Positions 1 to 64,000 of a stretch of DNA of 64,000 bases are shown here, piece after piece. The position numbers and the translations under genes were made by a program. The DNA is from Rothia nasisuis (GTDB lineage: Bacteria; Actinomycetota; Actinomycetes; Actinomycetales; Micrococcaceae), in the NCBI RefSeq assembly GCF_928381405.1, contig NZ_CAKMSB010000003.1:1-64000 (forward strand), written 5' to 3'. The notes beneath the pieces are model-generated. The model was not told the DNA's origin and ran no database searches. It saw only the letters and a list, made by a program, of their open reading frames with translations. How positions within the stretch are numbered: position 1 is the first letter of the stretch; every line of letters begins with the position of its first letter.

Positions 1-1
1 A

Positions 2-127
2 ACCACAGAACCCCAACTCATCCGCGTCTGGCGCACCGAAGTCAGACTGGTCGATGGCACCTGCGCCCAAGAACCCACCGCCTGGGGCTGCCCCGACTCC
101 ACCGCCACACCCACACCCACCTGGTAA
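2..127 (+). CDS. C-terminal 41 residues of an unknown protein (start outside window)
   Basis: An open frame enters from the left edge and stops at TAA 125-127. It encodes about 41 residues rich in Thr, Pro and Trp with two Cys, ending in a Thr/Pro repeat and a final Trp. Low-complexity tails of this kind are common at the ends of secreted or cell-wall proteins, but the fragment is too short to name. No hairpin follows immediately; the next structure is at 461-496. Confidence 0.45.
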   Translation, partial: TTEPQLIRVWRTEVRLVDGTCAQEPTAWGCPDSTATPTPTW

Positions 128-460
128 GAACCAAAGCACCCGGATTTCCGCGCGGCCCCTATGCCCCTGTACCCCTGTACTCCCCTGCACATGTTTGCAG
201 GCTTCTCGTCTACGGCAAGAGGCTGGGCAAATTCCCAGGGAAACTTCACCCAGAAACTTTTTTCATAGGGTTCGCACAGGTTCCCTAAACTCCCTTCAAA
301 GGTTGGGTTGCCATAGTTAAAGACATGAGGACGAGGAGAGAAAACCTCCACTCAAGAGACTGAGAATCTCACAGCGGCGATGGCCGCACCCTTTCAGAGA
401 ATGTGTGTAACCTCTGATGCTCCTCCCGTAAGGGATTAGGTGCGAAAATGTGTGTGTAGA
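128..460. other. Intergenic stretch without a supported gene
   Basis: About 600 bases separate the left-edge fragment from the gene at 731. Short open frames exist on both strands, but none has a convincing ribosome site or protein character. The recognisable structures are the hairpin at 461-496 and the palindrome at 695-710. A short homopolymer of seven G (about 660-666) lies in the upstream region of the membrane operon. Confidence 0.4.
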
Positions 461-496
461 AGAGAAGGCCGCAACCAGAAGGTTGCGGCCTTCTCT
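461..496. terminator. Perfect 16-bp stem hairpin
   Basis: Arms at 461-476 and 481-496 are perfect inverted repeats with an AGAA loop, built around GAAGGCCGCAACC. There is only a weak pyrimidine run after it. It is a probable bidirectional transcription terminator between the left-edge gene and the membrane operon. Confidence 0.6.
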
Positions 497-694
497 CTAT
501 CTCATAAAATAGTAAGCACTGACAGCTAGGGCGGTGGGCAGACAGCAAGGAGGTCACCGGCATGACAGCGCCCTCACAGACCGCCGAAAAGTTGGCTGCC
601 AGGCTAACCGATTGCCCTGGATTCACACCAGCAGGCCCACCTCCCCCACTAAAAAATATGGGGGGGTAGCCCCTAGCCTGACAAAGGCCCACGA

Positions 695-710
695 TTCTAC
701 AATGGTAGAA
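695..710. promoter_or_regulatory. Palindromic operator candidate TTCTAC-N4-GTAGAA
   Basis: A perfect 6-4-6 inverted repeat, TTCTACAATGGTAGAA, lies 20 bases before the start of the membrane operon at 731 and just ahead of its ribosome site GAGGAG (719-724). The position suits a repressor site. Which regulator family would bind is not evident. Confidence 0.4.
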
Positions 711-730
711 ATCTCAACGAGGAGACCACC

Positions 731-1150
731 ATGACCGAACAGACCATCCAGTCCCGCCCGGCCGTACAGCAGGCATCCGCGCCCTACACCTACGAGGAGC
801 GTATCGGCAGCAACTGGTCGCAAACCCTCACCAGCACAGCCCTCTTCACGGCTCTCTCAGCCAGCCTCATCTTCCAGGCCCACCTGCTCAATATGGTTCT
901 TGTCTTCTGCTGCGTAGGTTTCGGTATCTACATCAGCCGCCGTCGAGCATCAGCAAAAAGAACCCTGCCTATCAGCTATGGTTTAGCCTCCCAGACGGTT
1001 TTCGCAGTGGCCGTCCTTGCCCTGCTCTACCCCGGCCTGGACGATCCCGCCAGCGCCGCCTGGCGCCTGCCCCTGCTTGCACTCACCACCCTGCTGTTCT
1101 ACCGCTTCGTCACGCCCGGCTACCACCCCATGAGCAGGGAGCAGGGATGA
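731..1150 (+). CDS. Small multi-spanning membrane protein, unknown function
   Basis: 139 residues. After about 30 polar residues there are roughly four hydrophobic segments (near 34-50, 52-68, 83-100 and 110-125), with a basic loop (RRRASAKR) between the second and third, and a short polar tail. It starts at ATG 731 behind GAGGAG with 6-nt spacing. Its stop overlaps the ATG of the next gene (ATGA at 1147-1150), so the two are translationally coupled and probably form a membrane complex. No family recognised; a distant ATP synthase I-like or transporter accessory role is possible but unsupported. A palindrome at 695-710 may regulate it. Confidence 0.7.
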   Translation: MTEQTIQSRPAVQQASAPYTYEERIGSNWSQTLTSTALFTALSASLIFQAHLLNMVLVFCCVGFGIYISRRRASAKRTLPISYGLASQTVFAVAVLALLYPGLDDPASAAWRLPLLALTTLLFYRFVTPGYHPMSREQG

Positions 1151-1562
1151 TAAGCATCCCATCATACACACCAGACAAAGACACCATTATCATCGGGGCT
1201 CCCCCCCCCCCCCCGCAGCAGCCTTGGTCACTGGTCTGGGCTACGGGTCTATAGCCTGGGGCATATACGCCGACAGCACCTGGCTGGGGTTTGTCTCAAT
1301 CTTTCTCGGCGGTCTCGGCCTCGAAATGGCTCGTTTTCCTTGGCAGGGCAAGCATGTCTGGCAGGCAACCGGAATCCTCCTTCTCGGCCTGGCAGGTACC
1401 ATGCTAGGAACCTTCCTCTTCTATTCCCTGCTCCCGGAGTCCATCGCACTCACGGCCTGGGGCACTGCGGCCCTCCACGCTGCACTCACCTATCTGCTCT
1501 ACATCTTTATACGCAGGCTTCTACCGGTGCACCCACCCCACACAAGCAAGCACAGCACGTAG
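1147..1562 (+). CDS. Membrane protein with reading frame interrupted at a C14 tract (phase-variable candidate)
   Basis: ATG 1147 overlaps the stop of the preceding gene (ATGA). Its frame reads 18 residues, enters a run of 14 C (1201-1214), and then stops at TAG about 1252. One extra C (15), or two fewer (12), would join this start to a downstream frame that is open to 1562 and encodes about 112 residues with four hydrophobic segments and a basic tail. The restored product would be about 138 residues with a Pro/Ala linker. The downstream frame alone would have to begin at TTG 1224 with no ribosome site. The arrangement is typical of slipped-strand phase variation, but homopolymer sequencing error is an alternative. 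Function unknown. Confidence 0.65.
1201..1214. repeat. Homopolymeric C14 tract inside a coding region
   Basis: Fourteen consecutive C directly after codon 18 of the gene starting at 1147. Tracts this long are slippage-prone. The present length puts the gene out of frame. Confidence 0.9.
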
Positions 1563-1577
1563 CTCCTGCACAGCAGG

Positions 1578-1627
1578 GACGCCCGCCCCGCTCCCCTGCC
1601 GCAGGGCAGGTAGGTGGGGCGGGCGTC
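1578..1627. terminator. Long GC-rich hairpin between convergent genes
   Basis: Arms GACGCCCGCCCC (1578-1589) and its complement (1616-1627) enclose a second small hairpin (CCTGCC/GGCAGG). It sits between the convergent ends at 1562 and 1655, so it probably stops transcription from both sides. Confidence 0.7.
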
Positions 1628-1654
1628 CGCACCCTTGAAACTTGCGTCTAACGC

Positions 1655-2743
1655 CTAAGCGGCAGGCAGCTCGGGGAAGGCCTCAGCCACGCCGGCAAAG
1701 GTAATCTTGCCGGCATCGGTATTCAGCCCCAGGGCCAGGTCGGGGTTGTTGGCCAGGGCCTCGTCAACACCGGTAGCCAGCTTGAGCACGTAGGGCAGGG
1801 TTGCGTCGGTCAGGGCAATCGTCGAGGTGCGGGGCACAGCACCGGGCATGTTGGCAACGCAATAGTGACGGATGCCGTCCACCTCAAAAATCGGGTCAGC
1901 GTAGGTGGTGGGGCGGGAGGTCTCGAAGCAGCCGCCCTGGTCAATCGCAACGTCAATCAGCAGGGTGCCGGGCTTCATGGTCTTCAGATGTTCGCGGCGT
2001 ACCACCTTGGGAGCCTTGGCACCGGGAACCAGAATCGAGCCGATCACCACATCGGCCTGAGTTATTTCACGCTCAATATTCGCGGGGGTAGAGTTCAGCA
2101 CGCGCGCGCTGGAGCCGAATAGGTCAGACAGTTCACGCACGCGGGGGCCGTAGCCCTCAAGAATGGTGACCTCAGCGCCAGCGCCCACCGCCAGCTTAGC
2201 GGCGTGGGTACCCACGTTACCGCCACCCAGAACCACCACGCGGCCGGGGGCAACACCGGGCGCGCCACCCAGCAGAATACCCTGACCACCCTCGGTCGCC
2301 AGAGTGTACTGGGTTGCAGCCTGAGCCGCCAGGCGGCCCGCAACCTCACTCATAGGCAGCAGCAGGGGCAGGGCGCGGCCGCTCCGCACGGTCTCGTAGG
2401 CAATACCGCGAGTCTTGGCCCGCAACAGCGCCTCAGTCAGCGGCTTATCAGCGGCCAGGTGCAGGTAGGTGAAAAGGGTGAGATCCTCGCGCAGGTACTT
2501 GTACTCGGGTTCAATCGGCTCTTTGACCTTCACCAGCAGTTCAGCCTGGTTCCAGGCCTCGTCCTGGCTGACCAGGGCGGCACCCGCCCGCTCGTATTCC
2601 TCGTTAGAGAAACCGGCACCGGCACCGGCGTCCTTCTCAATCAGCACGTCGTGGCCCGCCTGAGTCAGGGCCAGCACACCGTCTGGAGTGAGGCCCACGC
2701 GCTGCTCCTGGGGCTTGATTTCGCGGGGCACACCAATGCGCAT
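1655..2743 (-). CDS. ald: Alanine dehydrogenase
   Basis: Catalyses NAD-dependent reversible oxidative deamination of L-alanine to pyruvate and ammonium in the cytosol. With ATG at 2743 the protein is 362 residues, and the family's key residues fall at the usual places: Arg15, Lys74, His95, and the Asp of VAIDQGG near 269. The Rossmann motif GGGNVG lies near 172. ATG 2743 was chosen over ATG 2758 because GGGAG precedes it at good spacing and the N-terminus [10 protein letters not shown] matches the family. It is a single gene; hairpins lie downstream (1578-1627) and upstream (2826-2861). No regulator of the AldR type is adjacent. Confidence 0.95.
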
Positions 2744-2825
2744 GAGGGGGTCTCCCATTCATTTTCGTCGCTGAAAACTATTGCGTTAGTCAGCCTACTC
2801 CCTTTTATTGAACAAAAACAAACCA

Positions 2826-2861
2826 CCCCGGGTTTTCTTCATATTCATAGAAAACCCGGGG
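2826..2861 (-). terminator. 13-bp stem terminator after the Abi-like gene
   Basis: CCCCGGGTTTTCT (2826-2838) pairs perfectly with 2849-2861. On the minus strand it is followed by a T-rich stretch, as expected for an intrinsic terminator of the gene ending at 2914. Confidence 0.8.
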
Positions 2862-2913
2862 CGGACGGCGACTAGGCGAGCTCTTCCGGAGCAAAACTAT
2901 GGGCCAATGCGAG

Positions 2914-3886
2914 CTATAGAGAAGGAAAAAGCATCCCCTCCTCATAGGCTGAATCGATACTGATAAGCTGCCATAGCTCAGTTGAGTACGTTTGGTTTCC
3001 CTGAATATGGTCAACCCAATCAGACAGCAGACGCAGAATATGAACGGGAGCTTCCACCGGTAAACCTGAATACTCTAAACCTTTTGCACCTTTCCACGGT
3101 GACTTTGCAACAGGACGGGTAAGACGCCTCCCCCACAGCCGGTTGTGGTGAGCGGCTAGATTCCGAAAGAAATTTACGTTACCAATAGCGCGTCTTAGCT
3201 CCTCAGCTCGTGTAAACCCTAGATCCTCCATCAACCGCTGTATCTGGTTAGTATCTTTCCAGGTGCTCACCATCTTAGAGAGATCCCCGAGAGACATCGC
3301 CTCAACCATTGCCCACAAAGGAACCTGCTGCCCCTGATTCACAAAGTGCTGAAGATACAGTTCTTCTCGATTCAAGGTGTCTTCAATGCTCCTCATCAAA
3401 GATTCACGGCTGCGAGTAAGACCCGCATGTTTAGCCTGCCAAGCGTCTAAGGGCATTCCACGAGGCGGCAAATTACTAGGGCGGGAGGGCTCATATGCGC
3501 TTCTCAAAAGATAGCGGGTAGGCCCATTCTCTGGCCCTTCAGCCAGACGAAAAGCTACCCGTGTTCTAATAACTTGGTTCAATCACCTGCACACCACGAA
3601 AAACCAGTAGCCGCATCTGATTATCGAGCGAGTAGACCGTTAGAAGCTGTTCGAGACTTGTGCCCGGCTTGAACTCGTCAGCCGGAGCAGGTTCCATAAA
3701 CTGCTTAAAGTAGCCACTGAAACGGTAGTAATTCTGGTGCGCAAGGAAGTTAGCCAAAAGCGCCCGCTGTGAATCATCCAAAGGCAACCCACGCATCTCT
3801 AGTTTGGCTACCTGTTGGTCTATATCAAGCCATGGTTTGGTAGGCTGCGGAGGATGTTGTGATGCCAGATCTGAAGGCAGAATCAT
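2914..3886 (-). pseudogene. Abi_2 (AbiD/AbiF) abortive-infection protein, frameshifted
   Basis: Two overlapping minus-strand frames make one Abi_2-type protein. The N-terminal part (3886 to about 3585) carries the family start (KLEMRGL, YYRFSGY, YSLDNQMRLLVF) and the C-terminal part (about 3582 to 2914) the remainder, with the HEPN-like RNLAAHHNRLW motif (RX4H). Deleting one C in the CC of ATTGAACCAAG near 3584-3586 would join them as VQVIEQVIRTRVAF, so there is a 1-base insertion, or a sequencing error. Abi_2 proteins are associated with phage exclusion and are HEPN-type RNase-like. An intact protein would be about 320 residues. No partner gene is adjacent. A hairpin at 3906-3967 lies directly upstream. 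Confidence 0.8.
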
Positions 3887-3905
3887 GTCTAAATTTTATA
3901 GAAAA

Positions 3906-3967
3906 ATCCCCGTAGCGTACACGGCTAACGAATCAGCCAGTCCCAAAGGACCGTACGCAACGGGGAT
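3906..3967. terminator. Large stem-loop with two inner hairpins
   Basis: ATCCCCGTAGCGTAC (3906-3920) pairs with 3953-3967 with one mismatch. The 32-base loop contains two more small inverted repeats (GGCTaacgaatcAGCC-type and GTCCcaaaGGAC). It lies between two minus-strand genes and probably terminates the DUF3151 transcript just before the Abi promoter. Confidence 0.5.
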
Positions 3968-4066
3968 GAATGTTGCTCTATAGTCTACCCGATTTCTGTT
4001 CGAGTGTTGAGCCTACTCAAGGTAATCTGCTCAACATCTAGGGCTACGGGAGGACCTAGATGTAAT

Positions 4067-4483
4067 CTAGGCCAGCTCGGCGGCGGCAGCCGGGTCGGAG
4101 TCGTCCAGGAATTTCTCGATACGCTCAGCCTCGTCCGCCTCACCAATAGCCGTAGCGGTCTGGCCCAGAATCAGCAGGGCCTTAAGGAAGCCCCGGTTGG
4201 GCTCGTGGCTGACCGGAATCGGGCCGTGACCGCGCCAGCCGTTGCCCCGCAGAGCGTCCAGGCCGCGGTGATAGCCCACGCGCGCATAGGCGTAGGCCTC
4301 AAGGGTTCTGCCCTCTTTCAGAGTTTCTTCGGCCAGCAGCGCCCAGGCCAAGGATGACTTGGGGAAGGCCTGCGCGAGATCAGCGGGGGCCTCACCGGCG
4401 CGGACGCGGGCCGTCAGCTCGGGCTCTTCGGGCAGGTAGGTGGGGGCGGGGCCATCCAACAGGTTCTTACCGGCAAGTGACAT
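4067..4483 (-). CDS. DUF3151 family protein
   Basis: 138 residues, soluble, no signal peptide. The sequence shows the DUF3151 pattern: NLLDGPAPTYLPEEPE near the start, the helical ALLAEETLKEGRTLEAYAYARVGYHRGLDALRGNGWRG block (given here only as the segment near residues 52-87), and a C-terminal ATAIGEADEAERIEKFL helix. The family is confined to actinobacteria and its function is not established to my knowledge; it often lies close to the aldolase gene, which here is at 8034, separated by decayed genes and phoX. ATG 4483 was preferred over an in-frame ATG at 4498 because GGAG sits 5 nt before it. Confidence 0.85.
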   Translation of the reverse strand: MSLAGKNLLDGPAPTYLPEEPELTARVRAGEAPADLAQAFPKSSLAWALLAEETLKEGRTLEAYAYARVGYHRGLDALRGNGWRGHGPIPVSHEPNRGFLKALLILGQTATAIGEADEAERIEKFLDDSDPAAAAELA

Positions 4484-4524
4484 GGTTACTCCATTCAACT
4501 CAAATTCTTGTAACTACAAAAAGT

Positions 4525-5428
4525 CTACGCGTGCTCGGGAAAGAGCATCTCCAGCCCAGCTCTGCTGAGCCGGAAACGAAGGGGCCGAGAAGACGTCCTT
4601 TCTATAAGCTGTTGTTTCTCAAGTTCCTCAATATAGGCTCGCACTGTATTCCGAGACCTGTCCATGACCTGACTGAGAGTAACCCAGTCAAGACCTGCTC
4701 CCCCGCCAAAGAGATGGACTTGCCCTAGCACAAACAGAGAGTCCACGGCGCCTCGGGAGAGCTCCTCTCTTTCCTTGGGCAGGGCGTTAACGCGATCTGA
4801 AAGGCTACTCATGAGCTGCTTTTTAGCATAGAAATCACTAATAAGTTCCAATTGGGCGTCCCGGATAAAATCCAGCATCACCTGAGCAAAATAGGTGGCA
4901 TCGCCCATATTCAAGGGGTCTTCCACCTCGCTAAAAGCCTTATAGTAGACAGCCTTTTTCTGATAGATGACTGCTGATAGGGTCAGCACGGTATAAGCCG
5001 AGAGCACCTCGTATAGCTGGGCACTCAGCATAAAACGCCCAAATCGACCATTACCGTCGTAGAAGGGATGTACTGCCTCAAACATGAAATGGGAGACTAC
5101 CCGAGAGAGAAGAAAAGGAGCATCATCCTCTAAGTGCGTTAACATGGCCTGAAGCTGTAATTTCACGGATAATAAGCTCGTAAAGGTATCCTCTTTGAGC
5201 AGCTAGAGGAATATCAACAGCAAGTTGTCCAAGCGTTCGCTCGTTCAGGAGCACCTGCTCCTGTAAGACGAGAAGCTGAGGTGTGGAGGTATAGAAAAGT
5301 GAGTGATCGCCTACCTGAAAGGAAGTCTCAAAGCCACTGGCTTTCCTCCGACGGCCTTCTTCTTCGGCAGCTACAGCATCAAACTGGTGAAACACCGCTT
5401 TCAGGCTCTTGTACTTCTTCAAAGCCAA
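4525..5428 (-). pseudogene. Fic-domain (AMPylase) protein, broken by internal deletion and frameshift
   Basis: The N-terminal fragment (5428 to about 5126, TTG start) has the typical opening of Fic proteins up to LIIREITASGHV, which aligns with the region that should continue IEG-STR. The C-terminal fragment (about 5147 to 4525) starts in another frame at AMLTHLED and carries the intact catalytic motif HPFYDGNGRFGR followed by a C-terminal winged helix (LSQVMDRSRNTVRAYIEEL). Compared with intact relatives about 90-110 residues between these two blocks are missing, and the frames no longer match, with the junction near TCAGGCCATG (about 5134-5145). The gene should be dead as an AMP-transferase of normal architecture, although the catalytic half could still be translated from GTG 5166. 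Three direct repeats lie at its promoter. Confidence 0.8.
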
Positions 5429-5432
5429 CCCT

Positions 5433-5549
5433 TATCTCACAAAAATAGCTGTTTTTGGTATTTAGCTCCCATCATAGCCAGATGTATCTCCCAAAAACAC
5501 CCCCTTCTGGGAGATAGCACCATCATCCAGAGCTCCTATCTCCCAAAAA
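5433..5549. repeat. Three direct repeats TATCTCMCAAAAA with exact 52-bp spacing
   Basis: TATCTCACAAAAA at 5433-5445 and TATCTCCCAAAAA at 5485-5497 and 5537-5549 start exactly 52 bases apart. An inverted copy TGGGAGATA (5508-5516) pairs with the middle repeat. They occupy the promoter of the Fic gene, whose C-terminus has a helix-turn-helix, so autoregulatory operators are plausible. Confidence 0.7.
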
Positions 5550-5714
5550 CCGCCCTTTTTGCGTTTCAGCAGGCGCGGGTGCCCTTCACCGGCTTTCACT
5601 CGCCGTTAACCGGCAGGAAACCTAGAGTGAGACATTAAGCAATCTACAGCTCCTACACTAAACCGTTGGGCATACACCCACGTCACACATTATTTATTCG
5701 CTTACCCAGAAAAT

Positions 5715-7814
5715 GTGAGTACCCCCATGTCTCTTATCGGCAAAAATCTGCTGACCAACTTCTTCTCCTCACGCTCTTCACTCACCTGCACCTACAAGTG
5801 CGGTAACGCCTGTTTTGGTAGATGCAGCAACACATCCTCCAACGAATACTTCGGCGCTGTCACACGCCGATCTGCCCTGCGCACAGGCGGCCTGCTCACA
5901 CTGGCCCTGGGCGGCGGCGCACTCGCCCCCACCAGCCCCGCAGCAGCCGCAGCAGCAGGCCCATCGACACGGTCAGGCCCCGGGAGCTCCTTTTACCAGC
6001 CGAGCAGCCCCGGCCTACAGTTCACCCCCGTCCTCCCCAACACCAGCGACAGCGTGACCGTCCCTGACGGGTACACCTACAACATCTTAATGTCATGGGG
6101 AGACCCCCTCTTCAGCGATACCCCCGCCTTCGACGTCAACGCCCAAACCGCAGCCAAGCAAGAACGGCAATTCGGGTTTAACAACGACTTCGCAGGGCTC
6201 TTCGAGCACCCCACAGACTGTACTCGGCTCGTCTATGTCTGCTCCCACGAATACACCACCGAGCCTCACATGCACCCGCACTACGACGCCGAAAACCCCA
6301 CCGAAGAGCAGGTCAACATCGGCCTGGCAGCCCACGGGCAGACGATTCTTGAAGTGCAAAAAGACCCATGCTCGGGGAACCTGACCGCCCTAATCGATGC
6401 GCCACTCAATCGCCGTATCACGGGCAACACCCCCTTCACGCTCACTGGCCCAGCTGCCGGTAGCTGCCTCGTCACAACCTGCGCTGACCCCCGCGGAACC
6501 ACCGTCCTTGGAACCCTGAATAACTGCTCAGGCGGCATCACCCCCTGGGGAACCTACCTCTCCGGTGAAGAAAACATTGACCAGTACTTCGCCCACCTTG
6601 AGGCGTTAGAGGGCAGAGCTCACGAAGGCACCCAGCGCATGGGTATCAAAGAGGGTGCAACCGAGCGTCTCTGGGAAAATTTTCACCCCCGCTTCGACCT
6701 GGCAGTCGAACCCAACGAGGTCAACCGCTTCGGCTACATCGTCGAGATTAACCCCTTTGACCCTGCATCCACCCCGGTCAAGCACACCGCGCTCGGCCGT
6801 TTCAAGCACGAGGCCGGCAACGTGCACGTGACGAACGACGGAACCGTGGTCTGCTACTCCGGCGACGATGAACGCTTCGAATACATCTACAAGTTCGTCT
6901 CCAGCCGCAAAATCATCGAAGGCGATACCTGCCACAACATGACCATCCTCGACGCCGGAACCCTCTATGTAGCGTCCTTGCAGGGCAATTCATGCCCTAC
7001 AGAGATTGACGGCGCAGGCACTCTCCCCTCCGACGGTACCTTTGACGGAACCGGCATCTGGCACCCGCTTGTCACAGCCCACGAGGACGGCTCCGCAACC
7101 TCCCACGTCGCGGGCTTCACCCCCGAAGAGGTCTGTGTGTACACCCGCCTGGCGGCAGACCAGGTGGGGGCCACCAAGATGGACCGGCCCGAAGACTTTC
7201 AGACCAACCCTGCCACCGGCCTAACCTATGTGGCTCTCACCAACAACAAGTACCGCGGTGCCACCGGTGAGGATGCCTCCTTTAGCAAGGAGGACGTGAC
7301 CGAATACGCGCCCATCCGCGAGAACAAAAATGGCCTGGTTATGGAGATTGACGACCAGCACGCAGGTACCTGCTTCACCTGGAACCTGCTTCTGGTCTGC
7401 GGTGACCCCGACGAAGCCTACAGCTACTTTGGCGGGTTTGATAAGACCCAGGTCTCCCCTATCTCCTGCCCCGATAACCTGGCCTTTGACCCCTACGGCA
7501 ACCTCTGGATTTCCACCGACGGCAACGCTCTGGGCACCCACGACGGGCTGTACAGTGTTGAGCTTTCGGGTGAAAACCGAGGGCAGGTCAAATGCTTCCT
7601 CACGGTGCCTACCGAGGCAGAAACCTGTGGGCCCATCATCTGTGAGAATCGGGTGCTGGTCAATGTGCAACACCCCGGTGAAGGCGACGAGTCAACGGTA
7701 GAGAACCCTTCTTCCACCTGGCCTGATGGCCCCGGCAGGGTGCCTCGCCCGTCGGCGGTGGTCATCTGGCGTGAGGACGGCGGCAACATTGGCCTAGAGG
7801 CCCACAGCAACTAG
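5715..7814 (+). CDS. PhoX-family (DUF839) secreted phosphatase-like protein
   Basis: About 699 residues. A Cys-rich cytosolic lead (CTYKCGNACFGRC) is followed by a twin-arginine signal (TRRSALRTGG, hydrophobic core, Ala-rich cleavage area near 76), so it is exported folded by Tat. The body shows the DUF839/PhoX beta-propeller pattern: TVPDGYTYNILMSWGDP, NDFAGLFEH, CSHEYTTEPHMHP, GITPWGTYLSGEEN, GRFKHEAGNVH, DRPEDFQTNP, and the final CPDNLAFDPYGNLWISTDG. PhoX enzymes are calcium/iron-dependent alkaline phosphatases; activity here is inferred from family only. GTG 5715 and ATG 5727 are both possible starts, neither with a strong ribosome site. A hairpin terminator follows at 7966-8003. Confidence 0.88.
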   Translation: MSTPMSLIGKNLLTNFFSSRSSLTCTYKCGNACFGRCSNTSSNEYFGAVTRRSALRTGGLLTLALGGGALAPTSPAAAAAAGPSTRSGPGSSFYQPSSPGLQFTPVLPNTSDSVTVPDGYTYNILMSWGDPLFSDTPAFDVNAQTAAKQERQFGFNNDFAGLFEHPTDCTRLVYVCSHEYTTEPHMHPHYDAENPTEEQVNIGLAAHGQTILEVQKDPCSGNLTALIDAPLNRRITGNTPFTLTGPAAGSCLVTTCADPRGTTVLGTLNNCSGGITPWGTYLSGEENIDQYFAHLEALEGRAHEGTQRMGIKEGATERLWENFHPRFDLAVEPNEVNRFGYIVEINPFDPASTPVKHTALGRFKHEAGNVHVTNDGTVVCYSGDDERFEYIYKFVSSRKIIEGDTCHNMTILDAGTLYVASLQGNSCPTEIDGAGTLPSDGTFDGTGIWHPLVTAHEDGSATSHVAGFTPEEVCVYTRLAADQVGATKMDRPEDFQTNPATGLTYVALTNNKYRGATGEDASFSKEDVTEYAPIRENKNGLVMEIDDQHAGTCFTWNLLLVCGDPDEAYSYFGGFDKTQVSPISCPDNLAFDPYGNLWISTDGNALGTHDGLYSVELSGENRGQVKCFLTVPTEAETCGPIICENRVLVNVQHPGEGDESTVENPSSTWPDGPGRVPRPSAVVIWREDGGNIGLEAHSN

Positions 7815-7886
7815 CAGGCCACACCGCGGCGTCCACACTGTCTGCTGCCTCTGCGCTGCCCCGCGCGTCCGTCCGCGTCCCACCCG

Positions 7887-7953
7887 CGAATGTGCCACTT
7901 ATTGCCGAATGTGCCGCCCTGTCTCCCCCACGTGGCAATAAGTGGCACATTCG
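7887..7953. repeat. Perfect 20-bp inverted repeat, hairpin family GCCGAAWGTGCCACT
   Basis: CGAATGTGCCACTTATTGCC (7887-7906) is exactly complementary to 7934-7953. A third copy of the first ten bases (CGAATGTGCC, 7906-7915) lies in the loop, allowing alternative folds. Related hairpins occur at 25254-25318 and 35076-35142. Confidence 0.75.
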
Positions 7954-7965
7954 GCCTTAAATACT

Positions 7966-8003
7966 AAAAGGTCGGCCCCCGCACACGCGGGAGCCGGCCT
8001 TTT
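7966..8003. terminator. Terminator between convergent phoX-like and fba genes
   Basis: A 17-bp stem (7966-7982 with 7987-8003, two G-U type mismatches) with an ACAC loop and A/T ends on both sides. It lies between convergent genes and can serve both directions. Confidence 0.85.
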
Positions 8004-8033
8004 AGAGTGCCAGGAGGTTCCTAGCTACAGGGG

Positions 8034-9059
<1,026 letters not shown>

Positions 9060-9288
9060 GCTGACTCCTTGGTTGTCGGTGGGGCCACCCGGTTGGCAGC
9101 CACAGTGAGTTGGTGCCGTGCCCGGTGGGTTCTTGCAGCGCGGGGTTCGCGGTACAAGGACGCCGGTGGGTGGGCTCCTGCCTGCCTCTCAGTCTATCAA
9201 GGGGGCGGGGCTTCTGGGGAGGTTTCCCACATTAATTTCGGGCATAAACCCACAGAAAACAATGTACTTCGCAGGGGTATTAAGCACC

Positions 9289-9321
9289 CTAACACCGGTT
9301 TTTCAACAGAACCGGTGTTAG
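9289..9321 (-). terminator. 12-bp stem terminator after the DASS transporter
   Basis: CTAACACCGGTT (9289-9300) pairs perfectly with 9310-9321. It lies 30 bases after the minus-strand stop at 9352. Confidence 0.65.
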
Positions 9322-9351
9322 AGCGTTGGGTTTTTATGGGTTTAGCCCGGG

Positions 9352-10962
9352 CTAGAGGCCAAAGATCCAGACCGCCAGGGTCATGGTCACTGCGGTAATC
9401 ACCACGATGCAGAAAAGATTGAGCCAGAGGCCTCCCTTGACCATCTGCCCGATGGTCACATAGCCCGAACCATAGGCAATCGCGTTGGGCGGTGTAGCCA
9501 CCGGCAACATAAATGCACAGGTGGCAGCCAGGGCAACGGGAATGGCCAGCAGCATGGGGTCATAGCCCATACCGATGGCAATACCACCCGCAACGGGCAA
9601 GAAGGTTGCAGCGGTTGCGGTGTTGCTGGTCAGCTCAGTCAAGAAGATAACGCCAGCGGTCACCAGCAGAACAATGACGAGCACGGGCATCACGCCCATC
9701 TGCTCTACGGAATCACCGATCCACTTGGTCAAGCCTGAGCTGGTGAACTGCCCAGAAAGAGCCAGGCCGCCACCGAAGAGAAGCAGCACACCCCAGGGCA
9801 GCTTGGTTGCGGTCTCCCAGTCAATCAGGCGTACGCCCTTGTTGGCGGTGCCTCCCGCAGGTAGGGCGAAGAGGAGCAGGCCAACAGCTACAGCGATTCC
9901 CGCGTCGGTAATCGGGGTGCTCTCTGGCCAGATGATGGGCACAAAAATCCAGGCCAGCGCAGCGGCGATAAAGATGATGAGTACCCGCACCTCACCGGCG
10001 CTCATAGCCCCTAGCTTGGCGTATTCGTTGGCAATGAGCTTCTTGCCGCCGGGAATCTCATCAATCTCTGGCTTGAAGAGAACCTTGGTGAGCAGGAACC
10101 AGCAGAAGAAGAGCACCACCACAGAGAGGGGCACGCCCACCAGCATCCACTGACCAAAACCAATATGCACACCGTGGGTATCGGCCATGTAGCCAGCCAG
10201 TAGGGTGTTGGGCGGGGTGCCAATCAGTGTGCCCAGCGAACCGATGGAGGCAGCGTAGGCAATGCCCAGCATAAGGGCGGTTCCAAAATCAGACTTAATA
10301 ACCGCCTGCTTGACTTCCTCGCTATCGGGGGTAGCGGCGTCCCCAATCTGAATCGCGGTGGTGCCTGAGGCCTGAGCGATCAGCATAAGCACGGAAACAC
10401 CGATAGGAATCATCATCACAGCGGTTGCGGTGTTTGAGACCCACATGGAAAGAAAACCGGTTGCCACCATGAAACCCGCTACCATCATCGAGGGCTTGGT
10501 ACCCATAATGGTGAGGGTCAGCAGGGCAATGCGGCGATGCAGGTTCCAGCGTTGCATTGCAAGAGCCAGCAAGAAACCGCCCATGAAGAGGAAGATGATG
10601 TTGTTGCCGTAGCTAGCGCCAATGTCGTTGATTTCGACCTCGGCGTTGAAAACCGGGAAAATCACCAGCGGTAGCAGGGCGGTGGCGGGAATGGGCAGGG
10701 CCTCGGTCATCCACCAGGCCCCCATGAGGACGGCGGTGGCTGCGGTCAGCCGCGCGGCGTCGGGCACCTCCTCGGGCATAATGACGTAGGTGAGAGCGGC
10801 TGCAAGCAGGCCACCGAACAGGCCAATCAGACGCTTCTTACGTTCACCGGGTTCGACCTCTGGGGCCTGAGAGCCGCGGGAGCGGTGAATCTGATCAATA
10901 GACTGTGTGGGGGCCGCACTATATTTCTGCAGATGGTCGCCTGTGATATGGGGCTTTTCCAT
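9352..10962 (-). CDS. DASS (SLC13) sodium/dicarboxylate symporter
   Basis: 536 residues with about 11-12 membrane segments after a 55-residue charged N-terminal tail. It has both hallmark SNT repeats (SNTATAV and SNTATAA), each paired with a TPPN motif (GTPPNTLL and ATPPNAIAYGSG), which bind sodium and the substrate carboxylate in this family. Likely substrates are succinate, malate or fumarate; the exact one cannot be told. The start at ATG 10962 is favoured over an upstream ATG at 11037 because GTGAGGTTGAG immediately precedes it. Single gene, terminator 9289-9321. Confidence 0.93.
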   Translation of the reverse strand: MEKPHITGDHLQKYSAAPTQSIDQIHRSRGSQAPEVEPGERKKRLIGLFGGLLAAALTYVIMPEEVPDAARLTAATAVLMGAWWMTEALPIPATALLPLVIFPVFNAEVEINDIGASYGNNIIFLFMGGFLLALAMQRWNLHRRIALLTLTIMGTKPSMMVAGFMVATGFLSMWVSNTATAVMMIPIGVSVLMLIAQASGTTAIQIGDAATPDSEEVKQAVIKSDFGTALMLGIAYAASIGSLGTLIGTPPNTLLAGYMADTHGVHIGFGQWMLVGVPLSVVVLFFCWFLLTKVLFKPEIDEIPGGKKLIANEYAKLGAMSAGEVRVLIIFIAAALAWIFVPIIWPESTPITDAGIAVAVGLLLFALPAGGTANKGVRLIDWETATKLPWGVLLLFGGGLALSGQFTSSGLTKWIGDSVEQMGVMPVLVIVLLVTAGVIFLTELTSNTATAATFLPVAGGIAIGMGYDPMLLAIPVALAATCAFMLPVATPPNAIAYGSGYVTIGQMVKGGLWLNLFCIVVITAVTMTLAVWIFGL

Positions 10963-11177
10963 CTCAACCTCACTTCGTTGTGTGTGTTGGTGCCGGGAGT
11001 CTACTAGCTCATTGCGAGAGCATGTTCTCCCGGGCAAAGTGTGTATACAGGGATTTCTTTACTGTACCTGATAAGCGCTGATGTGAAGCGCCCCGGCCAC
11101 TTCTGTTACTTGCCCTGCCTCGGCTAGGGGCCCGGAGCGTCCCTGCACATAGCTCGACTCCACCAGCCCAGCCCGCG

Positions 11178-12680
11178 CTAGTGAGTGGCCTGGCGAACTT
11201 CGCGGCGACGGTCAGCGATAGTAAAGACCATCCCCAGAGTAAGGGTCACCAGAATTGAGCCAAAGGCGGCGATGATGCCGATATTCCAGTGGTAGCCCGC
11301 TTCAACCAGGCCGTATAGAACTGACGGGATAATAGCTGTGCCAATGGCTGTGCCCATCCGCTGACCCAGCGAGAGCACGCCACCAGCTACACCGCTCACG
11401 GCGGGTGACACAGAGGCCAGGGTCAGCGTCTGGTTGGGCGAGATGACCAAGCCACCACCTGCACCAATCAGAATCAGCGGTAGCGCCAAAAACCAGACCG
11501 GCAGCAGACCCTGCTCAACCGGGGTGATAGAGAACATGGTAGCCACGATTGAGATCATGGAGAGGCTAAACCCCACCATGACCAGTCGGCGGCCCATGCC
11601 CAGCACCCGGCGCCCCGCCCAGGGAGCGGCGAAAGCCGAGAGGATCGATGAGGGGATTGTAATTAGTGCGGCCATCAGTGCGCTCTCACCCAGGTGATTT
11701 TGTACGTAGATGGGGATGACCAGCCAGATACTGGTGTTACCCAAAAAGTAGAGGGTGACGATGAGAATGCCATTGCGGAAGGCAGGGGTGGTCACCAGGT
11801 CCATGTCGAGCATGGGTGGGCGGCCTACTCTCTTGTAGCGGCGCTCCCACCACATGAAGAAGCCGATCAAGGCCAGACCTACCGGAAGCGACGCCCATAC
11901 CAGGGGGTTACCGCTGCGTTCTACAAAGGGAAAGAGGGTGGCGAAGATAGCTACTGCCAGGGTGACCATACCAACCGGGTCAAGGTCGAGACGGGAGCGA
12001 GCTGACAGTTGGGCAGGAGCCTGCGGGCGATCGTTGGGGATCCAGCGCTGGGCTAGGAGTAGACCGAGCAGGCCGATGGGCACGTTTATCATGAACATCA
12101 TGCGCCAGCCCAGGGTCTCGCCAAAAATTTGTATCAGAAAGCCACCCAGCACCGGTCCTACGATTACAGCCAGGGCTACCACAGTGCCGAACATACCGTA
12201 GGCGCGGGCCCGGGTCTGGCCGGTGAAGCTGGCCTGAATGATGCCGGTGGTCTGAGGGTTGATGAGGCCTGCACCCAGGCCCTGGATCACACGGGCTGCG
12301 ATGAGGACGCCGATGGTTGGTGCGAGTGCACTCAGCAGGGATCCTAGGGTGAAGAGCCCCACGCCGAGCATAAACATGCGGCGGCGGCCGGTGGCATCGC
12401 CAATGCGTCCGGCGGCGACCAGGGGCACGCCGAAGGCCAGGGCGTAGCCAGAGACAATCCACTGGGTGACGCTCGATCCTGCCTTGAGGGAGTGCCCGAT
12501 GGGGGTGAGAGCCACGTTGACTACCGAGATTGCCATGAGCGCCATGAAGAGCGGAATCAGCAGGGCCACCATGAGTTTGCGAGCGCTGGTGTTGGGCGGC
12601 AGGTTGACCTGGTCCGGTGGAGCAGGGCGCTGCGCGGGAGCTTGTGCCGGTAGGGGGTTGGTCTCTGGTGGTATTTTCAC
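11178..12680 (-). CDS. DHA2-family MFS exporter (14-TM drug-efflux type)
   Basis: 500 residues, a proline-rich cytosolic N-terminus of about 35 residues, then about 14 hydrophobic segments. Motifs of the DHA2 (EmrB/QacA) group are present: SVVNVALTPIG in TM1, motif A GRIGDATGRRR in loop 2-3, and motif C GPVLGGFL in TM5. It would expel lipophilic or cationic compounds by proton antiport; the substrate is unknown. No TetR or MarR gene is adjacent. The upstream 110 bases carry a GTACAGTGCCATTGTAAAC imperfect palindrome that could be a regulator site. Confidence 0.9.
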   Translation of the reverse strand: MKIPPETNPLPAQAPAQRPAPPDQVNLPPNTSARKLMVALLIPLFMALMAISVVNVALTPIGHSLKAGSSVTQWIVSGYALAFGVPLVAAGRIGDATGRRRMFMLGVGLFTLGSLLSALAPTIGVLIAARVIQGLGAGLINPQTTGIIQASFTGQTRARAYGMFGTVVALAVIVGPVLGGFLIQIFGETLGWRMMFMINVPIGLLGLLLAQRWIPNDRPQAPAQLSARSRLDLDPVGMVTLAVAIFATLFPFVERSGNPLVWASLPVGLALIGFFMWWERRYKRVGRPPMLDMDLVTTPAFRNGILIVTLYFLGNTSIWLVIPIYVQNHLGESALMAALITIPSSILSAFAAPWAGRRVLGMGRRLVMVGFSLSMISIVATMFSITPVEQGLLPVWFLALPLILIGAGGGLVISPNQTLTLASVSPAVSGVAGGVLSLGQRMGTAIGTAIIPSVLYGLVEAGYHWNIGIIAAFGSILVTLTLGMVFTIADRRREVRQATH

Positions 12681-12761
12681 TGCTGCGTTTCTTCTCTTGC
12701 GTCCGTGGCGTACAGTGCCATTGTAAACCCGCTTAGTTCAGCAATGAAACATTTGATGTGT

Positions 12762-12787
12762 AAAGTTTTGCAGAAATGCAAACTTTT
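12762..12787 (-). terminator. Hairpin after the TrmH-like gene
   Basis: AAAGTTTTGCA and TGCAAACTTTT pair with one bulged base around a GAAA loop. It lies directly downstream of the minus-strand stop at 12802. Confidence 0.55.
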
Positions 12788-12801
12788 CTTAGGTTGGCGC
12801 C

Positions 12802-13458
12802 CTAGCGGACGCGCTGGCCGAACTCGTGGCGGCGAATCCAGGCGTGCATGGCGATACCGGCAGCAGTTGCCGCATTCATGGAACGGGTGGAACCGTACTG
12901 CTCGATCGACAGGGTCGCCTCAGCTGCCGTGTGAATCCCTTCAGAGAGACCCGGGCCCTCCTGCCCGAAAACCAGCACGCAGTCTTTGGGCAGGTCGTAG
13001 GTTTCAAGCTGCTTGGAGTCGGGGAAGATATCAATACCTATAATCGCTAGCCCCTCCCCCTGTGCCCAGGCCACAAAGTCTTCAACGGTAGGGTGGTGGC
13101 GCACGTGCTGATAGCGGTCGGTGACCATAGCGCCGCGGCGGTTCCACCGCTTCTTGCCAATGATATGCACCTCTTTAGCTAGAAAAGCGTTGGCAGTGCG
13201 CACCACGGTGCCGATATTGAGGTCGTGCTGCCAGTTCTCGATGGCTACGTGAAAGGAGTGGCGTCGGGTGTCGAGATCGGCAACGATGGCGTCCATACTC
13301 CAGTACCGGTAGCGGTCAAGGACGTTGCGGCGGTCGCCCTCGCGCAGTAGCTCTGGGTCCCACCAATCGCCTTCGGGCCAGGGGCCCACCCAGGGGCCGA
13401 CGCCGATTTCCCGCTCCGTGCTCTCGACTTCGGCCTCAGTTGCTTCTAGGTCTGCCAC
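12802..13458 (-). CDS. TrmH/SpoU-family RNA 2'-O-methyltransferase
   Basis: 218 residues. The SPOUT knot motifs are all present: motif 1 NIGTVVRTANAF (near 85), motif 2 VLVFGQEGPGLS (near 163) and motif 3 IEQYGSTRSMNAATAAGI (near 187). These enzymes transfer methyl from SAM to a ribose in tRNA or rRNA; the target cannot be assigned. It begins at GTG 13458 immediately after the pyrE stop (TAAGTG), so it is co-translated with pyrE, a pairing common in actinobacteria. A hairpin follows at 12762-12787. Confidence 0.92.
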   Translation of the reverse strand: MADLEATEAEVESTEREIGVGPWVGPWPEGDWWDPELLREGDRRNVLDRYRYWSMDAIVADLDTRRHSFHVAIENWQHDLNIGTVVRTANAFLAKEVHIIGKKRWNRRGAMVTDRYQHVRHHPTVEDFVAWAQGEGLAIIGIDIFPDSKQLETYDLPKDCVLVFGQEGPGLSEGIHTAAEATLSIEQYGSTRSMNAATAAGIAMHAWIRRHEFGQRVR

Positions 13459-14040
13459 TTAGTCCAGGCCCAGGTCGGTCTTGGAGTAGGCGTAGAGGCA
13501 GGGCACGCCCGCAACTTCTTCAATGTGCTCCTTGGCGCCGGTAGCGCGGTCAACGATGACGGCGACGGCTACCACCTCAGCGCCTGCCTTGCGCAGGGCC
13601 TCAACAGCGGTGAGGGCGGAGCCACCGGTGGTGGAGGTGTCCTCAACGGCGACCACGCGACGTCCTTCAACTGATGGGCCTTCAACCTGGCGGCCCATTC
13701 CGTAGGACTTCTGGGCCTTACGCACGACAAAGGTGTCGATGGCGCGACCCTGGTCACCTGCGGTGCGCATGATGGCGTGGCCGACAGGGTCGGCACCCAT
13801 GGTCAGGCCACCGGCGGCGTCAAATTCAATGTCAGCTGAGTCGAGCAGGTCAAGCATGACCTGGCCAACCAGGCGGGAGGCCTCGTGGTGCAGGGTGATG
13901 CGGCGCAAATCAACGTAGTAGTCAGCTTCTTTACCAGAGGCCAGGGTGACCTTACCGCGCACGACGGCTAATTCACTGATGAGCTCGCGCAGACGTTCGC
14001 GTGCTTGATCGATGGGGAGGGTGGTGGAGAGGTTAGTCAT
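13459..14040 (-). CDS. pyrE: Orotate phosphoribosyltransferase
   Basis: 193 residues; joins orotate with PRPP to give OMP in pyrimidine biosynthesis. The PRPP-binding loop VVAVEDTSTTGGSAL lies near residues 128-142, and the substrate-binding residues LASGKEADYYVDLR are near 34-47. ATG 14040 has no ribosome site but has TAGACT seven bases upstream (14048-14053), so translation is probably leaderless. First gene of a pair with the TrmH-like gene. The rest of the pyr operon is not here. Confidence 0.95.
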   Translation of the reverse strand: MTNLSTTLPIDQARERLRELISELAVVRGKVTLASGKEADYYVDLRRITLHHEASRLVGQVMLDLLDSADIEFDAAGGLTMGADPVGHAIMRTAGDQGRAIDTFVVRKAQKSYGMGRQVEGPSVEGRRVVAVEDTSTTGGSALTAVEALRKAGAEVVAVAVIVDRATGAKEHIEEVAGVPCLYAYSKTDLGLD

Positions 14041-14047
14041 GCTTTTT

Positions 14048-14053
14048 AGTCTA
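14048..14053 (-). promoter_or_regulatory. -10 box TAGACT for leaderless pyrE
   Basis: TAGACT on the minus strand ends 7 bases before ATG 14040, with no ribosome site between. This spacing places transcription start at or next to the start codon. Confidence 0.5.
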
Positions 14054-14181
14054 AAGGACGCTACCGCCTAGCCGGGGGCAGGCAGGGCGAGTTACCGCCG
14101 GGTGAGCCGATTAGCGCAAGGACGCTCGGGCCCAGCTCGTCACAGCAAGCAGGCAGGTTGTACGCCCGCCCAGCCCACCCG

Positions 14182-15606
14182 CTACCTGGGCACGGCAGCC
14201 CGGAGTTTGGTGACCATCTCCTCATATTCAGCGGCCGGGTCAGAGTCCGCGACGATTGCCCCACCGGCTGCCAGGGTGAACAGACCGTCGGAGTGGGCTA
14301 CTAGCGTCCTAATGACAATGGAGAGGGCGGCTGAGCCGTCGGCGCCCAGGTAGCCCAGGGCACCCGAGTAGACCCCGCGGGCCCGGCCCTCAAGCCGGTC
14401 GATGATAGCCATGGTGGCGGCCTTGGGTGCGCCGGTCATGGAGCCGCCGGGGAAGCAGGCGGCCACAGCCTCCAGGGCGGTGACGCCCGGGCGCAGCTGC
14501 GAGACAACGGTTGAGACCAGCTGGTGCACTGTCGAATAGGACTCCACCCCCATGAGCACCGGCACCCGCACGCTCTCGGGGTAGGAGACCATCGACAGGT
14601 CGTTGCGGAGTAGGTCCACGATCATGAGGTTTTCGGCGCGGGTTTTGGGGTCGCTGGCAAGCCAGGTGGCTGCCTGCTGGTCTTCGTGGGCGGACGCGCC
14701 CCGCGGCACGGTGCCCTTGATGGGCTTGGCTTCAGCGCGGCCCTCGGCAGTGACCGTCAGGAATTTTTCGGGAGAGGACGAGAGCACCGTAAAGTCATCG
14801 CAGCGTAGGAAGGCCGCGTAGGGGGCGGCATTGGCCTGCCGCTGGGCCAGGTAGAGACTGAGCAGTTCGTCAGCATCTAGCGGGGTAGCCAGCTGCACTG
14901 AAGTCTCGGCCGTCAGGCATACCTCATAGCTGTTGCCCTCAGCGATTTCAGCCCGAGCGCTGGCAATAGCGGCCAGATAATCGGTGCGGTCGGGCAGGGG
15001 AAAGTCAGGTAAAACCACCTGCGAAGCATATTCCTTTTTAGCTATACATATAGATGAAGTGAATATTTCTTGCAGTTTTTGTGCAGTGTCTTCAACCCAG
15101 TCAGCGGGCCCTACCAGCCAGCATCTCTCGCTGGCATGCTCAAGGATGAGGTAGTGGGTTGCTGGCATCCATAGGGCATCTGGGGTATGGGCTACCCGCT
15201 GAGGGTGCTCCCCGTGAAAGGCAGTGACCTCTAGGTCGGCATGGGTTTCGTAGCCCATGAAACCCACATAGCCGCCCAGCAGGACGCCGATGGGCGGGGC
15301 GTCCTCATCCTTGGTGACCGCAGGGCGCGGCGCAGCCTCCACAAAGTCGGGGAGCACCTGCCAGATGCTGTCGCGGTAGACCTGCTGGGGGCGGCCACTC
15401 ACGTCAAGCAGGTCAACCTGCCCCGGCTGCCCGTAGCGCAGCACTCCCCCACCCAGGGGCGCCCCCAGGTAGGAGTAGCGGGACATGGGCGACTCGTCGC
15501 GGGCCGAATCCAGCCAGAAGGCATACGAAGACCCGCCAGCCAGCAGAGGAAAAGCGACGGCGGGTTCTACCGAAAAGTTCAGAGCACGACAGGTTAGAGA
15601 AGTCAC
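14182..15606 (-). CDS. pabB: Aminodeoxychorismate synthase component I
   Basis: 474 residues, chorismate-binding enzyme fold. It contains the diagnostic KPIKGT motif (near residue 295), in which Lys replaces the Ala of anthranilate synthase (PIAGT), plus SSSPEKFL, ENLMIVDLLRNDL, FPGGSMTGAPK and the final GGAIVADSDPAAEYEE. It would convert chorismate and ammonia to ADC for folate. The glutaminase PabA is not fused and not in the window. GTG 15606 follows TACAAT by six bases without a ribosome site, suggesting a leaderless start. Confidence 0.92.
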   Translation of the reverse strand: MTSLTCRALNFSVEPAVAFPLLAGGSSYAFWLDSARDESPMSRYSYLGAPLGGGVLRYGQPGQVDLLDVSGRPQQVYRDSIWQVLPDFVEAAPRPAVTKDEDAPPIGVLLGGYVGFMGYETHADLEVTAFHGEHPQRVAHTPDALWMPATHYLILEHASERCWLVGPADWVEDTAQKLQEIFTSSICIAKKEYASQVVLPDFPLPDRTDYLAAIASARAEIAEGNSYEVCLTAETSVQLATPLDADELLSLYLAQRQANAAPYAAFLRCDDFTVLSSSPEKFLTVTAEGRAEAKPIKGTVPRGASAHEDQQAATWLASDPKTRAENLMIVDLLRNDLSMVSYPESVRVPVLMGVESYSTVHQLVSTVVSQLRPGVTALEAVAACFPGGSMTGAPKAATMAIIDRLEGRARGVYSGALGYLGADGSAALSIVIRTLVAHSDGLFTLAAGGAIVADSDPAAEYEEMVTKLRAAVPR

Positions 15607-15633
15607 CGACTCATTGTAACGGGGTAGGCAGGG

Positions 15634-15752
15634 GTTTTACCTGCCCAGGCTTGGTGTGGGGCTGGCGTCAAAGAGCTGCTAGGGCGGGGGTGGAAGTTCT
15701 ACCTGCGCAAGCCTGGCTCGGGGCTGGCGTATAGGGGTGGCTTGCGCAGGTA
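15634..15752. repeat. Two related 35-bp direct repeats with an inverted third arm
   Basis: A unit beginning TTTTACCTGCCCAGGCTTGG (15635) and ending GGGGCTGGCGT recurs, diverged, at 15698-15730 (TTCTACCTGCGCAAGCCTGG). The second unit's TACCTGCGCAAGCC (15700-15713) is perfectly complementary to 15739-15752. The region lies between the rhodanese stop and the pabB start and probably serves as the terminator of the former. Confidence 0.55.
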
Positions 15753-15797
15753 AAACCGTAGCTAGCTGCCATCGAGCTAACAAAGGCCGGCGGGTAG

Positions 15798-16127
15798 CTA
15801 GCGAACCTGCGGGGTTTCGCCATTTTCTGAGACCATAGGTTTCTCAGCCTCCTGCCAGGCACCCATGCCGCCGATAACGTTGACGGCGTCGAAGCCGTAC
15901 TGGGTCAGGTAGGCTGCGACGCGCAGGGAGCGGCCACCAGCGCGGCAGATGACGTAGACGTCCTCGTCGAGGGGAACTTCGCCGTAGCGCTCGGGCACCT
16001 CGCCCAGGGGGATGTGCTGGGCGCCTTCGATGTGGCCTTCTACCCACTCGTAGTCTTCGCGTACGTCCAGAATTTTGGCGTCTGCGGGGATTTCGTCGAC
16101 GGTGACCTGGCGGATATCTTCGTTCAT
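15798..16127 (-). CDS. Single-domain rhodanese-like sulfurtransferase
   Basis: 109 residues, one rhodanese domain. The active-site loop is CRAGGRS near residue 68, with the persulfide-forming Cys, preceded by LDVREDYEWVEGHIEGAQHIPLGE, of which the first half gives the usual D-R pair. It probably moves sulfane sulfur in the cytosol (GlpE-like). ATG 16127 was chosen because GAAAGG stands seven bases upstream; a longer in-frame start at 16187 would add a basic tail unlike the family. Monocistronic. Confidence 0.9.
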   Translation of the reverse strand: MNEDIRQVTVDEIPADAKILDVREDYEWVEGHIEGAQHIPLGEVPERYGEVPLDEDVYVICRAGGRSLRVAAYLTQYGFDAVNVIGGMGAWQEAEKPMVSENGETPQVR

Positions 16128-16333
16128 CGCTGAACCTTTCTTTCGTGGTGGTTCCTTCAGCCTATGCCGGGGGGTCTTAGGCTTCAAGGCTGGCCCCTTG
16201 GTTTAGCCTATAGCGTGCCCTGTCTGCGGCTTTTGAGCAGGGGTTTTCGTAATAAAACTTCCCTATCTTCTTTATTTTCAGGCAGGACGGCGGGGTGCGG
16301 TGTGTAGCCGGTTCTTCAGTGTTTAATGGGTCT

Positions 16334-17971
16334 ATGTCTAACCGTGCCGGCACTCTTGCCACTCCAGAAGATCTTGTCAATATTGATGAGCTGCTTGCCG
16401 CCTACCGCGAGCGCACTCCCGACCTGAGCGACCCTGCCCAGCGTGTTGCTTTTGGCACCTCGGGGCACCGGGGTAGTTCGTTGAAGAGCTCCTTTAATGA
16501 TGCGCATATTGCTGCGATTTCACAGGCGATTGCTGAATACCGGGCGGGGCAGGGTTTTACCGGCCCGCTGTTTATGGGTAAGGATACCCATGCGCTCTCT
16601 GGGCCCGCGCAGGATACTGCGCTGGAGGTTCTTGCGGCTAACGGTGTCACTGTGCTGCTGGATGAGGCGGACGGTTTTGTGCCTACCCCGGCTCTCTCCC
16701 ATGCCATTATTGTGCACAATGCTAACCCTGAGTGTGGCGGGCAGGCTGACGGCATCGTTATCACCCCTAGTCATAACCCGCCCGCAGACGGTGGTTTTAA
16801 GTACAACCCTCCTCACGGTGGGCCAGCAGATTCCGATGCGACCGGCTGGATTGCCCAGCGCGCTAATGAACTTTTGGAAGGTAATAACGCTGACGTCAAG
16901 CGTCTGCCTCTAGAAGAGGCTAGGGCTGTTGATACGACCGGTACCTACGACTATCTGGGTGCCTACGTTGCTGAGCTGGGCGAGGTCATCGATATGGATG
17001 CTATTCGCTCTGCCGGCGTCCGTATCGGTGCAGACCCTATGGGTTCTGCGTCCGTTGAGTACTGGAAGCGTATTGCTACCGAATATGATCTGAACCTGAC
17101 CGTGGTTAACCCCGATGTGGATCCCCAGTGGGCTTTTATGACCCTGGATTGGGATGAGAAGATTCGCATGGACTGCTCTTCACCCAACGCCATGGCCTCC
17201 CTCATTGCTAACCGCGATAAGTACGACATCGCTACCGGTAATGATGCGGACTCTGACCGCCACGGTATCGTCACTCCCGATGCTGGTCTTATGAACCCCA
17301 ACCACTACCTCGCTGTAGCCATCGACTATCTCTATACCCACCGTGATGGTTGGGCAGCGGATGCGGGAATCGGCAAAACCCTGGTCTCTTCGTCCATGAT
17401 TGACCGCGTGGCTGCTGCACTGGGTCGCACGCTGGTTGAGGTTCCCGTTGGTTTCAAGTACTTTGTGGACGGTCTTAGCGCCGGCACTATCGGCTTTGGC
17501 GGCGAAGAGTCCGCAGGTGCCTCCTTCTTGATGCGAGACGGCAGGGTCTGGACCACCGATAAGGACGGCATCATCCTCGCCCTCCTTGCCGCTGAAATTA
17601 TTGCTGTTACCGGCAAGACTCCTTCCCAGCGCTACGCGGAACTGGCCGCAGAATACGGTGCGCCGGCTTACGCCCGTGTGGACGCCGCTGCTAGCCGCGA
17701 GCAGAAGGCTAAGCTGTCCAAGCTCTCCCCGGCGGACGTCACGGCCTCCGAACTGGCGGGTGAGGTTATCACCGCCAAGCTCACCGAGGCTCCCGGTAAC
17801 GGAGCAGCTATCGGCGGTCTTAAGGTCACCACCGAAAACGCCTGGTTCGCTGCCCGCCCCTCCGGCACCGAGGATGTCTACAAGATCTACGCTGAGTCCT
17901 TCCTCGGCGCTGACCACCTGGCGCAGGTGCAGACTGAGGCGAAGAAGCTAGTGGATGGCGTCATCGCCTAA
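16334..17971 (+). CDS. pgm: Phosphoglucomutase (alpha-D-glucose type)
   Basis: 545 residues; interconverts glucose 1-phosphate and glucose 6-phosphate, feeding glycogen and cell-wall sugars. Evidence: FGTSGHRGS near the N-terminus, the phosphoserine loop ITPSHNPP near 145, the magnesium loop NDADSDRHG near 300, sugar loop [10 protein letters not shown], and the phosphate loop [13 protein letters not shown] near the C-terminus. ATG 16334 gives the family N-terminus MSNRAGTLA; an in-frame ATG at 16295 would add an unrelated lead. Codon use is richer in T-ending codons than that of neighbours. A terminator follows at 17992-18027. Confidence 0.96.
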
Positions 17972-17991
17972 TACCCAACTCCATTTCCAGT

Positions 17992-18027
17992 GGCCCCACC
18001 CGCTCTGATGAGCGCACCGGTGGGGCC
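17992..18027 (+). terminator. Terminator after pgm
   Basis: GGCCCCACC (17992-18000) pairs with GGTGGGGCC (18019-18027), followed by TTTGTG. Confidence 0.7.
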
Positions 18028-18246
18028 TTTGTGTAGGTAAATAGGTTGGGCCCTATGCCTTAAGAAAATTGACCACCAAGTTTAACTAAGCTGGTTGAGA
18101 AGAGTATCGTTACCTAGCGAGCAGATACCTCAACCAACGACCGGGGCTTCTTTGGCCACCCCCGCATGCTAGCTAACCTTTTCTCCGTAGAGCTCTGGGA
18201 GCGTTTCTCTCCCCCTCCCCTGCCTCCCCATGATGGGCACCTTAGA
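18028..18246. other. Intergenic, nothing supported
   Basis: Between the terminators of pgm and of the mrp operon. No frame with coding character or a ribosome site was found. Confidence 0.4.
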
Positions 18247-18285
18247 ACTTCAAAGGGACCGCACAGTATGCGGTCCCTTTGAAGT
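18247..18285 (-). terminator. Strong terminator of the mrp operon
   Basis: A perfect 17-bp stem (18247-18263 with 18269-18285) around a five-base loop, CTTCAAAGGGACCGCA on the left. It lies about 90 bases after the last mrp gene. Confidence 0.85.
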
Positions 18286-18372
18286 CTTCTAGTTCTCCTG
18301 TGACGTTCTACGGCCCCTGTGGGCGGCACCAACGGAAAAGCGGGGGCCGGGCGGACGCCCCGCGCTGACCCT

Positions 18373-18729
18373 CTAGTTGCCCTCCACCTCGTCAACCAGG
18401 GCGCGCAGGTCGTCATGGCGCAAATCGTCCTTACGGAAGTGCTTATTGCGGTAACCCGAGCGGCCCATCATATGCCCAGAGATAGGGATGGTGAGCATCT
18501 GAAGGAGCAAGATGACAAGCAACACCGGCAGCAGAGCCAGGGAGCGGAAGTGAAAGGCCACGGCCAGTAGCATAAGCATCAGACCGAAGACCTGAGGCTT
18601 GGTGCCCGAGTGCAGACGGGTCAGCAGGTCGGGAAAGCGAACCAGACCGATTGCCGCCCCCAGAGACATCAGCGCCCCCAGTAGCATGCAGAGCAGGGCC
18701 AGAACGTCACAAACGGTATCAAAATTCAT
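18373..18729 (-). CDS. mnhG: Mrp antiporter subunit G
   Basis: 118 residues with three membrane segments (near 5-25, 48-65 and 68-85), including the PhaG/MnhG pattern LGLAAAIG-like ALMSLGAAIGLVRFPDLLTRLH and TKPQVFGLMLML. It is the smallest membrane subunit of the multi-subunit sodium(potassium)/proton antiporter. Its ATG shares one base with the stop of mnhF (TAATG), so it is coupled. Last gene of the operon; terminator 18247-18285 follows. Confidence 0.93.
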   Translation of the reverse strand: MNFDTVCDVLALLCMLLGALMSLGAAIGLVRFPDLLTRLHSGTKPQVFGLMLMLLAVAFHFRSLALLPVLLVILLLQMLTIPISGHMMGRSGYRNKHFRKDDLRHDDLRALVDEVEGN

Positions 18730-19148
18730 TACTCCCCCTGGTCCTTGCTCACGCGTTCAGGGTGAGCGTGGCGGTGCCCCCGCTGATCGGCGTCCTCAGC
18801 CAACTCCACCGGCGCGTACCTGCTACTTTTCTTTGCACGGCGGCGGCGTAGCCCGCCCTCAGAGATACGGGAAACTGGGGTGGCCTCGTCTGCCTTCGAA
18901 TTATCAGCAAAGCGGGCTACGGTCACCGAGCCCACAAACCCAATCATGGCTAGGGCAACTAGCAGAATCAGGAAGAACTGGCTGTTAGTCACAATCATAA
19001 GCACGCAGAGAGCTGCAGTCAGAATCGAGAGCAGCACGTCACTCGCCAGCACACGATCCAACAGAGCAGGGCCCTTCCAGATGCGGTAGACCGTGCCCCA
19101 GGTAGCCAGAGTCAGAATCAGGCCGGTGGCCCAAAAAGCCCAGGTCAT
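18729..19148 (-). CDS. mnhF: Mrp antiporter subunit F
   Basis: 139 residues. The first 85 form the MnhF core with three membrane segments and YRIWKGPALLDRVLASDVL, the usual family motif after TM1. The last 50 residues are a charged Arg/Glu/His-rich cytosolic tail longer than in most relatives. The start ATGA overlaps the mnhE stop and the end overlaps the mnhG start, showing tight translational coupling. Confidence 0.93.
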   Translation of the reverse strand: MTWAFWATGLILTLATWGTVYRIWKGPALLDRVLASDVLLSILTAALCVLMIVTNSQFFLILLVALAMIGFVGSVTVARFADNSKADEATPVSRISEGGLRRRRAKKSSRYAPVELAEDADQRGHRHAHPERVSKDQGE

Positions 19149-19753
19149 GCGTGCTCCTCTCGGGATTTTTTCAGATCAGCTGCGCGCTCGATGGAGCGGT
19201 CAGCGGCCTCGTCCCTTTTGAGGGCCTCGTACTCCTCGCGGCTACCGGCAGCCTTAATAATCAGGGTCTCAAAGTGGTCAACCTGATTGAGAAACCTCTG
19301 AATCTCCTCATCAGTGGATATGTTGAGCACATGAAAGTAGAGCACTGACAGGGAGCGGTCAACCTCAACCACCACGGAGCCAGGAATCAGCGACATGGTA
19401 TGCGAGACCGCGGTCAGCAACAGATCAGAATGGGTGCGCAACTGCACGGCTACCACCGAGTTACGCAGAGGCGGGCGGAAGGTGGCAGCTAACCACATGA
19501 CCTCAAACGAAGCCTTAGCAATGTTCCAGATAAGTTCTAGAACGAAGCGAACCGCGTAGAAGATATTGAAGCGGTTCGACAGGTAGAGGGTGGGGAGCCT
19601 AAAGACCGACATGGTCATAAAAGCTAGCACTGCACCGAAAGCTATGAAAGGTAGCGAGAAATCCTGCCAGAGAGCGCACCAAACAAAGACCAGCCAGAGG
19701 AAAGGCGGGATAGCGTGAATCAGGCTCTCGCGTGAGAGGTTGGACTTTTTCAC
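19145..19753 (-). CDS. mnhE: Mrp antiporter subunit E
   Basis: 202 residues with two or three N-terminal membrane segments and a cytosolic domain with the family pattern TLIPGSV-like MSLIPGSVVVEVD and LYFHVLN. The C-terminal 40 residues are strongly charged, again a longer tail than usual. Starts at GTG 19753, overlapping the stop of mnhD by four bases. Confidence 0.93.
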   Translation of the reverse strand: MKKSNLSRESLIHAIPPFLWLVFVWCALWQDFSLPFIAFGAVLAFMTMSVFRLPTLYLSNRFNIFYAVRFVLELIWNIAKASFEVMWLAATFRPPLRNSVVAVQLRTHSDLLLTAVSHTMSLIPGSVVVEVDRSLSVLYFHVLNISTDEEIQRFLNQVDHFETLIIKAAGSREEYEALKRDEAADRSIERAADLKKSREEHA

Positions 19754-21366
19754 TGGTTCACCTCCTGGGAGCTATTACCTTCAATCTGCTGACGCAGATA
19801 GTCCTCACGGGTGGGGGCCTCATCCCCGAAGGCAGATTCGATGTAAATATCGGGATTAAAAAGGTTATCTGACGCATTCTCTGCCAGTTGGAAGAGGGGG
19901 CCAGAGAAGAGAGTAATGAGCACACCCACCACAACCAGAGAGACGGTAGAGGCCATCATAGAGGCCGGAATCGGCTTGGTCTCGTAGTGGGCTGGGTCAT
20001 CAGAGTGTTCGGCCATAACCAGCTCGGGGGTGGGCTCCTCAGCCTCCTTAGCGGGTCGCCAGAAGGCCTTGTTCCACACACGGGCCAGGGCCAGCAGGGT
20101 CAGCAGGGAGACCAGGACGCCAATGCCAGCATTGAGATAGGCCAGGGCGCTACCGTTTTGTACAGAGGCTTCAATGAAGCCGACCTTTCCGATAAAACCC
20201 GAGAAGGGCGGGATGCCGCCTAGGTTGATGGCGGGGATGAAGTAGAGCAGGGCCAAGACGGGGGCTATCTTCATCAGGCCGCCTAGGCGGCGCACGTTGG
20301 TGGAGCCAGCTCTGCGCTCTACCAGGCCAACCACCATGAAGAGGCCGGTCTGGATCACAATATGGTGGGCGATGTAGAAGACCACGGTAGTCAGGCCCAG
20401 CTCGTTACCCAATGAAATGCCCCAGATCATGTAGCCGATATGGCTAATCAGGATGAAGGAAAGCAGACGCTTGATGTCACCCTGGGCCAGGGCACCTAAG
20501 ATACCCACCAGCAGGGTCAAGCCCGCCACGACCCCCAGAAGTGTGTCCAGGCGCCCTTCGGGGAAGAGCAGGGTCTCGGTGCGAATAATCGCATAGACAC
20601 CCACCTTGGTTAGCAGGCCCGCGAAGACAGCGGTCACCGGGGCCGGGGCCGTGGGGTAGGAGTCAGGCAGCCACAGCGATAGCGGGAAGACCGCCGCCTT
20701 GATACCAAAGGCAATCAGAAGCATCAGGTGCAGCTGCATCTGGGTGCCCTCGGGCAGGGTGCCCAGCTTCAGCGACAGGTCGGCCATGTTGATGGTGCCC
20801 ACCGAGGCGTAGACAAAACCGATAGCGGTCAAAAAGAGCATGGACGAGACAACCGAAACCACCACGTAGGTCACGCCTGCACGAATACGCGGGGTGTTGG
20901 CGTTCATAGTAATCAGCACATAGGAGGCCATGAGCAGAATTTCAAAACCCACGTAGAGGTTAAAGAGATCCCCGGCCAGGAAGGCATTTGAGACGCCCGC
21001 CAATAGCAACAGGTAGGTGGGGTAAAAGACCGAGATGGGCACCTCGTCGTCCTCATCTTGCAGGTTCTGGCCGGTAGCGAAGACCAGCACCGCCAGCGAG
21101 ATAGTCGACGAAACCACCAGCATGAGGGCCGAGAGCTGGTCGACCACCATGGTGATACCGAAGGGGGCCTCCCAGCCTGCCAGGTGCACGGTCTGGGGTT
21201 CTGCGCCCCACACTGCGGCCAACAGCAGAGCCTCAAAAAGGAGGGTTATGGTAACGGCAGCGAAGGCAATGACGCGCTGCACGCGATCTTTCTTGGAGAC
21301 GAAGGTAATCGCGGCGGAGAGGAAGAGAATGATGATGCACAGGGGGGCGAGCTGGGCAATGTCCAC
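19750..21366 (-). CDS. mnhD: Mrp antiporter subunit D (proton-translocating, NuoN-like)
   Basis: 538 residues, about 14 membrane segments, of the Proton_antipo_M family related to complex I subunits. The conserved Glu lies in LYVGFEILLMASYVL (near 138), the conserved Lys in FGIKAAVFPLSLWLPDSYPTAP region, and a further Lys in FAGLLTKVGVYAI. These residues carry protons in the family. GTG 21366 is three bases after the mnhC stop. Together with MnhA it forms the ion-transport core. Confidence 0.95.
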   Translation of the reverse strand: MDIAQLAPLCIIILFLSAAITFVSKKDRVQRVIAFAAVTITLLFEALLLAAVWGAEPQTVHLAGWEAPFGITMVVDQLSALMLVVSSTISLAVLVFATGQNLQDEDDEVPISVFYPTYLLLLAGVSNAFLAGDLFNLYVGFEILLMASYVLITMNANTPRIRAGVTYVVVSVVSSMLFLTAIGFVYASVGTINMADLSLKLGTLPEGTQMQLHLMLLIAFGIKAAVFPLSLWLPDSYPTAPAPVTAVFAGLLTKVGVYAIIRTETLLFPEGRLDTLLGVVAGLTLLVGILGALAQGDIKRLLSFILISHIGYMIWGISLGNELGLTTVVFYIAHHIVIQTGLFMVVGLVERRAGSTNVRRLGGLMKIAPVLALLYFIPAINLGGIPPFSGFIGKVGFIEASVQNGSALAYLNAGIGVLVSLLTLLALARVWNKAFWRPAKEAEEPTPELVMAEHSDDPAHYETKPIPASMMASTVSLVVVGVLITLFSGPLFQLAENASDNLFNPDIYIESAFGDEAPTREDYLRQQIEGNSSQEVNQ

Positions 21367-21369
21367 GGG

Positions 21370-21882
21370 CTAGTCCCCCTTCTTTGACACGGTCGGCTGG
21401 GCGGCAGTTTGGCTGATTTTCTTCTTCTCTTCTGCTTCGTTGAACTCTTTTTCGCGGGTTTCCTCATCAGCATCGAACTCCGAAGCGTCGACCTCAGCAG
21501 CGGCGTCTTCTTCTCTATCGAAGGAGTCCTGCCCCGCTACGCGAATATCTTCGGCGTCATCGGTAATTTCATCGGCGCGTGAGAGGAGCCAGGAACGGTA
21601 GATAATGCCTAGAATCAGGGCTGTCACAGCACAGGAAATCACGATAGCCGTTAGGATCAGGGCCTGCGGTAGCGGGTCTGAGTAGTCTTCTGCGGCGATA
21701 TCTTTGCTGTAGAAGGGGGCTAGGCCCGCCGGTCCGCCAGCGTGAAGAATCAGGATGTTGGTCGCGTTGGTCATGAGCATGAGGCCCAAGAGCACGCGGG
21801 TCATAGAGCGGTCAAGAATCAGGTAGACGCCCACGGCGTAGAGCACGCCCATGACCAGGATTAGACTGAGGTCGATAATCAT
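21370..21882 (-). CDS. mnhC: Mrp antiporter subunit C (NuoK-like)
   Basis: 170 residues. The first 80-90 carry three membrane segments with the NuoK-like GVYLILDRSMTRVLLGLMLMTNATNILIL pattern (only parts quoted: YLILDRS, LMLMTNATN). The remaining 70 residues are an acidic, Asp/Glu-rich cytosolic tail, unusual in length. ATG 21882 lies two bases after the mnhA stop. Confidence 0.94.
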   Translation of the reverse strand: MIIDLSLILVMGVLYAVGVYLILDRSMTRVLLGLMLMTNATNILILHAGGPAGLAPFYSKDIAAEDYSDPLPQALILTAIVISCAVTALILGIIYRSWLLSRADEITDDAEDIRVAGQDSFDREEDAAAEVDASEFDADEETREKEFNEAEEKKKISQTAAQPTVSKKGD

Positions 21883-21884
21883 GG

Positions 21885-24800
21885 TTAGGCCTTTCCTGCC
21901 TGAGCTCGGGCTTGCTTCTCTTTTTTGCGACGCTCAACTATGAGCTTGAGATCGATCCGTTCACCCAGGCTACGCAGGATATCGAGCACTAGGCCAATGA
22001 CCAGCAGGTAGACACCGATATCGAAGATGGTGGCGGTGACAAAGTGGACGTGACCGAAGACCGGTAGCCAGAAGTCCAGCACGTAGCTGGAGAAGATGGG
22101 GTCACCCCAGAGGGCCGGAGCCAGGGCGTAGAGGGCGGCGATACCTAGGCCTACCCCCAGGAAGGTACCTGCGGAGAAGGGGGAGGCGGCGCGCAATTCG
22201 GCACCGCCACCAGCCAGGTAGCGCACGGCAAAGGCCAGACCCACCATGAGACCACCGGCGAAGCCGCCTCCGGGTAGGTTGTGGCCTGCAATCAGCATAT
22301 AGAGGGAGACTATGATGAGGGTGTGGAAGAGCAGGCGGGTCATGACCTCCAGCAGGATGGAGCGGGACTCCGGCGGCAGGGTGCGGCCTGCCACGATGAA
22401 GGGGTCACGCTCCACCGAGGAGAATTGCCCTGCCACACGCTGGGCCACAGTAATCTGGGTGCGCTGGGCAAAGGAACTCTCAATCTTCTTCATGGCCTGG
22501 GTGTCGAGCCTGCGGGCAGAGGCCGAGTCTGCGCGCCCTTCGATAAAGAGCAGGGAGGCCACGCCGGTGGCTGCCAAAGCCAGCACCGAAATTTCGCCGA
22601 AGGTATCCCAGCCGCGCATATCTACCAGGGTCACGTTGACCACGTTGTAGCCGTGGCCAATCTCGTAGGCCAGGCGGGGCATCTCTAGCGAGATAGGGGC
22701 CAGGGAGCGGGAGGAGAAGGTGAACATGGCCAGGGCCATCATCAGGGCCGAGAAGCCCAGGGCGATAATGACGCGCAGAGTCTTGCGGGCTCCGTCCTTG
22801 CCGTCCTTGGAGCGGATGCGGGGAATTTGCCGGGGTAGCACGCGCATGGCCAGCACGAAGGCCACCAGCACGATAGTTTCTACCAGCAGCTGGGTGGTGG
22901 CCAGGTCAGGGGCGCTGCGCAGGGCGAAAAGAATAGCCATGCCGTAGCCGGTGACTGAGACCATCATGATAGCCAGGAAGCGCTTGCGCACAAAGACCAC
23001 CACCAGGGCGGCCACAATCATAACGATAGCAATAGACCACTGGGCCGGGGATTCAGAGACACGCACGTTGGCCAGGGGCGGGGTTTCGTTGACGAAGAGG
23101 GCCGCGAAGGGCACCACCACGGCGGTTATCAGAATGACACCCAGGTAGAAGCCCAGGGAGCCTCGCTGAGTCATACCGGTGACCCAGACAGCCAGGCGGT
23201 CCAGCCCATCGACGGCGTCGCGGTAGACGATAGAGGCGCTGGGGGCCGAGGGCAAAATACTCTGTAGCTCTTCAATCTGTTTGCGGAAGATAAAGAGCAA
23301 GGTGCCAATCCCCATAATGACCAGGGAGGTCAGCAGGGCCGGGGTGATGCCGTGCCAGAGAGCCAGATGCAGTCCAAGCTCATCGGCACTCTCGGGGAAG
23401 GCTACCAGAAAGCGCTTGACGAAGAGGTGAACCAGTTCGGGGTAGAGCCCGTAGGCAATGGTTAGGGCGGTCAGCACGGCCGGGGCGAAAAGGAAGGTCA
23501 TGGAGATCGGGTGGAAGGCTGTATCGGGGCTGAGCTTCTGGCCCCGGCGGCTGCGCCTCAGGGCCCGGGCGCTGATGTCAATATCGCCGTTATCGACCTC
23601 TTCAAAGTCAGCGGCGCCCTTTTCCACCCGGCAGTACTTAACACCCTCTTTGTGCATGTAGGCGTAGGGTTTGACCGCAAAAGCACCCCAGACGAAACGG
23701 GCCGAGTAGGCAAAGGTGAGCACGGAACCCAGGAGAATGGCAATCAGAGTGGTTGCCTCCTGCCAGCCGGTGGTGCGAGCAAGGTAGGTTTCCAGTACCG
23801 CCTCCTTGGCCACAAAGCCCGCTAGAGGCGGAATACCAGCCATTGAAGCTGCCGAGAGAGTAGCCACCGTGGCCAGCTTGGGTGCCCTGCGGTAGATACC
23901 CGAGAGCTTGCGAATATCGCGGGTGCCTGACTGGTGGTCGATAATACCGACCGAGAGGAAGAGGGCGGCCTTGAAGAGGGAATGAGCTACCATGAGAGCC
24001 ATAGCCGCGTAGATGGCGTCCGGGGTTCCCCCTGAAATCACCAGGGCCAAGAAGCCTAGCTGCGAGACGGTGCCGTAGGCCAGAATCAGTTTCAGGTCGG
24101 TCTGCTTGAGGGCGGCCCAGCCGCCGAAAACCATGGTGAAGGCACCGAAGATAATCAGCGCGTTCTGCCAGATAACTACCTCGCCGTAGCCGGGGGCCAG
24201 ACGCAACAGAATATAGATGCCAGCCTTGACCATGGCCGCGGCGTGCAGGTAGGCCGAGACAGGGGTGGGGGCGGCCATAGCGCCGGGTAGCCAGAAGTGC
24301 AGGGGGAAGATGGCCGACTTAGAGAGCGCACCGCAGAGAATCAGCACCAGGGCAACAGAGAGCAGGCCCATAGTCAGGGGGCCGGTGCCCTCCTGGGCTG
24401 CGGTCAGCACGGCGGGGCCCCGCTCCACCAGTTCGGCCAGGGAGTAGGTGCCCAGGCTGTAGCCCAGCATAACGATACCCACCAGCATAGCCAGGCCACC
24501 GGCGGTGGTGACGGTTAGGGCTTGCAGGGCCGAACGGCGGGCTGAGAGGCGGTGGCGGGAGTAGCCGATGAGCAGGTAAGAGAGGATGGTGGTGATTTCC
24601 CAGAAGATGAACATGAGGATAAAGTCATCTGCGGTAATCAGACCAAACATGGCTCCGGCGAAGCCGAAGAGGTAGGCGGCGAATTGGCCGTCGTCACCGG
24701 TGGAGTGTTTAAAGTAGCTTGCGCAGTAGAAGAGCACCAGGGAGCCCACGCCCAGCACAAGTAGGCTCATGACCCACGAGAGGGTATCCATGCGGAAGGT

Positions 24801-25004
24801 CAGTTGCATGTTTAGCTCGGGGATCCAGGTGTAGCTCTCGGCCCAGGGGGTGCCGCCGAGGATCTGACTTGTTTTGGTCAGCACTAAGGCAAGGACGGCT
24901 GCGGGAAAAGCTGCTAGCAGGTAGAAAGTAGAGGTGCCCATGCGGCGGTAGAGCCAGGGGGTCACTATGGACACAAGCAGGAAAAGCGCAAGAACTATGG
25001 TCAC
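21885..25004 (-). CDS. mnhA: Mrp antiporter subunit A fused with MnhB domain
   Basis: 1039 residues, the largest subunit and first gene of the operon. Residues 1 to about 480 are NuoL-like with the conserved FWEITTILSYLLIGYSR (Glu near 136) and ALSKSAIFPLHFWLP (Lys near 229); then further membrane helices, a DUF4040-like region near 660-730, and a C-terminal MnhB-like domain (GHNLPGGGFAGGLMVG, near 900). No separate mnhB exists between mnhA and mnhC, so the fused form supplies it. The complex exchanges external protons for cytosolic sodium or potassium and supports salt and alkali tolerance. ATG 25004; no strong promoter box identified upstream. Confidence 0.95.
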   Translation of the reverse strand: MTIVLALFLLVSIVTPWLYRRMGTSTFYLLAAFPAAVLALVLTKTSQILGGTPWAESYTWIPELNMQLTFRMDTLSWVMSLLVLGVGSLVLFYCASYFKHSTGDDGQFAAYLFGFAGAMFGLITADDFILMFIFWEITTILSYLLIGYSRHRLSARRSALQALTVTTAGGLAMLVGIVMLGYSLGTYSLAELVERGPAVLTAAQEGTGPLTMGLLSVALVLILCGALSKSAIFPLHFWLPGAMAAPTPVSAYLHAAAMVKAGIYILLRLAPGYGEVVIWQNALIIFGAFTMVFGGWAALKQTDLKLILAYGTVSQLGFLALVISGGTPDAIYAAMALMVAHSLFKAALFLSVGIIDHQSGTRDIRKLSGIYRRAPKLATVATLSAASMAGIPPLAGFVAKEAVLETYLARTTGWQEATTLIAILLGSVLTFAYSARFVWGAFAVKPYAYMHKEGVKYCRVEKGAADFEEVDNGDIDISARALRRSRRGQKLSPDTAFHPISMTFLFAPAVLTALTIAYGLYPELVHLFVKRFLVAFPESADELGLHLALWHGITPALLTSLVIMGIGTLLFIFRKQIEELQSILPSAPSASIVYRDAVDGLDRLAVWVTGMTQRGSLGFYLGVILITAVVVPFAALFVNETPPLANVRVSESPAQWSIAIVMIVAALVVVFVRKRFLAIMMVSVTGYGMAILFALRSAPDLATTQLLVETIVLVAFVLAMRVLPRQIPRIRSKDGKDGARKTLRVIIALGFSALMMALAMFTFSSRSLAPISLEMPRLAYEIGHGYNVVNVTLVDMRGWDTFGEISVLALAATGVASLLFIEGRADSASARRLDTQAMKKIESSFAQRTQITVAQRVAGQFSSVERDPFIVAGRTLPPESRSILLEVMTRLLFHTLIIVSLYMLIAGHNLPGGGFAGGLMVGLAFAVRYLAGGGAELRAASPFSAGTFLGVGLGIAALYALAPALWGDPIFSSYVLDFWLPVFGHVHFVTATIFDIGVYLLVIGLVLDILRSLGERIDLKLIVERRKKEKQARAQAGKA

Positions 25005-25253
25005 GTATCGGCCCTTGGTATGTGCAACGGGGTCTTTAGTTAAAGAGTAGGCCTACCCAGTTTACCTGTCGATGATGCCCGTCTCATAGAGCCTGTAATA
25101 TTCCACTTACTTTGTGCATTCCGCGCGGTGCAACCCTTGATACATATTTTTTCCTTTTCAACGCGAGCGCGCTCCTGGGCCACAAGTTCCATTTGCTCAA
25201 GGATGCGGCGGCGGGCCCCCCGTCCTTCGGGAGGGTACTTGTGCTCCGGCTCC

Positions 25254-25318
25254 AATGTCCCTTCTTTTTGCCGAAAGTGCCACTAAGGCCGGCGCTTTCG
25301 GCAAAAAAAGGGGACATT
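25254..25318. repeat. 28-bp imperfect inverted repeat between divergent genes
   Basis: Arms at 25254-25281 and 25291-25318 match at 25 of 28 positions, with TTTTTGCCGAAAG at the core. It lies between divergent promoters (mnhA and the uracil permease), so it is not an obvious terminator. It shares GCCGAAWGTGCCACT with the repeat at 7887-7953. The rest of the 420-base spacer 25005-25424 shows no gene. Confidence 0.65.
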
Positions 25319-25424
25319 CGGCTAGCTGAAACATCACATCTCAAAAATCCCCGTTGCACCCTGTTCCAGAAGCCACCCCACATACAATAGGTTCGATTTA
25401 CCCATTACACCGCGAAAGTTTCTC

Positions 25425-26747
25425 ATGTCTAACAGATTTGGCCTCACATGGCAGCTCCACGGTGACGGCAAGAACATCACCCCCGGCTCCGTCGTCCGCC
25501 CCCTTGAACGCCTCACCTGGGGCCGCACCATCGGCATCGGCGCCCAGCACGTGGTTGCTATGTTCGGCGCAACCTTCCTGGTGCCTCTGCTGACCGGCTT
25601 CCCACCTGCCACCACCCTCTTCTTCTCGGGTATCGGCACCATGCTCTTCCTGCTCATTACCGCAGGACGTGTGCCCTCCTACCTAGGTTCCTCCTTCGCC
25701 TTCATCGCGCCCCTGGCTGCTGCCACCAACCAGCACGGCCCCGGCGGCGCCCTGGGCGGTATCGTCATGGCCGGTACCTCCCTCTTCATTGTTGGCCTGC
25801 TTGTTCAGGTTGCCGGTACCGGCTGGCTAACCAAGCTCATGCCCCCGGTAGTGACCGGCTCCATCGTGGCGCTGATCGGCTTCAACCTGGCCCCCTCTGC
25901 CAAGAACAATTTCATGGCAGCGCCCGTTACCGCCCTGGTGACTCTGGGCTCCATCATCCTGATTTCTGTGCTCTTCAAGGGCATGGTTGGCCGCCTGTCA
26001 ATTCTGCTGGGCGTTATCATCGGCTACATCACCGCCGTGCTGCGCGGCGAGGTCGACTTCACCGCCATTGAAAAGACCTGGGCTGAGCAGGGCCTGATCG
26101 GCCTACCCCACTTCCAGCACCCTGAGTTTCACTGGAACCTGGCTGGTCTCTTTATCCCCGTCATTCTGGTGCTGGTTGCCGAGAATATCGGCCACGTGAA
26201 GTCTGTGGCGCTCATGACCGGGGGCAACCTCGATAGCTACTCCGGCCGGGCCCTCATGGCCGACGGCCTGGCCACCACCTTAGCCGGCGCTGGTGGCGGT
26301 TCGGGCACCACCACCTACGCTGAAAACATCGGCGTTATGGCAGCAACCAAGGTCTACTCCACCGCCGCCTACTGGGTTGCTGCAATTTTCGCCGTCCTGC
26401 TCTCCGTCTTCCCGGTCTTCGGTGCTGCCGTGGCGTCCGTGCCTGCCGGTGTGCTGGGCGGGGCTGCTACCGTGCTCTACGGCATGATTGGCATGCTGGG
26501 TGTGCGCATTTGGGTGGAGAATCGTGTGGACTTCTCAAACCAGGTCAATCTGACCGCCGCCTCGGTAGCTCTGATTGTGGGCATTGCCGACTACACCTGG
26601 GATATTGGCGACCTGCAGTTCGCCGGTATCGCCCTGGGCACCGCGGCAACCCTGGTGGTCTACCACCTAATGGCTGCGCTCAACAAGGCCTCCAAGGCCC
26701 ACCCCGAGCCGTTGACTCCAACTGAGGCCAAGGGCGACGTCCACTAA
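25425..26747 (+). CDS. uraA: Uracil permease, nucleobase:cation symporter-2 family
   Basis: 440 residues, 14-TM UraA fold. The substrate-binding Glu residues are in VAENIGHVKSV (near 249) and TTTYAENIGVMAATKVYS (near 300), the family signature; QHVVAMFGATFLVP lies in TM1. It imports uracil (or a related base) with protons. The start ATG 25425 has no clear ribosome site. It lies alone, divergent from the mrp operon and convergent with the GDPD gene across a 28-bp perfect hairpin. Confidence 0.93.
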   Translation: MSNRFGLTWQLHGDGKNITPGSVVRPLERLTWGRTIGIGAQHVVAMFGATFLVPLLTGFPPATTLFFSGIGTMLFLLITAGRVPSYLGSSFAFIAPLAAATNQHGPGGALGGIVMAGTSLFIVGLLVQVAGTGWLTKLMPPVVTGSIVALIGFNLAPSAKNNFMAAPVTALVTLGSIILISVLFKGMVGRLSILLGVIIGYITAVLRGEVDFTAIEKTWAEQGLIGLPHFQHPEFHWNLAGLFIPVILVLVAENIGHVKSVALMTGGNLDSYSGRALMADGLATTLAGAGGGSGTTTYAENIGVMAATKVYSTAAYWVAAIFAVLLSVFPVFGAAVASVPAGVLGGAATVLYGMIGMLGVRIWVENRVDFSNQVNLTAASVALIVGIADYTWDIGDLQFAGIALGTAATLVVYHLMAALNKASKAHPEPLTPTEAKGDVH

Positions 26748-26764
26748 CCCCTCAACCGACAGTT

Positions 26765-26825
26765 GGTACCATCTAAACTAGAAAAACCCACCAACTAGGT
26801 GGGTTTTTCTAGTTTAGATGGTACC
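26765..26825. terminator. Perfect 28-bp stem bidirectional terminator (repeated element)
   Basis: GGTACCATCTAAACTAGAAA (start of the arm 26765-26792) pairs without mismatch with 26798-26825 around AACTA. The inner GAAAAACCCACC/GGTGGGTTTTTC gives a U-tract in both directions. A near copy is at 37687-37745, also between convergent genes. Confidence 0.9.
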
Positions 26826-27634
26826 TACCCGGAGGAGGCGAGGACGCTCGCGAGCAGGTCGCTGCGATTGGTGACGATTCCATCAACCCCCAGGGCAAGA
26901 AGCTGGCGCATGGTTGGCTCGTCATCAATAGTCCACACGTGCACCTGCACGCCTGCGGCACGGGCAGCCGCAACCAGCTTACGATCCACGATACGTAGAC
27001 GCCAGCCTCCCAACTCCCGGCAGGCGGGAACCTGCACGGCATCGAAGGGTAACAAGAAAAACCTCGTGAATGGTTTAAGAACATTCCACAGACCTGGGTG
27101 TATGCGCGAAAAGGCATAGAAGAGGATGAAGGTGGACTGCGAGGCGCTCAGGGTAAGGCGAAGCCCAGCCCGACGGGCGGCGGCGTGCGCCTGCCTCAGA
27201 CGACGCTCCGAAAACGAGGCAAGCCGCACCCGATCTGCTGACTCAGTAGCAACCAGTGTACTCACTACGGCCCTTGCCGCCCCGGCGTCTTTAAGATCGA
27301 TATTAAAGCGGGTCTGTGGGAAGGCGCTAAGAGCCTTTTCGAGTGAGGGAATGAAACCACCTTCTGTTAGCTCCACACGGCGCACCTGCTCCCAGGTCAT
27401 CTCTGCGACCCGCCCGTCGTGAGATGCCAGACGGCTAAGGGTAGGGTCATGAAAGACCACAGCGACACCGTCCGCAGTGGTGTTGACATCGGTCTCTATC
27501 CAGTCGGCGCCGGCATCGAGTGCACTCGAGAAGGCACCGAGGGTATTCTCGGCAGAGTGAAGGACTAGGCCGCGGTGGGCAAAGATTTCTGCGGGCGCAG
27601 GAACAGGGGGAGATGCAAATGCGTGTGAAGGCAT
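26825..27634 (-). CDS. Glycerophosphodiester phosphodiesterase
   Basis: 269 residues, GDPD TIM barrel. Catalytic and metal residues are visible: IFAHRG near residue 19, ENTLGAF, WIETDVNTTADGVAVVFHDPTL near 45-66 (Glu, Asp and the second His), and NIDLKD with further acidic ligands. It hydrolyses deacylated phospholipids to glycerol 3-phosphate and an alcohol. No signal peptide. ATG 27634 follows TATACT by seven bases and lacks a ribosome site (leaderless); a GTG at 27688 is possible but unsupported. Its stop codon touches the terminator arm. A TetR-type palindrome overlaps the promoter. Confidence 0.9.
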   Translation of the reverse strand: MPSHAFASPPVPAPAEIFAHRGLVLHSAENTLGAFSSALDAGADWIETDVNTTADGVAVVFHDPTLSRLASHDGRVAEMTWEQVRRVELTEGGFIPSLEKALSAFPQTRFNIDLKDAGAARAVVSTLVATESADRVRLASFSERRLRQAHAAARRAGLRLTLSASQSTFILFYAFSRIHPGLWNVLKPFTRFFLLPFDAVQVPACRELGGWRLRIVDRKLVAAARAAGVQVHVWTIDDEPTMRQLLALGVDGIVTNRSDLLASVLASSG

Positions 27635-27641
27635 AAATACA

Positions 27642-27647
27642 AGTATA
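27642..27647 (-). promoter_or_regulatory. -10 box TATACT for leaderless GDPD gene
   Basis: On the minus strand TATACT ends seven bases before ATG 27634. Confidence 0.5.
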
Positions 27648-27661
27648 TTACCGACCGGTAA
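27648..27661. promoter_or_regulatory. TetR-type palindrome TTACCGACCGGTAA
   Basis: TTACCGACCGGTAA is a 6-2-6 inverted repeat directly upstream of and touching the -10 box of the GDPD gene. Its form resembles TetR-family operators, and its position would block the promoter. Confidence 0.5.
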
Positions 27662-27694
27662 CTTATAGGTTGTTGATTTAGCTCTCACAATGAA

Positions 27695-27780
27695 TGAGGC
27701 TTACTCAAAAGCCCTCTGGTGCGGCTCCCCGAGCCCTGAAACGAAGCCGCTGGGGCTCCATTCAGCGCCAGCCTGAAAGC
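27695..27780. repeat. Degenerate copy of the TTATTCATAAG-type element
   Basis: It begins TGAGGCTTACTCAAAAG and includes ACGAAGCCGCTGGGGCTCCA and CAGCGCCAGCCTG, matching the core of the copies at 41346-41862. The right end is lost. Confidence 0.5.
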
Positions 27781-27787
27781 AGAAAAC

Positions 27788-27804
27788 CGTGCCGAAGAGG
27801 CACC
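27788..27804 (-). terminator. Small hairpin after the HAD phosphatase gene
   Basis: GTGCC-GAAGA-GGCAC; on the minus strand the stem is followed by GGTTTTC. It lies 40 bases beyond the stop at 27845. Confidence 0.5.
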
Positions 27805-27844
27805 AAGAAGGGGGGGCATGGAGTCACCCGGCACAGCACCAGCC

Positions 27845-28669
27845 CTAGCTCTGCCGCCCAGCTAGGAAACCCTCAATGGTTTGCGCCACCCCGTCCTCTT
27901 CAAAACCGGGGCAGATGCGGCCCACGCGGTCCTTCAGTTCAGGTAGCCCAGAGGCCATAACATAGCCGTGACCAGCCCAGTCGAGCATCTCAAAATCGTT
28001 GGGCATATCACCGAAGGCCGCGACTTCACGAGGTTCAATGCCGTGTTCGAGCGCAAAGTCGGCCAGCGCCTGCCCCTTATTCAAGCCGCGCTGCGCAATC
28101 TCCACCAACGGCTGATAGGGTGCAGAGCGGGTTACCGAGGCGCGCTCCCCCACCATCTCGCGCACCTGATCTAACAGTGCGGCGGGAGTGGCCCCGTCCT
28201 TGTAAAGCAAATATTTAATCACTTCAGCTGCGGGGTCTAACATCTCGTTAATCTGCCCGCGCATCACTTTAGTCAAATCCTCCTGGGCATGGGGAGAGTA
28301 GTCACCCTGCACATATACACGGTCGAGAGTTTCAGCAATGAACAGAGAATTGGGAAAGACCGTTTGAAGCTCCCCGTGCAGTTCGCGCACCTGCTCGCCA
28401 GCTATGGGGCGGGTGGCAACAACCTGCCCTCGCGCGATATCGAACGTCACCGCTCCGTTAGAGCAGAAAGCATATGAGTTCTCGCCGTTCCACTCCTCGC
28501 CCAGCTGCTCAAGCACCGGGCCCATCCAGCGCAGTGGGCGGCCTGTAACAAAGATGATACGGACGCCAGCATCCGCCGCCGCGTGCAGAGCCTGCAACGT
28601 ACGGGGGCGGAACCTGAAATCATCACCGATGAGGGTGCCGTCCAGGTCACTGGCAATCAGTTTAATCAT
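27845..28669 (-). CDS. Cof-type HAD-superfamily phosphatase
   Basis: 274 residues. Motif I SDLDGTLI (nucleophile Asp near residue 8), motif II FVTGRP (near 41), motif III Lys in LNKGQAL (near 199) and motif IV FGDMPNDFEML (near 221) are all present, with a C2-type cap between II and III. Substrates of this group are usually sugar phosphates or FMN-like molecules; none can be assigned. ATG 28669 is seven bases after TAGAAT, whose box overlaps the end of the upstream PEBP gene, consistent with an internal leaderless promoter. Confidence 0.9.
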   Translation of the reverse strand: MIKLIASDLDGTLIGDDFRFRPRTLQALHAAADAGVRIIFVTGRPLRWMGPVLEQLGEEWNGENSYAFCSNGAVTFDIARGQVVATRPIAGEQVRELHGELQTVFPNSLFIAETLDRVYVQGDYSPHAQEDLTKVMRGQINEMLDPAAEVIKYLLYKDGATPAALLDQVREMVGERASVTRSAPYQPLVEIAQRGLNKGQALADFALEHGIEPREVAAFGDMPNDFEMLDWAGHGYVMASGLPELKDRVGRICPGFEEDGVAQTIEGFLAGRQS

Positions 28670-28679
28670 GTTTCACATT

Positions 28680-29204
28680 CTAGTTCTCTTCTTCATAGGT
28701 GGCAGTCAGAAAAGCACGGGCAATGCCGTGGAAGAAGAGGTTGAAGTTGACTACGGCAGGTGTTGCGCCCTCATCAATGTCTAGCTTTTCCACGTCAACG
28801 GCGGTCACACAGAAGATGTAGCGGTGCGGGCCGTGGCCAGCGGGCGGGGCTGCGCCTAGAAAACCTCGGGTGCCGCCGTCATTGAGGTGACCGATGGCGC
28901 CGTCGGGCAGGTCCTCGGCTGCGCCGGTGGCGAGTTCGGTGACCGAGACTGGGATATTCGATACCGCCCAGTGCCAGAAGCCACTGGGGGTGGGAGCATC
29001 CGGATCAAAACAGGTGACCACAAACGACTTGGTCTCTTGGGGAAAGCCGCTCCAGGCTAGCTGGGGCGAAACGTCCTGGCCACCAGCACCCATGACGCCC
29101 GAAACCTGGGCTTTGGGCAGGGTCTCGCCTTCGGTGATATCGGCGGACGTCAGTGTGAAAGTAGGCAGTTCAGGTAGGTCAGCGTAGGGTTCACGGTTGA
29201 GCAC
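28680..29204 (-). CDS. YbhB/YbcL-family PEBP-like protein
   Basis: 174 residues, a phosphatidylethanolamine-binding-protein fold. Seen: [31 protein letters not shown] at the start (short parts only: [10 protein letters not shown]), [16 protein letters not shown] (anion-binding DPDAP and HW), [19 protein letters not shown] and FCVTAVDV. Cytosolic. The function of bacterial members is uncertain. It begins at GTG 29204 with GAGGAGG ahead, so it is a leadered gene. It may be co-transcribed with the HAD gene ten bases downstream. Confidence 0.92.
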
Positions 29205-29329
29205 GGCGCCTCCTCGTTGATGTAGCTCGTGGCCTGTCTGACCTAAGTCTACCGGTTACAGGTACTAGGTACACAAGGGGTGGGGCATCTCAAGAATAAC
29301 CGCGCCCCGTGCAACCCCTGATAGAGGGC

Positions 29330-30274
29330 CTAGGCGCCCGGGAAGAGCGCGGCATTAAGCTCCTCACGGGTGGGGGGATTAGCGCCCTCACGCGAGACGG
29401 TAATGCCCGCCGCTACCGCCGCGAAGGCCAGAATCTCCTTGAGGTCATCCTTGCTCATCAGTTCGATAGCGGCACGAGCACCTGCCCCCCGAACGCCGCG
29501 GTCCAGCAGGGCTGCCAGCAGAGCTGCCATGAGCGAGTCGCCCGCGCCCACGGTATCGGCCACCTCTACCCGGTAGGCGGGTAGGGCCAGGCCGTCAGGT
29601 GAGGTCTTACGTGTCAACGCCCAGGGGCCCATCTCACCGCGGGTCACAACAACCAGCGAAGCGCCGAGGTCGAGCCAGGCCTGAGCTGACTGCTCAAGGG
29701 TCCGATGGGGGTAAAGCCACAGTAGATCCTCATCAGAGGCCTTAACCACGTTGGAGTAACGCACAATACTCTCTGCCCAGGCACGCGCCTGTGAGGCGTC
29801 AGGGACGATGGAGGGGCGGCAGTTGGGGTCATACGAGATAAGCGCATGAGGAGCCGCCTTCTTAATGGTCTCAAGCACCACGGTAGCGCCGGGCTCAAGC
29901 ATGGCGCCGATAGAGCCCACGTGCACGGCGGTAGCCTCGCGGCCCACCTGCTCGAGGGCGGTCGCAGCGGCATCCAATGACCAGTCAATATCGAACTCGT
30001 ACTCGGCAGCGCCACTTTCGCCAATCGTGGCCTGGGCGACCGAGGTCTTTTTAGCGTCCGCCCCAACAGGTAGCAGAACACCTGAGGCACGCAGGTGCTC
30101 ATCAATGAGCTTGCCGTAGGTATCGTTGCCGTAGCGGCCAATGAACTGCGCGGTGTGACCCAGCCGGGAGGCGCCTACAGCGACGTTCATGGGTGAGCCG
30201 CCGGGGTGCGCGTGAGATTCGAGCCCGGGGCGCTGAACAACGTCTACGAGGGCTTCGCCAATGACAGTAAGCAT
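29330..30274 (-). CDS. PfkB-family carbohydrate kinase (fructokinase-like)
   Basis: 314 residues from ATG 30274. Ribokinase-fold signatures: N-terminal GEALVDVV, PGGSPMNVAVGASRLG (motif 1, near 25-40), NCRPS, and the C-terminal ADTVGAGDSLMAALL with the catalytic Asp (near 250). The pattern is closest to fructokinases, but other sugars remain possible. Starts GTG 30280 and ATG 30274 are in frame; TAAAAT lies seven bases before ATG 30274 with no ribosome site, so a leaderless ATG is preferred. No sugar transporter or regulator is adjacent. Confidence 0.9.
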   Translation of the reverse strand: MLTVIGEALVDVVQRPGLESHAHPGGSPMNVAVGASRLGHTAQFIGRYGNDTYGKLIDEHLRASGVLLPVGADAKKTSVAQATIGESGAAEYEFDIDWSLDAAATALEQVGREATAVHVGSIGAMLEPGATVVLETIKKAAPHALISYDPNCRPSIVPDASQARAWAESIVRYSNVVKASDEDLLWLYPHRTLEQSAQAWLDLGASLVVVTRGEMGPWALTRKTSPDGLALPAYRVEVADTVGAGDSLMAALLAALLDRGVRGAGARAAIELMSKDDLKEILAFAAVAAGITVSREGANPPTREELNAALFPGA

Positions 30275-30499
30275 GAACACAATTTTACCGGCTGACTGCC
30301 CCGGCAGGGGTTATGATGCGTCACAAACTGCACATGTGAGTGAAGAGACTATACACTGGTGCTGTAGCGCCACACCCCACCAATTGTTTCTTCGTAAATA
30401 ATTGAGGGTTTGGCGTGCCCTGACACCAGCTACCAGCGCACCGACGCGCTACTAACCGATGAGTTCAATGACGCTACTCATCGAGGAAGAGGTCACACC

Positions 30500-31945
30500 A
30501 TGACTATTTCTGCCGATAACGCTCACGAGCAGTGGCTGACAGCTGAGGCCGAAGCCGAGGCAATGATTCCCCTGATTGGCAAATTGAGTCGAGAGAACAA
30601 CGTCGTTGTTTCCATTCACGGCCATAGCCTCATCAACAAGTCTGTGATTCAGATCCTCAAGGCCCACCGCTTCGCCCGTCAAATTGACGATGTTGAGCTG
30701 AACCCGGCTGATTCCCTGCGCGTCCTTGAGGTTGTCAGCACCTTTGAGCTGGGCGCCTGCTCCCTGGATCTAGCCAGCCTGCTACGCACCTTTGAGGCCT
30801 CCGGGGCAGCTGACCTCGAGTCCTTTCTCCGCCAGGAGCTGGCACCGGTCATCGGCAAGAAAGATCAGATCAAGGCTGCGTCGCAGGACGTCGTGCTCTA
30901 CGGCTTTGGCCGTATCGGCCGCCTGCTAGCTCGCATCCTACTGGAGCGCTCCACCGGCCCCGGGCCTAAGCTGCGTGCGGTCGTCGTACGCAAGAACACC
31001 GACAACGACCTGTACAAGCGCGCCTCCCTGCTACGCCGCGACTCCGTGCACGGTGCTTTCAAGGGCACCATCCGTGTAGATCCCGAGAACTCCACCGTCA
31101 TCGCCAACGGCACCCCCATTCGCTTCATCTATGCCTCTGACCCCGCCGAGGTTGACTACACCGCCTACGGCATCGAGAACGCTATCGTGGTTGATAACAC
31201 CGGCCGCTGGCGTGATCAGGACGGCCTCTCCCGCCACCTGCAGGCCAAGGGGGCAGCGCGCGTCCTTCTGACGGCCCCCGGCAAGGGAGTGAAGAATATT
31301 GTGTGTGGTGTCAACGACAACATCATCGACGATAGCGACCTGGTGCTCTCGGCTGCTTCTTGCACCACCAACGCCATCACCCCGGTGCTAGCAGTGATGG
31401 ACGAGGTGTACGGCGTCAAGCGCGGCCACGTTGAGACCGTCCACTCCTTCACCAATGACCAGAACCTGATTGACAACTTTCACAAGGGCGATCGCCGCGG
31501 CCGCTCCGCTGCGCTAAACATGGTGATTACCGAAACCGGTGCCGCAAAGGCCGTCTCTAAGGCCTTGCCACAGCTGGAGGGCAAGCTGACCGGCAACGCG
31601 ATTCGCGTGCCCACCCCAGATGTCTCCATGGCTATTCTGAGCCTGCAGCTTGAGAAACCCGTGGGGTCAAAAGAAGAACTCAACAACCTGCTACGCGAGC
31701 GCTCCTTACGTTCGTCCCTGCGCCGTCAGATTGACTACACCGATTCTCATGAGATCGTCTCGACCGATTTTGTGGGCTCTCGTGCCGCCGGGGTGGTTGA
31801 TGGTCTAGCCACCATTACCTCGGGTGACGACAACGCTATTCTCTACGTCTGGTACGACAACGAGTTCGGCTACTCCTGCCAGGTGATTCGCGTACTCGAA
31901 TCAATGATTGGCGGCAAACTGCAGAGCTTCCCCGCCTCCACCTAA
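30500..31945 (+). CDS. gapB: Glyceraldehyde-3-phosphate dehydrogenase, GapB-type with N-terminal extension
   Basis: 481 residues. Residues 1 to about 127 are a helical extension found in corynebacterial GapB-like enzymes; then comes the NAD(P) Rossmann start DVVLYGFGRIGRLLAR and the catalytic domain with SAASCTTNAITPV (active Cys near 290) and WYDNEFGYSCQ at the end. In Corynebacterium the GapB form favours gluconeogenesis; that role is inferred here. ATG 30500 was chosen over an upstream in-frame start because AGAGG lies eight bases before it. A possible TATACA -10 box is at 30350-30355. Terminator 31989-32029. Confidence 0.93.
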   Translation: MTISADNAHEQWLTAEAEAEAMIPLIGKLSRENNVVVSIHGHSLINKSVIQILKAHRFARQIDDVELNPADSLRVLEVVSTFELGACSLDLASLLRTFEASGAADLESFLRQELAPVIGKKDQIKAASQDVVLYGFGRIGRLLARILLERSTGPGPKLRAVVVRKNTDNDLYKRASLLRRDSVHGAFKGTIRVDPENSTVIANGTPIRFIYASDPAEVDYTAYGIENAIVVDNTGRWRDQDGLSRHLQAKGAARVLLTAPGKGVKNIVCGVNDNIIDDSDLVLSAASCTTNAITPVLAVMDEVYGVKRGHVETVHSFTNDQNLIDNFHKGDRRGRSAALNMVITETGAAKAVSKALPQLEGKLTGNAIRVPTPDVSMAILSLQLEKPVGSKEELNNLLRERSLRSSLRRQIDYTDSHEIVSTDFVGSRAAGVVDGLATITSGDDNAILYVWYDNEFGYSCQVIRVLESMIGGKLQSFPAST

Positions 31946-31988
31946 GGCACCTTCTAAGGTTCCGGGCACAAGGATGCCCACGCCCCAC

Positions 31989-32029
31989 AGAGGTCTGCCT
32001 CGGCCCACCCCAGGCTGGGGCAGACCTCT
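31989..32029 (+). terminator. Terminator after gapB
   Basis: AGAGGTCTGCC (31989-31999) pairs perfectly with 32019-32029, with additional G-C pairing inside, then TCT. Confidence 0.7.
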
Positions 32030-32043
32030 TCTATGCGTCCTGC

Positions 32044-32049
32044 TAGGCT
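32044..32049 (+). promoter_or_regulatory. -10 box TAGGCT for leaderless xth
   Basis: TAGGCT ends seven bases before ATG 32057. The intervening GGAAGCC is too close to act as a normal ribosome site. Confidence 0.45.
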
Positions 32050-32056
32050 GGAAGCC

Positions 32057-32860
32057 ATGAAAATTGCTACCTGGAATGTGAACTCTATTCGTGCCCGCGC
32101 CGACCGTGTGGAAGACTGGCTCGACCGCTCTGATGTAGATGTACTGGCGATTCAAGAGACCAAGGCAACAGATGAGACCTTCCCTTTTGAAATCTTTGAG
32201 TACTCGGGCTATGAGGTAGCCCACTTTGGGCTCTCGCAGTGGAACGGGGTAGCTATCGCCTCGCGTGTGGGGCTAGAGGATATTCAGCGTACTTTCGCAG
32301 GCCAGCCTGCCTTCGGCAAGCCCGATGAGGAACCGGCGGTGGAGGCCCGCGCTATCGGCGCCACCTGCGGCGGCGTCCGCGTGTGGAGCCTGTATGTGCC
32401 CAACGGGCGCGGTATTGACGACCCCCACATGCCCTATAAACTGGCTTGGCTTGAGGAGCTACGCAAGGACGCAGCGTCCTGGCTAGCCAAGAACGAGCAG
32501 GCTGAGTTTGCCCTGGTGGGTGATTTTAATATCGCCCCGCTCGATGAGGATGTCTGGGACATCGACTTTTTTCGGGCCAACCAGCTGACACACGTCACCG
32601 GGCCAGAACGCGCGGCTTTTCAAGCTTTTCTAGAAAAACCCCTGGGTTTGGTTGATGTGGCCCGCGATCACACCTCTGTTCCCTACACCTACTGGGACTA
32701 CACCAAGTTGCGCTTTCTCAAGGACGAGGGGATGCGCATCGATTTTCAGCTCTACTCCCCCGCGCTAGCTGCGCGAGTGGTAGATGCAGAGATTGACCGT
32801 GAGGAGCGCAAGGGCAAGGGCGCTTCGGACCACGCCCCTGTCATCGTCGAAATCAACTAA
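32057..32860 (+). CDS. xth: Exodeoxyribonuclease III (AP endonuclease)
   Basis: 267 residues of the EEP superfamily. Seen: MKIATWNVNSIRAR with the first Asn ligand, IQETKA (metal Glu near 36), VGDFNIAP (catalytic Asp near 155) and the final GASDHAPV (Asp-His near 258). It cuts DNA at abasic sites in base-excision repair. ATG 32057 stands seven bases after TAGGCT (32044-32049); an upstream in-frame start at 32033 is not supported. The gene is followed by a 14-bp hairpin and the oppositely oriented tRNA cluster. Confidence 0.95.
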   Translation: MKIATWNVNSIRARADRVEDWLDRSDVDVLAIQETKATDETFPFEIFEYSGYEVAHFGLSQWNGVAIASRVGLEDIQRTFAGQPAFGKPDEEPAVEARAIGATCGGVRVWSLYVPNGRGIDDPHMPYKLAWLEELRKDAASWLAKNEQAEFALVGDFNIAPLDEDVWDIDFFRANQLTHVTGPERAAFQAFLEKPLGLVDVARDHTSVPYTYWDYTKLRFLKDEGMRIDFQLYSPALAARVVDAEIDREERKGKGASDHAPVIVEIN

Positions 32861-32873
32861 CCCCACGGATCAC

Positions 32874-32919
32874 TCAGTTCTCATTTTGTGGGTAAACAAC
32901 CCCGCAAAATGAGAACTGA
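32874..32919. terminator. 15-bp inverted repeat between xth and the tRNA cluster
   Basis: TCAGTTCTCATTTTG (32874-32888) is complementary to 32905-32919. The inner GGGtaaacaaCCC extends the stem. It lies between convergent units. Confidence 0.65.
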
Positions 32920-33012
32920 CTGGTCAATTAGGCCGGGAGGAGGGGGCGCCGGGCGTGCCCGTCATACCCTTGCGGGGGCTGGCCCGTTACAGGGAAGGAG
33001 GAATTAAAAGAA

Positions 33013-33049
33013 AAATCCACTCTCATGTAGAAGCCTAGAGAGTGGATTT
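33013..33049 (-). terminator. Terminator of the tRNA cluster
   Basis: AAATCCACTCTC (33013-33024) pairs with 33038-33049. On the minus strand the stem runs into TTTTTCTTTT, a strong intrinsic terminator just after tRNA-Phe. Confidence 0.85.
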
Positions 33050-33051
33050 CG

Positions 33052-33124
33052 TGGCTCCGACCGGCGTCGATCCGGTGACCTTACGATTTTCAGTCGCACG
33101 CTCTACCAACTGAGCTACAGAGCC
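33052..33124 (-). tRNA. tRNA-Phe (GAA)
   Basis: 73 nt cloverleaf: acceptor GGCTCTG/CGGAGCC, D-arm GCTCAGTTGGTAGAGC, anticodon loop CTGAAAA with GAA, T-arm CACCGGATCGACGCCGGT region. CCA is not encoded. Third in the cluster Glu-Asp-Phe. Confidence 0.97.
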
Positions 33125-33187
33125 AGGCATACCCTTAGATATGCCACAACCGCGTCTTCTCATAGGCGAGAACTTACGCGGTCGGAG

Positions 33188-33261
33188 CGACCCCGACGGG
33201 ACTTGAACCCGCGACCTCCGGCGTGACAGGCCGGCGCGCTAACCAACTGCGCTACGGGGCC
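33188..33261 (-). tRNA. tRNA-Asp (GTC)
   Basis: 74 nt cloverleaf: acceptor GGCCCCG/CGGGGTC with discriminator G, anticodon loop CTGTCAC with GTC, T-loop GGGTTCAAGTCCC. CCA not encoded. Confidence 0.97.
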
Positions 33262-33311
33262 ATACGTAAGAACTAAAGCTCTTACATGGCCGTGAAACCG
33301 AAGTTCCACAG

Positions 33312-33384
33312 TACCCCCAACGGGATTTGAACCCGTGTTACCGCCGTGAAAGGGCGGCGTCCTAGGCCGCTAGACGATAGGGGC
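33312..33384 (-). tRNA. tRNA-Glu (TTC)
   Basis: 73 nt cloverleaf: acceptor GCCCCTA/TGGGGGT, anticodon loop CTTTCAC with TTC, T-loop GGGTTCAAATCCC. First of the three tRNAs in the direction of transcription. CCA not encoded. Confidence 0.97.
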
Positions 33385-33632
33385 TAGTTCGCTTGAACCG
33401 CAGACTTGATTCATCAGCCTGCCGCTCGAACAAGTAATACAATACGCGACTTCAAACAGGCGTGCAAATCGAAAAATACCCGCGGAACCCCACAGGTAGG
33501 CAGAAGATTGGTGGCTCACGCCACAAAACCAACACACCAACCGCCGCAATTACCGCTAAATCAACTAGTCATAGCCGCTTTTCGGCGGTCAGATACCCGC
33601 ATCAAAAAATTTCCGAACTTTTTTAAAAAGGC

Positions 33633-33694
33633 GGCAGGGAAGCGCCGTCGGAGTCTGATTATCAAAATCAGACCTCGGCGGGAACCTCCCTGCC
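33633..33694 (-). terminator. Long structured terminator after the Usp gene
   Basis: GGCAGGGA (33633-33640) pairs with TCCCTGCC (33687-33694); inside, GTCTGATT/AATCAGAC and adjoining CGG/CCG blocks extend the stem. On the minus strand a T-run follows (GCCTTTTT). The remainder of 33385-33758 shows no gene and probably contains the tRNA promoter. Confidence 0.7.
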
Positions 33695-33758
33695 TTCGCC
33701 TTACACCTCTAGCCTCCTCCCCTACACGGGGCAGAAACCAGGGTCTCACCGAGTGCAG

Positions 33759-34769
33759 TTAGCCCCAGGTGATACCAGCGTCGGGGGCCTGATTGATGCG
33801 CGGGTCATCAATCTGGGGAACAATCATGACCGGCACCTGAGTGTTGTGCAAGATACCCTGCGAAGTGGAGCCCAGTAGCATACCGGCTATGCCGCCACGG
33901 CCACGAGTACCCACCACAATCAGATCAGCGGTCTTACCCGCCTCAAGGAGCACCTGCACGGGTGAACCGTCAATCAGCTTAAACTCAATCTCAAGGTTGG
34001 GAAAGTAGCTGCGAATCCATTCAGCGGCCCGCCGCTGCAAATCTGCAATCTCACGGTAGAGGGCCTCAAAGTCAACGGCTGCAGGCACCCAGTTGAGTGC
34101 ACCGGTGTAGGGGGCGAGCGCGTTGACCAGGGTCAGTTTGACGCCGCGACGGTCGGCCTCGTCGGCCGCCTGCATCATGGCAAGGCGGGCCTCATCGGAG
34201 CCGTCAGAGCCAACAACCACCGACTGGCCGCCGCCCAGGAGCCTGGGGTCAGTCTCGATTTTCTCAGCGTAGGACTGGGGCACTGCCACGGTGGGGCAGT
34301 GCGAGTGGGCGGGTAGAGAAGTGGAGACGGTGCCCAGCAAACGGCCCAAGAAGCCGCCGTGCGAGCGGGACCCGACTACCATAAGTTCCGCTCTCTTCGA
34401 GAGCTCCAGCAGGACGGCGGTGGCGTCACCAGTCTCAACGGTTGCGCGGAGTTCCACACCGGTTTCGCCCACGCGGGAGTGGGCCTCGTCAAGAATCTGG
34501 GCAACGCCGTCGGTCAAGGCCTGCTCGTCAACCATGGAGTAGCCTGCATCAAAACCGGTACCGGTGAAGACGGGGAGGGAATAGGCCGTCACCATACGCA
34601 CGGGCACCTTGCGAATCTCTGCCTCATGGACGGCCCAGCGCAGAGCGCCGTAGCTCTGCTCTGAGCCGTCAATCCCAACGATAATTTCACCGGCTGCGTT
34701 GGTCACGTCTGCAATGTTGTCGCGGCTGGCTACCGCTTTTTCACCGAAGGTGAGTGCGCTTTCGGTCAT
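33759..34769 (-). CDS. Universal stress protein with two UspA domains
   Basis: 336 residues, tandem UspA domains (about 25-170 and 185-330). Both carry the ATP-binding pattern G-2X-G-9X-G-S/T: GSRSHGGFLGRLLGTVS and GTRGRGGIAGMLLGSTS, and both start with IIVGIDGS/VVVGSDGS. Such ATP-binding proteins in actinobacteria are induced by stress or low oxygen. ATG 34769 is preferred over ATG 34775, because AAGGAG ends six bases before the former. A long hairpin terminates it. Confidence 0.93.
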   Translation of the reverse strand: MTESALTFGEKAVASRDNIADVTNAAGEIIVGIDGSEQSYGALRWAVHEAEIRKVPVRMVTAYSLPVFTGTGFDAGYSMVDEQALTDGVAQILDEAHSRVGETGVELRATVETGDATAVLLELSKRAELMVVGSRSHGGFLGRLLGTVSTSLPAHSHCPTVAVPQSYAEKIETDPRLLGGGQSVVVGSDGSDEARLAMMQAADEADRRGVKLTLVNALAPYTGALNWVPAAVDFEALYREIADLQRRAAEWIRSYFPNLEIEFKLIDGSPVQVLLEAGKTADLIVVGTRGRGGIAGMLLGSTSQGILHNTQVPVMIVPQIDDPRINQAPDAGITWG

Positions 34770-34915
34770 GGTCATCTCCTTAGCTGTGCGATGACCCCGC
34801 AGATGCGCCGGGTTGCCGGCGCTACCGCCGGGGCCTTACCCCCAGTCTAGCCCTCGGGAACTTCCTTGAGTGACTTATTTCGCATCATTACCGCACTTAT
34901 TCATTTTTGAACTAC

Positions 34916-35002
34916 GAGGCTTGTTCATAAGGTCTTTCTCGGAGCCCCGGGCTCGCGCTATCTGCCAGCCCGGGGGTGCCTCTACCCTTATGAATAAGTC
35001 TC
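34916..35002. repeat. 87-bp palindromic element with TTATTCATAAG ends
   Basis: The left end GAGGCTTGTTCATAAGG and right end CCTTATGAATAAGTCTC are inverted repeats. The middle is a further GC hairpin (CCCCGGGCT / AGCCCGGGGG). It lies in the 400-base spacer between the Usp start and the LGFP stop; another hairpin is at 35076-35142. No gene seen in the spacer. Confidence 0.7.
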
Positions 35003-35075
35003 TAAGGAGCACAAGGACGCCGCCACCCGTCCACCTTGCCGCGCGGTAGGGAGGGGGGAGGCGTCCTGCCGCTAA

Positions 35076-35142
35076 CGAGCGTGCGCCATATCGCCGAGCG
35101 TGCACTAACCATGCGCACGCTCAGCGATATGACGCACGCTCG
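35076..35142. repeat. 19-bp inverted repeat with nested inner hairpin
   Basis: CGAGCGTGCGCCATATCGC (35076-35094) pairs with 35124-35142 with one mismatch. The octamer GAGCGTGC recurs inside (35096-35103) with its complement (35115-35122), so two alternative folds exist. Same plan as 7887-7953. Confidence 0.7.
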
Positions 35143-35175
35143 CCGAGAAACGGGGCCTAGCCCGCGCACCTAGCG

Positions 35176-36033
35176 CTAGCCCAAGGGGCTAAACACAGCG
35201 CCAGACGCGGTCACCGTCAGCACACCCCACTCGGTGTACAGCACTGAGGCATCACCCACCTGCTGAACTTCAGATGTGGGGAAGCCGAAAACGCTCACAG
35301 CTCCGTGAGCGTTGTAGTAATCACCGGCAGGGACGCCGGATTCCACAAAGTGCGCCCCGGTAGCCTCAGACCAGAAGATATTACCGCTCCCCTGGCCTGG
35401 GTGGACGAAGCTCTGGCGCGCCCCGTGACCCACCGGCTGCTCGTCGCTGACCGGAATTAGATTATCCAGCGGGAAGCCGCTCGCTACCGTCACCCCGCCA
35501 AAACGCCACAGGTCATGAATCGCACCGTGTACGGTGTGGGCACCGGTTACCCCGTTATAAAAGATGGAACCGTCAGAGAAGTGCTGGCCTGAAAAACCGG
35601 GCTTGCCCGGCCCGCCAACAGCCGTGAAGCCGTCATCGGTGGGTAGGCCAATCCAGGGGTGCGAGGGGTCAGAACCAGCACGAACAAGCTGTTCGTTATA
35701 CTCCTCACTAATAGCGGTTCCACCGGCCATGAAGAAAGCGCCGGTCTCTTCGCTCCAGTAGATGGTTCCCTTTTCAAACACCTGGAAAACCGCTCCCGGT
35801 GAACGTGTAATCGTTGTCTGCTCAGACGAAAGCGGCTTGCCGTAGTAGGACTCTCCGCCGCCAAACTCATATTTAGCACCAATAGCGCCGCTCACCTGGG
35901 CATCCGGGGTGTAACCAGCCGGTGCCGCTCCTGCCGGAGTGAAGCCGACCGCCACCAGGGCTGAAAGCACCAGCGTCGCGGCACTGCGACGAGCGAGGTA
36001 CTGGCCTGAAAAATTCTTATTCTTGGTGTTCAT
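35176..36033 (-). CDS. Secreted LGFP-repeat protein
   Basis: 285 residues. A Sec signal peptide (basic start NTKNKNFSGQYLARRS, hydrophobic core near 19-33, cleavage near AGAAPA) precedes about four LGFP-type repeats, each with the pattern I-x-x-x-Y/W-x-x-GG-x-x-x-x-G-x-P: IGAKYEFGG, HPWIGLPTDD, LWRFGGVTVASGFPLDN, AVSVFGFPTSE. LGFP repeats are thought to anchor proteins to the actinobacterial cell wall. ATG 36033 has AAAGGA five bases ahead; an in-frame start at 36060 is unlikely. Monocistronic. Confidence 0.9.
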   Translation of the reverse strand: MNTKNKNFSGQYLARRSAATLVLSALVAVGFTPAGAAPAGYTPDAQVSGAIGAKYEFGGGESYYGKPLSSEQTTITRSPGAVFQVFEKGTIYWSEETGAFFMAGGTAISEEYNEQLVRAGSDPSHPWIGLPTDDGFTAVGGPGKPGFSGQHFSDGSIFYNGVTGAHTVHGAIHDLWRFGGVTVASGFPLDNLIPVSDEQPVGHGARQSFVHPGQGSGNIFWSEATGAHFVESGVPAGDYYNAHGAVSVFGFPTSEVQQVGDASVLYTEWGVLTVTASGAVFSPLG

Positions 36034-36330
36034 GGCATCCTTTCCAACACCGGAAGGCACCTCTCACAGTGCCCGGTCAACCGATGGGATACAGCCCGGA
36101 GCTGGCCCTGACGCCACAGCACCGGGGAGAGGCCTCCCGGCCTCTCGGAGCATTTCTCCAATACATCCACCCCACCACAGCTATCCGGGGGTAGGCAAGC
36201 AAAAAGAGGAAGATTTATTGAATCGTAAGCGAACCGTTACCGACCCGTGACACTGCAATCTCGTTCCCAGCATCTGCCCACCGTCTCGTGGGAAACTAGG
36301 GAATAATTACGTCAAGAATCGAGGTAGATT

Positions 36331-37665
36331 ATGGCAGATAGACCCCAAACCGCCGCCTGGAACACCTGGGCGCGCCAGCACCGTGCTCACCCCACCGGCC
36401 TCCTTGCTCCCCGGTCAGTGCCCGAACTGCAAAAGCAGGTTACGGACGCCTCAGTAACGGGGAGCCGCCTTAAGGTGGTGGGGCGGGGGCGTAGCTCCTC
36501 AGCTATCGGGCAGCCTGCGGGTGCCCTGCTGACTTTAGAACACCTGACCGGCCTGGTCCGTCTTGATTCTGAGCGCCTGACTGCCACCTTTCTGGCGGGC
36601 ACCACCGTGCGCGAGGCCAACCGGTTGCTGGGCTACTATAACCTAGCCTTCACCAACCTGGGGCGTCTCGACGATCAGACCCTAGCCGGAGCCATCTCAA
36701 CAGGCTTTCACGGCACCGGCCTTGACTACGGCATCTTTGCCACCCAGGTGGTAGAGCTCAAACTGGTTGACGCAGGCGGCAACTTGCTGACCTGCTCGTC
36801 CACCGAAAATCCCGCAGTTTTTTCGGCGGCCCTCACCGGCCTGGGCGCCCTGGGAATTATTGTGGAACTAACTTTCGCGGTGGTGCCCCAGTTCCGCCTG
36901 CACGCCGCCGAGCGCGGGCACTCCTATAACGATATTGTTCACTCCTTTGAAGATCGGGCCCGTGGGTCTGACCATTACGAGTTCAGTTGGTTTCCCGGCT
37001 CACCCGAGGTGCGCACCCGCCGCCTGACCCGCCTGGCCCTGCTGACCGACGGCTACATGCCACCCGGTGCGGCCTTGAGCCAGGCTCGCCGGTACGGGGG
37101 CGACCACCTGCTCAACAACGGGGTGTTCTCGGCTCTCAGCTACACCGGGGCTAAGGTTCCGGTAGCCCAGCCGCTATTGAATAAGGTCTCGAACTGGGCC
37201 AAGGGCAACCGCCGCTACGCCGACTATTCGGCACGAGTCTTTACAATTCACCGCACGGTACGGCAGAACAATATGGAATACGCCTTTGATTTTTCCCAGT
37301 TCGCCGATGTGATGCGTGATGTGCGCTCACATCTGGCTCAGTACCGCAGCCAGATGGGCTACCCCCTGGTAGTGCGCACAGCTGCTGCTGACGATATTTG
37401 GCTCTCGCAGGCCTGTGGGCGAGAGACCTTTTATGTGTCTGCCCGGGCCTACTGGCGGCAGCCGCACGCTGAGCTCTTTGGTGCCCTTGAAGATGTCTTC
37501 AAGGCCCATGAGGGCCGCCCGCACTGGGGCCAGTTCCACACCCACGCCGCTGAGACCCTGGCAGAGCTCTACCCCCGCTTTGAGGATTTCGTGGAGCTGC
37601 GCGAAGAGCTGGACCCCGAGGGTCTCTTCCTCAACCCCTACCTGGACTGGGTGCTCATGCGCTAA
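36331..37665 (+). CDS. FAD-dependent oxidoreductase, sugar-lactone oxidase (ALO) family
   Basis: 444 residues. An FAD-binding PCMH domain (about 20-190) with LAGAISTGFHGTG and GLGALGIIVELTF, then the ALO C-terminal domain ending with GLFLNPYLDWVL-like LDPEGLFLNPYL. Members oxidise sugar lactones or sugar alcohols at C1. The motif where relatives attach FAD covalently through His (GxGHS) reads GRGRSSS here, so FAD is probably not bound covalently. ATG 36331 has GAGG seven bases upstream. Convergent with fprA across a repeated terminator. Confidence 0.85.
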   Translation: MADRPQTAAWNTWARQHRAHPTGLLAPRSVPELQKQVTDASVTGSRLKVVGRGRSSSAIGQPAGALLTLEHLTGLVRLDSERLTATFLAGTTVREANRLLGYYNLAFTNLGRLDDQTLAGAISTGFHGTGLDYGIFATQVVELKLVDAGGNLLTCSSTENPAVFSAALTGLGALGIIVELTFAVVPQFRLHAAERGHSYNDIVHSFEDRARGSDHYEFSWFPGSPEVRTRRLTRLALLTDGYMPPGAALSQARRYGGDHLLNNGVFSALSYTGAKVPVAQPLLNKVSNWAKGNRRYADYSARVFTIHRTVRQNNMEYAFDFSQFADVMRDVRSHLAQYRSQMGYPLVVRTAAADDIWLSQACGRETFYVSARAYWRQPHAELFGALEDVFKAHEGRPHWGQFHTHAAETLAELYPRFEDFVELREELDPEGLFLNPYLDWVLMR

Positions 37666-37686
37666 CCCTCCCTGCCCTCCCCAGTA

Positions 37687-37745
37687 GGTACCATTTAAAC
37701 CAGAAAAACCCACGAACTAGGTGGGTTTTTCTGATTTAGATGGTC
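37687..37745. terminator. Second copy of the long bidirectional terminator
   Basis: About 27-bp stem with few mismatches around GAAAAACCCAC/GTGGGTTTTTC, clearly related to 26765-26825 (same GGTACCAT-TAAAC ends and AACTA loop). It lies between convergent genes. Confidence 0.85.
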
Positions 37746-37766
37746 TTTTCTACAAGAAGCTGAAGG

Positions 37767-39173
37767 CTACTCGCCGCGTGAAATCGCGGTCATCTCGTCA
37801 CGGTCAACTACCTTAACGCGGGCGCGGGGCTCGCCGGCAGCGTCCTTGGCCTCTGCACCCAGGGCCTTTTCGTGGTCGTCCAGGCGGTGCCAGCCTTCCC
37901 AGGTGGTGTAGCGAACTCCCTTGTCGTCGAGGAAGGCCTCAATGTCTGCGGGGTCGGCGGCCTCGGCGGTGTAAAGGTTCTCGCGGTCTTCCAGCAGGTG
38001 GGTGACGGTTTCGAGGGCGTCTGACTTGGTAGAACCAATCAGGCCGACGGGGCCGCGCTTAATCCAACCGGTGGCGTAGAGGCCGGGGACGGGCACGTCG
38101 CTGTCGTCGATGACGCGGCCCTCAACATTGGTGATGACGCCGCGTTCGCTGTCGTAGCCGACCTCAGGCAGCTCGGAGCCGAAGTAGCCGATGGCGCGGT
38201 AGACGGCCTGCACGGGGTAGTCGATGAATTCGCCGGTGCCGGTGACGCCGCCGTTGCCGTTGAGCTCGGTGCGTTCCATCTTGATGCCGGTGACCTTGCC
38301 GTGTTCACCGAGAATTTCAGCGGGTGACTGTAGGAAGTGCAGGTGCAGGCGGCGGGAGGCGGTGCCGGGGTTTTCCTTCTGCTCTTCGAGCCAGCCGGTC
38401 AGGGTCTTCATCATGACCTTGGTCTGGGCGTTGGTTTCCATGGCTTCGCGGGAGGCCTCGTCGAACTGGAAGTCTTCTTCGTAGAGCACGATGTCAACGT
38501 CGCGGGAGTGGGCCAGTTCGCGCAGTTCGAGGGGGGTGAACTTGATCTGGGCGGGGCCGCGGCGGCCGAAGACGTGCACGTCGGTGACGGGTGAGGCTTT
38601 GAGACCTTCGTAGACGTTGTCGGGGATTTCGGTGACGAGCAGGTCGTCGGCGTGCTTGGAGAGCACGCGGGCGACGTCAAGGGCTACGTTGCCGTTGCCG
38701 AGCACGGCAATTTCTTTGGCTTCCAGCGGCCAGGTGCGGGGATAGTCGGGGTGGCCGTCGTACCAGGAGACGAAGTCGGACGCGCCGTAGGAGCCGGTGA
38801 GGTCAACGCCGGGGATATCCAGGGAAGCGTCCTTGATGGCGCCGGTTGCGAAGATGATGGCGTCGTAGTGCTTGCGCAGGTCGGCCAGGGTGAGGTCGGT
38901 GCCGTAGTTGACGTTGCCAAAGAAGCGGATGTCGCCGCGGTCCAGCACCTTGTGCAGGGCGTTGATGATGCCCTTGATGCGGGGGTGGTCGGGGGCTACG
39001 CCGTAGCGGATCAGGCCGAAGGGGGCGGGGTAGCGGTCGAAGATGTCGATGGCTACGGGCACGGCTCCGGTGCGGACTTCTTCGCTTTTGGTGAGGATGT
39101 CTGCGGCGTAGATACCTGCGGGGCCTGCACCGATGACGGCGACGCGCAGGGCGCGGGGGGCTTCGGTTGACAC
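37767..39173 (-). CDS. fprA: Ferredoxin-NADP reductase, FprA type
   Basis: 468 residues of the adrenodoxin-reductase family. FAD motif VIGAGPAGIYAADIL (near 12), NADP motif LGNGNVALDVARVL (near 165), and the family motif GWIKRGPVGLIGSTKSDALETV near 375. It shuttles electrons between NADPH and ferredoxin, for example for P450s or Fe-S assembly. A C-terminal segment of about 70 residues with the usual DKGVRYTTWEGWHRLDDHE pattern is intact. GTG 39173 is preceded by AAAGGA. Codons are extremely GC-biased. Confidence 0.95.
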   Translation of the reverse strand: MSTEAPRALRVAVIGAGPAGIYAADILTKSEEVRTGAVPVAIDIFDRYPAPFGLIRYGVAPDHPRIKGIINALHKVLDRGDIRFFGNVNYGTDLTLADLRKHYDAIIFATGAIKDASLDIPGVDLTGSYGASDFVSWYDGHPDYPRTWPLEAKEIAVLGNGNVALDVARVLSKHADDLLVTEIPDNVYEGLKASPVTDVHVFGRRGPAQIKFTPLELRELAHSRDVDIVLYEEDFQFDEASREAMETNAQTKVMMKTLTGWLEEQKENPGTASRRLHLHFLQSPAEILGEHGKVTGIKMERTELNGNGGVTGTGEFIDYPVQAVYRAIGYFGSELPEVGYDSERGVITNVEGRVIDDSDVPVPGLYATGWIKRGPVGLIGSTKSDALETVTHLLEDRENLYTAEAADPADIEAFLDDKGVRYTTWEGWHRLDDHEKALGAEAKDAAGEPRARVKVVDRDEMTAISRGE

Positions 39174-39346
39174 GGGTTTTCCTTTCGGCGCCGGGCGTAG
39201 GTGGGCACGGCGGGTTGGGACTTTGGTTCTGCTCTAGTCTACCGAGTTTGGGGCGGACGCCGTCGCCCCGGTTACAGAGTAAGTCCTGGGGTTACCGCGG
39301 GTAGGGGCTGGTCGTAATAGATGTAACAGATGGGGGGCAGGGTGCT

Positions 39347-39796
39347 TTAGATGGCTCCGGCCTGGGACCAGCCAGCGTCTAGGCATTCTTGGGGAGCGGT
39401 GAAGATACCGGTTTTGTTTTTCTCGCTCTGGGCAAGGACCTCTGCCGGAATCTGGCTGTAGTGCTGCTGGTATTCTTCCTCGCTCATGTAGTCACTGGCT
39501 AGTTCTTGCTCAGCAAACTCGGTGGGGTCAGCCAGTGTGCCGCCGAAGCACATGACGCCGGAGTAGAGCACGTAGATATTGCCGGTGTCGATGCCCCGCT
39601 GAACATCTTCGTTAGAAATGGTGGGACCCTGGGTTGCCAGCTCTTCGGGGCTGGCGGTTGCTGTGGCAGGTGGCAGTACAGTGGTGGCGCGGACGCTCGG
39701 GGTGGAGCTTGGTGCCTCAGCTGTAGTGGACGCGCCGCTGGAGCAGGCCGTAAGAAATGACAGGGTCAAGAAAGAAAGGGTAAGAATGTTTTTCAT
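39347..39796 (-). CDS. Small predicted lipoprotein
   Basis: 149 residues. Signal peptide with lipobox LTAC at residue 15-18, then a Ser/Thr/Ala/Pro linker to about 50 and a small mature domain with two Cys (MCFGG and QECLDAGW). It should be lipid-anchored on the outside of the membrane. No family recognised. It lies at the border of the AT-rich region and just beside a palindromic repeat (39866-39973). Convergent or isolated; no operon partner. Confidence 0.75.
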   Translation of the reverse strand: MKNILTLSFLTLSFLTACSSGASTTAEAPSSTPSVRATTVLPPATATASPEELATQGPTISNEDVQRGIDTGNIYVLYSGVMCFGGTLADPTEFAEQELASDYMSEEEYQQHYSQIPAEVLAQSEKNKTGIFTAPQECLDAGWSQAGAI

Positions 39797-39865
39797 AATT
39801 CTTTATAACCTACCCCACTTCCATGAAGCAAGATGGGGCTACGGTGACAAGTCACCTATCTAAAA

Positions 39866-39973
39866 GAGACTTATTCATACAAGGTAGAGGCACTCCGGGT
39901 TCACAGCGAAGCTGCTAGTTCCATCGAGCGCAAGCCCAAGGGCACCTAGAGAAAGGCCTTATAAATAATCCTC
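39866..39973. repeat. Palindrome-ended dispersed repeat, about 108 bp
   Basis: It begins GAGACTTATTCATACAAGG and ends CCTTATAAATAATCCTC (inverted relation), with the family core CACAGCGAAGCTGCTAGTTC and CATCGAGCGCAAGCCC. The 455-base spacer 39797-40251 otherwise shows only AT-rich DNA and the GTACTTAAGTAC palindrome. Confidence 0.65.
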
Positions 39974-39975
39974 AA

Positions 39976-39987
39976 GTACTTAAGTAC
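39976..39987. promoter_or_regulatory. Palindrome GTACTTAAGTAC, copy 1
   Basis: A perfect 12-bp palindrome, 265 bases before the secreted-protein gene at 40252. The same 12 bases occur at 41907-41918 before the peptide/two-component unit. Confidence 0.45.
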
Positions 39988-40251
39988 CAAGTTTCTCCAC
40001 TCCCTTCCATACGAATTCCATGATGTGTTACATTATTTTCATCCAAAAGATTTATATGAGTCAGCCATCAAACCAGCTCAACACAATTAGCTATATCAGC
40101 CTGGACACCCCTCCTGGGTCTCAATTTTATAGGCTTTCTCCTTGTGAAGTATCCACAGGGCACATCCATTTAGGTTCAAGGTCATCAGGAGCTACCTAAA
40201 AGATACATCCAAAACTCCATATTTATTGCCATCCAAGAAAGGAAAAAAGTT

Positions 40252-41034
40252 ATGAGGTTTCGAAAAATAATTTTAAGTGGGATTATTTCCGCATCTCTAG
40301 CTTTCACCCCCATTAGCTTTGCATCTACGCCTCAAGAGCCAATCACCGAAAAGAGTGTCCTTGAAGCTGTAGAAGAAAACACTAAATCACCCGGTGACAT
40401 AGAGTCAATCAGCAGGCTTTCTCCGAGTGAATCTATTGAACTAGATACCAAGGAAGGCCTTGTTGAAAATAAAACAACAGACCAATCTGTAACTGAGATT
40501 CTTTCCATCGAAAGGACTGATGGCTTTCAAATAGTTGGCGTAATCAATGAAAACCATCGGGCAGATTCCGAAATTCGAGTCAACTTCCCTGGCATGCACT
40601 TGCGACAAATTGAGGGTGGCACTGTCCTGGTTTCGAATGATCTATACGGAGAGCCTGAATATATTATTGATCCAGCTTGGGCGGAAGACTCCATAGGAAA
40701 AGAGATTGGAACCCATTTCGAAATTCAAGGCAGTGAATTGGTGCAAGTCATCAACTCGCATGAGAGTGATTATACAATTTATGCAGATCCATATGTTCGT
40801 TCTGGAAAGCTGAGCTTCTGGCCGTACACCTCCTACTGGGAGTATGTACTGAGCCCTGAGGAAACAAGAAAGGTTGCACTTGGCGCATCGCTTTGCAGTT
40901 TAATTCCACATCCTGCTGCCACAATTCCATGTGGTGGGGTTTCTGCAATAGCAAACTACGCCCTATCAGGTGGAAACTGTCTGCTAATCCGATACTTTGG
41001 ACCCCATGGGGTCCCACTCTCGGGAAGGTGTTAA
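40252..41034 (+). CDS. Secreted protein of unknown function, AT-rich
   Basis: 260 residues. Basic start MRFRK, hydrophobic core and a likely signal-peptidase site after SFAS (near 25), then an acidic region, a central FQIVGVINENHRADSEI strand-rich part, and a C-terminal hydrophobic domain (ALGASLCSLIPHPAATIPCGG) with four Cys ending GRC. Base composition is clearly below that of the surrounding genome, suggesting transfer. ATG 40252 has AAGGAAAAAAG before it. Its stop shares a base with the ATG of the next gene (TAATG). The pair could be an effector with its immunity or helper membrane protein; this is only inference from layout. Confidence 0.75.
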   Translation: MRFRKIILSGIISASLAFTPISFASTPQEPITEKSVLEAVEENTKSPGDIESISRLSPSESIELDTKEGLVENKTTDQSVTEILSIERTDGFQIVGVINENHRADSEIRVNFPGMHLRQIEGGTVLVSNDLYGEPEYIIDPAWAEDSIGKEIGTHFEIQGSELVQVINSHESDYTIYADPYVRSGKLSFWPYTSYWEYVLSPEETRKVALGASLCSLIPHPAATIPCGGVSAIANYALSGGNCLLIRYFGPHGVPLSGRC

Positions 41035-41345
41035 TGAAATTTTATATAATTCTCATTTCGATTATTTCCTACGTTGCCATTATTTTCTTGGGTGGAGGTG
41101 TTGAATCTTCAACTGCGAATATTTTAGTTCTCTCTTTGGCAACAGCTTGCACTGGGGCATTTCTTTGCCCTAAAAAAGAGGGCATTGGATATATTGCAAT
41201 TGCCAGCATTCTGCTTATATTTGGTGTATTATTTAATGAATTGATATACACTATAAACATTGTCCTTGTTGTAGTTGCATCATTTTCTATATGGAGATTG
41301 CAAGTGGCAAATAGAAGTCACCTCTACGATGAGGGCTCCCCATAA
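41034..41345 (+). CDS. Small three-segment membrane protein coupled to the secreted protein
   Basis: 103 residues starting at ATG 41034, which overlaps the upstream stop as TAATG. Three to four hydrophobic segments (about 3-20, 26-42, 49-65 and 70-85), a short loop CPKKEG, and a charged tail RLQVANRSHLYDEGS. AT-rich like its partner. A longer in-frame reading back to 40893 exists, but it would lie inside the upstream gene and lacks a ribosome site. No family recognised; size and coupling resemble bacteriocin-immunity proteins. Confidence 0.7.
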   Translation: MKFYIILISIISYVAIIFLGGGVESSTANILVLSLATACTGAFLCPKKEGIGYIAIASILLIFGVLFNELIYTINIVLVVVASFSIWRLQVANRSHLYDEGSP

Positions 41346-41563
41346 TGAGGCTTATTCAAAAGTAATCAGGCAACCCAGGCTCGCAGCAAAGCTGCTGGCT
41401 CGGATGAAATGAGCGGGTGCGAGCACACAAGAGCGAACGGAATCCGCCGTCAAGCGGGACGCCAACCGCCTGGATAAGCAACGATTTTTCGCGAAGCGAA
41501 AAAGACATCTGGCAATCATGCGAGTTAGGAGCGAACCAGGCCAGAGGGTTGGGCTTGTGCCCA
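41346..41563. repeat. Dispersed repeat copy D1
   Basis: It begins TGAGGCTTATTCAAAAG, followed by the family core CGCAGCAAAGCTGCTGGCTC, then diverges. It contains a small perfect hairpin TTTTTCGC-GAA-GCGAAAAA (41485-41503). No coding frame is convincing. Confidence 0.55.
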
Positions 41564-41565
41564 TT

Positions 41566-41711
41566 GAGGCTTATTCATAAGGGTAGGTGAAGCAGGTTCA
41601 CAGCGAAGCTGCTGGCTCGACGGCTGGCGTGAATCGCCTCGTGAGCGAAGCGAACCAGACGAGAGGGTCGGCAGCGAGCGTGAGCCTGCGGAACCCCTTA
41701 TGAATAAGCTT
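41566..41711. repeat. Dispersed repeat copy D2, complete with terminal inverted repeats
   Basis: About 146 bp. Left end GAGGCTTATTCATAAGGG and right end CCCCTTATGAATAAGCTTC are inverted repeats differing at one base over the overlap. The interior holds CACAGCGAAGCTGCTGGCTC and GAGCGTGAGCCTGCGG. It has the appearance of a small non-autonomous mobile element (MITE). Confidence 0.7.
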
Positions 41712-41712
41712 C

Positions 41713-41862
41713 ATTGAAGCCCGCAGATTATTTTCCTCGCAGGCTCGGATGGAGTCGGCAGCTTCCGAGCGCGCGAGGAAAGAAAGGCTGACGACGGAAT
41801 AGGCGAAGCCGCTGGGCTCCATCGAGCGTGAGCCTGCAGAACTGCTTATGAATAAGCTTCAG
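41713..41862. repeat. Dispersed repeat copy D3
   Basis: Right end GCTTATGAATAAGCTTC (to 41860) and interior GGCGAAGCCGCTGGGCTCC, CATCGAGCGTGAGCCTGC match the family. The left end is altered (TTGAAGCCCGCAG). It lies in tandem with D1 and D2. Confidence 0.65.
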
Positions 41863-41896
41863 AGAGTTAAACACTTCTGTTGAGAGAGTCCCGCCA

Positions 41897-41928
41897 AGCG
41901 AAGTTAGTACTTAAGTACTGACTTCGCT
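41897..41928. promoter_or_regulatory. 32-bp near-perfect palindrome containing GTACTTAAGTAC
   Basis: AGCGAAGTTAGTACTT and its mirror half (41913-41928) differ at one pair. The central GTACTTAAGTAC (41907-41918) repeats the motif at 39976-39987. It lies 76 bases before the peptide gene at 42004 and is a candidate operator of the response regulator. Confidence 0.5.
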
Positions 41929-41959
41929 CATGGTTCTTGAACTTTATTCAAGAACCATG
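41929..41959. promoter_or_regulatory. 13-bp perfect inverted repeat upstream of the peptide gene
   Basis: CATGGTTCTTGAA (41929-41941) pairs with 41947-41959 around CTTTA. It is immediately adjacent to the preceding palindrome; it could be an operator or a transcript hairpin. Confidence 0.45.
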
Positions 41960-42003
41960 TATTTCTACATCATAGAATACTGTCAATAACGAAGAGAATT
42001 CAG

Positions 42004-42171
42004 ATGAAATTAGCTATAATATCACTACTGATTACACTAGCTTCCTTACCTTCACCCGTAACTCCCCTGTCAGATTTCAATAGCAACCACCAAGCATCTT
42101 TAGCCAGTCCTGCCGTCCTGTACTGGACATGCCCCCACGTGCTTGAGGTTCTACGACTTTGTAAAAAATAG
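42004..42171 (+). CDS. 55-residue secreted peptide, candidate signal for the adjacent two-component system
   Basis: Too short for usual gene callers. ATG 42004 (GAAGAG eight bases upstream) opens a 55-codon frame ending at TAG 42169-42171, eight bases before the kinase ATG. The N-terminus MKLAIISLLITLASLPS is a typical signal peptide. The rest holds a possible SLA-type cleavage near residue 34 that would release about 21 residues, beginning SPAVLYW and containing two Cys nine residues apart (TCPHVLEVLRLCKK), able to form a disulfide ring. AT-rich. Position and features suggest a peptide pheromone or sensed ligand; alternatively it is an accessory lipoprotein-like or decayed fragment. Confidence 0.55.
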   Translation: MKLAIISLLITLASLPSPVTPLSDFNSNHQASLASPAVLYWTCPHVLEVLRLCKK

Positions 42172-42179
42172 AGACTCAC

Positions 42180-43328
42180 ATGAACCACCTCGAAATCGCC
42201 CGCAGCTTCCCTGCCATAAAGCCAACAGGGAAGCTGCGCCTTACCTTACTCTTCGTAACCGTTCTGGTGACCCTTGGCGACTTTCTACAGGTACCCCATC
42301 TTTCTGGAGCAGACCGTCCCTATAGCCTGGGGTCTCTACTACTTCTTACCCTCCTGCTTTACACTCTCTACGCGAAGAGAACCCTCACCCCCTATATCTT
42401 CTGCGCAGGACTCTTAGTCAGCACCATTCATATTCCTGATGATAGTTTCTTCTATCTAGGAATATTTTTTGGGGTTCCTCTAACAGTTTTTCTAGCTAGC
42501 TCAAGGCAGCTTATTTTATTAGGGATTAGCGTACTTTTATTTTTCTTCAGCGGGTTTGTAAATCAAGATTTTCTCAGCTGGCTCATCGTGTCATTAGCCT
42601 TCTGTGTTCTTCTATTTTTTGTTCCCCTAGCACTACGAATCTCCTGGGAGCAGAAAAAGATCCTGGCTCAGGAATACGCCGACTACAAAGAACAGGTAGC
42701 TGAATCCAACCGCGCCCTAGCCCGCGAACTCCACGACACCGTAGCCCGGCACATCAGCGTCATCGGCCTCACCACCGGCCAAGGACTCGACGCAACCGAC
42801 CCCAGCGGCAAAGACGCCGCCCTGCACACCATCGAAGAACACAGCCACAAAGCCCTCACAGACATGCGCTTGCTCATCCGCACCACCCGAGGCGACACCG
42901 ACCCCACAGCCCTACCCCAGACGTCCGCACCCACCATCAACCTCACCCAAACCCTAACCCAAGCCCGCAAAGACCTCACCGACCACGGCTTCACCCTGAA
43001 CGAAAACATCACCATCACCGAAGCAGACCTACCCGACGGCGTGCGCCCCACCTTCCACAAACTCATCCAAGAAATCTGCCACAACGCCAAAAAATACGCC
43101 CAACCAGGGTGCACCATCACCGTCACCGCCAAACCCAACCTCACCGGCGTCACCGTCACCACCTCCAACCCCGCCGCACCCAGCAACCCCAAAAAACGCA
43201 CCCGGGGCACCGGCTACGGGCTCGTCGGCATAGGTGAGCGCATCCGCGCCCTCGGCGGAACCATGCACTACGGAGTAACAGACACAACCTGGAACCTCAC
43301 CGTTCACCTACCCCTCGCCACCGCCTAG
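42180..43328 (+). CDS. Membrane sensor histidine kinase, NarL-partner type (HisKA_3)
   Basis: 382 residues. Five or six membrane segments occupy 20-155 with almost no extracellular domain, a layout used by peptide-sensing and membrane-stress kinases. A coiled linker (156-180) leads to the H-box RELHDTVARH (His185), then the ATPase domain with EICHNAKKYA (Asn302) and GTGYGLVGIGERI (G-box near 345). DNA coding for the membrane part is AT-rich; from about 42690 the coding sequence switches to C-ending, GC-rich codons, so the sensor half may have been replaced. Follows the peptide gene by eight bases and precedes its regulator by twelve. Confidence 0.88.
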   Translation: MNHLEIARSFPAIKPTGKLRLTLLFVTVLVTLGDFLQVPHLSGADRPYSLGSLLLLTLLLYTLYAKRTLTPYIFCAGLLVSTIHIPDDSFFYLGIFFGVPLTVFLASSRQLILLGISVLLFFFSGFVNQDFLSWLIVSLAFCVLLFFVPLALRISWEQKKILAQEYADYKEQVAESNRALARELHDTVARHISVIGLTTGQGLDATDPSGKDAALHTIEEHSHKALTDMRLLIRTTRGDTDPTALPQTSAPTINLTQTLTQARKDLTDHGFTLNENITITEADLPDGVRPTFHKLIQEICHNAKKYAQPGCTITVTAKPNLTGVTVTTSNPAAPSNPKKRTRGTGYGLVGIGERIRALGGTMHYGVTDTTWNLTVHLPLATA

Positions 43329-43340
43329 AAAGCACCCACC

Positions 43341-43991
43341 ATGCACCAACCCACCGTAGCCCTCATCGAAGACGATCCCGACTTCAACGAACTCCTTAGC
43401 CTCTACATCAACAACGACCCCGACCTCAACCTCATCGCCACAGGACGCAACGGGCAAGAAGCCATCACTATCGCCAACACCCTACGCCCCGACGTCTTCC
43501 TCATGGACCTCAACATGCCCGTCATGGACGGCATAGAAGCCACCCAGCAGATCCTGGCAACCCACCCAGACACCAAAATCATCGCCGTCACCACCTTCGA
43601 TAGCTACAGCTACGTCAGCCAAGCCCTCGCCACAGGCGTCCACGGCTACCTACTCAAAAACTCCCGCGCCAAAGAAATCAAACAAGCAGTCACAGCAGCG
43701 GTTGAAGGGCGGGCCATCATCGACCGGCGGGCCCTCGCCAGCCTGGTCATCTCCATGAACCTCACCCAGCCACCCCAGGGCGACCCCTGGAGCGAACTCA
43801 ACACCACAGAGCAGGCCATTACCAAACTCGTCTGCCTAGGGCACACCAACCAGGAAATCGCGCAGGAACTGAACTACTCACTCTCAACCGTCAAAAACAC
43901 GCTCTCACAGGTCTACAAAAAGATGGGCGTCACCACCCGCACCCAGCTCCTGGTACACGCCGGGCACCACAACTTCCCGGTACTCGGTTAG
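43341..43991 (+). CDS. NarL/FixJ-family response regulator
   Basis: 216 residues. Receiver domain 1-120 with acidic pair EDD (10-12), phosphoacceptor Asp56 in FLMDLNMPVMDG, switch Thr in VTTFDS and Lys in YLLKNS; LuxR-type DNA-binding helix-turn-helix at about 148-205 (ITKLVCLGHTNQEIAQEL, STVKNTLSQVYKKMG). Transcribed with the sensor kinase (12-base gap). The likely targets are the palindromes upstream of 42004 and perhaps 40252. Codon choice (CTC, GAA, AAA) differs from the CTG/GAG/AAG habit of neighbouring genes. Confidence 0.92.
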   Translation: MHQPTVALIEDDPDFNELLSLYINNDPDLNLIATGRNGQEAITIANTLRPDVFLMDLNMPVMDGIEATQQILATHPDTKIIAVTTFDSYSYVSQALATGVHGYLLKNSRAKEIKQAVTAAVEGRAIIDRRALASLVISMNLTQPPQGDPWSELNTTEQAITKLVCLGHTNQEIAQELNYSLSTVKNTLSQVYKKMGVTTRTQLLVHAGHHNFPVLG

Positions 43992-44078
43992 GGAACCAGG
44001 CAAAACGCGGTAAACAACCCCGCAAGGGGCTCCTCACAAAGTCTTCAGTTACCTAGACACGAGACAGGTAGGCGCCAC

Positions 44079-45209
44079 CTAGCCGAAACGATAAAGGACG
44101 CCGCTGTGGGCGGGTAGAACCAGCGTGGTCGGTGCCGCCACCCCGGCAGCAGACAAGAGCCCAACTGGCACAGCTAAAGCTCCAGAAGCGTGATCACTCA
44201 GGTTGACCGCGGCCCAGCCCCCACTAAAACTGCGCACCCAGGCTCCGCTCAGCTGCACTGCATCACCCTGTGGGAAGCCCAAATCCCAGCCCAGCTCCTC
44301 ACGCCAGGGGGTCCCATTGTGGGCGTCATGGTCGCCGGCGCTCAAAGCAGACCAGTGCCCTGCCCCAAAAACCCAGAAGGCCGCCAGGGCTGCCAGAAAA
44401 TTGGGGTGCGCGTCCCGCCCATCACTGGCTGCCCGCAGCAGGGTAAGCCGAGGACGCCGGACCCCTGCGGGGCGGGGCTGCCCCAGGGCTACCGGGCTGT
44501 GGTGGCCCATCATCTGCTCCACCTGGGCAAGGGCAGAAGGCTGATCCAAGAAATCGGTGACTGACCAGCCTAAAAAGACCTCTTCAAAGCCGCCGCCATA
44601 GGCGCTGTGGCGCTCCCATTTTCCGGGGTCCATACGAGATTCGGCTATGTTGGGCACCAGTAGCTTATCCCGAGCATTCAGCGCCTCACCTGCCTCTGCG
44701 ATTAAGGCATCCAGCCCCTGGTGCACCTGGCTCATGCTGTGCGCCCCCTGAATGGGCAGGTTCAGGCCATAGTAGTCGCCGTAGGTGTCATTATCTGCCA
44801 TCACTCCGTCAAAGGGCGAGGCGGCAAGCTCAGCGGTGACGTTCTCAACCCAACGCTTACGGTAGGCCGGGGACCAAACCTGCATCTGGTAATGCCCCGG
44901 GTAGCCAGTCCACTCGATGAGCTGACCGTCTAAACGGCGGGCAAACCACTGCTCCCCAGCCTGTTCCGCCTGCTGGGCTTCAGCATAAGAAACCCCAGAT
45001 GTGAAGGGGCCTACCGTCTCATAGCTACGAGTTGACGAGAGGCACTTGTAGCAAAGCACAGTAATGGCGGGGTTCAGAGCCTTAAGTCGGGTAGCGGCCC
45101 AGGCATGCTGCGGCTGCAAAAGAGCAACGGTGTAGTGTCTGGCGGCAAACTCAATCTGTGCTTCCGTAATGGGTTCCCCACCGTAGCGTACCCACAAGCC
45201 CTGACTCAT
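44079..45209 (-). CDS. Putative TIM-barrel glycoside hydrolase of the Pel-like locus
   Basis: 376 residues, no signal peptide. It resembles hypothetical glycosidase families (GHL15/GH114-like): a beta/alpha barrel with YTVALLQPQHAWAATRLKALNP, VLCYKCLSS, YQMQVWSPAYRKRWVENV and the acidic strand end FDGVMADNDTYGDYY, followed by a later FLGWSVTDFL and a C-terminal beta domain. It is the last of three same-strand genes after PelG-like and PelF-like (14-base gap), so it probably trims or processes the same polysaccharide, as the hydrolase domain of PelA does. Without a signal it may act inside. ATG 45209 has GGAGG seven bases before it. Confidence 0.7.
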   Translation of the reverse strand: MSQGLWVRYGGEPITEAQIEFAARHYTVALLQPQHAWAATRLKALNPAITVLCYKCLSSTRSYETVGPFTSGVSYAEAQQAEQAGEQWFARRLDGQLIEWTGYPGHYQMQVWSPAYRKRWVENVTAELAASPFDGVMADNDTYGDYYGLNLPIQGAHSMSQVHQGLDALIAEAGEALNARDKLLVPNIAESRMDPGKWERHSAYGGGFEEVFLGWSVTDFLDQPSALAQVEQMMGHHSPVALGQPRPAGVRRPRLTLLRAASDGRDAHPNFLAALAAFWVFGAGHWSALSAGDHDAHNGTPWREELGWDLGFPQGDAVQLSGAWVRSFSGGWAAVNLSDHASGALAVPVGLLSAAGVAAPTTLVLPAHSGVLYRFG

Positions 45210-45223
45210 CTACTTACCTCCGG

Positions 45224-46966
45224 TTACGAGCTAACGGTTGAACGTTGAGGGGCCAGTTGCCCCTCCGGGCCTCGCTCCAAGAGGGAAATTTGCTGTTCCC
45301 GCTCGTCCGAGGGAATACTGCGCACCCCGTCAATGGGTACACCCCGGTGTTCAGGTTTGGTCTCCATCTTGCCTAGTTCCCGGTAAATCATGTTGTAACG
45401 ATCCATCACGGTATGCAGCTGGAAGAACTTAACAACTCGTTCACGAGCATTAACGCAGAGCTGTTCGTAGAAGGCAGGGTTATCCATGATGCGCTGTAGC
45501 GCCCGAGCGAACCCTTCGGGGTCCCCCGCCCGGGTGAGAATACCGCAGCGCTCAATCACCTCACCGTCGTCGGTAACCAGCGCGTCATCAATGAGCTGAG
45601 ACATGCCGCCCACGTTTGACCCGATGACGGGAATAGACGCGCTCATGGCTTCCAAGGCCACAATCGGCTGCCCCTCGTTGTAGCTGGGCATCACCAACGC
45701 ATCGAATTCTCCCAGCTTCTCGCGCACATTCACCGTACCGTGAAAGGTGATGTAATCTTCAAGACCTTTAGCTGCAATCGCCTCGCGGCACTGCTCGTAA
45801 TATCTGGGCAGGTGCTCGGTCGGCCCCAGGCAGTCAACGTGCAGGCTATACCCCTGATCTTTGAGCAGACCCACCGTGTCGATCAGGTCGAGCAGGCCCT
45901 TAATGGGGACCACGCGGGCGATGAAAACGAACTTCCAGTGGTGGTTTTTCCCCTGTAGCTCAATCTGCTGGCGGGCGGCACGGCGTAGCGCGTATGCCTC
46001 ATTCACATCAGAGATGAGCATACCGTTGGGTAGGATGGCTGAGCGTTCAGGTAGACCGTGTAGGCCCCTGGCCTCTTCGATAGCTTTGGGGTAGAGGTAG
46101 GTAATCAGATCGGCGCTGGGGTAGCAAAGACGGCCCAGCTGAATCCACCAGCTGACCCAGGCACGTTGCTCGGGGGTGAGGTCGAAGGCGTCCTCGTCAC
46201 CCACAGCCACGGGCAATGACATGTTGCGCTCTAGCAGGGTGTTTACCGTATCTCGCACATAGAGGTTGTGTTCGGTTAAGAAGAAACTGGTGCCGTTATC
46301 CCGCGCTGCCGCCGCACCAATAAGCGAGGCGTACCCCGTAGTGTGTGCGTGATACACCCGAGCGTAGGGCATACGCTCGTGCAGGAGGGCATAGGCCAGC
46401 GAGAAGAAGGTGCGCACCAGCCAGAAGGCATCAGAGAAACTCATACCCTGGAGAGGCATGCGGGTGAAAAACACCTGCATAAACTCCTTAGTCCCCAGCA
46501 AGGCCCAGCCGGGGAACTGCCTGCTCTTTTCAGAGAACATACGGTCGTAGACAGCCCAGAGCGGGTTGGGGTCAGCCTCCTGCGCTAGGGCCAGGAGAGC
46601 GTCGATTATCTGGTTGCAGGCAGCTACTCGTTGCTGGGAATTCATTTTTAGCTCGCGGGTGGGCAAGGTAAACCCGTCTCGATGTTCGTCCAGACTGAGA
46701 TATACCATCTTCACCCACAACACGTTCTCGGGCATACCGTAGAGGTCTTTGCTGGGAGAGTCTGAATCCCAGCTGATGTGGATAATCCCAAAGGTAATAT
46801 CAGGGTTAGCGGTGATAATGTCGTGCACCACAGCTGATAGCCCGCCCTTTAAGAAGGGGTAGGTGGATTCCATGACGAGCGCTACGTCAACGTCAGGGTA
46901 GTTAGAGTCAGTGTGTTTAGGCCCCGGCTCGGGCATTAACAGGCCTTTGTAGATATTCTCAGTCAT
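45224..46966 (-). CDS. pelF: PelF-like GT4 glycosyltransferase
   Basis: 580 residues. PelF features in order: VALVMESTYPFLKGGLSAVVHDII (short form TYPFLKGG, near 35), SLIGAAAARDNGTSFFLTEHNLYVRD (FLTEHNLY near 228), ARVVPIKGLLDLI (near 357), YYEQCREAI, ITFHGTVNVREKL, and the donor-sugar EX7E motif EGQPIVALEAMSASIP (near 450). In Pel systems PelF polymerises the polysaccharide from UDP-sugars in the cytosol next to PelG. The last 50 residues are charged and not part of the family. Sits 45 bases after the PelG-like gene. A PelD, PelE or PelC is not found in the window. Confidence 0.85.
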   Translation of the reverse strand: MTENIYKGLLMPEPGPKHTDSNYPDVDVALVMESTYPFLKGGLSAVVHDIITANPDITFGIIHISWDSDSPSKDLYGMPENVLWVKMVYLSLDEHRDGFTLPTRELKMNSQQRVAACNQIIDALLALAQEADPNPLWAVYDRMFSEKSRQFPGWALLGTKEFMQVFFTRMPLQGMSFSDAFWLVRTFFSLAYALLHERMPYARVYHAHTTGYASLIGAAAARDNGTSFFLTEHNLYVRDTVNTLLERNMSLPVAVGDEDAFDLTPEQRAWVSWWIQLGRLCYPSADLITYLYPKAIEEARGLHGLPERSAILPNGMLISDVNEAYALRRAARQQIELQGKNHHWKFVFIARVVPIKGLLDLIDTVGLLKDQGYSLHVDCLGPTEHLPRYYEQCREAIAAKGLEDYITFHGTVNVREKLGEFDALVMPSYNEGQPIVALEAMSASIPVIGSNVGGMSQLIDDALVTDDGEVIERCGILTRAGDPEGFARALQRIMDNPAFYEQLCVNARERVVKFFQLHTVMDRYNMIYRELGKMETKPEHRGVPIDGVRSIPSDEREQQISLLERGPEGQLAPQRSTVSS

Positions 46967-47011
46967 CGTGGTTCTCTCAACAGTAAAAATGAACAGTGCA
47001 TGAGGAAGGGC

Positions 47012-48472
47012 CTACCAGGCCACAGCGTGACGCCAAAACAGGTCGTAGGCGGGTGTCTTCCAGGTGCGGCGGAAGGCCACATAGCTCACCGCAACAAGCA
47101 GTATCTCTCCCGCCACAATTGCAAAATACGCGTGGAGGCCTGGAAAAAGCTGGAAGGCGAGCACGCACAGAAACAGGTGCCCCAGACCAATAAGTTGCGG
47201 AACAGTGTGAGACCCCAGGTAGTCAATCTGGTAGCAGAACACCGTCACAGCCAAGAAAAGCCACGAGGAAACAATGACGATCAGGGTCAGCGTGAAAGAC
47301 TCAGACGAAAACAGGAACATCAGCGCAGCAACGATGACCGAGCTGACACCGGCAACCGTGAGCGTCTGACGGATCGAATTAACCACCCGCTTTTCAACCT
47401 TCTGAGAATAGCGCTCTACCTGCTGGTAGCCCATGGTCTGAATGACGGTGCGCAGGTTTCCCACCGCGCGGTCTACCTTGGCGGCCTCAGCAGCAAAGAA
47501 ATAGTTGTAGGCAATCACGGCGGGCACAAGGCCCATGTACACCGCAACAACGTTCATGGTGCCGCCAAGCGTGATGAAGAGAATATACTTATCAGCCCAT
47601 AAAACGGCGCCCAGTAAGAAACCGCGCAGCATTTCCCGGACGACCACATGGTAGTCGAGGTGTTTGAAAGCAACCAGGTAACGCAGATGGCCGCGCAACA
47701 CAAAGAGCATGACAGCAATACCCATGAGCGGGGGTAGGAACCAAACCGTTGGGAAAATCAGAAGAGCCAGCGCATAGGCAATCCAGGCAAAAGCCCAGGT
47801 GTTGCGACTATCTGTAGGCAGATTAGCAATCACCAGCAACTGGCTAAAAATCACATTCAAAAAGCCCAGCACCAAGAAGGCAAAAAGCGTGGTTAAGCTC
47901 CAGTGGAAGGCAAAGAAAAAGGGTAGGGAAAAGAGCAGAAGAGAGGGGAGCACGGCGATGCTGGTAGTAACCCAGTATTCAGCGAACCGGCGCATACAGG
48001 CGTCCATATCACGCTCGCCCAGCAGATCCTCCATCGCCCGGTACACCGGCAGACAAACGCTCTGAGACATCCAGGGCACCGTGATGGCGACTGCCAGGAT
48101 GATTTGGGGTAGTTGCACACCACCGACCATGATGTGGGCCATTCGAGGCGTCACCAGGGGAAAGATGGTCGTCAGCAGGATGAGAGGGGAAAGATAGAGC
48201 ATGAACTGATACAAAAAGCGTGCTCTTTTGTACCGATATACGGACTTCTGGGTCCCTGAATGGAGGGGCGTAGACAAAACCTGATCTTTCTGATGATGCA
48301 AACATATCTCGCGCAGAGCTCTACTCCACGACCCCTCAGAATACTGCCCCAACCTGCTAGAAAACACCTCAGAAGCAGAGTAAGCGCAAATCACGGCATA
48401 AATGACTACAGATTTTGGTAAACAACCACTGAACAGCCCACGGAAATCGCAATGCGGTGCTGACAAGCACAA
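47012..48472 (-). CDS. pelG: PelG-like polysaccharide transporter (start uncertain)
   Basis: Up to 486 residues, about 10-11 membrane segments. PelG-like signs lie in the second half: GFLLGAVLWADKYILF (the WxDK motif), VPAVIAYNYFFAAEAAKVDRAV, KRVVNSIRQTL and a late FLAVTVFCYQIDYLG. It would pass the Pel-like polymer across the membrane together with PelF. The first 85 residues from TTG 48472 do not look like PelG (no GIGFxLRxLL opening, no first two helices). The true start may be ATG near 48202, or the 5' end has been lost. Same strand as PelF and the hydrolase. Confidence 0.7.
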   Translation of the reverse strand: MCLSAPHCDFRGLFSGCLPKSVVIYAVICAYSASEVFSSRLGQYSEGSWSRALREICLHHQKDQVLSTPLHSGTQKSVYRYKRARFLYQFMLYLSPLILLTTIFPLVTPRMAHIMVGGVQLPQIILAVAITVPWMSQSVCLPVYRAMEDLLGERDMDACMRRFAEYWVTTSIAVLPSLLLFSLPFFFAFHWSLTTLFAFLVLGFLNVIFSQLLVIANLPTDSRNTWAFAWIAYALALLIFPTVWFLPPLMGIAVMLFVLRGHLRYLVAFKHLDYHVVVREMLRGFLLGAVLWADKYILFITLGGTMNVVAVYMGLVPAVIAYNYFFAAEAAKVDRAVGNLRTVIQTMGYQQVERYSQKVEKRVVNSIRQTLTVAGVSSVIVAALMFLFSSESFTLTLIVIVSSWLFLAVTVFCYQIDYLGSHTVPQLIGLGHLFLCVLAFQLFPGLHAYFAIVAGEILLVAVSYVAFRRTWKTPAYDLFWRHAVAW

Positions 48473-48518
48473 CCACCCGCCCAGCCCCTAAATCCACCCC
48501 ACACAAGGGGAACAACAG

Positions 48519-48552
48519 AAGCCCTGCACCTCCGGTGAGGCGGGGGGCTTAT
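48519..48552 (-). terminator. Hairpin after the FdhF-like gene
   Basis: AGAAGCCCTGCACCTC region pairs imperfectly with GAGGCGGGGGGCTT. It lies directly after the minus-strand stop at 48561 and before the PelG-like gene. Confidence 0.45.
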
Positions 48553-48560
48553 CCTGTTAT

Positions 48561-50864
48561 TCACACCTCGGCTACCCTGCCCAACGGCTCCAGGCGCACC
48601 AGCACCGACTTATAGACCGGGGTGTTCGAACGCTTAGCCGCAGAATCCAGCGGCACCAGCACATTACCCTCGGGCAGGTAGACAGTGCAGCAGCCGCGGG
48701 CGTGGTCATACTCAACCACACGGAAGTTAGGAGCACGGCGCTCACCGTCCTCCCAGACCGAGACAATATCCACCAGGGAGCCGTCCTCAAGGCCCAGAGC
48801 AACGATGTCGTCCCTGTGCATAAAGACCACGCGGCGGCCCCCTCGCACACCCCGGTAACGGTCGTCCAGCCCGTAAATCGTGGAGTTGAACTGGTCGTGC
48901 GAACGCACCGTCGACAGCAGCAGATGCCCCTCGGGAGCCTCAAGTACCTTGGTCTCATTGACCGTCAGCCGAGCCTTGCCAGTGTCGGTGTTGAAGACGC
49001 GTTCGCGCGGGCCGTTGGGCAGGTAGAAGCCACCGGGCTTCTCAATACGCTCGTTGTAGCGCTCAAACCCGGGGATTGTGCCCTCAATGGCATCGCGGAT
49101 TACGCCGTAGTCATCGATCATGGGCTGCCAAAAACCATCACCAAAGGTTTCACGGCCCACCGAGCAGATGATATCTACCTCTGACCTGAGATCCAGGTCG
49201 TCGTTAGCGGTACGCTTGCCGATAGAAGCAGAGACAATACCGAAGGAGTTCTCCACCGTGATTTTCTGCGGGCCGGACGCCTGCACATCGCGGTCGGTAC
49301 GGGCCAGGACGGGCAGAATCAGGGCCTTCTCGCCGGGGTAGGCGTGCGAGCCGTTGGGCTTGGTCGAGAGGTGCACGGTCATTTCCTGGCTGCTCATGGC
49401 CTTCTCGCAGGCGGTGGTATCTGAAGCGACGCGCACCAGGTTGCCGCCCAAGGACATGAAGAACTGGTTCTTACCATCTCGCATCTGACGCAAGGCGTCC
49501 ACGGTGTCTAGGCCGTGCTCGCGGGGCACGGGAAAGCCGAAGTAATCTTCAAGGGCAGCCAGGAAGGACTCGGGCATTTTCTCCCAGATACCCACGGTGC
49601 GGTTGCCCTGCACGTTGGAGTGGCCACGGAAAGGCGCAGAACCAGCCCCGGGCTTGCCCATGTTACCGGTGAGAAAGAGGAAGTTCATCATCTCCCGCAA
49701 GGTGCCCACCGACTCGCGGTGCTGGGTGACACCCAGGGTCCAGGAGACAATAGCGTTTTCAGAAGCCTCCACCAGGTCGGCAACCCGCGCAACCTGGGCA
49801 GCAGAGATGCCAGAGCCGCGTTCCAGCTCAGCATCATCCAGACCCAAAAGGTGCTCGCGCAGGGCCTCAAAGCCGTCCGTAAATTTCTCAATGAACACGT
49901 GATCAATGGCGTCGCGCCGAATCAGCTCTTTGTTGAGCTGCTGGAAGAAAGCGCGGTCACCGTCCAGCCTCACCTGCAGGTACTCGTCCGCCAATTTCTC
50001 GGGCACAATCATGCCCAGCGGCGACTGGGGCTCGCGGAAGGCCATCAGGCCTGTTTCGGGCATGGGGTTGAGCACCACCATCTTGCCGCCGTTTTCCTTC
50101 ATCTTCTTGAAGCTGGTCAGCGAGCGCGGGTGGTTGGTGCCGGGGTTCTGCCCCACCGAGATGAGCAGGTCGGTGGTTTCGAGGTCGCTCATGGTGATTG
50201 AGCCCTTGCCCAGGCCAGCGACCTCTTTGAGGGCGACGCCGGTGGACTCGTGGCAGAGGTTGCCGCAGTCGGGCAGGTTATTGGAGCCCAGGCGGCGGGC
50301 TAGTAGCTGGAAGGCGTAGGCTGCCTCGTTGGAGGCGCGGCCCGAGGTGTAGAAAACGGCCTTTGTCGGGTCGGTTTTCTGCAGCTGCTCGGCAACCAGC
50401 TCAAAGGCACGCTCCCAGGTGACGGGACGGTAGTGGTCGTCGCCGCTGGAGCGGTCGTAGAGCAGGGGCTGGGTAATACGACCCTGCTTGCCCAGCCAAA
50501 AATCGGTCTTATCTCGCAGCTCAGTCACCGAGTAGCGAGCCCAGAAGTCAACATCGGCCCGGTCGGGAGTGGTCTCTTCGGCGATGGCCTTGGCACCGTT
50601 TTCGCAGAACTCCACCACGTTCATATCTTTCTGGTGGGGTTCGGGCCAGGCGCAGCCTGGGCAGTCCACGCCACCGGGCTGGTTCATCTTAATGAGGGGG
50701 AGCAGGCCGCGGGCCGGAATGGCGTGGGCCATAGCGTGCAGTACACCGCCAGGGCCAGCGGCGACCTTGGTGCGGTGCCCAACCTTGGGGTGGTCAAAAG
50801 CTGTAGCTTCTTCGCTCACGCGGCTAACAACAGGGACGTCTTCGTGCTTGCTTACCGTGCTCAT
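48561..50864 (-). CDS. FdhF/YdeP-family molybdopterin oxidoreductase
   Basis: 767 residues. Opens with the family motif NQPGGVDCPGCAWPEP (two Cys only, not a full Fe-S ligand set), then the molybdopterin domain with YTSGRASNEAAYAFQ, NLCHESTG (likely Mo-binding Cys near 205), GQNPGTNHPRSL, GNMGKPGAG, GHSNVQGNRTVG and a C-terminal MGD-binding domain ending near HDQFNSTIYGLDDRYRG. Members are called formate dehydrogenase alpha-like but their real substrates are largely unknown. FdhD and a DUF6457 protein are encoded just upstream on the same strand, consistent with joint cofactor sulfuration. No beta or gamma subunit is present. Confidence 0.9.
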   Translation of the reverse strand: MSTVSKHEDVPVVSRVSEEATAFDHPKVGHRTKVAAGPGGVLHAMAHAIPARGLLPLIKMNQPGGVDCPGCAWPEPHQKDMNVVEFCENGAKAIAEETTPDRADVDFWARYSVTELRDKTDFWLGKQGRITQPLLYDRSSGDDHYRPVTWERAFELVAEQLQKTDPTKAVFYTSGRASNEAAYAFQLLARRLGSNNLPDCGNLCHESTGVALKEVAGLGKGSITMSDLETTDLLISVGQNPGTNHPRSLTSFKKMKENGGKMVVLNPMPETGLMAFREPQSPLGMIVPEKLADEYLQVRLDGDRAFFQQLNKELIRRDAIDHVFIEKFTDGFEALREHLLGLDDAELERGSGISAAQVARVADLVEASENAIVSWTLGVTQHRESVGTLREMMNFLFLTGNMGKPGAGSAPFRGHSNVQGNRTVGIWEKMPESFLAALEDYFGFPVPREHGLDTVDALRQMRDGKNQFFMSLGGNLVRVASDTTACEKAMSSQEMTVHLSTKPNGSHAYPGEKALILPVLARTDRDVQASGPQKITVENSFGIVSASIGKRTANDDLDLRSEVDIICSVGRETFGDGFWQPMIDDYGVIRDAIEGTIPGFERYNERIEKPGGFYLPNGPRERVFNTDTGKARLTVNETKVLEAPEGHLLLSTVRSHDQFNSTIYGLDDRYRGVRGGRRVVFMHRDDIVALGLEDGSLVDIVSVWEDGERRAPNFRVVEYDHARGCCTVYLPEGNVLVPLDSAAKRSNTPVYKSVLVRLEPLGRVAEV

Positions 50865-50906
50865 ACACCCCAGTTTAGCGCGATGTGGCCTGTGTTACCT
50901 GTGCGT

Positions 50907-51785
50907 TTAATCCAATGACCCGGAGTAAAGGTTAAAGCGGTTCTCGCGGGCAAAGGCAATGAGAGTCAAGCCCGACTCTTGAGCCAGGTCAACGGCCAGT
51001 GAAGACGGCGCCGACACGGCAACCAGCGCCGCAAAACCCGCCATCACTGCCTTTTGCACCAGCTCAAAGGACGCCCGCGAGCTGACCACCAGCGTCCTAC
51101 CCGGTAGACCGGGGGCAGGAGGTTCTAGCCTGCCGTTCATGAGCAGGTGGCCCACCACCTTATCAACGGCGTTGTGGCGGCCGATGTCTTCGCGGGCAAC
51201 CAGTAGCTCACCGTGTGGATCGAAGACGGCAGCGGCGTGAATGCCGCCGGTTTTCTTGAAGATCACCTGATGTTCGCGCAGGCGGAGAGGGAGTTCTAGC
51301 ACCTGCTCGGGTGTAAGCGCAGTGGGTGGAATAGGGCGGGTGGCCTTACCCATGATGGAGTCAATGGAGGCCGATCCGCACACCCCGCAGGCCGAGTTGG
51401 TCACGGTCAGGCGCAGGGGTGCGGCCTTCTCAAAGAGGGGCAGGACGCTGCCTGACGAAGAGGGCTGGGGATTTTCGGGGGCTGTGCGGCTCACATCAAG
51501 CACATTGTAGGTGTTAGCACCATCGGGCCCGGTGGCCCCAGCGCAGTAGCGGGCGGTGCTGATTTCTGCCGCGCTCTTGATCAGCCCCTCAGCGTGTAGG
51601 AAGCCGTGGGCCAGCTCAATATCGTGCCCTGGAGTACGCATGGTGGTGGTGACGGTCTGCCCATCCAGTCTAATTTCGAGGGGCTCCTCGGCGGTCAGGG
51701 CATCAGCCCTCCGATCTACCAAAAAAGTGCCGTCATCTTTCAGCACATAGCGGGTGGCCGGGGCGGTACGGTTGAGCCTACCCAT
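50907..51785 (-). CDS. fdhD: Formate dehydrogenase accessory sulfurtransferase FdhD
   Basis: 292 residues. FdhD moves sulfur from a cysteine desulfurase to the molybdenum cofactor of FdhF-type enzymes. Seen: LTAEEPLEIRLDGQ, TMRTPGHDIELAHGFLHAEG, the redox pair NSACGVCG (CxxC, near 128), VAREDIGRHNAVDKVVG and VVSSRASFELVQKA. ATG 51785 (AAAGAG ahead) overlaps the stop of the DUF6457 gene by eight bases; upstream in-frame starts to 51950 would add a non-family sequence. The FdhF-like gene follows after 42 bases. Confidence 0.94.
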   Translation of the reverse strand: MGRLNRTAPATRYVLKDDGTFLVDRRADALTAEEPLEIRLDGQTVTTTMRTPGHDIELAHGFLHAEGLIKSAAEISTARYCAGATGPDGANTYNVLDVSRTAPENPQPSSSGSVLPLFEKAAPLRLTVTNSACGVCGSASIDSIMGKATRPIPPTALTPEQVLELPLRLREHQVIFKKTGGIHAAAVFDPHGELLVAREDIGRHNAVDKVVGHLLMNGRLEPPAPGLPGRTLVVSSRASFELVQKAVMAGFAALVAVSAPSSLAVDLAQESGLTLIAFARENRFNLYSGSLD

Positions 51786-52077
51786 CGGCCCGCTCTTTAT
51801 ACTCATCAATGAGAATCTCGACCTGCTCCAAAGCTGCGCGGACGCCCTCCACCTGCTCATCAGCGTCCTGCCCCGGAGCCTGACCGGCAGCGTACCCCAC
51901 CAGGAAAGCAGCCAAGGGGGCCGCGGGGCGCACCACCCCGTGCGCCACATGCTTGGTCATACCCAGAAGATGGGGCATGGTCTGCCCGATGAGGGCGGGA
52001 TCCAGATTCAGACGATCCGCCAGCTGCGCCAAGAATTGGCGGGCAAGCTCGAGGTCGTGAGGGCTTTTTTCAGTCAT
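51778..52077 (-). CDS. DUF6457 protein, molybdenum-cofactor associated
   Basis: 99 residues, helical. The conserved pattern LAQLADRLNLDPALIG, HLLGMTKHVAHGVVRPAAPLAAFLVGYAAG (core HGVVRPAAPLAAFLVG, near 52-67) matches the DUF6457 family, which in other actinobacteria occurs next to or fused with MobA/MoeA-type genes. Its work is not known; a role in cofactor insertion is inferred from position. ATG 52077 was chosen because GGAG lies 5 bases before it; upstream ATG 52143 adds an unlike lead. First gene of the DUF6457-fdhD-fdhF unit. Confidence 0.8.
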   Translation of the reverse strand: MTEKSPHDLELARQFLAQLADRLNLDPALIGQTMPHLLGMTKHVAHGVVRPAAPLAAFLVGYAAGQAPGQDADEQVEGVRAALEQVEILIDEYKERADG

Positions 52078-52166
52078 AACGCTCCAACAGTGCAGCGGTC
52101 TAGTTTCAGTAATAAACATACACCCCACGCCCAGCAAACTCACCCCAATCCCGCTCTCACCAGCAT

Positions 52167-52192
52167 GAGCCCTGCACCAGCGTGCAGGGCTC
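52167..52192 (-). terminator. Terminator after the metal ATPase gene
   Basis: GAGCCCTGCA (52167-52176) pairs perfectly with 52183-52192 around CCAGCG, 31 bases after the stop at 52223. Confidence 0.7.
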
Positions 52193-52222
52193 AGGGACTC
52201 AATACACAGGGAGTAGAAACCT

Positions 52223-54121
52223 TTACAGGCGGCGCGGCCGAAGCAGCAACATGGCTATAGCAATGACCAGCAAGACCGAAGCCTCGTGCACCAACATGCC
52301 AATTGCCATGGTCACCCCGCCGAAGAAGACACCGGCCACCAGCAAAGCCACAGTCAACAGGGCAAGGGCGATATTAACCTTCATGGTGCGCACCGTGCTC
52401 TTGGCCAGGCCCAGGGCATAGGGCAGGCGGTCTAAGCGGTCAGACATGAGCGCCAAATCCGCTGTTTCAAGGGCCGCGGGTGAGCCGGCAGCGCCCATAG
52501 CAACCCCCACATCAGCAACCGCCAGGGCGGGAGTATCATTCACCCCATCCCCCACCATAGCCACCGTGCGGCCAGCGGCCTGTAGCTCCCGAACCAGCTC
52601 CAACTTGCCCTCGGGCAGCATAGCCGCGCGGACGTCGTCCAGCCCCAACTGCTGCCCCACAGAGCGGGCAACGGGCTCAGCATCCCCGGTCGCCATAACC
52701 ACCTTAATGCCGCGGCGGTGCAGCTCATCAATGGCGGCCTTAGCCTCGGGCCGTACCGTATCGGCAACAGCAACCAGACCAACCGCCTGCCCGTTCACAC
52801 CCACAAACATGGCAGTCTTCCCCTGCACCTGAAAATCTCGTAGCAGGGCCTCGTCAGCCCCGGTCTCAAGCAGCTGGGCCGAGCCCACCGCCACCTGCAC
52901 CGTGGGCACCTCAGCAGCCAGGGCAGCCCGGCTAGTACCGGCCGACCTCGTATCAGGCACCCGAGCGTCAGGCACCTGAGTAGGCACCCGGGCGAGCACG
53001 CCGCGTCCGACCACCGCCTCAGCCTGCTGAGGCAGCACAACCGGCACCCCGCGCTCCTGCGCCCCGCGCACCACCGCATCAGCCAGCGGGTGGTGGGCAG
53101 CGCTCTCAGCGGCAGCGGCTAAAGCCAGTACCTGCTCCTCGCTATACCCGGTATCAAGAGCCAGCACATCGGTGAGCTCCGGGGTGCCGTGGGTCAGCGT
53201 ACCGGTCTTATCAACCACTAAAGTGTCAACCGCAGCGGTACGCTCCAGGTATTCACCACCCTTAATCAGCACCCCGTCTTTAGCTGATCGACCAATACCG
53301 GCTACCACCGAGACCGGAATAGAAATCACCAGGGCACCGGGGCAGGCAATCACAAGAATGGTCAGCGCCAGCTCAACATTGCGGGTCAGGACGCCGGCAA
53401 GCAAGGCCCCGATCATCACGGCAGGGGTGTAGTACTGGGAAAATTTCTCAAGGAAAGTCTGGGTTTTAGCGCGGTCGTCCTGGGCATCCTCAACCCGGCG
53501 GATGATAGTGGCCAGCATAGAATCACCACCGATCCCGCGGGCCTCAACCTGCAGGCTACCTGAGCGCAGCCAGGTGCCGGCAAAAACCTGAGCCCCCACC
53601 GACTTTTCAGCTGGCACAGACTCCCCGGTAATCGTGGCTTCAGCCACGGCACCGTGGCCCCCGGTGACTTCGCCGTCCACCGGAACCTGCTCGCCAGAGC
53701 GCACCAGCACGGTGTCCCCGGGGCTCAGCTGCCACAGTTCAACCGTCTCAGTTTCAACCTCGCCACCTTCTTGCAGGCGGATGCGGCGGGCAGTCTCAGG
53801 AGCTGCCTCCACCAAATCACTCAGAGCCTGCCGGGTCTTAGCCATGGTCGTGCGCTCTAAGGCCTTACCCACAGCAAAGAGGAAGGTAACAGCTGCAGCC
53901 TCCCAATAGTTATGAATGACAACAGCGCCCACCGCCGCAATCACTACCAGCAGGTCAATAGAAATCATCTTCACCCGCAGCGCGGCGATGGCCGAACCGG
54001 CAATCTGCCAGCCGGCCACCACGCTTGCTACGACCATGAAGAACTCATACCCGGTAACCCAGGCAGTCATAATAAGAGCAGCAGCCCCCAGGGCCGAGCC
54101 CCACATCCTAAGGTGTTTCAT
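52223..54121 (-). CDS. P1B-type heavy-metal ATPase with CPG motif
   Basis: 632 residues, about eight membrane segments, no N-terminal metal-binding domain. P-type signatures: TGES (near 166), phosphorylation motif DKTGTLTHG (Asp near 304), GDGVNDTPAL near 530. The transmembrane metal motif is ACPGALVIS (Cys near 260), with Gly replacing the second Cys of the usual CPC of copper, zinc or cadmium pumps; the metal is therefore uncertain. A separate HMA protein gene lies 12 bases upstream and would supply the missing domain. ATG 54121 has GGGGAGGG five bases ahead. A divergently placed regulator is not present; the Crp/Fnr gene is upstream on the same strand. Confidence 0.9.
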   Translation of the reverse strand: MKHLRMWGSALGAAALIMTAWVTGYEFFMVVASVVAGWQIAGSAIAALRVKMISIDLLVVIAAVGAVVIHNYWEAAAVTFLFAVGKALERTTMAKTRQALSDLVEAAPETARRIRLQEGGEVETETVELWQLSPGDTVLVRSGEQVPVDGEVTGGHGAVAEATITGESVPAEKSVGAQVFAGTWLRSGSLQVEARGIGGDSMLATIIRRVEDAQDDRAKTQTFLEKFSQYYTPAVMIGALLAGVLTRNVELALTILVIACPGALVISIPVSVVAGIGRSAKDGVLIKGGEYLERTAAVDTLVVDKTGTLTHGTPELTDVLALDTGYSEEQVLALAAAAESAAHHPLADAVVRGAQERGVPVVLPQQAEAVVGRGVLARVPTQVPDARVPDTRSAGTSRAALAAEVPTVQVAVGSAQLLETGADEALLRDFQVQGKTAMFVGVNGQAVGLVAVADTVRPEAKAAIDELHRRGIKVVMATGDAEPVARSVGQQLGLDDVRAAMLPEGKLELVRELQAAGRTVAMVGDGVNDTPALAVADVGVAMGAAGSPAALETADLALMSDRLDRLPYALGLAKSTVRTMKVNIALALLTVALLVAGVFFGGVTMAIGMLVHEASVLLVIAIAMLLLRPRRL

Positions 54122-54133
54122 GGCCACCCTCCC

Positions 54134-54361
54134 CTAAATACTCGAAGGGCGGGCGGTGTAGCCCACCTCAGCCACAGCATCAACAAGCTGAGGGACGGTC
54201 ACCTGCGCAGCGTCATAGTCAACCAGAATACGACCCGAGGAGAACTTGACTACGGCGTTCTCAACCCCGGGCAAACCTCCCAGCTTATTCTCAATCTTCT
54301 TGACACAGGAGGGGCAAGAGAATTCATCGGAACGGAGAGTAATGGAACGAGTGTCTGACAT
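54134..54361 (-). CDS. Stand-alone HMA (heavy-metal-associated) domain protein
   Basis: 75 residues, a ferredoxin-like metallochaperone fold. The metal-binding motif is SCPSCVKKIE (CxxC at about 16-19), followed by GVENAVVKFSSGRILVDYD and a final VAEVGY, where many copper chaperones have Tyr or Phe. It probably carries the ion to the ATPase encoded 12 bases downstream. ATG 54361 is preceded by AGGAAG. A perfect FNR-type palindrome lies 72 bases upstream of the start. Confidence 0.92.
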   Translation of the reverse strand: MSDTRSITLRSDEFSCPSCVKKIENKLGGLPGVENAVVKFSSGRILVDYDAAQVTVPQLVDAVAEVGYTARPSSI

Positions 54362-54432
54362 GGCTAAACTTCCTTTCTGTTTGCTACCTCTGTCGAGGTA
54401 CTTTCAGATTAGAAGTTCGGGGAGGCAAGAAC

Positions 54433-54448
54433 ATTGACTCCCGTCAAT
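54433..54448. promoter_or_regulatory. FNR-type box ATTGAC-TCCC-GTCAAT
   Basis: A perfect 16-bp palindrome with the TTGAN-N4-NTCAA layout of Crp/Fnr-family sites, between the end of the Crp/Fnr gene (54459) and the start of the HMA gene (54361). It is the obvious candidate operator for the regulator encoded next to it. Confidence 0.65.
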
Positions 54449-54458
54449 TAAGCAAAAA

Positions 54459-55214
54459 TTAGTTCTCCGCTACCCGGGCCAGGGCCGCCACGTCCAGCAG
54501 GGCCACCCACCGGCGTCCTGAATCAATGAGCCCCTGCTTCTTCCACGCTGCCATCACTCGAGAAGCCGACTCCACGGTAGTACCTGCCATACCGGCTATA
54601 TCAGCGCGGCTCACGTCAGCGGTCAGGACGCGCACACCGTCAGCGCGGGTAGCCCCCAGCTTGGTATTCAGGTGCAACAGGACGTCAGCAACCCGCTGCG
54701 TCACCGGCAGGGTGGCCTGAGCGATTTCATTGTGCCGCACCCGGGCCAGGCGTTCCTGTTGGAGGTTGAGGATCTGCACGGCCAGGGCGGGATGTTCCTG
54801 CACCAGGTCTGCAAGCTCAGTGGCCGGCAGGTAGAGGGCACACAGGGGCTCAAGGGCCAGCACAGAGTCGGTGAGGACGCCCGGGCCCGAGTGCACAGGG
54901 CCCAGCACGTCGCCGGGGGCGGCAAGATCAAGGGTGAGACTGCGACCATCTGCGGTATCGTGCACGATCTTGGCCAAGCCAGCCATCACAATGTAGGAGC
55001 CCTCGGCGGCATCCCCGGCTCGCAGCACTGTTTCACCGGGGCCCCAGGCGCGGGCCTTGAGTCGGTGGCTCAGCTCTAGCAGGTCAGCCTCGGGCAGGTG
55101 CCCGGTCAGCGGTGAGCGGGTAAGAGCCTGCAAGCGGGTTGCCTGCGAGCAGTGATGAGCCCCGGCCTGACCACGAGAATCATGGCGGTGATGGGTGCAG
55201 GGGTTATCTGTCAT
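54459..55214 (-). CDS. Crp/Fnr-family regulator with Cys/His-rich N-terminus
   Basis: 251 residues. The first 24 contain Cys6, His8, His9, His11, His20, His21 and Cys22, a possible metal or redox site unlike the four-Cys cluster of FNR. A cyclic-nucleotide-fold domain follows (about 40-150), then a long dimer helix and a winged helix-turn-helix near 185-225 (VSRADIAGMAGTTVESASRVMAAWKKQGLI). ATG 55214 lies six bases after TAGAGT without a proper ribosome site (leaderless). Regulating the adjacent HMA-ATPase unit is likely, given the FNR-type box at 54433. The arrangement recalls the flp operons of lactic-acid bacteria, where an FNR-like protein is linked with a metal ATPase. Confidence 0.88.
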   Translation of the reverse strand: MTDNPCTHHRHDSRGQAGAHHCSQATRLQALTRSPLTGHLPEADLLELSHRLKARAWGPGETVLRAGDAAEGSYIVMAGLAKIVHDTADGRSLTLDLAAPGDVLGPVHSGPGVLTDSVLALEPLCALYLPATELADLVQEHPALAVQILNLQQERLARVRHNEIAQATLPVTQRVADVLLHLNTKLGATRADGVRVLTADVSRADIAGMAGTTVESASRVMAAWKKQGLIDSGRRWVALLDVAALARVAEN

Positions 55215-55266
55215 ACCTCTACTCTACGCCTCAGTATTCACGGGGCAGGCTGAGCCGCTACCGGGT

Positions 55267-55617
55267 CTAGTCACCGGGGGTAAAAGTGACAACCAGGCCG
55301 TCCTTCTCACCAAAGCGCTCCAGATGGCCACCCACTACCTGCTCCAGGCGCTCGCGCTTCTCGGCGTCCTCAGCATAGACGTGCAAAATCAGGCGGTCAG
55401 CGCCGTCAAGGGGTTGCACCAGAATATCTGCGTAGCCACCAAAGTTGCCATCGCGATTAAAAGTGAGGCGGTGACCGTCCGCAATTTCTTCAGCCAGAAT
55501 CTTATGGCCAAAGTGGCTCGCTAATTGTTTGGCATAGCGGGCAGGACGGTCGGTGGCAACAAGGGCACGCGAACGGGCAGTCAGGGTTTCAAGAGCGGGA
55601 TACGCAGAGTCAGACAC
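55267..55617 (-). CDS. DUF2218 family protein
   Basis: 116 residues, soluble. The family pattern is clear: SRALVATDRPARYAKQLASHFGHK near 16-39, RLTFNRDGNFGGYADI, and LEQVVGGHLERFGEKDGLVV near the end. DUF2218 genes often lie close to siderophore or iron-related genes in actinobacteria; no such genes are here. Starts at GTG 55617 with AGAAAGG about six bases before. Function not established. Confidence 0.85.
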   Translation of the reverse strand: MSDSAYPALETLTARSRALVATDRPARYAKQLASHFGHKILAEEIADGHRLTFNRDGNFGGYADILVQPLDGADRLILHVYAEDAEKRERLEQVVGGHLERFGEKDGLVVTFTPGD

Positions 55618-55849
55618 GGCAGACCTTTCTTCTAGGTTAGGGTCACCTAATATTTTATGGTATGCGGCTGGGTCGCGCCAGAATTACGCCACCTGGTGAT
55701 TCTCTTGCCTGGCGTCACACCCCTCCCTCTCGTCAGCGCCCACTCCCCCGGCGTAGACTGGACGGGTACATCAGCGCCGCCATCCACAGGGCGGCGCACT
55801 TTCATGATCTGGGCCACACACCCACACGAGTATCTACGGATTTTCACGA

Positions 55850-57325
55850 ATGTCTTCTGAGAACACCGCGGCTCACAAACCCGCACCCGCACCCACCAGC
55901 GCCCTTGACCGCTATTTCAAAATCACCGAACGCGGCTCCACCCTCTCCACCGAAGTCCGCGGTGGCCTAGCGACCTTCTTCGCCATGGCCTATATCGTGG
56001 TTCTTAACCCCCTTATCCTGGGCCTGGGCCTCGACGGCGCAGGTAACGCCCTCGGCGTTGAACGCGTTGCAGCGGCAACCGCACTGGTGGCGGGTGTTCT
56101 GACCATCGGCATGGGCATTTGGGCCCGTCAGCCCTTCGCCATGGCGGCGGGCCTGGGCGTCAACGCCCTGCTGGCCTCCACCATCGCCACCACCCCCAAC
56201 CTGACCTGGCCCCAAATCATGGGCCTGGTGGTGTGGGCCGGTATCGTCATGGCTATTCTGGTGCTCACCGGCTTCCGCCGCGCCGTTTTTGAGGCCGTGC
56301 CCGAGTCCCTCAAAACCGCCATCGTCGTGGGCATCGGTCTCTTCATCTCACTCATTGGCCTGGTCAACGCTGGTATCGTCCGCCGTATGCCCGATGCTGC
56401 CGGCACCACCGTGCCCGTCTCTTTCGGCGCGGGCGGCCACTTGCAGGGCTGGCCCATCTTCGTCTTCCTCTTCGGCCTCTTCCTCACCATCGCCCTCTTT
56501 ATTCGCAATGTGCGCGGTGCGATTCTGATCGGTGTGATTGCCTCCACCGTTCTGGCAGTTGTACTAGAAAACGTCTGGCCTTCGGGCTCGTCCATGGATT
56601 CCCCTACCGGCTGGTCCCTCATGATTCCCGGCATCCCCGCCCAGTGGATCGGTCACCCCGACCTTTCCCTGCTGGGGTCTGTTGACATGGTCGGCGCTTT
56701 CTCCGCCTCTTCCCTGGGCACCCTGGGTGCCACCATGCTCATGTTCGCGATTCTGCTTGCAGTCTTCTTCGACGTCATGGGCACCTCGGTCGGGTTGGCC
56801 TCCGAAGCTGGCACCATCGACGAAGACGGCAAGATTGAGAACATCGATAGGGTGCTACTCATCGACGCCGCCGGTTCCGTACTCGGTGGTGGCTCCTCGT
56901 CCTCAGCCCATCAGATCTTCGTGGAATCAGCCACCGGCATCGGTGAAGGTGCCCGCACCGGCTTCGCCAACGTGGTCACCGGCGCACTCTTCCTGCTGGC
57001 CGTCTTCATCTCACCGCTGGTGTCGATAGTGCCCTTCGAGGCTGTTGCTCCCGCCCTGGTCGTCGTGGGCTTCCTGATGGTCCGCCAGGCCGTTCACATC
57101 GACTGGACCGACTGGGGCCTGGGTATTCCCGCCTTCCTCACCATCATCATGATGCCCTTCACCTACTCCATTGCCGACGGTATCGGTGCCGGCTTCATCG
57201 CTTTCACCTTCATCCGCCTGGTGCAGGGCCGCGGCAAGGAGGTGCACCCGATTATGTACATCGTCTCGGCTGCCTTCCTGGTCTTCTTCGGCATGGGCGT
57301 GATTGAGGGCTGGATGCATGCCTAG
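55850..57325 (+). CDS. NCS2-family purine permease (AzgA-like)
   Basis: 491 residues, about 13-14 membrane segments. The AzgA branch is indicated by LDRYFKITERGSTLSTEVRGGLATFFAMAYIVVLNP (shortened: GSTLSTEVRGGLATF near 28), VGIGLFISLIGLVNAG, FFDVMGTSVGLASEAG and GGGSSSSAHQIFVESATGIGEGARTG region, and LMVRQAVHIDWTD. It probably imports hypoxanthine, guanine or adenine with protons. No ribosome site is clear before ATG 55850 and no purine riboswitch was recognised. A 27-bp terminator follows. Confidence 0.92.
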   Translation: MSSENTAAHKPAPAPTSALDRYFKITERGSTLSTEVRGGLATFFAMAYIVVLNPLILGLGLDGAGNALGVERVAAATALVAGVLTIGMGIWARQPFAMAAGLGVNALLASTIATTPNLTWPQIMGLVVWAGIVMAILVLTGFRRAVFEAVPESLKTAIVVGIGLFISLIGLVNAGIVRRMPDAAGTTVPVSFGAGGHLQGWPIFVFLFGLFLTIALFIRNVRGAILIGVIASTVLAVVLENVWPSGSSMDSPTGWSLMIPGIPAQWIGHPDLSLLGSVDMVGAFSASSLGTLGATMLMFAILLAVFFDVMGTSVGLASEAGTIDEDGKIENIDRVLLIDAAGSVLGGGSSSSAHQIFVESATGIGEGARTGFANVVTGALFLLAVFISPLVSIVPFEAVAPALVVVGFLMVRQAVHIDWTDWGLGIPAFLTIIMMPFTYSIADGIGAGFIAFTFIRLVQGRGKEVHPIMYIVSAAFLVFFGMGVIEGWMHA

Positions 57326-57372
57326 CCCTCAAGCGCTCTAGGAGGCCGAGCCAGGCATCCACCAACATCTGC

Positions 57373-57433
57373 CCCCGCTCTTTCTCTCCTTTCTACGGTA
57401 ATTAGCACCGTAGAAAGGAGCGAAAGAGCGGGG
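57373..57433 (+). terminator. 27-bp stem terminator after the purine permease
   Basis: Arms 57373-57399 and 57407-57433 pair with one mismatch (CTCCTTTCTACGGT at the tip side), seven-base loop, followed by TTTATATTT. Confidence 0.88.
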
Positions 57434-57448
57434 TTTATATTTACCCGT

Positions 57449-57454
57449 TAGAGT
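57449..57454 (+). promoter_or_regulatory. -10 box TAGAGT for leaderless ychJ
   Basis: TAGAGT ends seven bases before ATG 57462 and no ribosome site is present. Confidence 0.5.
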
Positions 57455-57461
57455 AGTAACC

Positions 57462-57884
57462 ATGCTCGAACCCGATACCCGCTGCCCCTGCGGTACCGGC
57501 GAAACCTATGGCGCCTGTTGCGGCCGCTACCACACCCGTTTTGCTCAGACCGGCGACCTGACAGCGCCCACGCCCGAGGCCCTCATGCGCTCCCGCTTCA
57601 GTGCCTTTGCAGTAGGCCTGCCCGGTTACCTACTGGCCAGCTGGCACCCCAGCACCCGGCCTGCGTCCTTAGATCTTGACTCCAGCCTGCGCTGGTACCG
57701 CCTCGACATTCTCAGTACGGCAGGTGGCCCCTTCGATACCAGCGGTGGCGTAGAGTTTGCCGCCTACTACCGGTCAGTGCCGGGCACACCCGAGGACGAG
57801 CGGGTGCGCGGGGTGCAGACCGAGGTCTCCCGCTTCACCAAGGACGGCGGGGCCTGGTACTACGTTGATGGTGAGGTCAGCTAA
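57462..57884 (+). CDS. YchJ-family (UPF0225) SEC-C motif protein
   Basis: 140 residues. The N-terminal zinc-binding SEC-C motif is CPCGTGETYGACC (residues 8-20), followed by the YchJ middle region APTPEALMRSRFSAFAVGLPGYLLASWHPSTRP, of which MRSRFSAF is the core, and a NTF2-like fold ending WYYVDGEV. Function of YchJ is not established. Leaderless start after TAGAGT (57449-57454). Terminator 57901-57962. Confidence 0.93.
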   Translation: MLEPDTRCPCGTGETYGACCGRYHTRFAQTGDLTAPTPEALMRSRFSAFAVGLPGYLLASWHPSTRPASLDLDSSLRWYRLDILSTAGGPFDTSGGVEFAAYYRSVPGTPEDERVRGVQTEVSRFTKDGGAWYYVDGEVS

Positions 57885-57900
57885 CCCCGGCAGACTTCTT

Positions 57901-57962
57901 CGCCCTATCCCTTTTCTCATGGCCCCAGAGATTATCTCGGGGCCAAGAGAGAGGATAGGGCG
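57901..57962. terminator. Nested hairpin between ychJ and the spermidine-synthase-like gene
   Basis: CGCCCTATCC (57901-57910) pairs with 57953-57962; inside, TGGCCCCAGAGA/TCTCGGGGCCA forms a second stem. It lies between convergent genes. Confidence 0.75.
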
Positions 57963-57993
57963 ATTACTTTATTGACCAGCGCGAAGCTGAATA

Positions 57994-58899
57994 TTACTGA
58001 CCGGCGCGAAGTTGGGCCAGGTCAACCTCTGGTTGGGCGTCGCGACGCGGGGTAGCCGAACGAGTAAAGTCGCGCACCCAGGCGTCGTCCTTGTATTGGG
58101 CAGGCACACCGCCACCTAGCAGGCGCTTAGTGATTGCGGCGGCTGCCAGATCACCCGCCACCGGCAGGGGCGCGTTTGACCCGGCAATGATGACGTTGCC
58201 CTTGCGCCTCCCCTTGAGCATGGCCGGGTCTGCCACGATGCAGGTATGTTCAAAGACCTGCGCGATAGCGGCAGCCTCAGCGCGAGCCCCGGCCAGGGAG
58301 CGGTCGTCGCCGCAGTTGATGATGTAGAGCCCGCCCGGGGTCAGCGAGCGCTCGGCCAGCTGGGTAAATTCGAGGGTGGTCAGTGGTTCCGGGGTGATGT
58401 AGCCGGCAAAGACGTCGCGGATGATGATGTCGCGGGAGGCCGGGGCAAAACCTTCGGTGACGGCGCGGGCTTCGCCGACCCTGATCTTGAGGGTGGGGGC
58501 CTTGGGCAGGTCGAACCATTCGCGCACGTAGGCGGCGAGTTTGCCGTCAAGTTCAACGACGGTATTGTGGGAGGCCGGGTAGACGTCGGCCAGGTATCGG
58601 CCCATGGAGCAGGCCCCGCCGCCTAGGTGGGTGATGCGGAGGTGTGCGGGGTCCAGGTGGGTATCAACGAAGGACTCAATGACGGTGGCCAGCCAGCGCA
58701 TATATTCGAAGTCAAGTTCACGGGGCTGATCGAGCACGATGTGGGAGGATTCCATGCCGTTGATTTCGAGCACCCAACCACCGGGAGTGTAATCGTCCTC
58801 AATCAGCTCGGCGATGCCGGTGTCGATGGGGTAGGTGCCTTCGGTGAGGGCTACGGGGGCTTCTACCTGCTTTTTGGGGGTTCGTCTGCGCTGTGCCAC
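57994..58899 (-). CDS. Spermidine-synthase-like methyltransferase-fold protein
   Basis: 301 residues. Class I Rossmann fold: ITHLGGGACSMGRYLADVYP (glycine loop near 92), VVELDGKLAAYVREWF (acidic residue binding the ribose, near 117), IRVGEARAV and DIIIRDVFAGYITPEPLTT. Actinobacterial proteins of this type are annotated as fused-less spermidine synthases; the residues for polyamine binding are not all visible, so real activity is doubtful. GTG 58899 lies six bases after TAGGCT (58906-58911), leaderless. Single gene. Confidence 0.85.
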   Translation of the reverse strand: MAQRRRTPKKQVEAPVALTEGTYPIDTGIAELIEDDYTPGGWVLEINGMESSHIVLDQPRELDFEYMRWLATVIESFVDTHLDPAHLRITHLGGGACSMGRYLADVYPASHNTVVELDGKLAAYVREWFDLPKAPTLKIRVGEARAVTEGFAPASRDIIIRDVFAGYITPEPLTTLEFTQLAERSLTPGGLYIINCGDDRSLAGARAEAAAIAQVFEHTCIVADPAMLKGRRKGNVIIAGSNAPLPVAGDLAAAAITKRLLGGGVPAQYKDDAWVRDFTRSATPRRDAQPEVDLAQLRAGQ

Positions 58900-58964
58900 C
58901 CCTCTAGCCTAGTGGGTGAGTGGGCCCAGCGGGGCTTGCTAGAGTGAGAAAGCAGTCATTGTGA

Positions 58965-59588
58965 GTGAAAGGACGCGCGCCCGTGGGTTTTGTGGCTGAT
59001 GGCCGGTATGTGTTGGCGCCGGTGGGCGCTGAAGACGCCGAGAAGTATGTTGACCTACAGTTGCGGTGCCTGGCGGAAACCTATAACGGGCTTGTAGACC
59101 CGGAGTTCGGTGCCCGGCAGGCTGCTAACCGAGAGGGCTGGCTCGAAGAGTTTGCCGAGAATATCGCCGCTCCCGGCGCACGAGCCTTTTTTGCCTACGA
59201 GAACCCGGCGTGGACGCCCACCGGTGGCCTATCGTGTGCCGTCGGCGGGGTGATTGATTGGGGGGCCCCGGTCGGATTTTCGCTTTCCCGCCCCGGCCCT
59301 TTGGCTTGGGAGCTTGGCATCGGCCTGCCCCCGGTTGATGAAGGCACCCGGGAGCTCACCCATCTTTATACCCTTGCCTCGACTCATGGGACGGGGTTAG
59401 GCGCTGCCCTCTTTGACGCTGTTCTTTACCCAGATGAGCCTGCCTATCTGTGGTACATCGTGGGGAACGGTCGGGCGGTCGAGTTTTACCGACGCCGGGG
59501 CTTTGAGGACGAGGGGTGCCCTGTCGACTGCGGTGGGGCCTGGGGTTCTGCCCGGACGGCCCGTATGTATCGCGGGCTCACTCTTTAA
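58965..59588 (+). CDS. GNAT-family N-acetyltransferase
   Basis: 207 residues. The acetyl-CoA loop is HGTGLGAALFDAVL (near 143-156), preceded by LTHLYTLAS and followed by LWYIVGNGRAVEFYRRRGFEDEG, a typical GNAT motif B. Substrate unknown. GTG 58965 gives the longest frame; GTG 58983 (after GAAAGGA) is an alternative. TAGAGT at 58940-58945 is a possible -10 box. Both neighbours start close by, the upstream one divergently. Confidence 0.85.
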   Translation: MKGRAPVGFVADGRYVLAPVGAEDAEKYVDLQLRCLAETYNGLVDPEFGARQAANREGWLEEFAENIAAPGARAFFAYENPAWTPTGGLSCAVGGVIDWGAPVGFSLSRPGPLAWELGIGLPPVDEGTRELTHLYTLASTHGTGLGAALFDAVLYPDEPAYLWYIVGNGRAVEFYRRRGFEDEGCPVDCGGAWGSARTARMYRGLTL

Positions 59589-59662
59589 GGAGCCAGATAC
59601 TAACACCCGTCCACCGCCACAAGATATTTTACTTTGAAAGTATTTTCTGGGATGGTGGGTAT

Positions 59663-60793
59663 ATGAGCACCTCCACCAAAGCCCCGGCAGGTAGCGCAGA
59701 AGACCACTCCACGCGTGGCTCCTATGTGCACGCCGGTGAAGAATACAACCGCGACACCGCCTATATCGAGGACCGCATCGTCGCGAATCCGGCAGCCACC
59801 GCAGTGACCGCCCCGGAGCACCGCCTCTGGCAGGTCAAGCCCGGCGCCTACCACCTGGTTGCAGCCCGCGCCTGCCCCTGGGCCAACCGTACCCTGATTG
59901 TGCGCCGTCTGCTGGGGCTCGAAGATGCTATCTCAGCCGGTATGCCCGGCCCCACCCATGATGCCCGTTCTTGGACCTTCGATCTGGACGAAGACGGTAG
60001 GGATCCTGTGCTCGGCATTGAACGTCTGCAGCAGGCCTACCTCACCCGCTTTCCCGACTACCCGCGCGGTATCACCGTACCGGCCATCGTTGATATTGAG
60101 ACCGGCGCCGTGGTGACCAACAACTTCCCTCAAATCACCGAGGACTTCTCGAAGGAGTGGACAGCCTACCAGCGTGAGGGCTCCCCCGACCTGTGGCCCG
60201 CTGAGCTTGAGGACGAGATGCGCGATGTGATGAGGCGTATCTACACCGAAATCAACAACGGGGTCTACCGCTGCGGTTTTGCTGGTTCTCACAAGGCCTA
60301 CGAGGACGCCTACAAGCGTCTCTGGGATGCCCTCGACTGGGTTGAGGAGCGCCTGGCTACCCGCCGCTACCTCATGGGGGACCACATCACTGAAGCCGAT
60401 GTGCGCCTCTTCACCACCCTGGTACGCTTCGACGCGGTCTATTACAGCCACTTTAAGTGCAACCGCCAGACCCTGGCCTCCATGCCCAACCTGTGGGGCT
60501 ACGCCCGTGACCTTTTCCAGACACCCGGCTTTGGCGACACCGTGGACTTCCAGCAAATCAAGGAGCACTACTACATCGTTCACGAGGACATCAACCCCAC
60601 CCAGCTTGTTCCTGCTGGCCCTGACCTCTCGGGCTGGCTGACCCCGCACGGCCGCGAGGCTCTGGGGGGCTCCCCCTTCAACACGGACGCCGGTGCCACC
60701 GCCCCTGCCCCCGTGCGGGAGGCCGAGCGGGTGGCCTCCGGCCACAGCCCGCTCTACCCGGCAGGTACAGAATCCTCAGGTGCGAAGAAGTGA
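59663..60793 (+). CDS. Xi-class glutathione transferase / glutathionyl-hydroquinone-reductase-like protein
   Basis: 376 residues. The catalytic motif ARACPWANR (Cys near 72) and the family markers TVPAIVDIETGAVVTNNF, ITEDF, WPAELEDEM, NNGVYRCGFAGSHKAYEDAYKRLWDALDWVEERL (core GVYRCGFAGSH), YLMGDHITEADVRLFTTLVRFD and HFKCNRQ are all present. It reduces glutathionyl- or, in actinobacteria, possibly mycothiol-linked quinones. ATG 59663 is preceded by GGGATGGTGGG. About 30 residues at the C-terminus are Ala/Pro-rich. Its 3' end overlaps the convergent lipase-like gene by 40 bases. Confidence 0.92.
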   Translation: MSTSTKAPAGSAEDHSTRGSYVHAGEEYNRDTAYIEDRIVANPAATAVTAPEHRLWQVKPGAYHLVAARACPWANRTLIVRRLLGLEDAISAGMPGPTHDARSWTFDLDEDGRDPVLGIERLQQAYLTRFPDYPRGITVPAIVDIETGAVVTNNFPQITEDFSKEWTAYQREGSPDLWPAELEDEMRDVMRRIYTEINNGVYRCGFAGSHKAYEDAYKRLWDALDWVEERLATRRYLMGDHITEADVRLFTTLVRFDAVYYSHFKCNRQTLASMPNLWGYARDLFQTPGFGDTVDFQQIKEHYYIVHEDINPTQLVPAGPDLSGWLTPHGREALGGSPFNTDAGATAPAPVREAERVASGHSPLYPAGTESSGAKK

Positions 60794-62592
60794 ACCGCTT
60801 CTGTGACACCCTGGTCGATAGCCTCATCACTGACCAGACCTCCCAGCCCGGCTAGGTCTGACATGTTGCGAACGTGCTGTTGCAGGTCAGGGTGGTAGAC
60901 CCGAATACTGGGATCCTCGGGCGGCAGAAGAGCTGGCTCACCCACCGTGAAACCCTCAAAGGTAGGGTTGTGGAGCTGAACCCCGCCGATTTCCACCCTG
61001 CGGAGCTGCTCGTCCAACCACTGATCTGCAGGTCTCATGGCGTTGGCGTCAAACTGCCGCATGGCGTGATCAATATCTTGGTAAATATCTGAGGGATTAA
61101 TATCTTCACTGGAAAGGTGGCGGCTCCCCGCACCCGCTTCCTGCGCAGTGGCGTGCACCAGATTGGCAGTGCCCAGAAGCATCATCTGCTCCTGCTCAGT
61201 ATCAGTGACGGTGGGAAGATGAGTAGAACCTGACGTAACGTTCGTGCTCTGCCACTGATAGCCACTAAAAACCTCCTCCAGCTCCTGAATGGTCTGCTGT
61301 GCCCCCGGGTCAATCTCAGCCATCTTCCGGTAGTCGCTAGCACCGTGCGCGCCCACCCCCTCTGGCCTGGTGCGTAAAACGTGAGAGTGGTGAGGCCGGT
61401 AGTCAGGATCATCACCCAAAAGGTGAGCAACAGGATCCCCCTGGTAGGTGAGATCAACGTGTTTGACCCCGTCACGGGCCCTCACCCCGTGCACCGGCGT
61501 GCCCATGGTAATCACCGAACCCACCCTGTACCTACTGGCAACAGAACCGTTATTAGCCATAGCCATGGCGGCCATACCGCCCTGGCTGAACCCCGCAAAA
61601 TTCACCTTCGCCCCCTCAGGGATTCCAGCGTCGTCCATAGCCTCTTGAACTAGCGTCATCAGGGCGGGGTACTCCTCAGGAGCTAAATTGGGCTCCTTGA
61701 GAGCCTCGGCCATAAGCACCGTGCCAACCCAGTTGTTGACGCCACCATCATACTGCTCACGCCAGCTCATCTCACCATCAGTCCCCGGCACAATGACGAG
61801 GTAGGAGACCTCACCGGTGTGCTCATGCACATAGGTCTGAACCGTAACGTGGTCGCTCTCGTGCTGGTGCCCCTGAGCCTCCATGTGAGCATCGCCGGCC
61901 TCTTCAATCGCTTGCGCCTGCTCAAACATCTCGGTAATCGCCTGCGCAGTCGTGGGAGGAGCCATCATGTACCCCCGCTCAGAACCAGGCCCCATGAGCA
62001 CACCAGTCATGTCTTTTGACGACCGCAGGCGACCATTCATACCGGCTTGACGCGCCTTCCTGGCAGCCACACCCGTCACACAGTTGAAAAATTCATGCCC
62101 CAGGCGGGTCTGGCGGAACAGCAGATACCCCTTCTCGGTAGCGGTAACAACCGCTTGAGCCCCGTGCACCACCCTGATTTTCAGTGTTCCTACCCGATAA
62201 CCAAAAACAGAGCCCACCTGACGGGCAGCAGCGGAGCCTGAACGCTCAGCCGCCGCGTAGGCGCTCAACGCCTCCACAGCGAACCGCTCAGCCTGCTCAT
62301 AAGCCCGGGCAGAGAGCCTCACCCGACCCGCCAGGCGACTCACACCCTCAACCAGAGCATAGAGAGCAACAGTGCCAGCGCCCAGGGTAGCCAGGGCACC
62401 CGCGCCAGCCCCCGAACTGTCCAGGGGAGCCAGCAGGGCCACCTGAGCCGTCAGGCTACCCAGCGGCCCCACCAGATCCTCATACCGGTCAGCCACCCCC
62501 TGCAAGGCATCAGCCAACGGGCCCAACTGCTCCAGCTCGACCGAAATATTAAAGCCAGCACCACCACCGTCAAGAGAAGAAACACCGTGCAC
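60754..62592 (-). CDS. Large protein with WXG-like N-terminus and alpha/beta-hydrolase domain
   Basis: 612 residues, no signal peptide. Residues 10-130 are Ala-rich helical, like ESX/WXG-type secretion regions; 130-260 is a connector; from about 265 a lipase-like fold with VIVPGTDG (oxyanion strand), WREQYDGGVNNW and the nucleophile elbow NFAGFSQGGMAAMAMA (Ser near 355), then GVKHVDLTYQGDPVAH (possible acid) and HSHVLRT (possible His). GTG 62592 comes two bases after the stop of the WXG-like gene. The pair looks like a type VII (ESX) substrate with a lipolytic domain; export genes are not in the window. Confidence 0.8.
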   Translation of the reverse strand: MHGVSSLDGGGAGFNISVELEQLGPLADALQGVADRYEDLVGPLGSLTAQVALLAPLDSSGAGAGALATLGAGTVALYALVEGVSRLAGRVRLSARAYEQAERFAVEALSAYAAAERSGSAAARQVGSVFGYRVGTLKIRVVHGAQAVVTATEKGYLLFRQTRLGHEFFNCVTGVAARKARQAGMNGRLRSSKDMTGVLMGPGSERGYMMAPPTTAQAITEMFEQAQAIEEAGDAHMEAQGHQHESDHVTVQTYVHEHTGEVSYLVIVPGTDGEMSWREQYDGGVNNWVGTVLMAEALKEPNLAPEEYPALMTLVQEAMDDAGIPEGAKVNFAGFSQGGMAAMAMANNGSVASRYRVGSVITMGTPVHGVRARDGVKHVDLTYQGDPVAHLLGDDPDYRPHHSHVLRTRPEGVGAHGASDYRKMAEIDPGAQQTIQELEEVFSGYQWQSTNVTSGSTHLPTVTDTEQEQMMLLGTANLVHATAQEAGAGSRHLSSEDINPSDIYQDIDHAMRQFDANAMRPADQWLDEQLRRVEIGGVQLHNPTFEGFTVGEPALLPPEDPSIRVYHPDLQQHVRNMSDLAGLGGLVSDEAIDQGVTEAVHFFAPEDSVPAG

Positions 62593-62594
62593 CG

Positions 62595-63137
62595 CTACCG
62601 CCCCACCTCAGCCAGAGCAGCAGCCACCCTACCCATCAACGGGTCAGACATCACCGCAGTGAGCTGCGCGTGAGCCTGAGGTAGCCCCGCCCGCTCGGCA
62701 TAAACCACAAAATCGTCCAGCTCCACATCAAGCGACCCCATGCCTACCAGCACCGCATCCACCGCAGCACCCGCCGCCCCAATAGCAGCAGCCAGTACTT
62801 CCACCTGGGCGGCAACCACCTCACCGGCCACACGCACCTGGCCCGCAGCGTCCTCAAGCTCCCTACCCAGCAGAGCACCGGCCTCCCGCTCCACACTCAA
62901 AGCACGACCAAAGGCTTGCCCCGCCTGCGATGACCAATCCACCTGACCCGCAACCCAGGCATCCCGCGAAGCACTCACCACCTGCTCAGCCTGTACACGC
63001 ACCTGAGAAGCTACCGCATCAGACCACTCCCGAATCCGGGCAGCTAGCGCCATAGCTTCCGCGCTCGCAGCTGCCGCGCCTTCGCTCCCCCAGCCTGCGC
63101 GCCCCGCAGCTGCAACCAGTTCATGAACCGACGGCAT
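62595..63137 (-). CDS. WXG-like helical protein, partner of the lipase-like protein
   Basis: 180 residues, almost entirely Ala/Val/Glu-rich helix. AWVAGQVDWSSQAGQAFGRAL near 55-75 resembles the WxG turn between two helices (W-S-S-Q-A-G). ATG 63137 has GAGGAGG five bases ahead; in-frame starts further upstream to 63317 add a Cys-rich sequence unlike the family. It ends two bases before the next gene. A small ESX-type carrier or chaperone role is inferred from pairing and size. The 280 bases between this gene and purB are divergent promoter space with no other feature seen. Confidence 0.75.
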   Translation of the reverse strand: MPSVHELVAAAGRAGWGSEGAAAASAEAMALAARIREWSDAVASQVRVQAEQVVSASRDAWVAGQVDWSSQAGQAFGRALSVEREAGALLGRELEDAAGQVRVAGEVVAAQVEVLAAAIGAAGAAVDAVLVGMGSLDVELDDFVVYAERAGLPQAHAQLTAVMSDPLMGRVAAALAEVGR

Positions 63138-63418
63138 CACTACCTCCTCAACAGCACAACCAATCAGCACTTGCCCACACTCTAGCCCTCGCCGACCCTG
63201 CTCAGCCGCTCGCGGGCACCCTGTGGATAAGGCACAGCGCACCGTCACGCTCGCGCACTCCCCGGCAACCCAGGATTTGGTGCAGCCGTGACGCACTATG
63301 ACGGAGCTCGTCCACACCCCTTGACGTCAGCATTTGCGGCCTGCAAGGGCGCGGGGAGCCACCGCACACGCAGGCTCAAAACATGCGCTCCCCCACTCAC
63401 CCGTGAGAAACTAGAGTC

Positions 63419-64000
63419 ATGTCTCATCGCGAAAACTGCACCACCCTGCCCTCTGGCCGCCACTCCCTTACTGGCGCAGGCCTTGCCCTCGGCGCCCTCG
63501 ACGGCCGCTACAAGGCCGCCACCGAGCCCCTGGTCGACTACCTCTCAGAAGCCGCCCTCAACCGCGACCGCATCCACGTTGAAGTTGAATGGTTCATCTA
63601 CCTCTGTGACCATCGGGTCCTGCCCGGCCTGGCTCCCCTCACCGACGACCAGCATGCCGGTCTGCGCGCCATCGTCACCGACTTCACCGAAGAATCTGCC
63701 GCCGAACTGGCAGAAATTGAAGCCGTCACCGTGCACGACGTAAAGGCCGTAGAATACTTCATTGCCCGCCGCCTTGAACCCCTGGGCCTAGGCCACCTCA
63801 AGCCCCTGGTCCACTTCGGCTGCACCAGCGAAGACATCAACAACCTCTCCTACGCCCTGGGCATCAAGGACGCCGTCACCAACGTCTGGCTGCCCGCCGC
63901 CCGCGGCCTGGTTGAGCAGATCATGAAGCTGGCCGAAGAGGCCCGCGACGTGCCCATGCTTTCTCGCACCCACGGCCAGCCCGCCACCCCCTCCACCCTG
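63419..64000 (+). CDS. purB: Adenylosuccinate lyase, 5' part (continues past window)
   Basis: 194 residues visible, open at the right edge. It converts SAICAR to AICAR and adenylosuccinate to AMP. Family blocks: ALDGRYKAATEPL, VEVEWFIYLCDHRVLP, EIEAVTVHDVKAVEYFIARRL (HDVKAVEY, near 105), FGCTSEDINNLSYAL (near 137) and MLSRTHGQPATPSTL (catalytic His area, near 180). ATG 63419 has TAGAGT only one base upstream, so that box is not its leaderless promoter as drawn; the first 20 residues before ALDGRY are longer than in E. coli, and the true start could be further in. Confidence 0.93.
   Translation, partial: MSHRENCTTLPSGRHSLTGAGLALGALDGRYKAATEPLVDYLSEAALNRDRIHVEVEWFIYLCDHRVLPGLAPLTDDQHAGLRAIVTDFTEESAAELAEIEAVTVHDVKAVEYFIARRLEPLGLGHLKPLVHFGCTSEDINNLSYALGIKDAVTNVWLPAARGLVEQIMKLAEEARDVPMLSRTHGQPATPSTL

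Follow-up and report, generated by a model that had tools for sequence, protein, structure and literature searches.

A small, overlooked Rothia gene probably encodes a secreted peptide signal for the adjacent sensor kinase, together with which it appears to have been swapped among related strains

The window, that is, the whole stretch of DNA analysed, comprises 64,000 nucleotides of contig C3 of the 2.7 Mb genome of Rothia nasisuis (G000). It contains a 55-codon frame directly upstream of a sensor kinase gene and a response regulator gene, which the original prediction had read as a candidate peptide-pheromone system. The features at and around this locus are as follows.

39976..39987, no strand: putative regulator site; palindrome GTACTTAAGTAC, 276 bp upstream of the gene for an exported 260-aa protein
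40252..41034, plus strand: exported-type protein of 260 aa; signal-like start, prodomain common to its family, individual C-terminus with Cys; possible target that reads as bacteriocin-like
41043..41345, plus strand: membrane-type protein of 100 aa directly downstream of the exported protein; possible immunity protein, a role suggested by position
41907..41918, no strand: putative regulator site; palindrome GTACTTAAGTAC that begins 97 bp upstream of the peptide gene
42004..42171, plus strand: peptide gene, ATG start, 55 codons; its 55-aa product is the precursor of a putative secreted signal with two Cys (C-x9-C-K)
42180..42623, plus strand: membrane-helix half of the kinase (sensor), which is exchanged along with the peptide; breakpoint near residue 148
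42624..43328, plus strand: catalytic half of the kinase, HisKA_3 and weak HATPase_c
43341..43991, plus strand: NarL-type response regulator of 216 aa; receiver (Response_reg) and GerE in Pfam

The product of the small gene is MKLAIISLLITLASLPSPVTPLSDFNSNHQASLASPAVLYWTCPHVLEVLRLCKK, with the C-terminal end CPHVLEVLRLCKK; its N-terminus is hydrophobic, begins with basic residues and resembles a signal peptide. The stop codon ends at 42171 and the kinase ATG lies at 42180, leaving the predicted eight bases between them, and the two late Cys residues, expected in the last 14 residues, both sit in the last 13. In the window's own copy, the plausible cleavage site that had also been claimed is weak; relatives show a clear one (PSYA↓QTE, PAASA↓YG). 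Cleavage sites and signal peptides were judged by eye, and helices by crude hydropathy.

The kinase (42180-43328) is 382 aa long and matches HisKA_3 at 6e-10; HATPase_c stays below its cut-off, at 23.4 of 26.4 bits. Its input region was described beforehand as consisting of membrane helices only, and indeed no accepted Pfam domain is found in the first 160 residues, where the hydropathy peaks lie. Six crude peaks were counted in the window copy and 4, 6-7 and 5 in three relatives; because these counts differ, the number of helices is uncertain. The relatives of solved structure, found by sequence, are DesK-type kinases (five sequences) that match in the dimerisation region only. Forty-six plasmid records match the kinase, all at less than 60% identity among the matches listed (10 of 46). 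The regulator that follows carries Response_reg and GerE and has NarL as its best NCBIfam match, below the cut-off of that model, which agrees with its earlier description as NarL-type.

Frames comparable to the peptide gene were sought upstream of the kinase in real and shuffled DNA, using as criteria 40-75 codons, a hydrophobic beginning with a basic residue close by, two Cys towards the end and a stop just before the kinase. Eight of the 10 real loci tested have such a frame; of 20,000 first-order Markov shuffles per locus, between 2 and 20 produced one. These shuffles, together with conservation, rule out a chance frame. Peptide matches at E < 1e-6 in the Rothia genomes lie solely next to this kinase, and searches for the peptide elsewhere in the genomes returned weak matches only. 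None of eight peptides matches a known family in Pfam, nor does the window peptide in NCBIfam. Coding selection, on which the reality of the frame had been made to depend, is indicated by dN below dS in three informative pairs: 0.51/2.41 between the window and G012, where dS is near saturation, 0.11/0.55 between G032 and G033, and 0.11/0.18, weakly below 1, between G014 and G027, the numbers being small throughout. The peptide genes of G012 and G002 differ by one base.

Our survey covered 35 Rothia genomes, 12 of which contain a match to the kinase sensor; in a wider set of 395 genomes of the family the window-type sensor model matched 12, all of them Rothia. A comparable frame stands directly before the orthologous kinase in eight of these 12 genomes, which represent four sensor types, so that, at the level of sequence, the gene is conserved as a companion of the kinase; in the others it is truncated (two), decayed (one) or not recognisable (one). 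The peptides can be sorted by their ends into groups, which we call pherotypes. Pherotype I (the window genome, G002 and G012) ends in CP[HK][VF]LE[VH]LRLCKK, pherotype II (G014 and G027) in CKILQHIPPFCKQAHQ, pherotype III (G016) in CYPWLERLGFCKNK and pherotype IV (G032 and G033) in CQ[FW]LPFICR. The Cys residues are nine residues apart and followed by Lys in pherotypes I-III, and six apart and followed by Arg in pherotype IV. The G014 frame begins with TTG, and in G027 the peptide stop overlaps the kinase start by 4 bp.

Some lineages seem to have lost the signal. In G026 and G005 the peptide frame stops right after the signal-like part and the kinase is open; between these two genomes dN/dS is 0.125/0.315 for the sensor and 0.028/0.146 for the catalytic part. 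In G011 the first Cys is absent and the kinase sensor is split over two frames. G028, which is not among the 12, retains a kinase fragment at the start of a contig. Open kinases in lineages without a mature peptide fit listeners; they could also mean another input. G007 possesses two divergent sensor homologues, one of the kinases being broken, and no upstream frame meeting the criteria above; frames of 73 residues (two late Cys) and 58 residues (one), which end about 38 and 10 bases before the presumed kinase starts, both overlap the palindrome and were judged to be chance. In this genome (L044, L047) the palindrome-preceded divergent kinases lie back to back with an exported protein that looks, by eye, like a papain-like amidase.

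The distribution of identity along the operon is the most telling feature of the system. Compared with four close relatives, the window shows 93-97% identity in the catalytic half and 95-96% in the regulator, as against 29-31% in the sensor half, and the peptide is different or lost; for G026 alone the amino acid values are 30% (sensor half), 97% (catalytic half) and 96% (regulator). The same holds for all 12 pairs formed between the three pherotype I genomes and the four with a type II kinase, with 27-31% in the sensor, 92-98% in the catalytic half and 95-99% in the regulator. Along the kinase gene in three I-II pairs, nucleotide identity is 25-47% up to the end of the last helix, where it climbs through 81-82% to 95-98%; between the window and G026 the values per 20 codons at this point are 38, 81 and 98. 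The small gene type goes with the sensor type. The flanks tell a different story: G012 and G026 share 95.4, 97.5 and 96.5% nucleotide identity in the lactone-oxidase-like, ferredoxin-reductase-like and molybdopterin oxidoreductase genes and 43% in the sensor, whereas for G012 and the window the corresponding flank values are 80.5, 95.9 and 90.0% and the sensor value is 87%. Since the flanking genes disagree with the sensor type, the sequences argue that peptide and sensor moved as a cassette. The proposed comparison of variability has therefore come out in favour of the prediction, the peptide and the membrane part of the kinase varying together while the rest of the kinase and the regulator are near-identical. 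To judge from the alignments, exchange of the peptide with the sensor half alone has the look of signal-receptor specificity groups, and related strains appear to have swapped signal and receptor together. In G032, a 79-residue remnant of a window-type regulator (73% identical) lies just upstream of the type IV system.

The extent of the module shows in G020, a close relative whose reductase is 97% identical. The system is missing there, and the lipoprotein gene adjoins the molybdopterin-oxidoreductase gene; alignment of G020 with G026 DNA is lost 15 bases ahead of the palindrome and picks up again at the penultimate base of the regulator gene. Here the module has either been lost as a unit or never arrived.

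Exact copies of GTACTTAAGTAC number four in the window's own genome. These lie before the peptide gene, before the gene for the 260-aa exported protein, about 110 bp before a second member of the exported-protein family on contig 11, and inside a coding frame which by eye resembles a cytochrome-complex subunit. The position of the palindrome relative to the peptide gene is nearly constant in the sequences, at 96-99 bp in seven loci (the window, G026, G005, G012 and G027, plus G014 and G011 with a variant core) despite differing peptides; in G007 it precedes the kinase starts themselves by 101 and 130 bp. The pattern AGTACTTAAGTACY occurs in 12 of the 35 genomes, and a reversed control pattern in one. 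It is found in 11 of the 13 genomes with the system or part of it (counting G028 with its kinase fragment, the decayed G011, and G007) versus 1 of the 22 without, for a Fisher p of 2e-6 that ignores shared ancestry. Nine genomes carry a copy in another conserved setting, adjoining a gene of 305-325 aa that is siderophore-interacting-like by eye; in G011 the contig ends at this copy and only the adjoining bases match. G011, G028 and G020 have the pattern in this other setting only, G020 being without the system. When the other-setting copy is left out, the pattern remains in 9 of 13 versus 0 of 22 genomes, G014 being counted by its old-promoter copy since the present one has the core variant. 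The conserved copies in the other setting imply that some palindromes have nothing to do with the system or answer to a different regulator. The pherotype IV genomes, in which the regulator is about 50% identical, lack the pattern.

In G016 the palindrome lies before an operon of lipoprotein, adaptor and MacB-like ABC genes (by eye), and not before the peptide gene; a 666-aa ABC frame similar to that of G016 is found near the contig 11 palindrome site of the window's own genome (regions L042:5906-10027 and L077). Imperfect repeats fill positions 41360-41861 of the window, between the exported-protein pair and the peptide promoter, and include a 42-base repeat at 41672-41713 and 41820-41861 (90% identical).

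A second palindrome stretch lies upstream of the present one in G012 and G002 (about 440 bp) and in G014 (about 1250 bp), and resembles the stretch before the null allele in G005 and G026. It is a probable footprint of an earlier promoter. Weak upstream matches in the three genomes were considered as peptide remnants and rejected; the shared DNA ends about 25-30 bases past the palindrome, and we therefore claim a promoter remnant only. Between the old and the present palindromes all three genomes carry the same membrane-type frame of 40 residues, with a hairpin-forming stretch after it, and in G014 a 59-residue hydrophobic frame adjoins it. The copies of the 40-residue frame are located as follows.

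L053:11102-11224, plus strand: 40-residue membrane-type frame
L052:9193-9315, minus strand: 40-residue membrane-type frame
L049:12933-13055, plus strand: 40-residue membrane-type frame

The protein encoded at 40252-41034 has no match in Pfam or NCBIfam. Its family is present at 15 places in 10 of the 35 Rothia genomes; the members share a prodomain (..APWAxDAxGxxVPTxFEI..YPIxADP), and their C-termini fall by eye into about eight types. A small hydrophobic frame begins within 60 bases of the exported gene at eight of the 15 places; at L119 the next frame does not look membrane-bound, and at the other places none is listed. Weak relatives of the shared part are encoded in seven plasmid records of Streptomyces and Rhodococcus, one of them annotated with a TNT domain. 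By their sequences, the exported and membrane proteins look like toxin-immunity or bacteriocin pairs. The exact palindrome lies upstream at only four of the 15 places, of which the window genome accounts for two and G002 and G012 for one apiece; both family members of the window genome are thus preceded by it. G014 and G011 have a different exported protein with a Tat-like start in the same position, transcribed away from the peptide gene. The sharing of the palindrome hints, only indirectly, that the system may control bacteriocin-like genes.

The same layout was sought at other Rothia kinases. By the criteria given above, 5 of 67 have such an upstream frame and 62 do not; these are 18 more distant kinases (one positive, in G018) and 49 further ones (four positive) among the matches listed, many of the 67 being orthologous to each other. 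That the frame is a feature of kinases in general can be rejected in part, as 62 of 67 are without it and the five positives are themselves peptide-kinase loci. Two of the 62 (in G012 and G026) are damaged copies of a second locus, designated B, which is found in six Rothia genomes (regions L180, L182, L185, L187 and L226-L231). Intact locus B peptide frames occur before the kinase in G002, G014, G032 and G033; they are of the signal type and end in WLC[KR][ST]GICD (example MKNIRKALAVTSIVSALTLGFSPAHAATLPQDTDVKASPASASSMSPTFFHWLCKSGICD). About 45 bases separate peptide and kinase genes, and a 220-aa regulator gene lies downstream in all six copies. A sensor swap was not found at locus B, the aligned first-half blocks being 70-100% identical. 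In G012 the second peptide Cys is changed to Tyr, and in G026 a frame that reads as transposase-like takes the place of the peptide gene, so peptide loss with the kinase kept also recurs. A third pair, in G018 (L195, G018:C7:150000-163000), has a peptide ending in YSWVCSVLRLCR directly before the kinase, with the regulator gene upstream on the other strand. Both loci were searched for within Rothia. The layout, as read from these sequences, therefore recurs with unrelated C-terminal ends, and its recurrence at two further kinase loci supports the pheromone reading.

We think it likely that the locus is a pherotype-switching peptide-pheromone two-component system, working like ComQXPA without being a member of that family. 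According to this model, the precursor would be exported through Sec and its C-terminal 13-17 or so residues, with two Cys nine apart that probably form a disulfide loop, would be released outside by processing. The released peptide would bind the polytopic sensor half of the kinase whose gene follows directly, and the kinase would phosphorylate the NarL-type regulator. The latter is predicted to recognise AGTACTTAAGTACT, the palindrome in front of the peptide operon and of exported bacteriocin-like genes; these would form its regulon. Peptide and sensor would evolve and move as one specificity cassette, so that strains fall into at least four pherotypes. The pheromone interpretation in the original prediction gains support from the conserved frame, from dN below dS and from the co-variation of peptide and sensor; an overlooked tiny Rothia gene probably makes a secreted peptide signal that is read by the sensor protein of the adjacent gene.

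Some findings count against this model: the two divergent sensors of G007 have no qualifying frame before them; the palindrome pattern is missing from the pherotype IV genomes, stands in the other setting in nine genomes and in one case sits within a coding frame; dN/dS for the G027-G014 peptides is only weakly below 1; and the locus B sensors show no swap. Other explanations must also be weighed. The peptide might never be released and might act in the same cell as a small membrane partner subunit tuning its own kinase. Tight coupling and co-exchange with the sensor would follow from a membrane complex as well, and the cleavage site of the window's own copy is weak; nevertheless, the clear AxA-like sites in the G027, G014 and G016 copies and at locus B, the C-terminal two-Cys block after a variable linker, and the lineages in which the kinase is still open though the mature part is gone all speak against such a partner, and we regard it as unlikely. 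It is quite improbable that the peptide is instead a small bacteriocin which the kinase-regulator pair senses, or against which it controls self-protection: peptide and kinase are not separated by any gene, the boundary of the exchanged unit falls within the kinase, past its sensor, and the C-terminal block is very short for a bacteriocin, even though the peptide is small, of the secreted type and has two Cys, and bacteriocin-like genes are nearby in the window, G014 and G011.

A leader whose translation couples or attenuates that of the kinase, its product being functionless, would account for the close spacing and for the stop-start overlap in G027. It would leave unexplained the signal-like start, the Cys spacing conserved within pherotypes I-III and the dN below dS; G026 and G005 dispense with the 3′ part and keep the kinase open, and locus B has its gap of about 45 bases, for which reasons such a leader is highly improbable.

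In favouring a peptide pheromone, we put forward more tentatively, with rather less than even confidence, the wider claim of a new actinobacterial signalling class: Sec-exported, disulfide-looped pheromones without a dedicated maturation enzyme, at no fewer than three Rothia kinase loci, with one kinase's sensor swapped along with the signal, signal-null listeners and footprints of replaced alleles, and control of a polymorphic exported bacteriocin-like set. Pherotype-switching peptide communication is best known from Firmicutes. A search of the literature on peptide pheromones, quorum sensing, agr and bacteriocin two-component systems in Rothia, Micrococcaceae and actinobacteria, covering titles and the beginnings of abstracts, with subscription journals mostly outside its coverage, yielded no description of such a system; a paper on competence in Micrococcus luteus (PMC8467076) was, from the portion consulted, set aside as not relevant. 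A 2016 review gives quorum sensing as reported in 25 of 342 actinobacterial genera and mentions in passing cyclic or modified peptides as signals, with Rothia unmentioned in its text (PMC4748050); peptide signals in Actinomycetota are therefore not in themselves new. What the locus offers is a compact, testable candidate system in an animal-associated actinobacterium, in which natural allele swaps, signal losses and one clean absence amount to experiments already set up by nature, on how specific signal and receptor are for each other and on strains that listen but do not speak.

No known pheromone family had seemed to fit, and membership in the double-glycine, agr and ComQXPA systems does fail on their defining features. 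Like the double-glycine systems of streptococci and lactobacilli, the Rothia locus links peptide, kinase and regulator with bacteriocin-like genes. Those systems use other classes of kinase and regulator, none of the eight Rothia peptides contains GG, and the double-glycine exporter domain Peptidase_C39 has no match in the window's own genome (the control matched 8 of 14). Unlike the thiolactone of agr, the Rothia peptides have two Cys, and the HisKA_3 kinase and GerE regulator are not of the AgrC and LytTR classes. AgrB has no match in the window's own genome at E 0.001, the control having matched 1 of 14 named genomes, none over the cut-off. A short, probably cyclic peptide, a polytopic kinase and specificity groups are common to the Rothia locus and agr (AgrBDCA) of staphylococci (compare PMC10482373).

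ComQXPA of Bacillus (ComX, ComP, ComA) stands nearer. ComX is prenylated on a C-terminal Trp and has no signal peptide, unlike the Rothia peptides, which have a signal-peptide-like start and two conserved Cys, Trp not being conserved; when 13 window frames in and near the locus were scanned against Pfam, no prenyl synthase corresponding to ComQ appeared, and four of the 13, including the peptide and the exported protein, match nothing there. Rothia also differs in belonging to the Micrococcaceae, Actinomycetota. ComP belongs to the HisKA_3-type kinases and ComA to the NarL-type regulators, and the Rothia locus likewise has a signal gene before a polytopic HisKA_3-type kinase and a NarL/GerE-type regulator. 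According to a study of ComQXPA (PMC12935306), the signal-receptor region is polymorphic and sets the pherotype, and wild isolates often carry disruptive mutations in comP; in Rothia, too, signal gene and kinase sensor form a polymorphic block that is exchanged together. By analogy, ComQXPA is the closest counterpart of the Rothia system, in a similar working principle rather than in membership.
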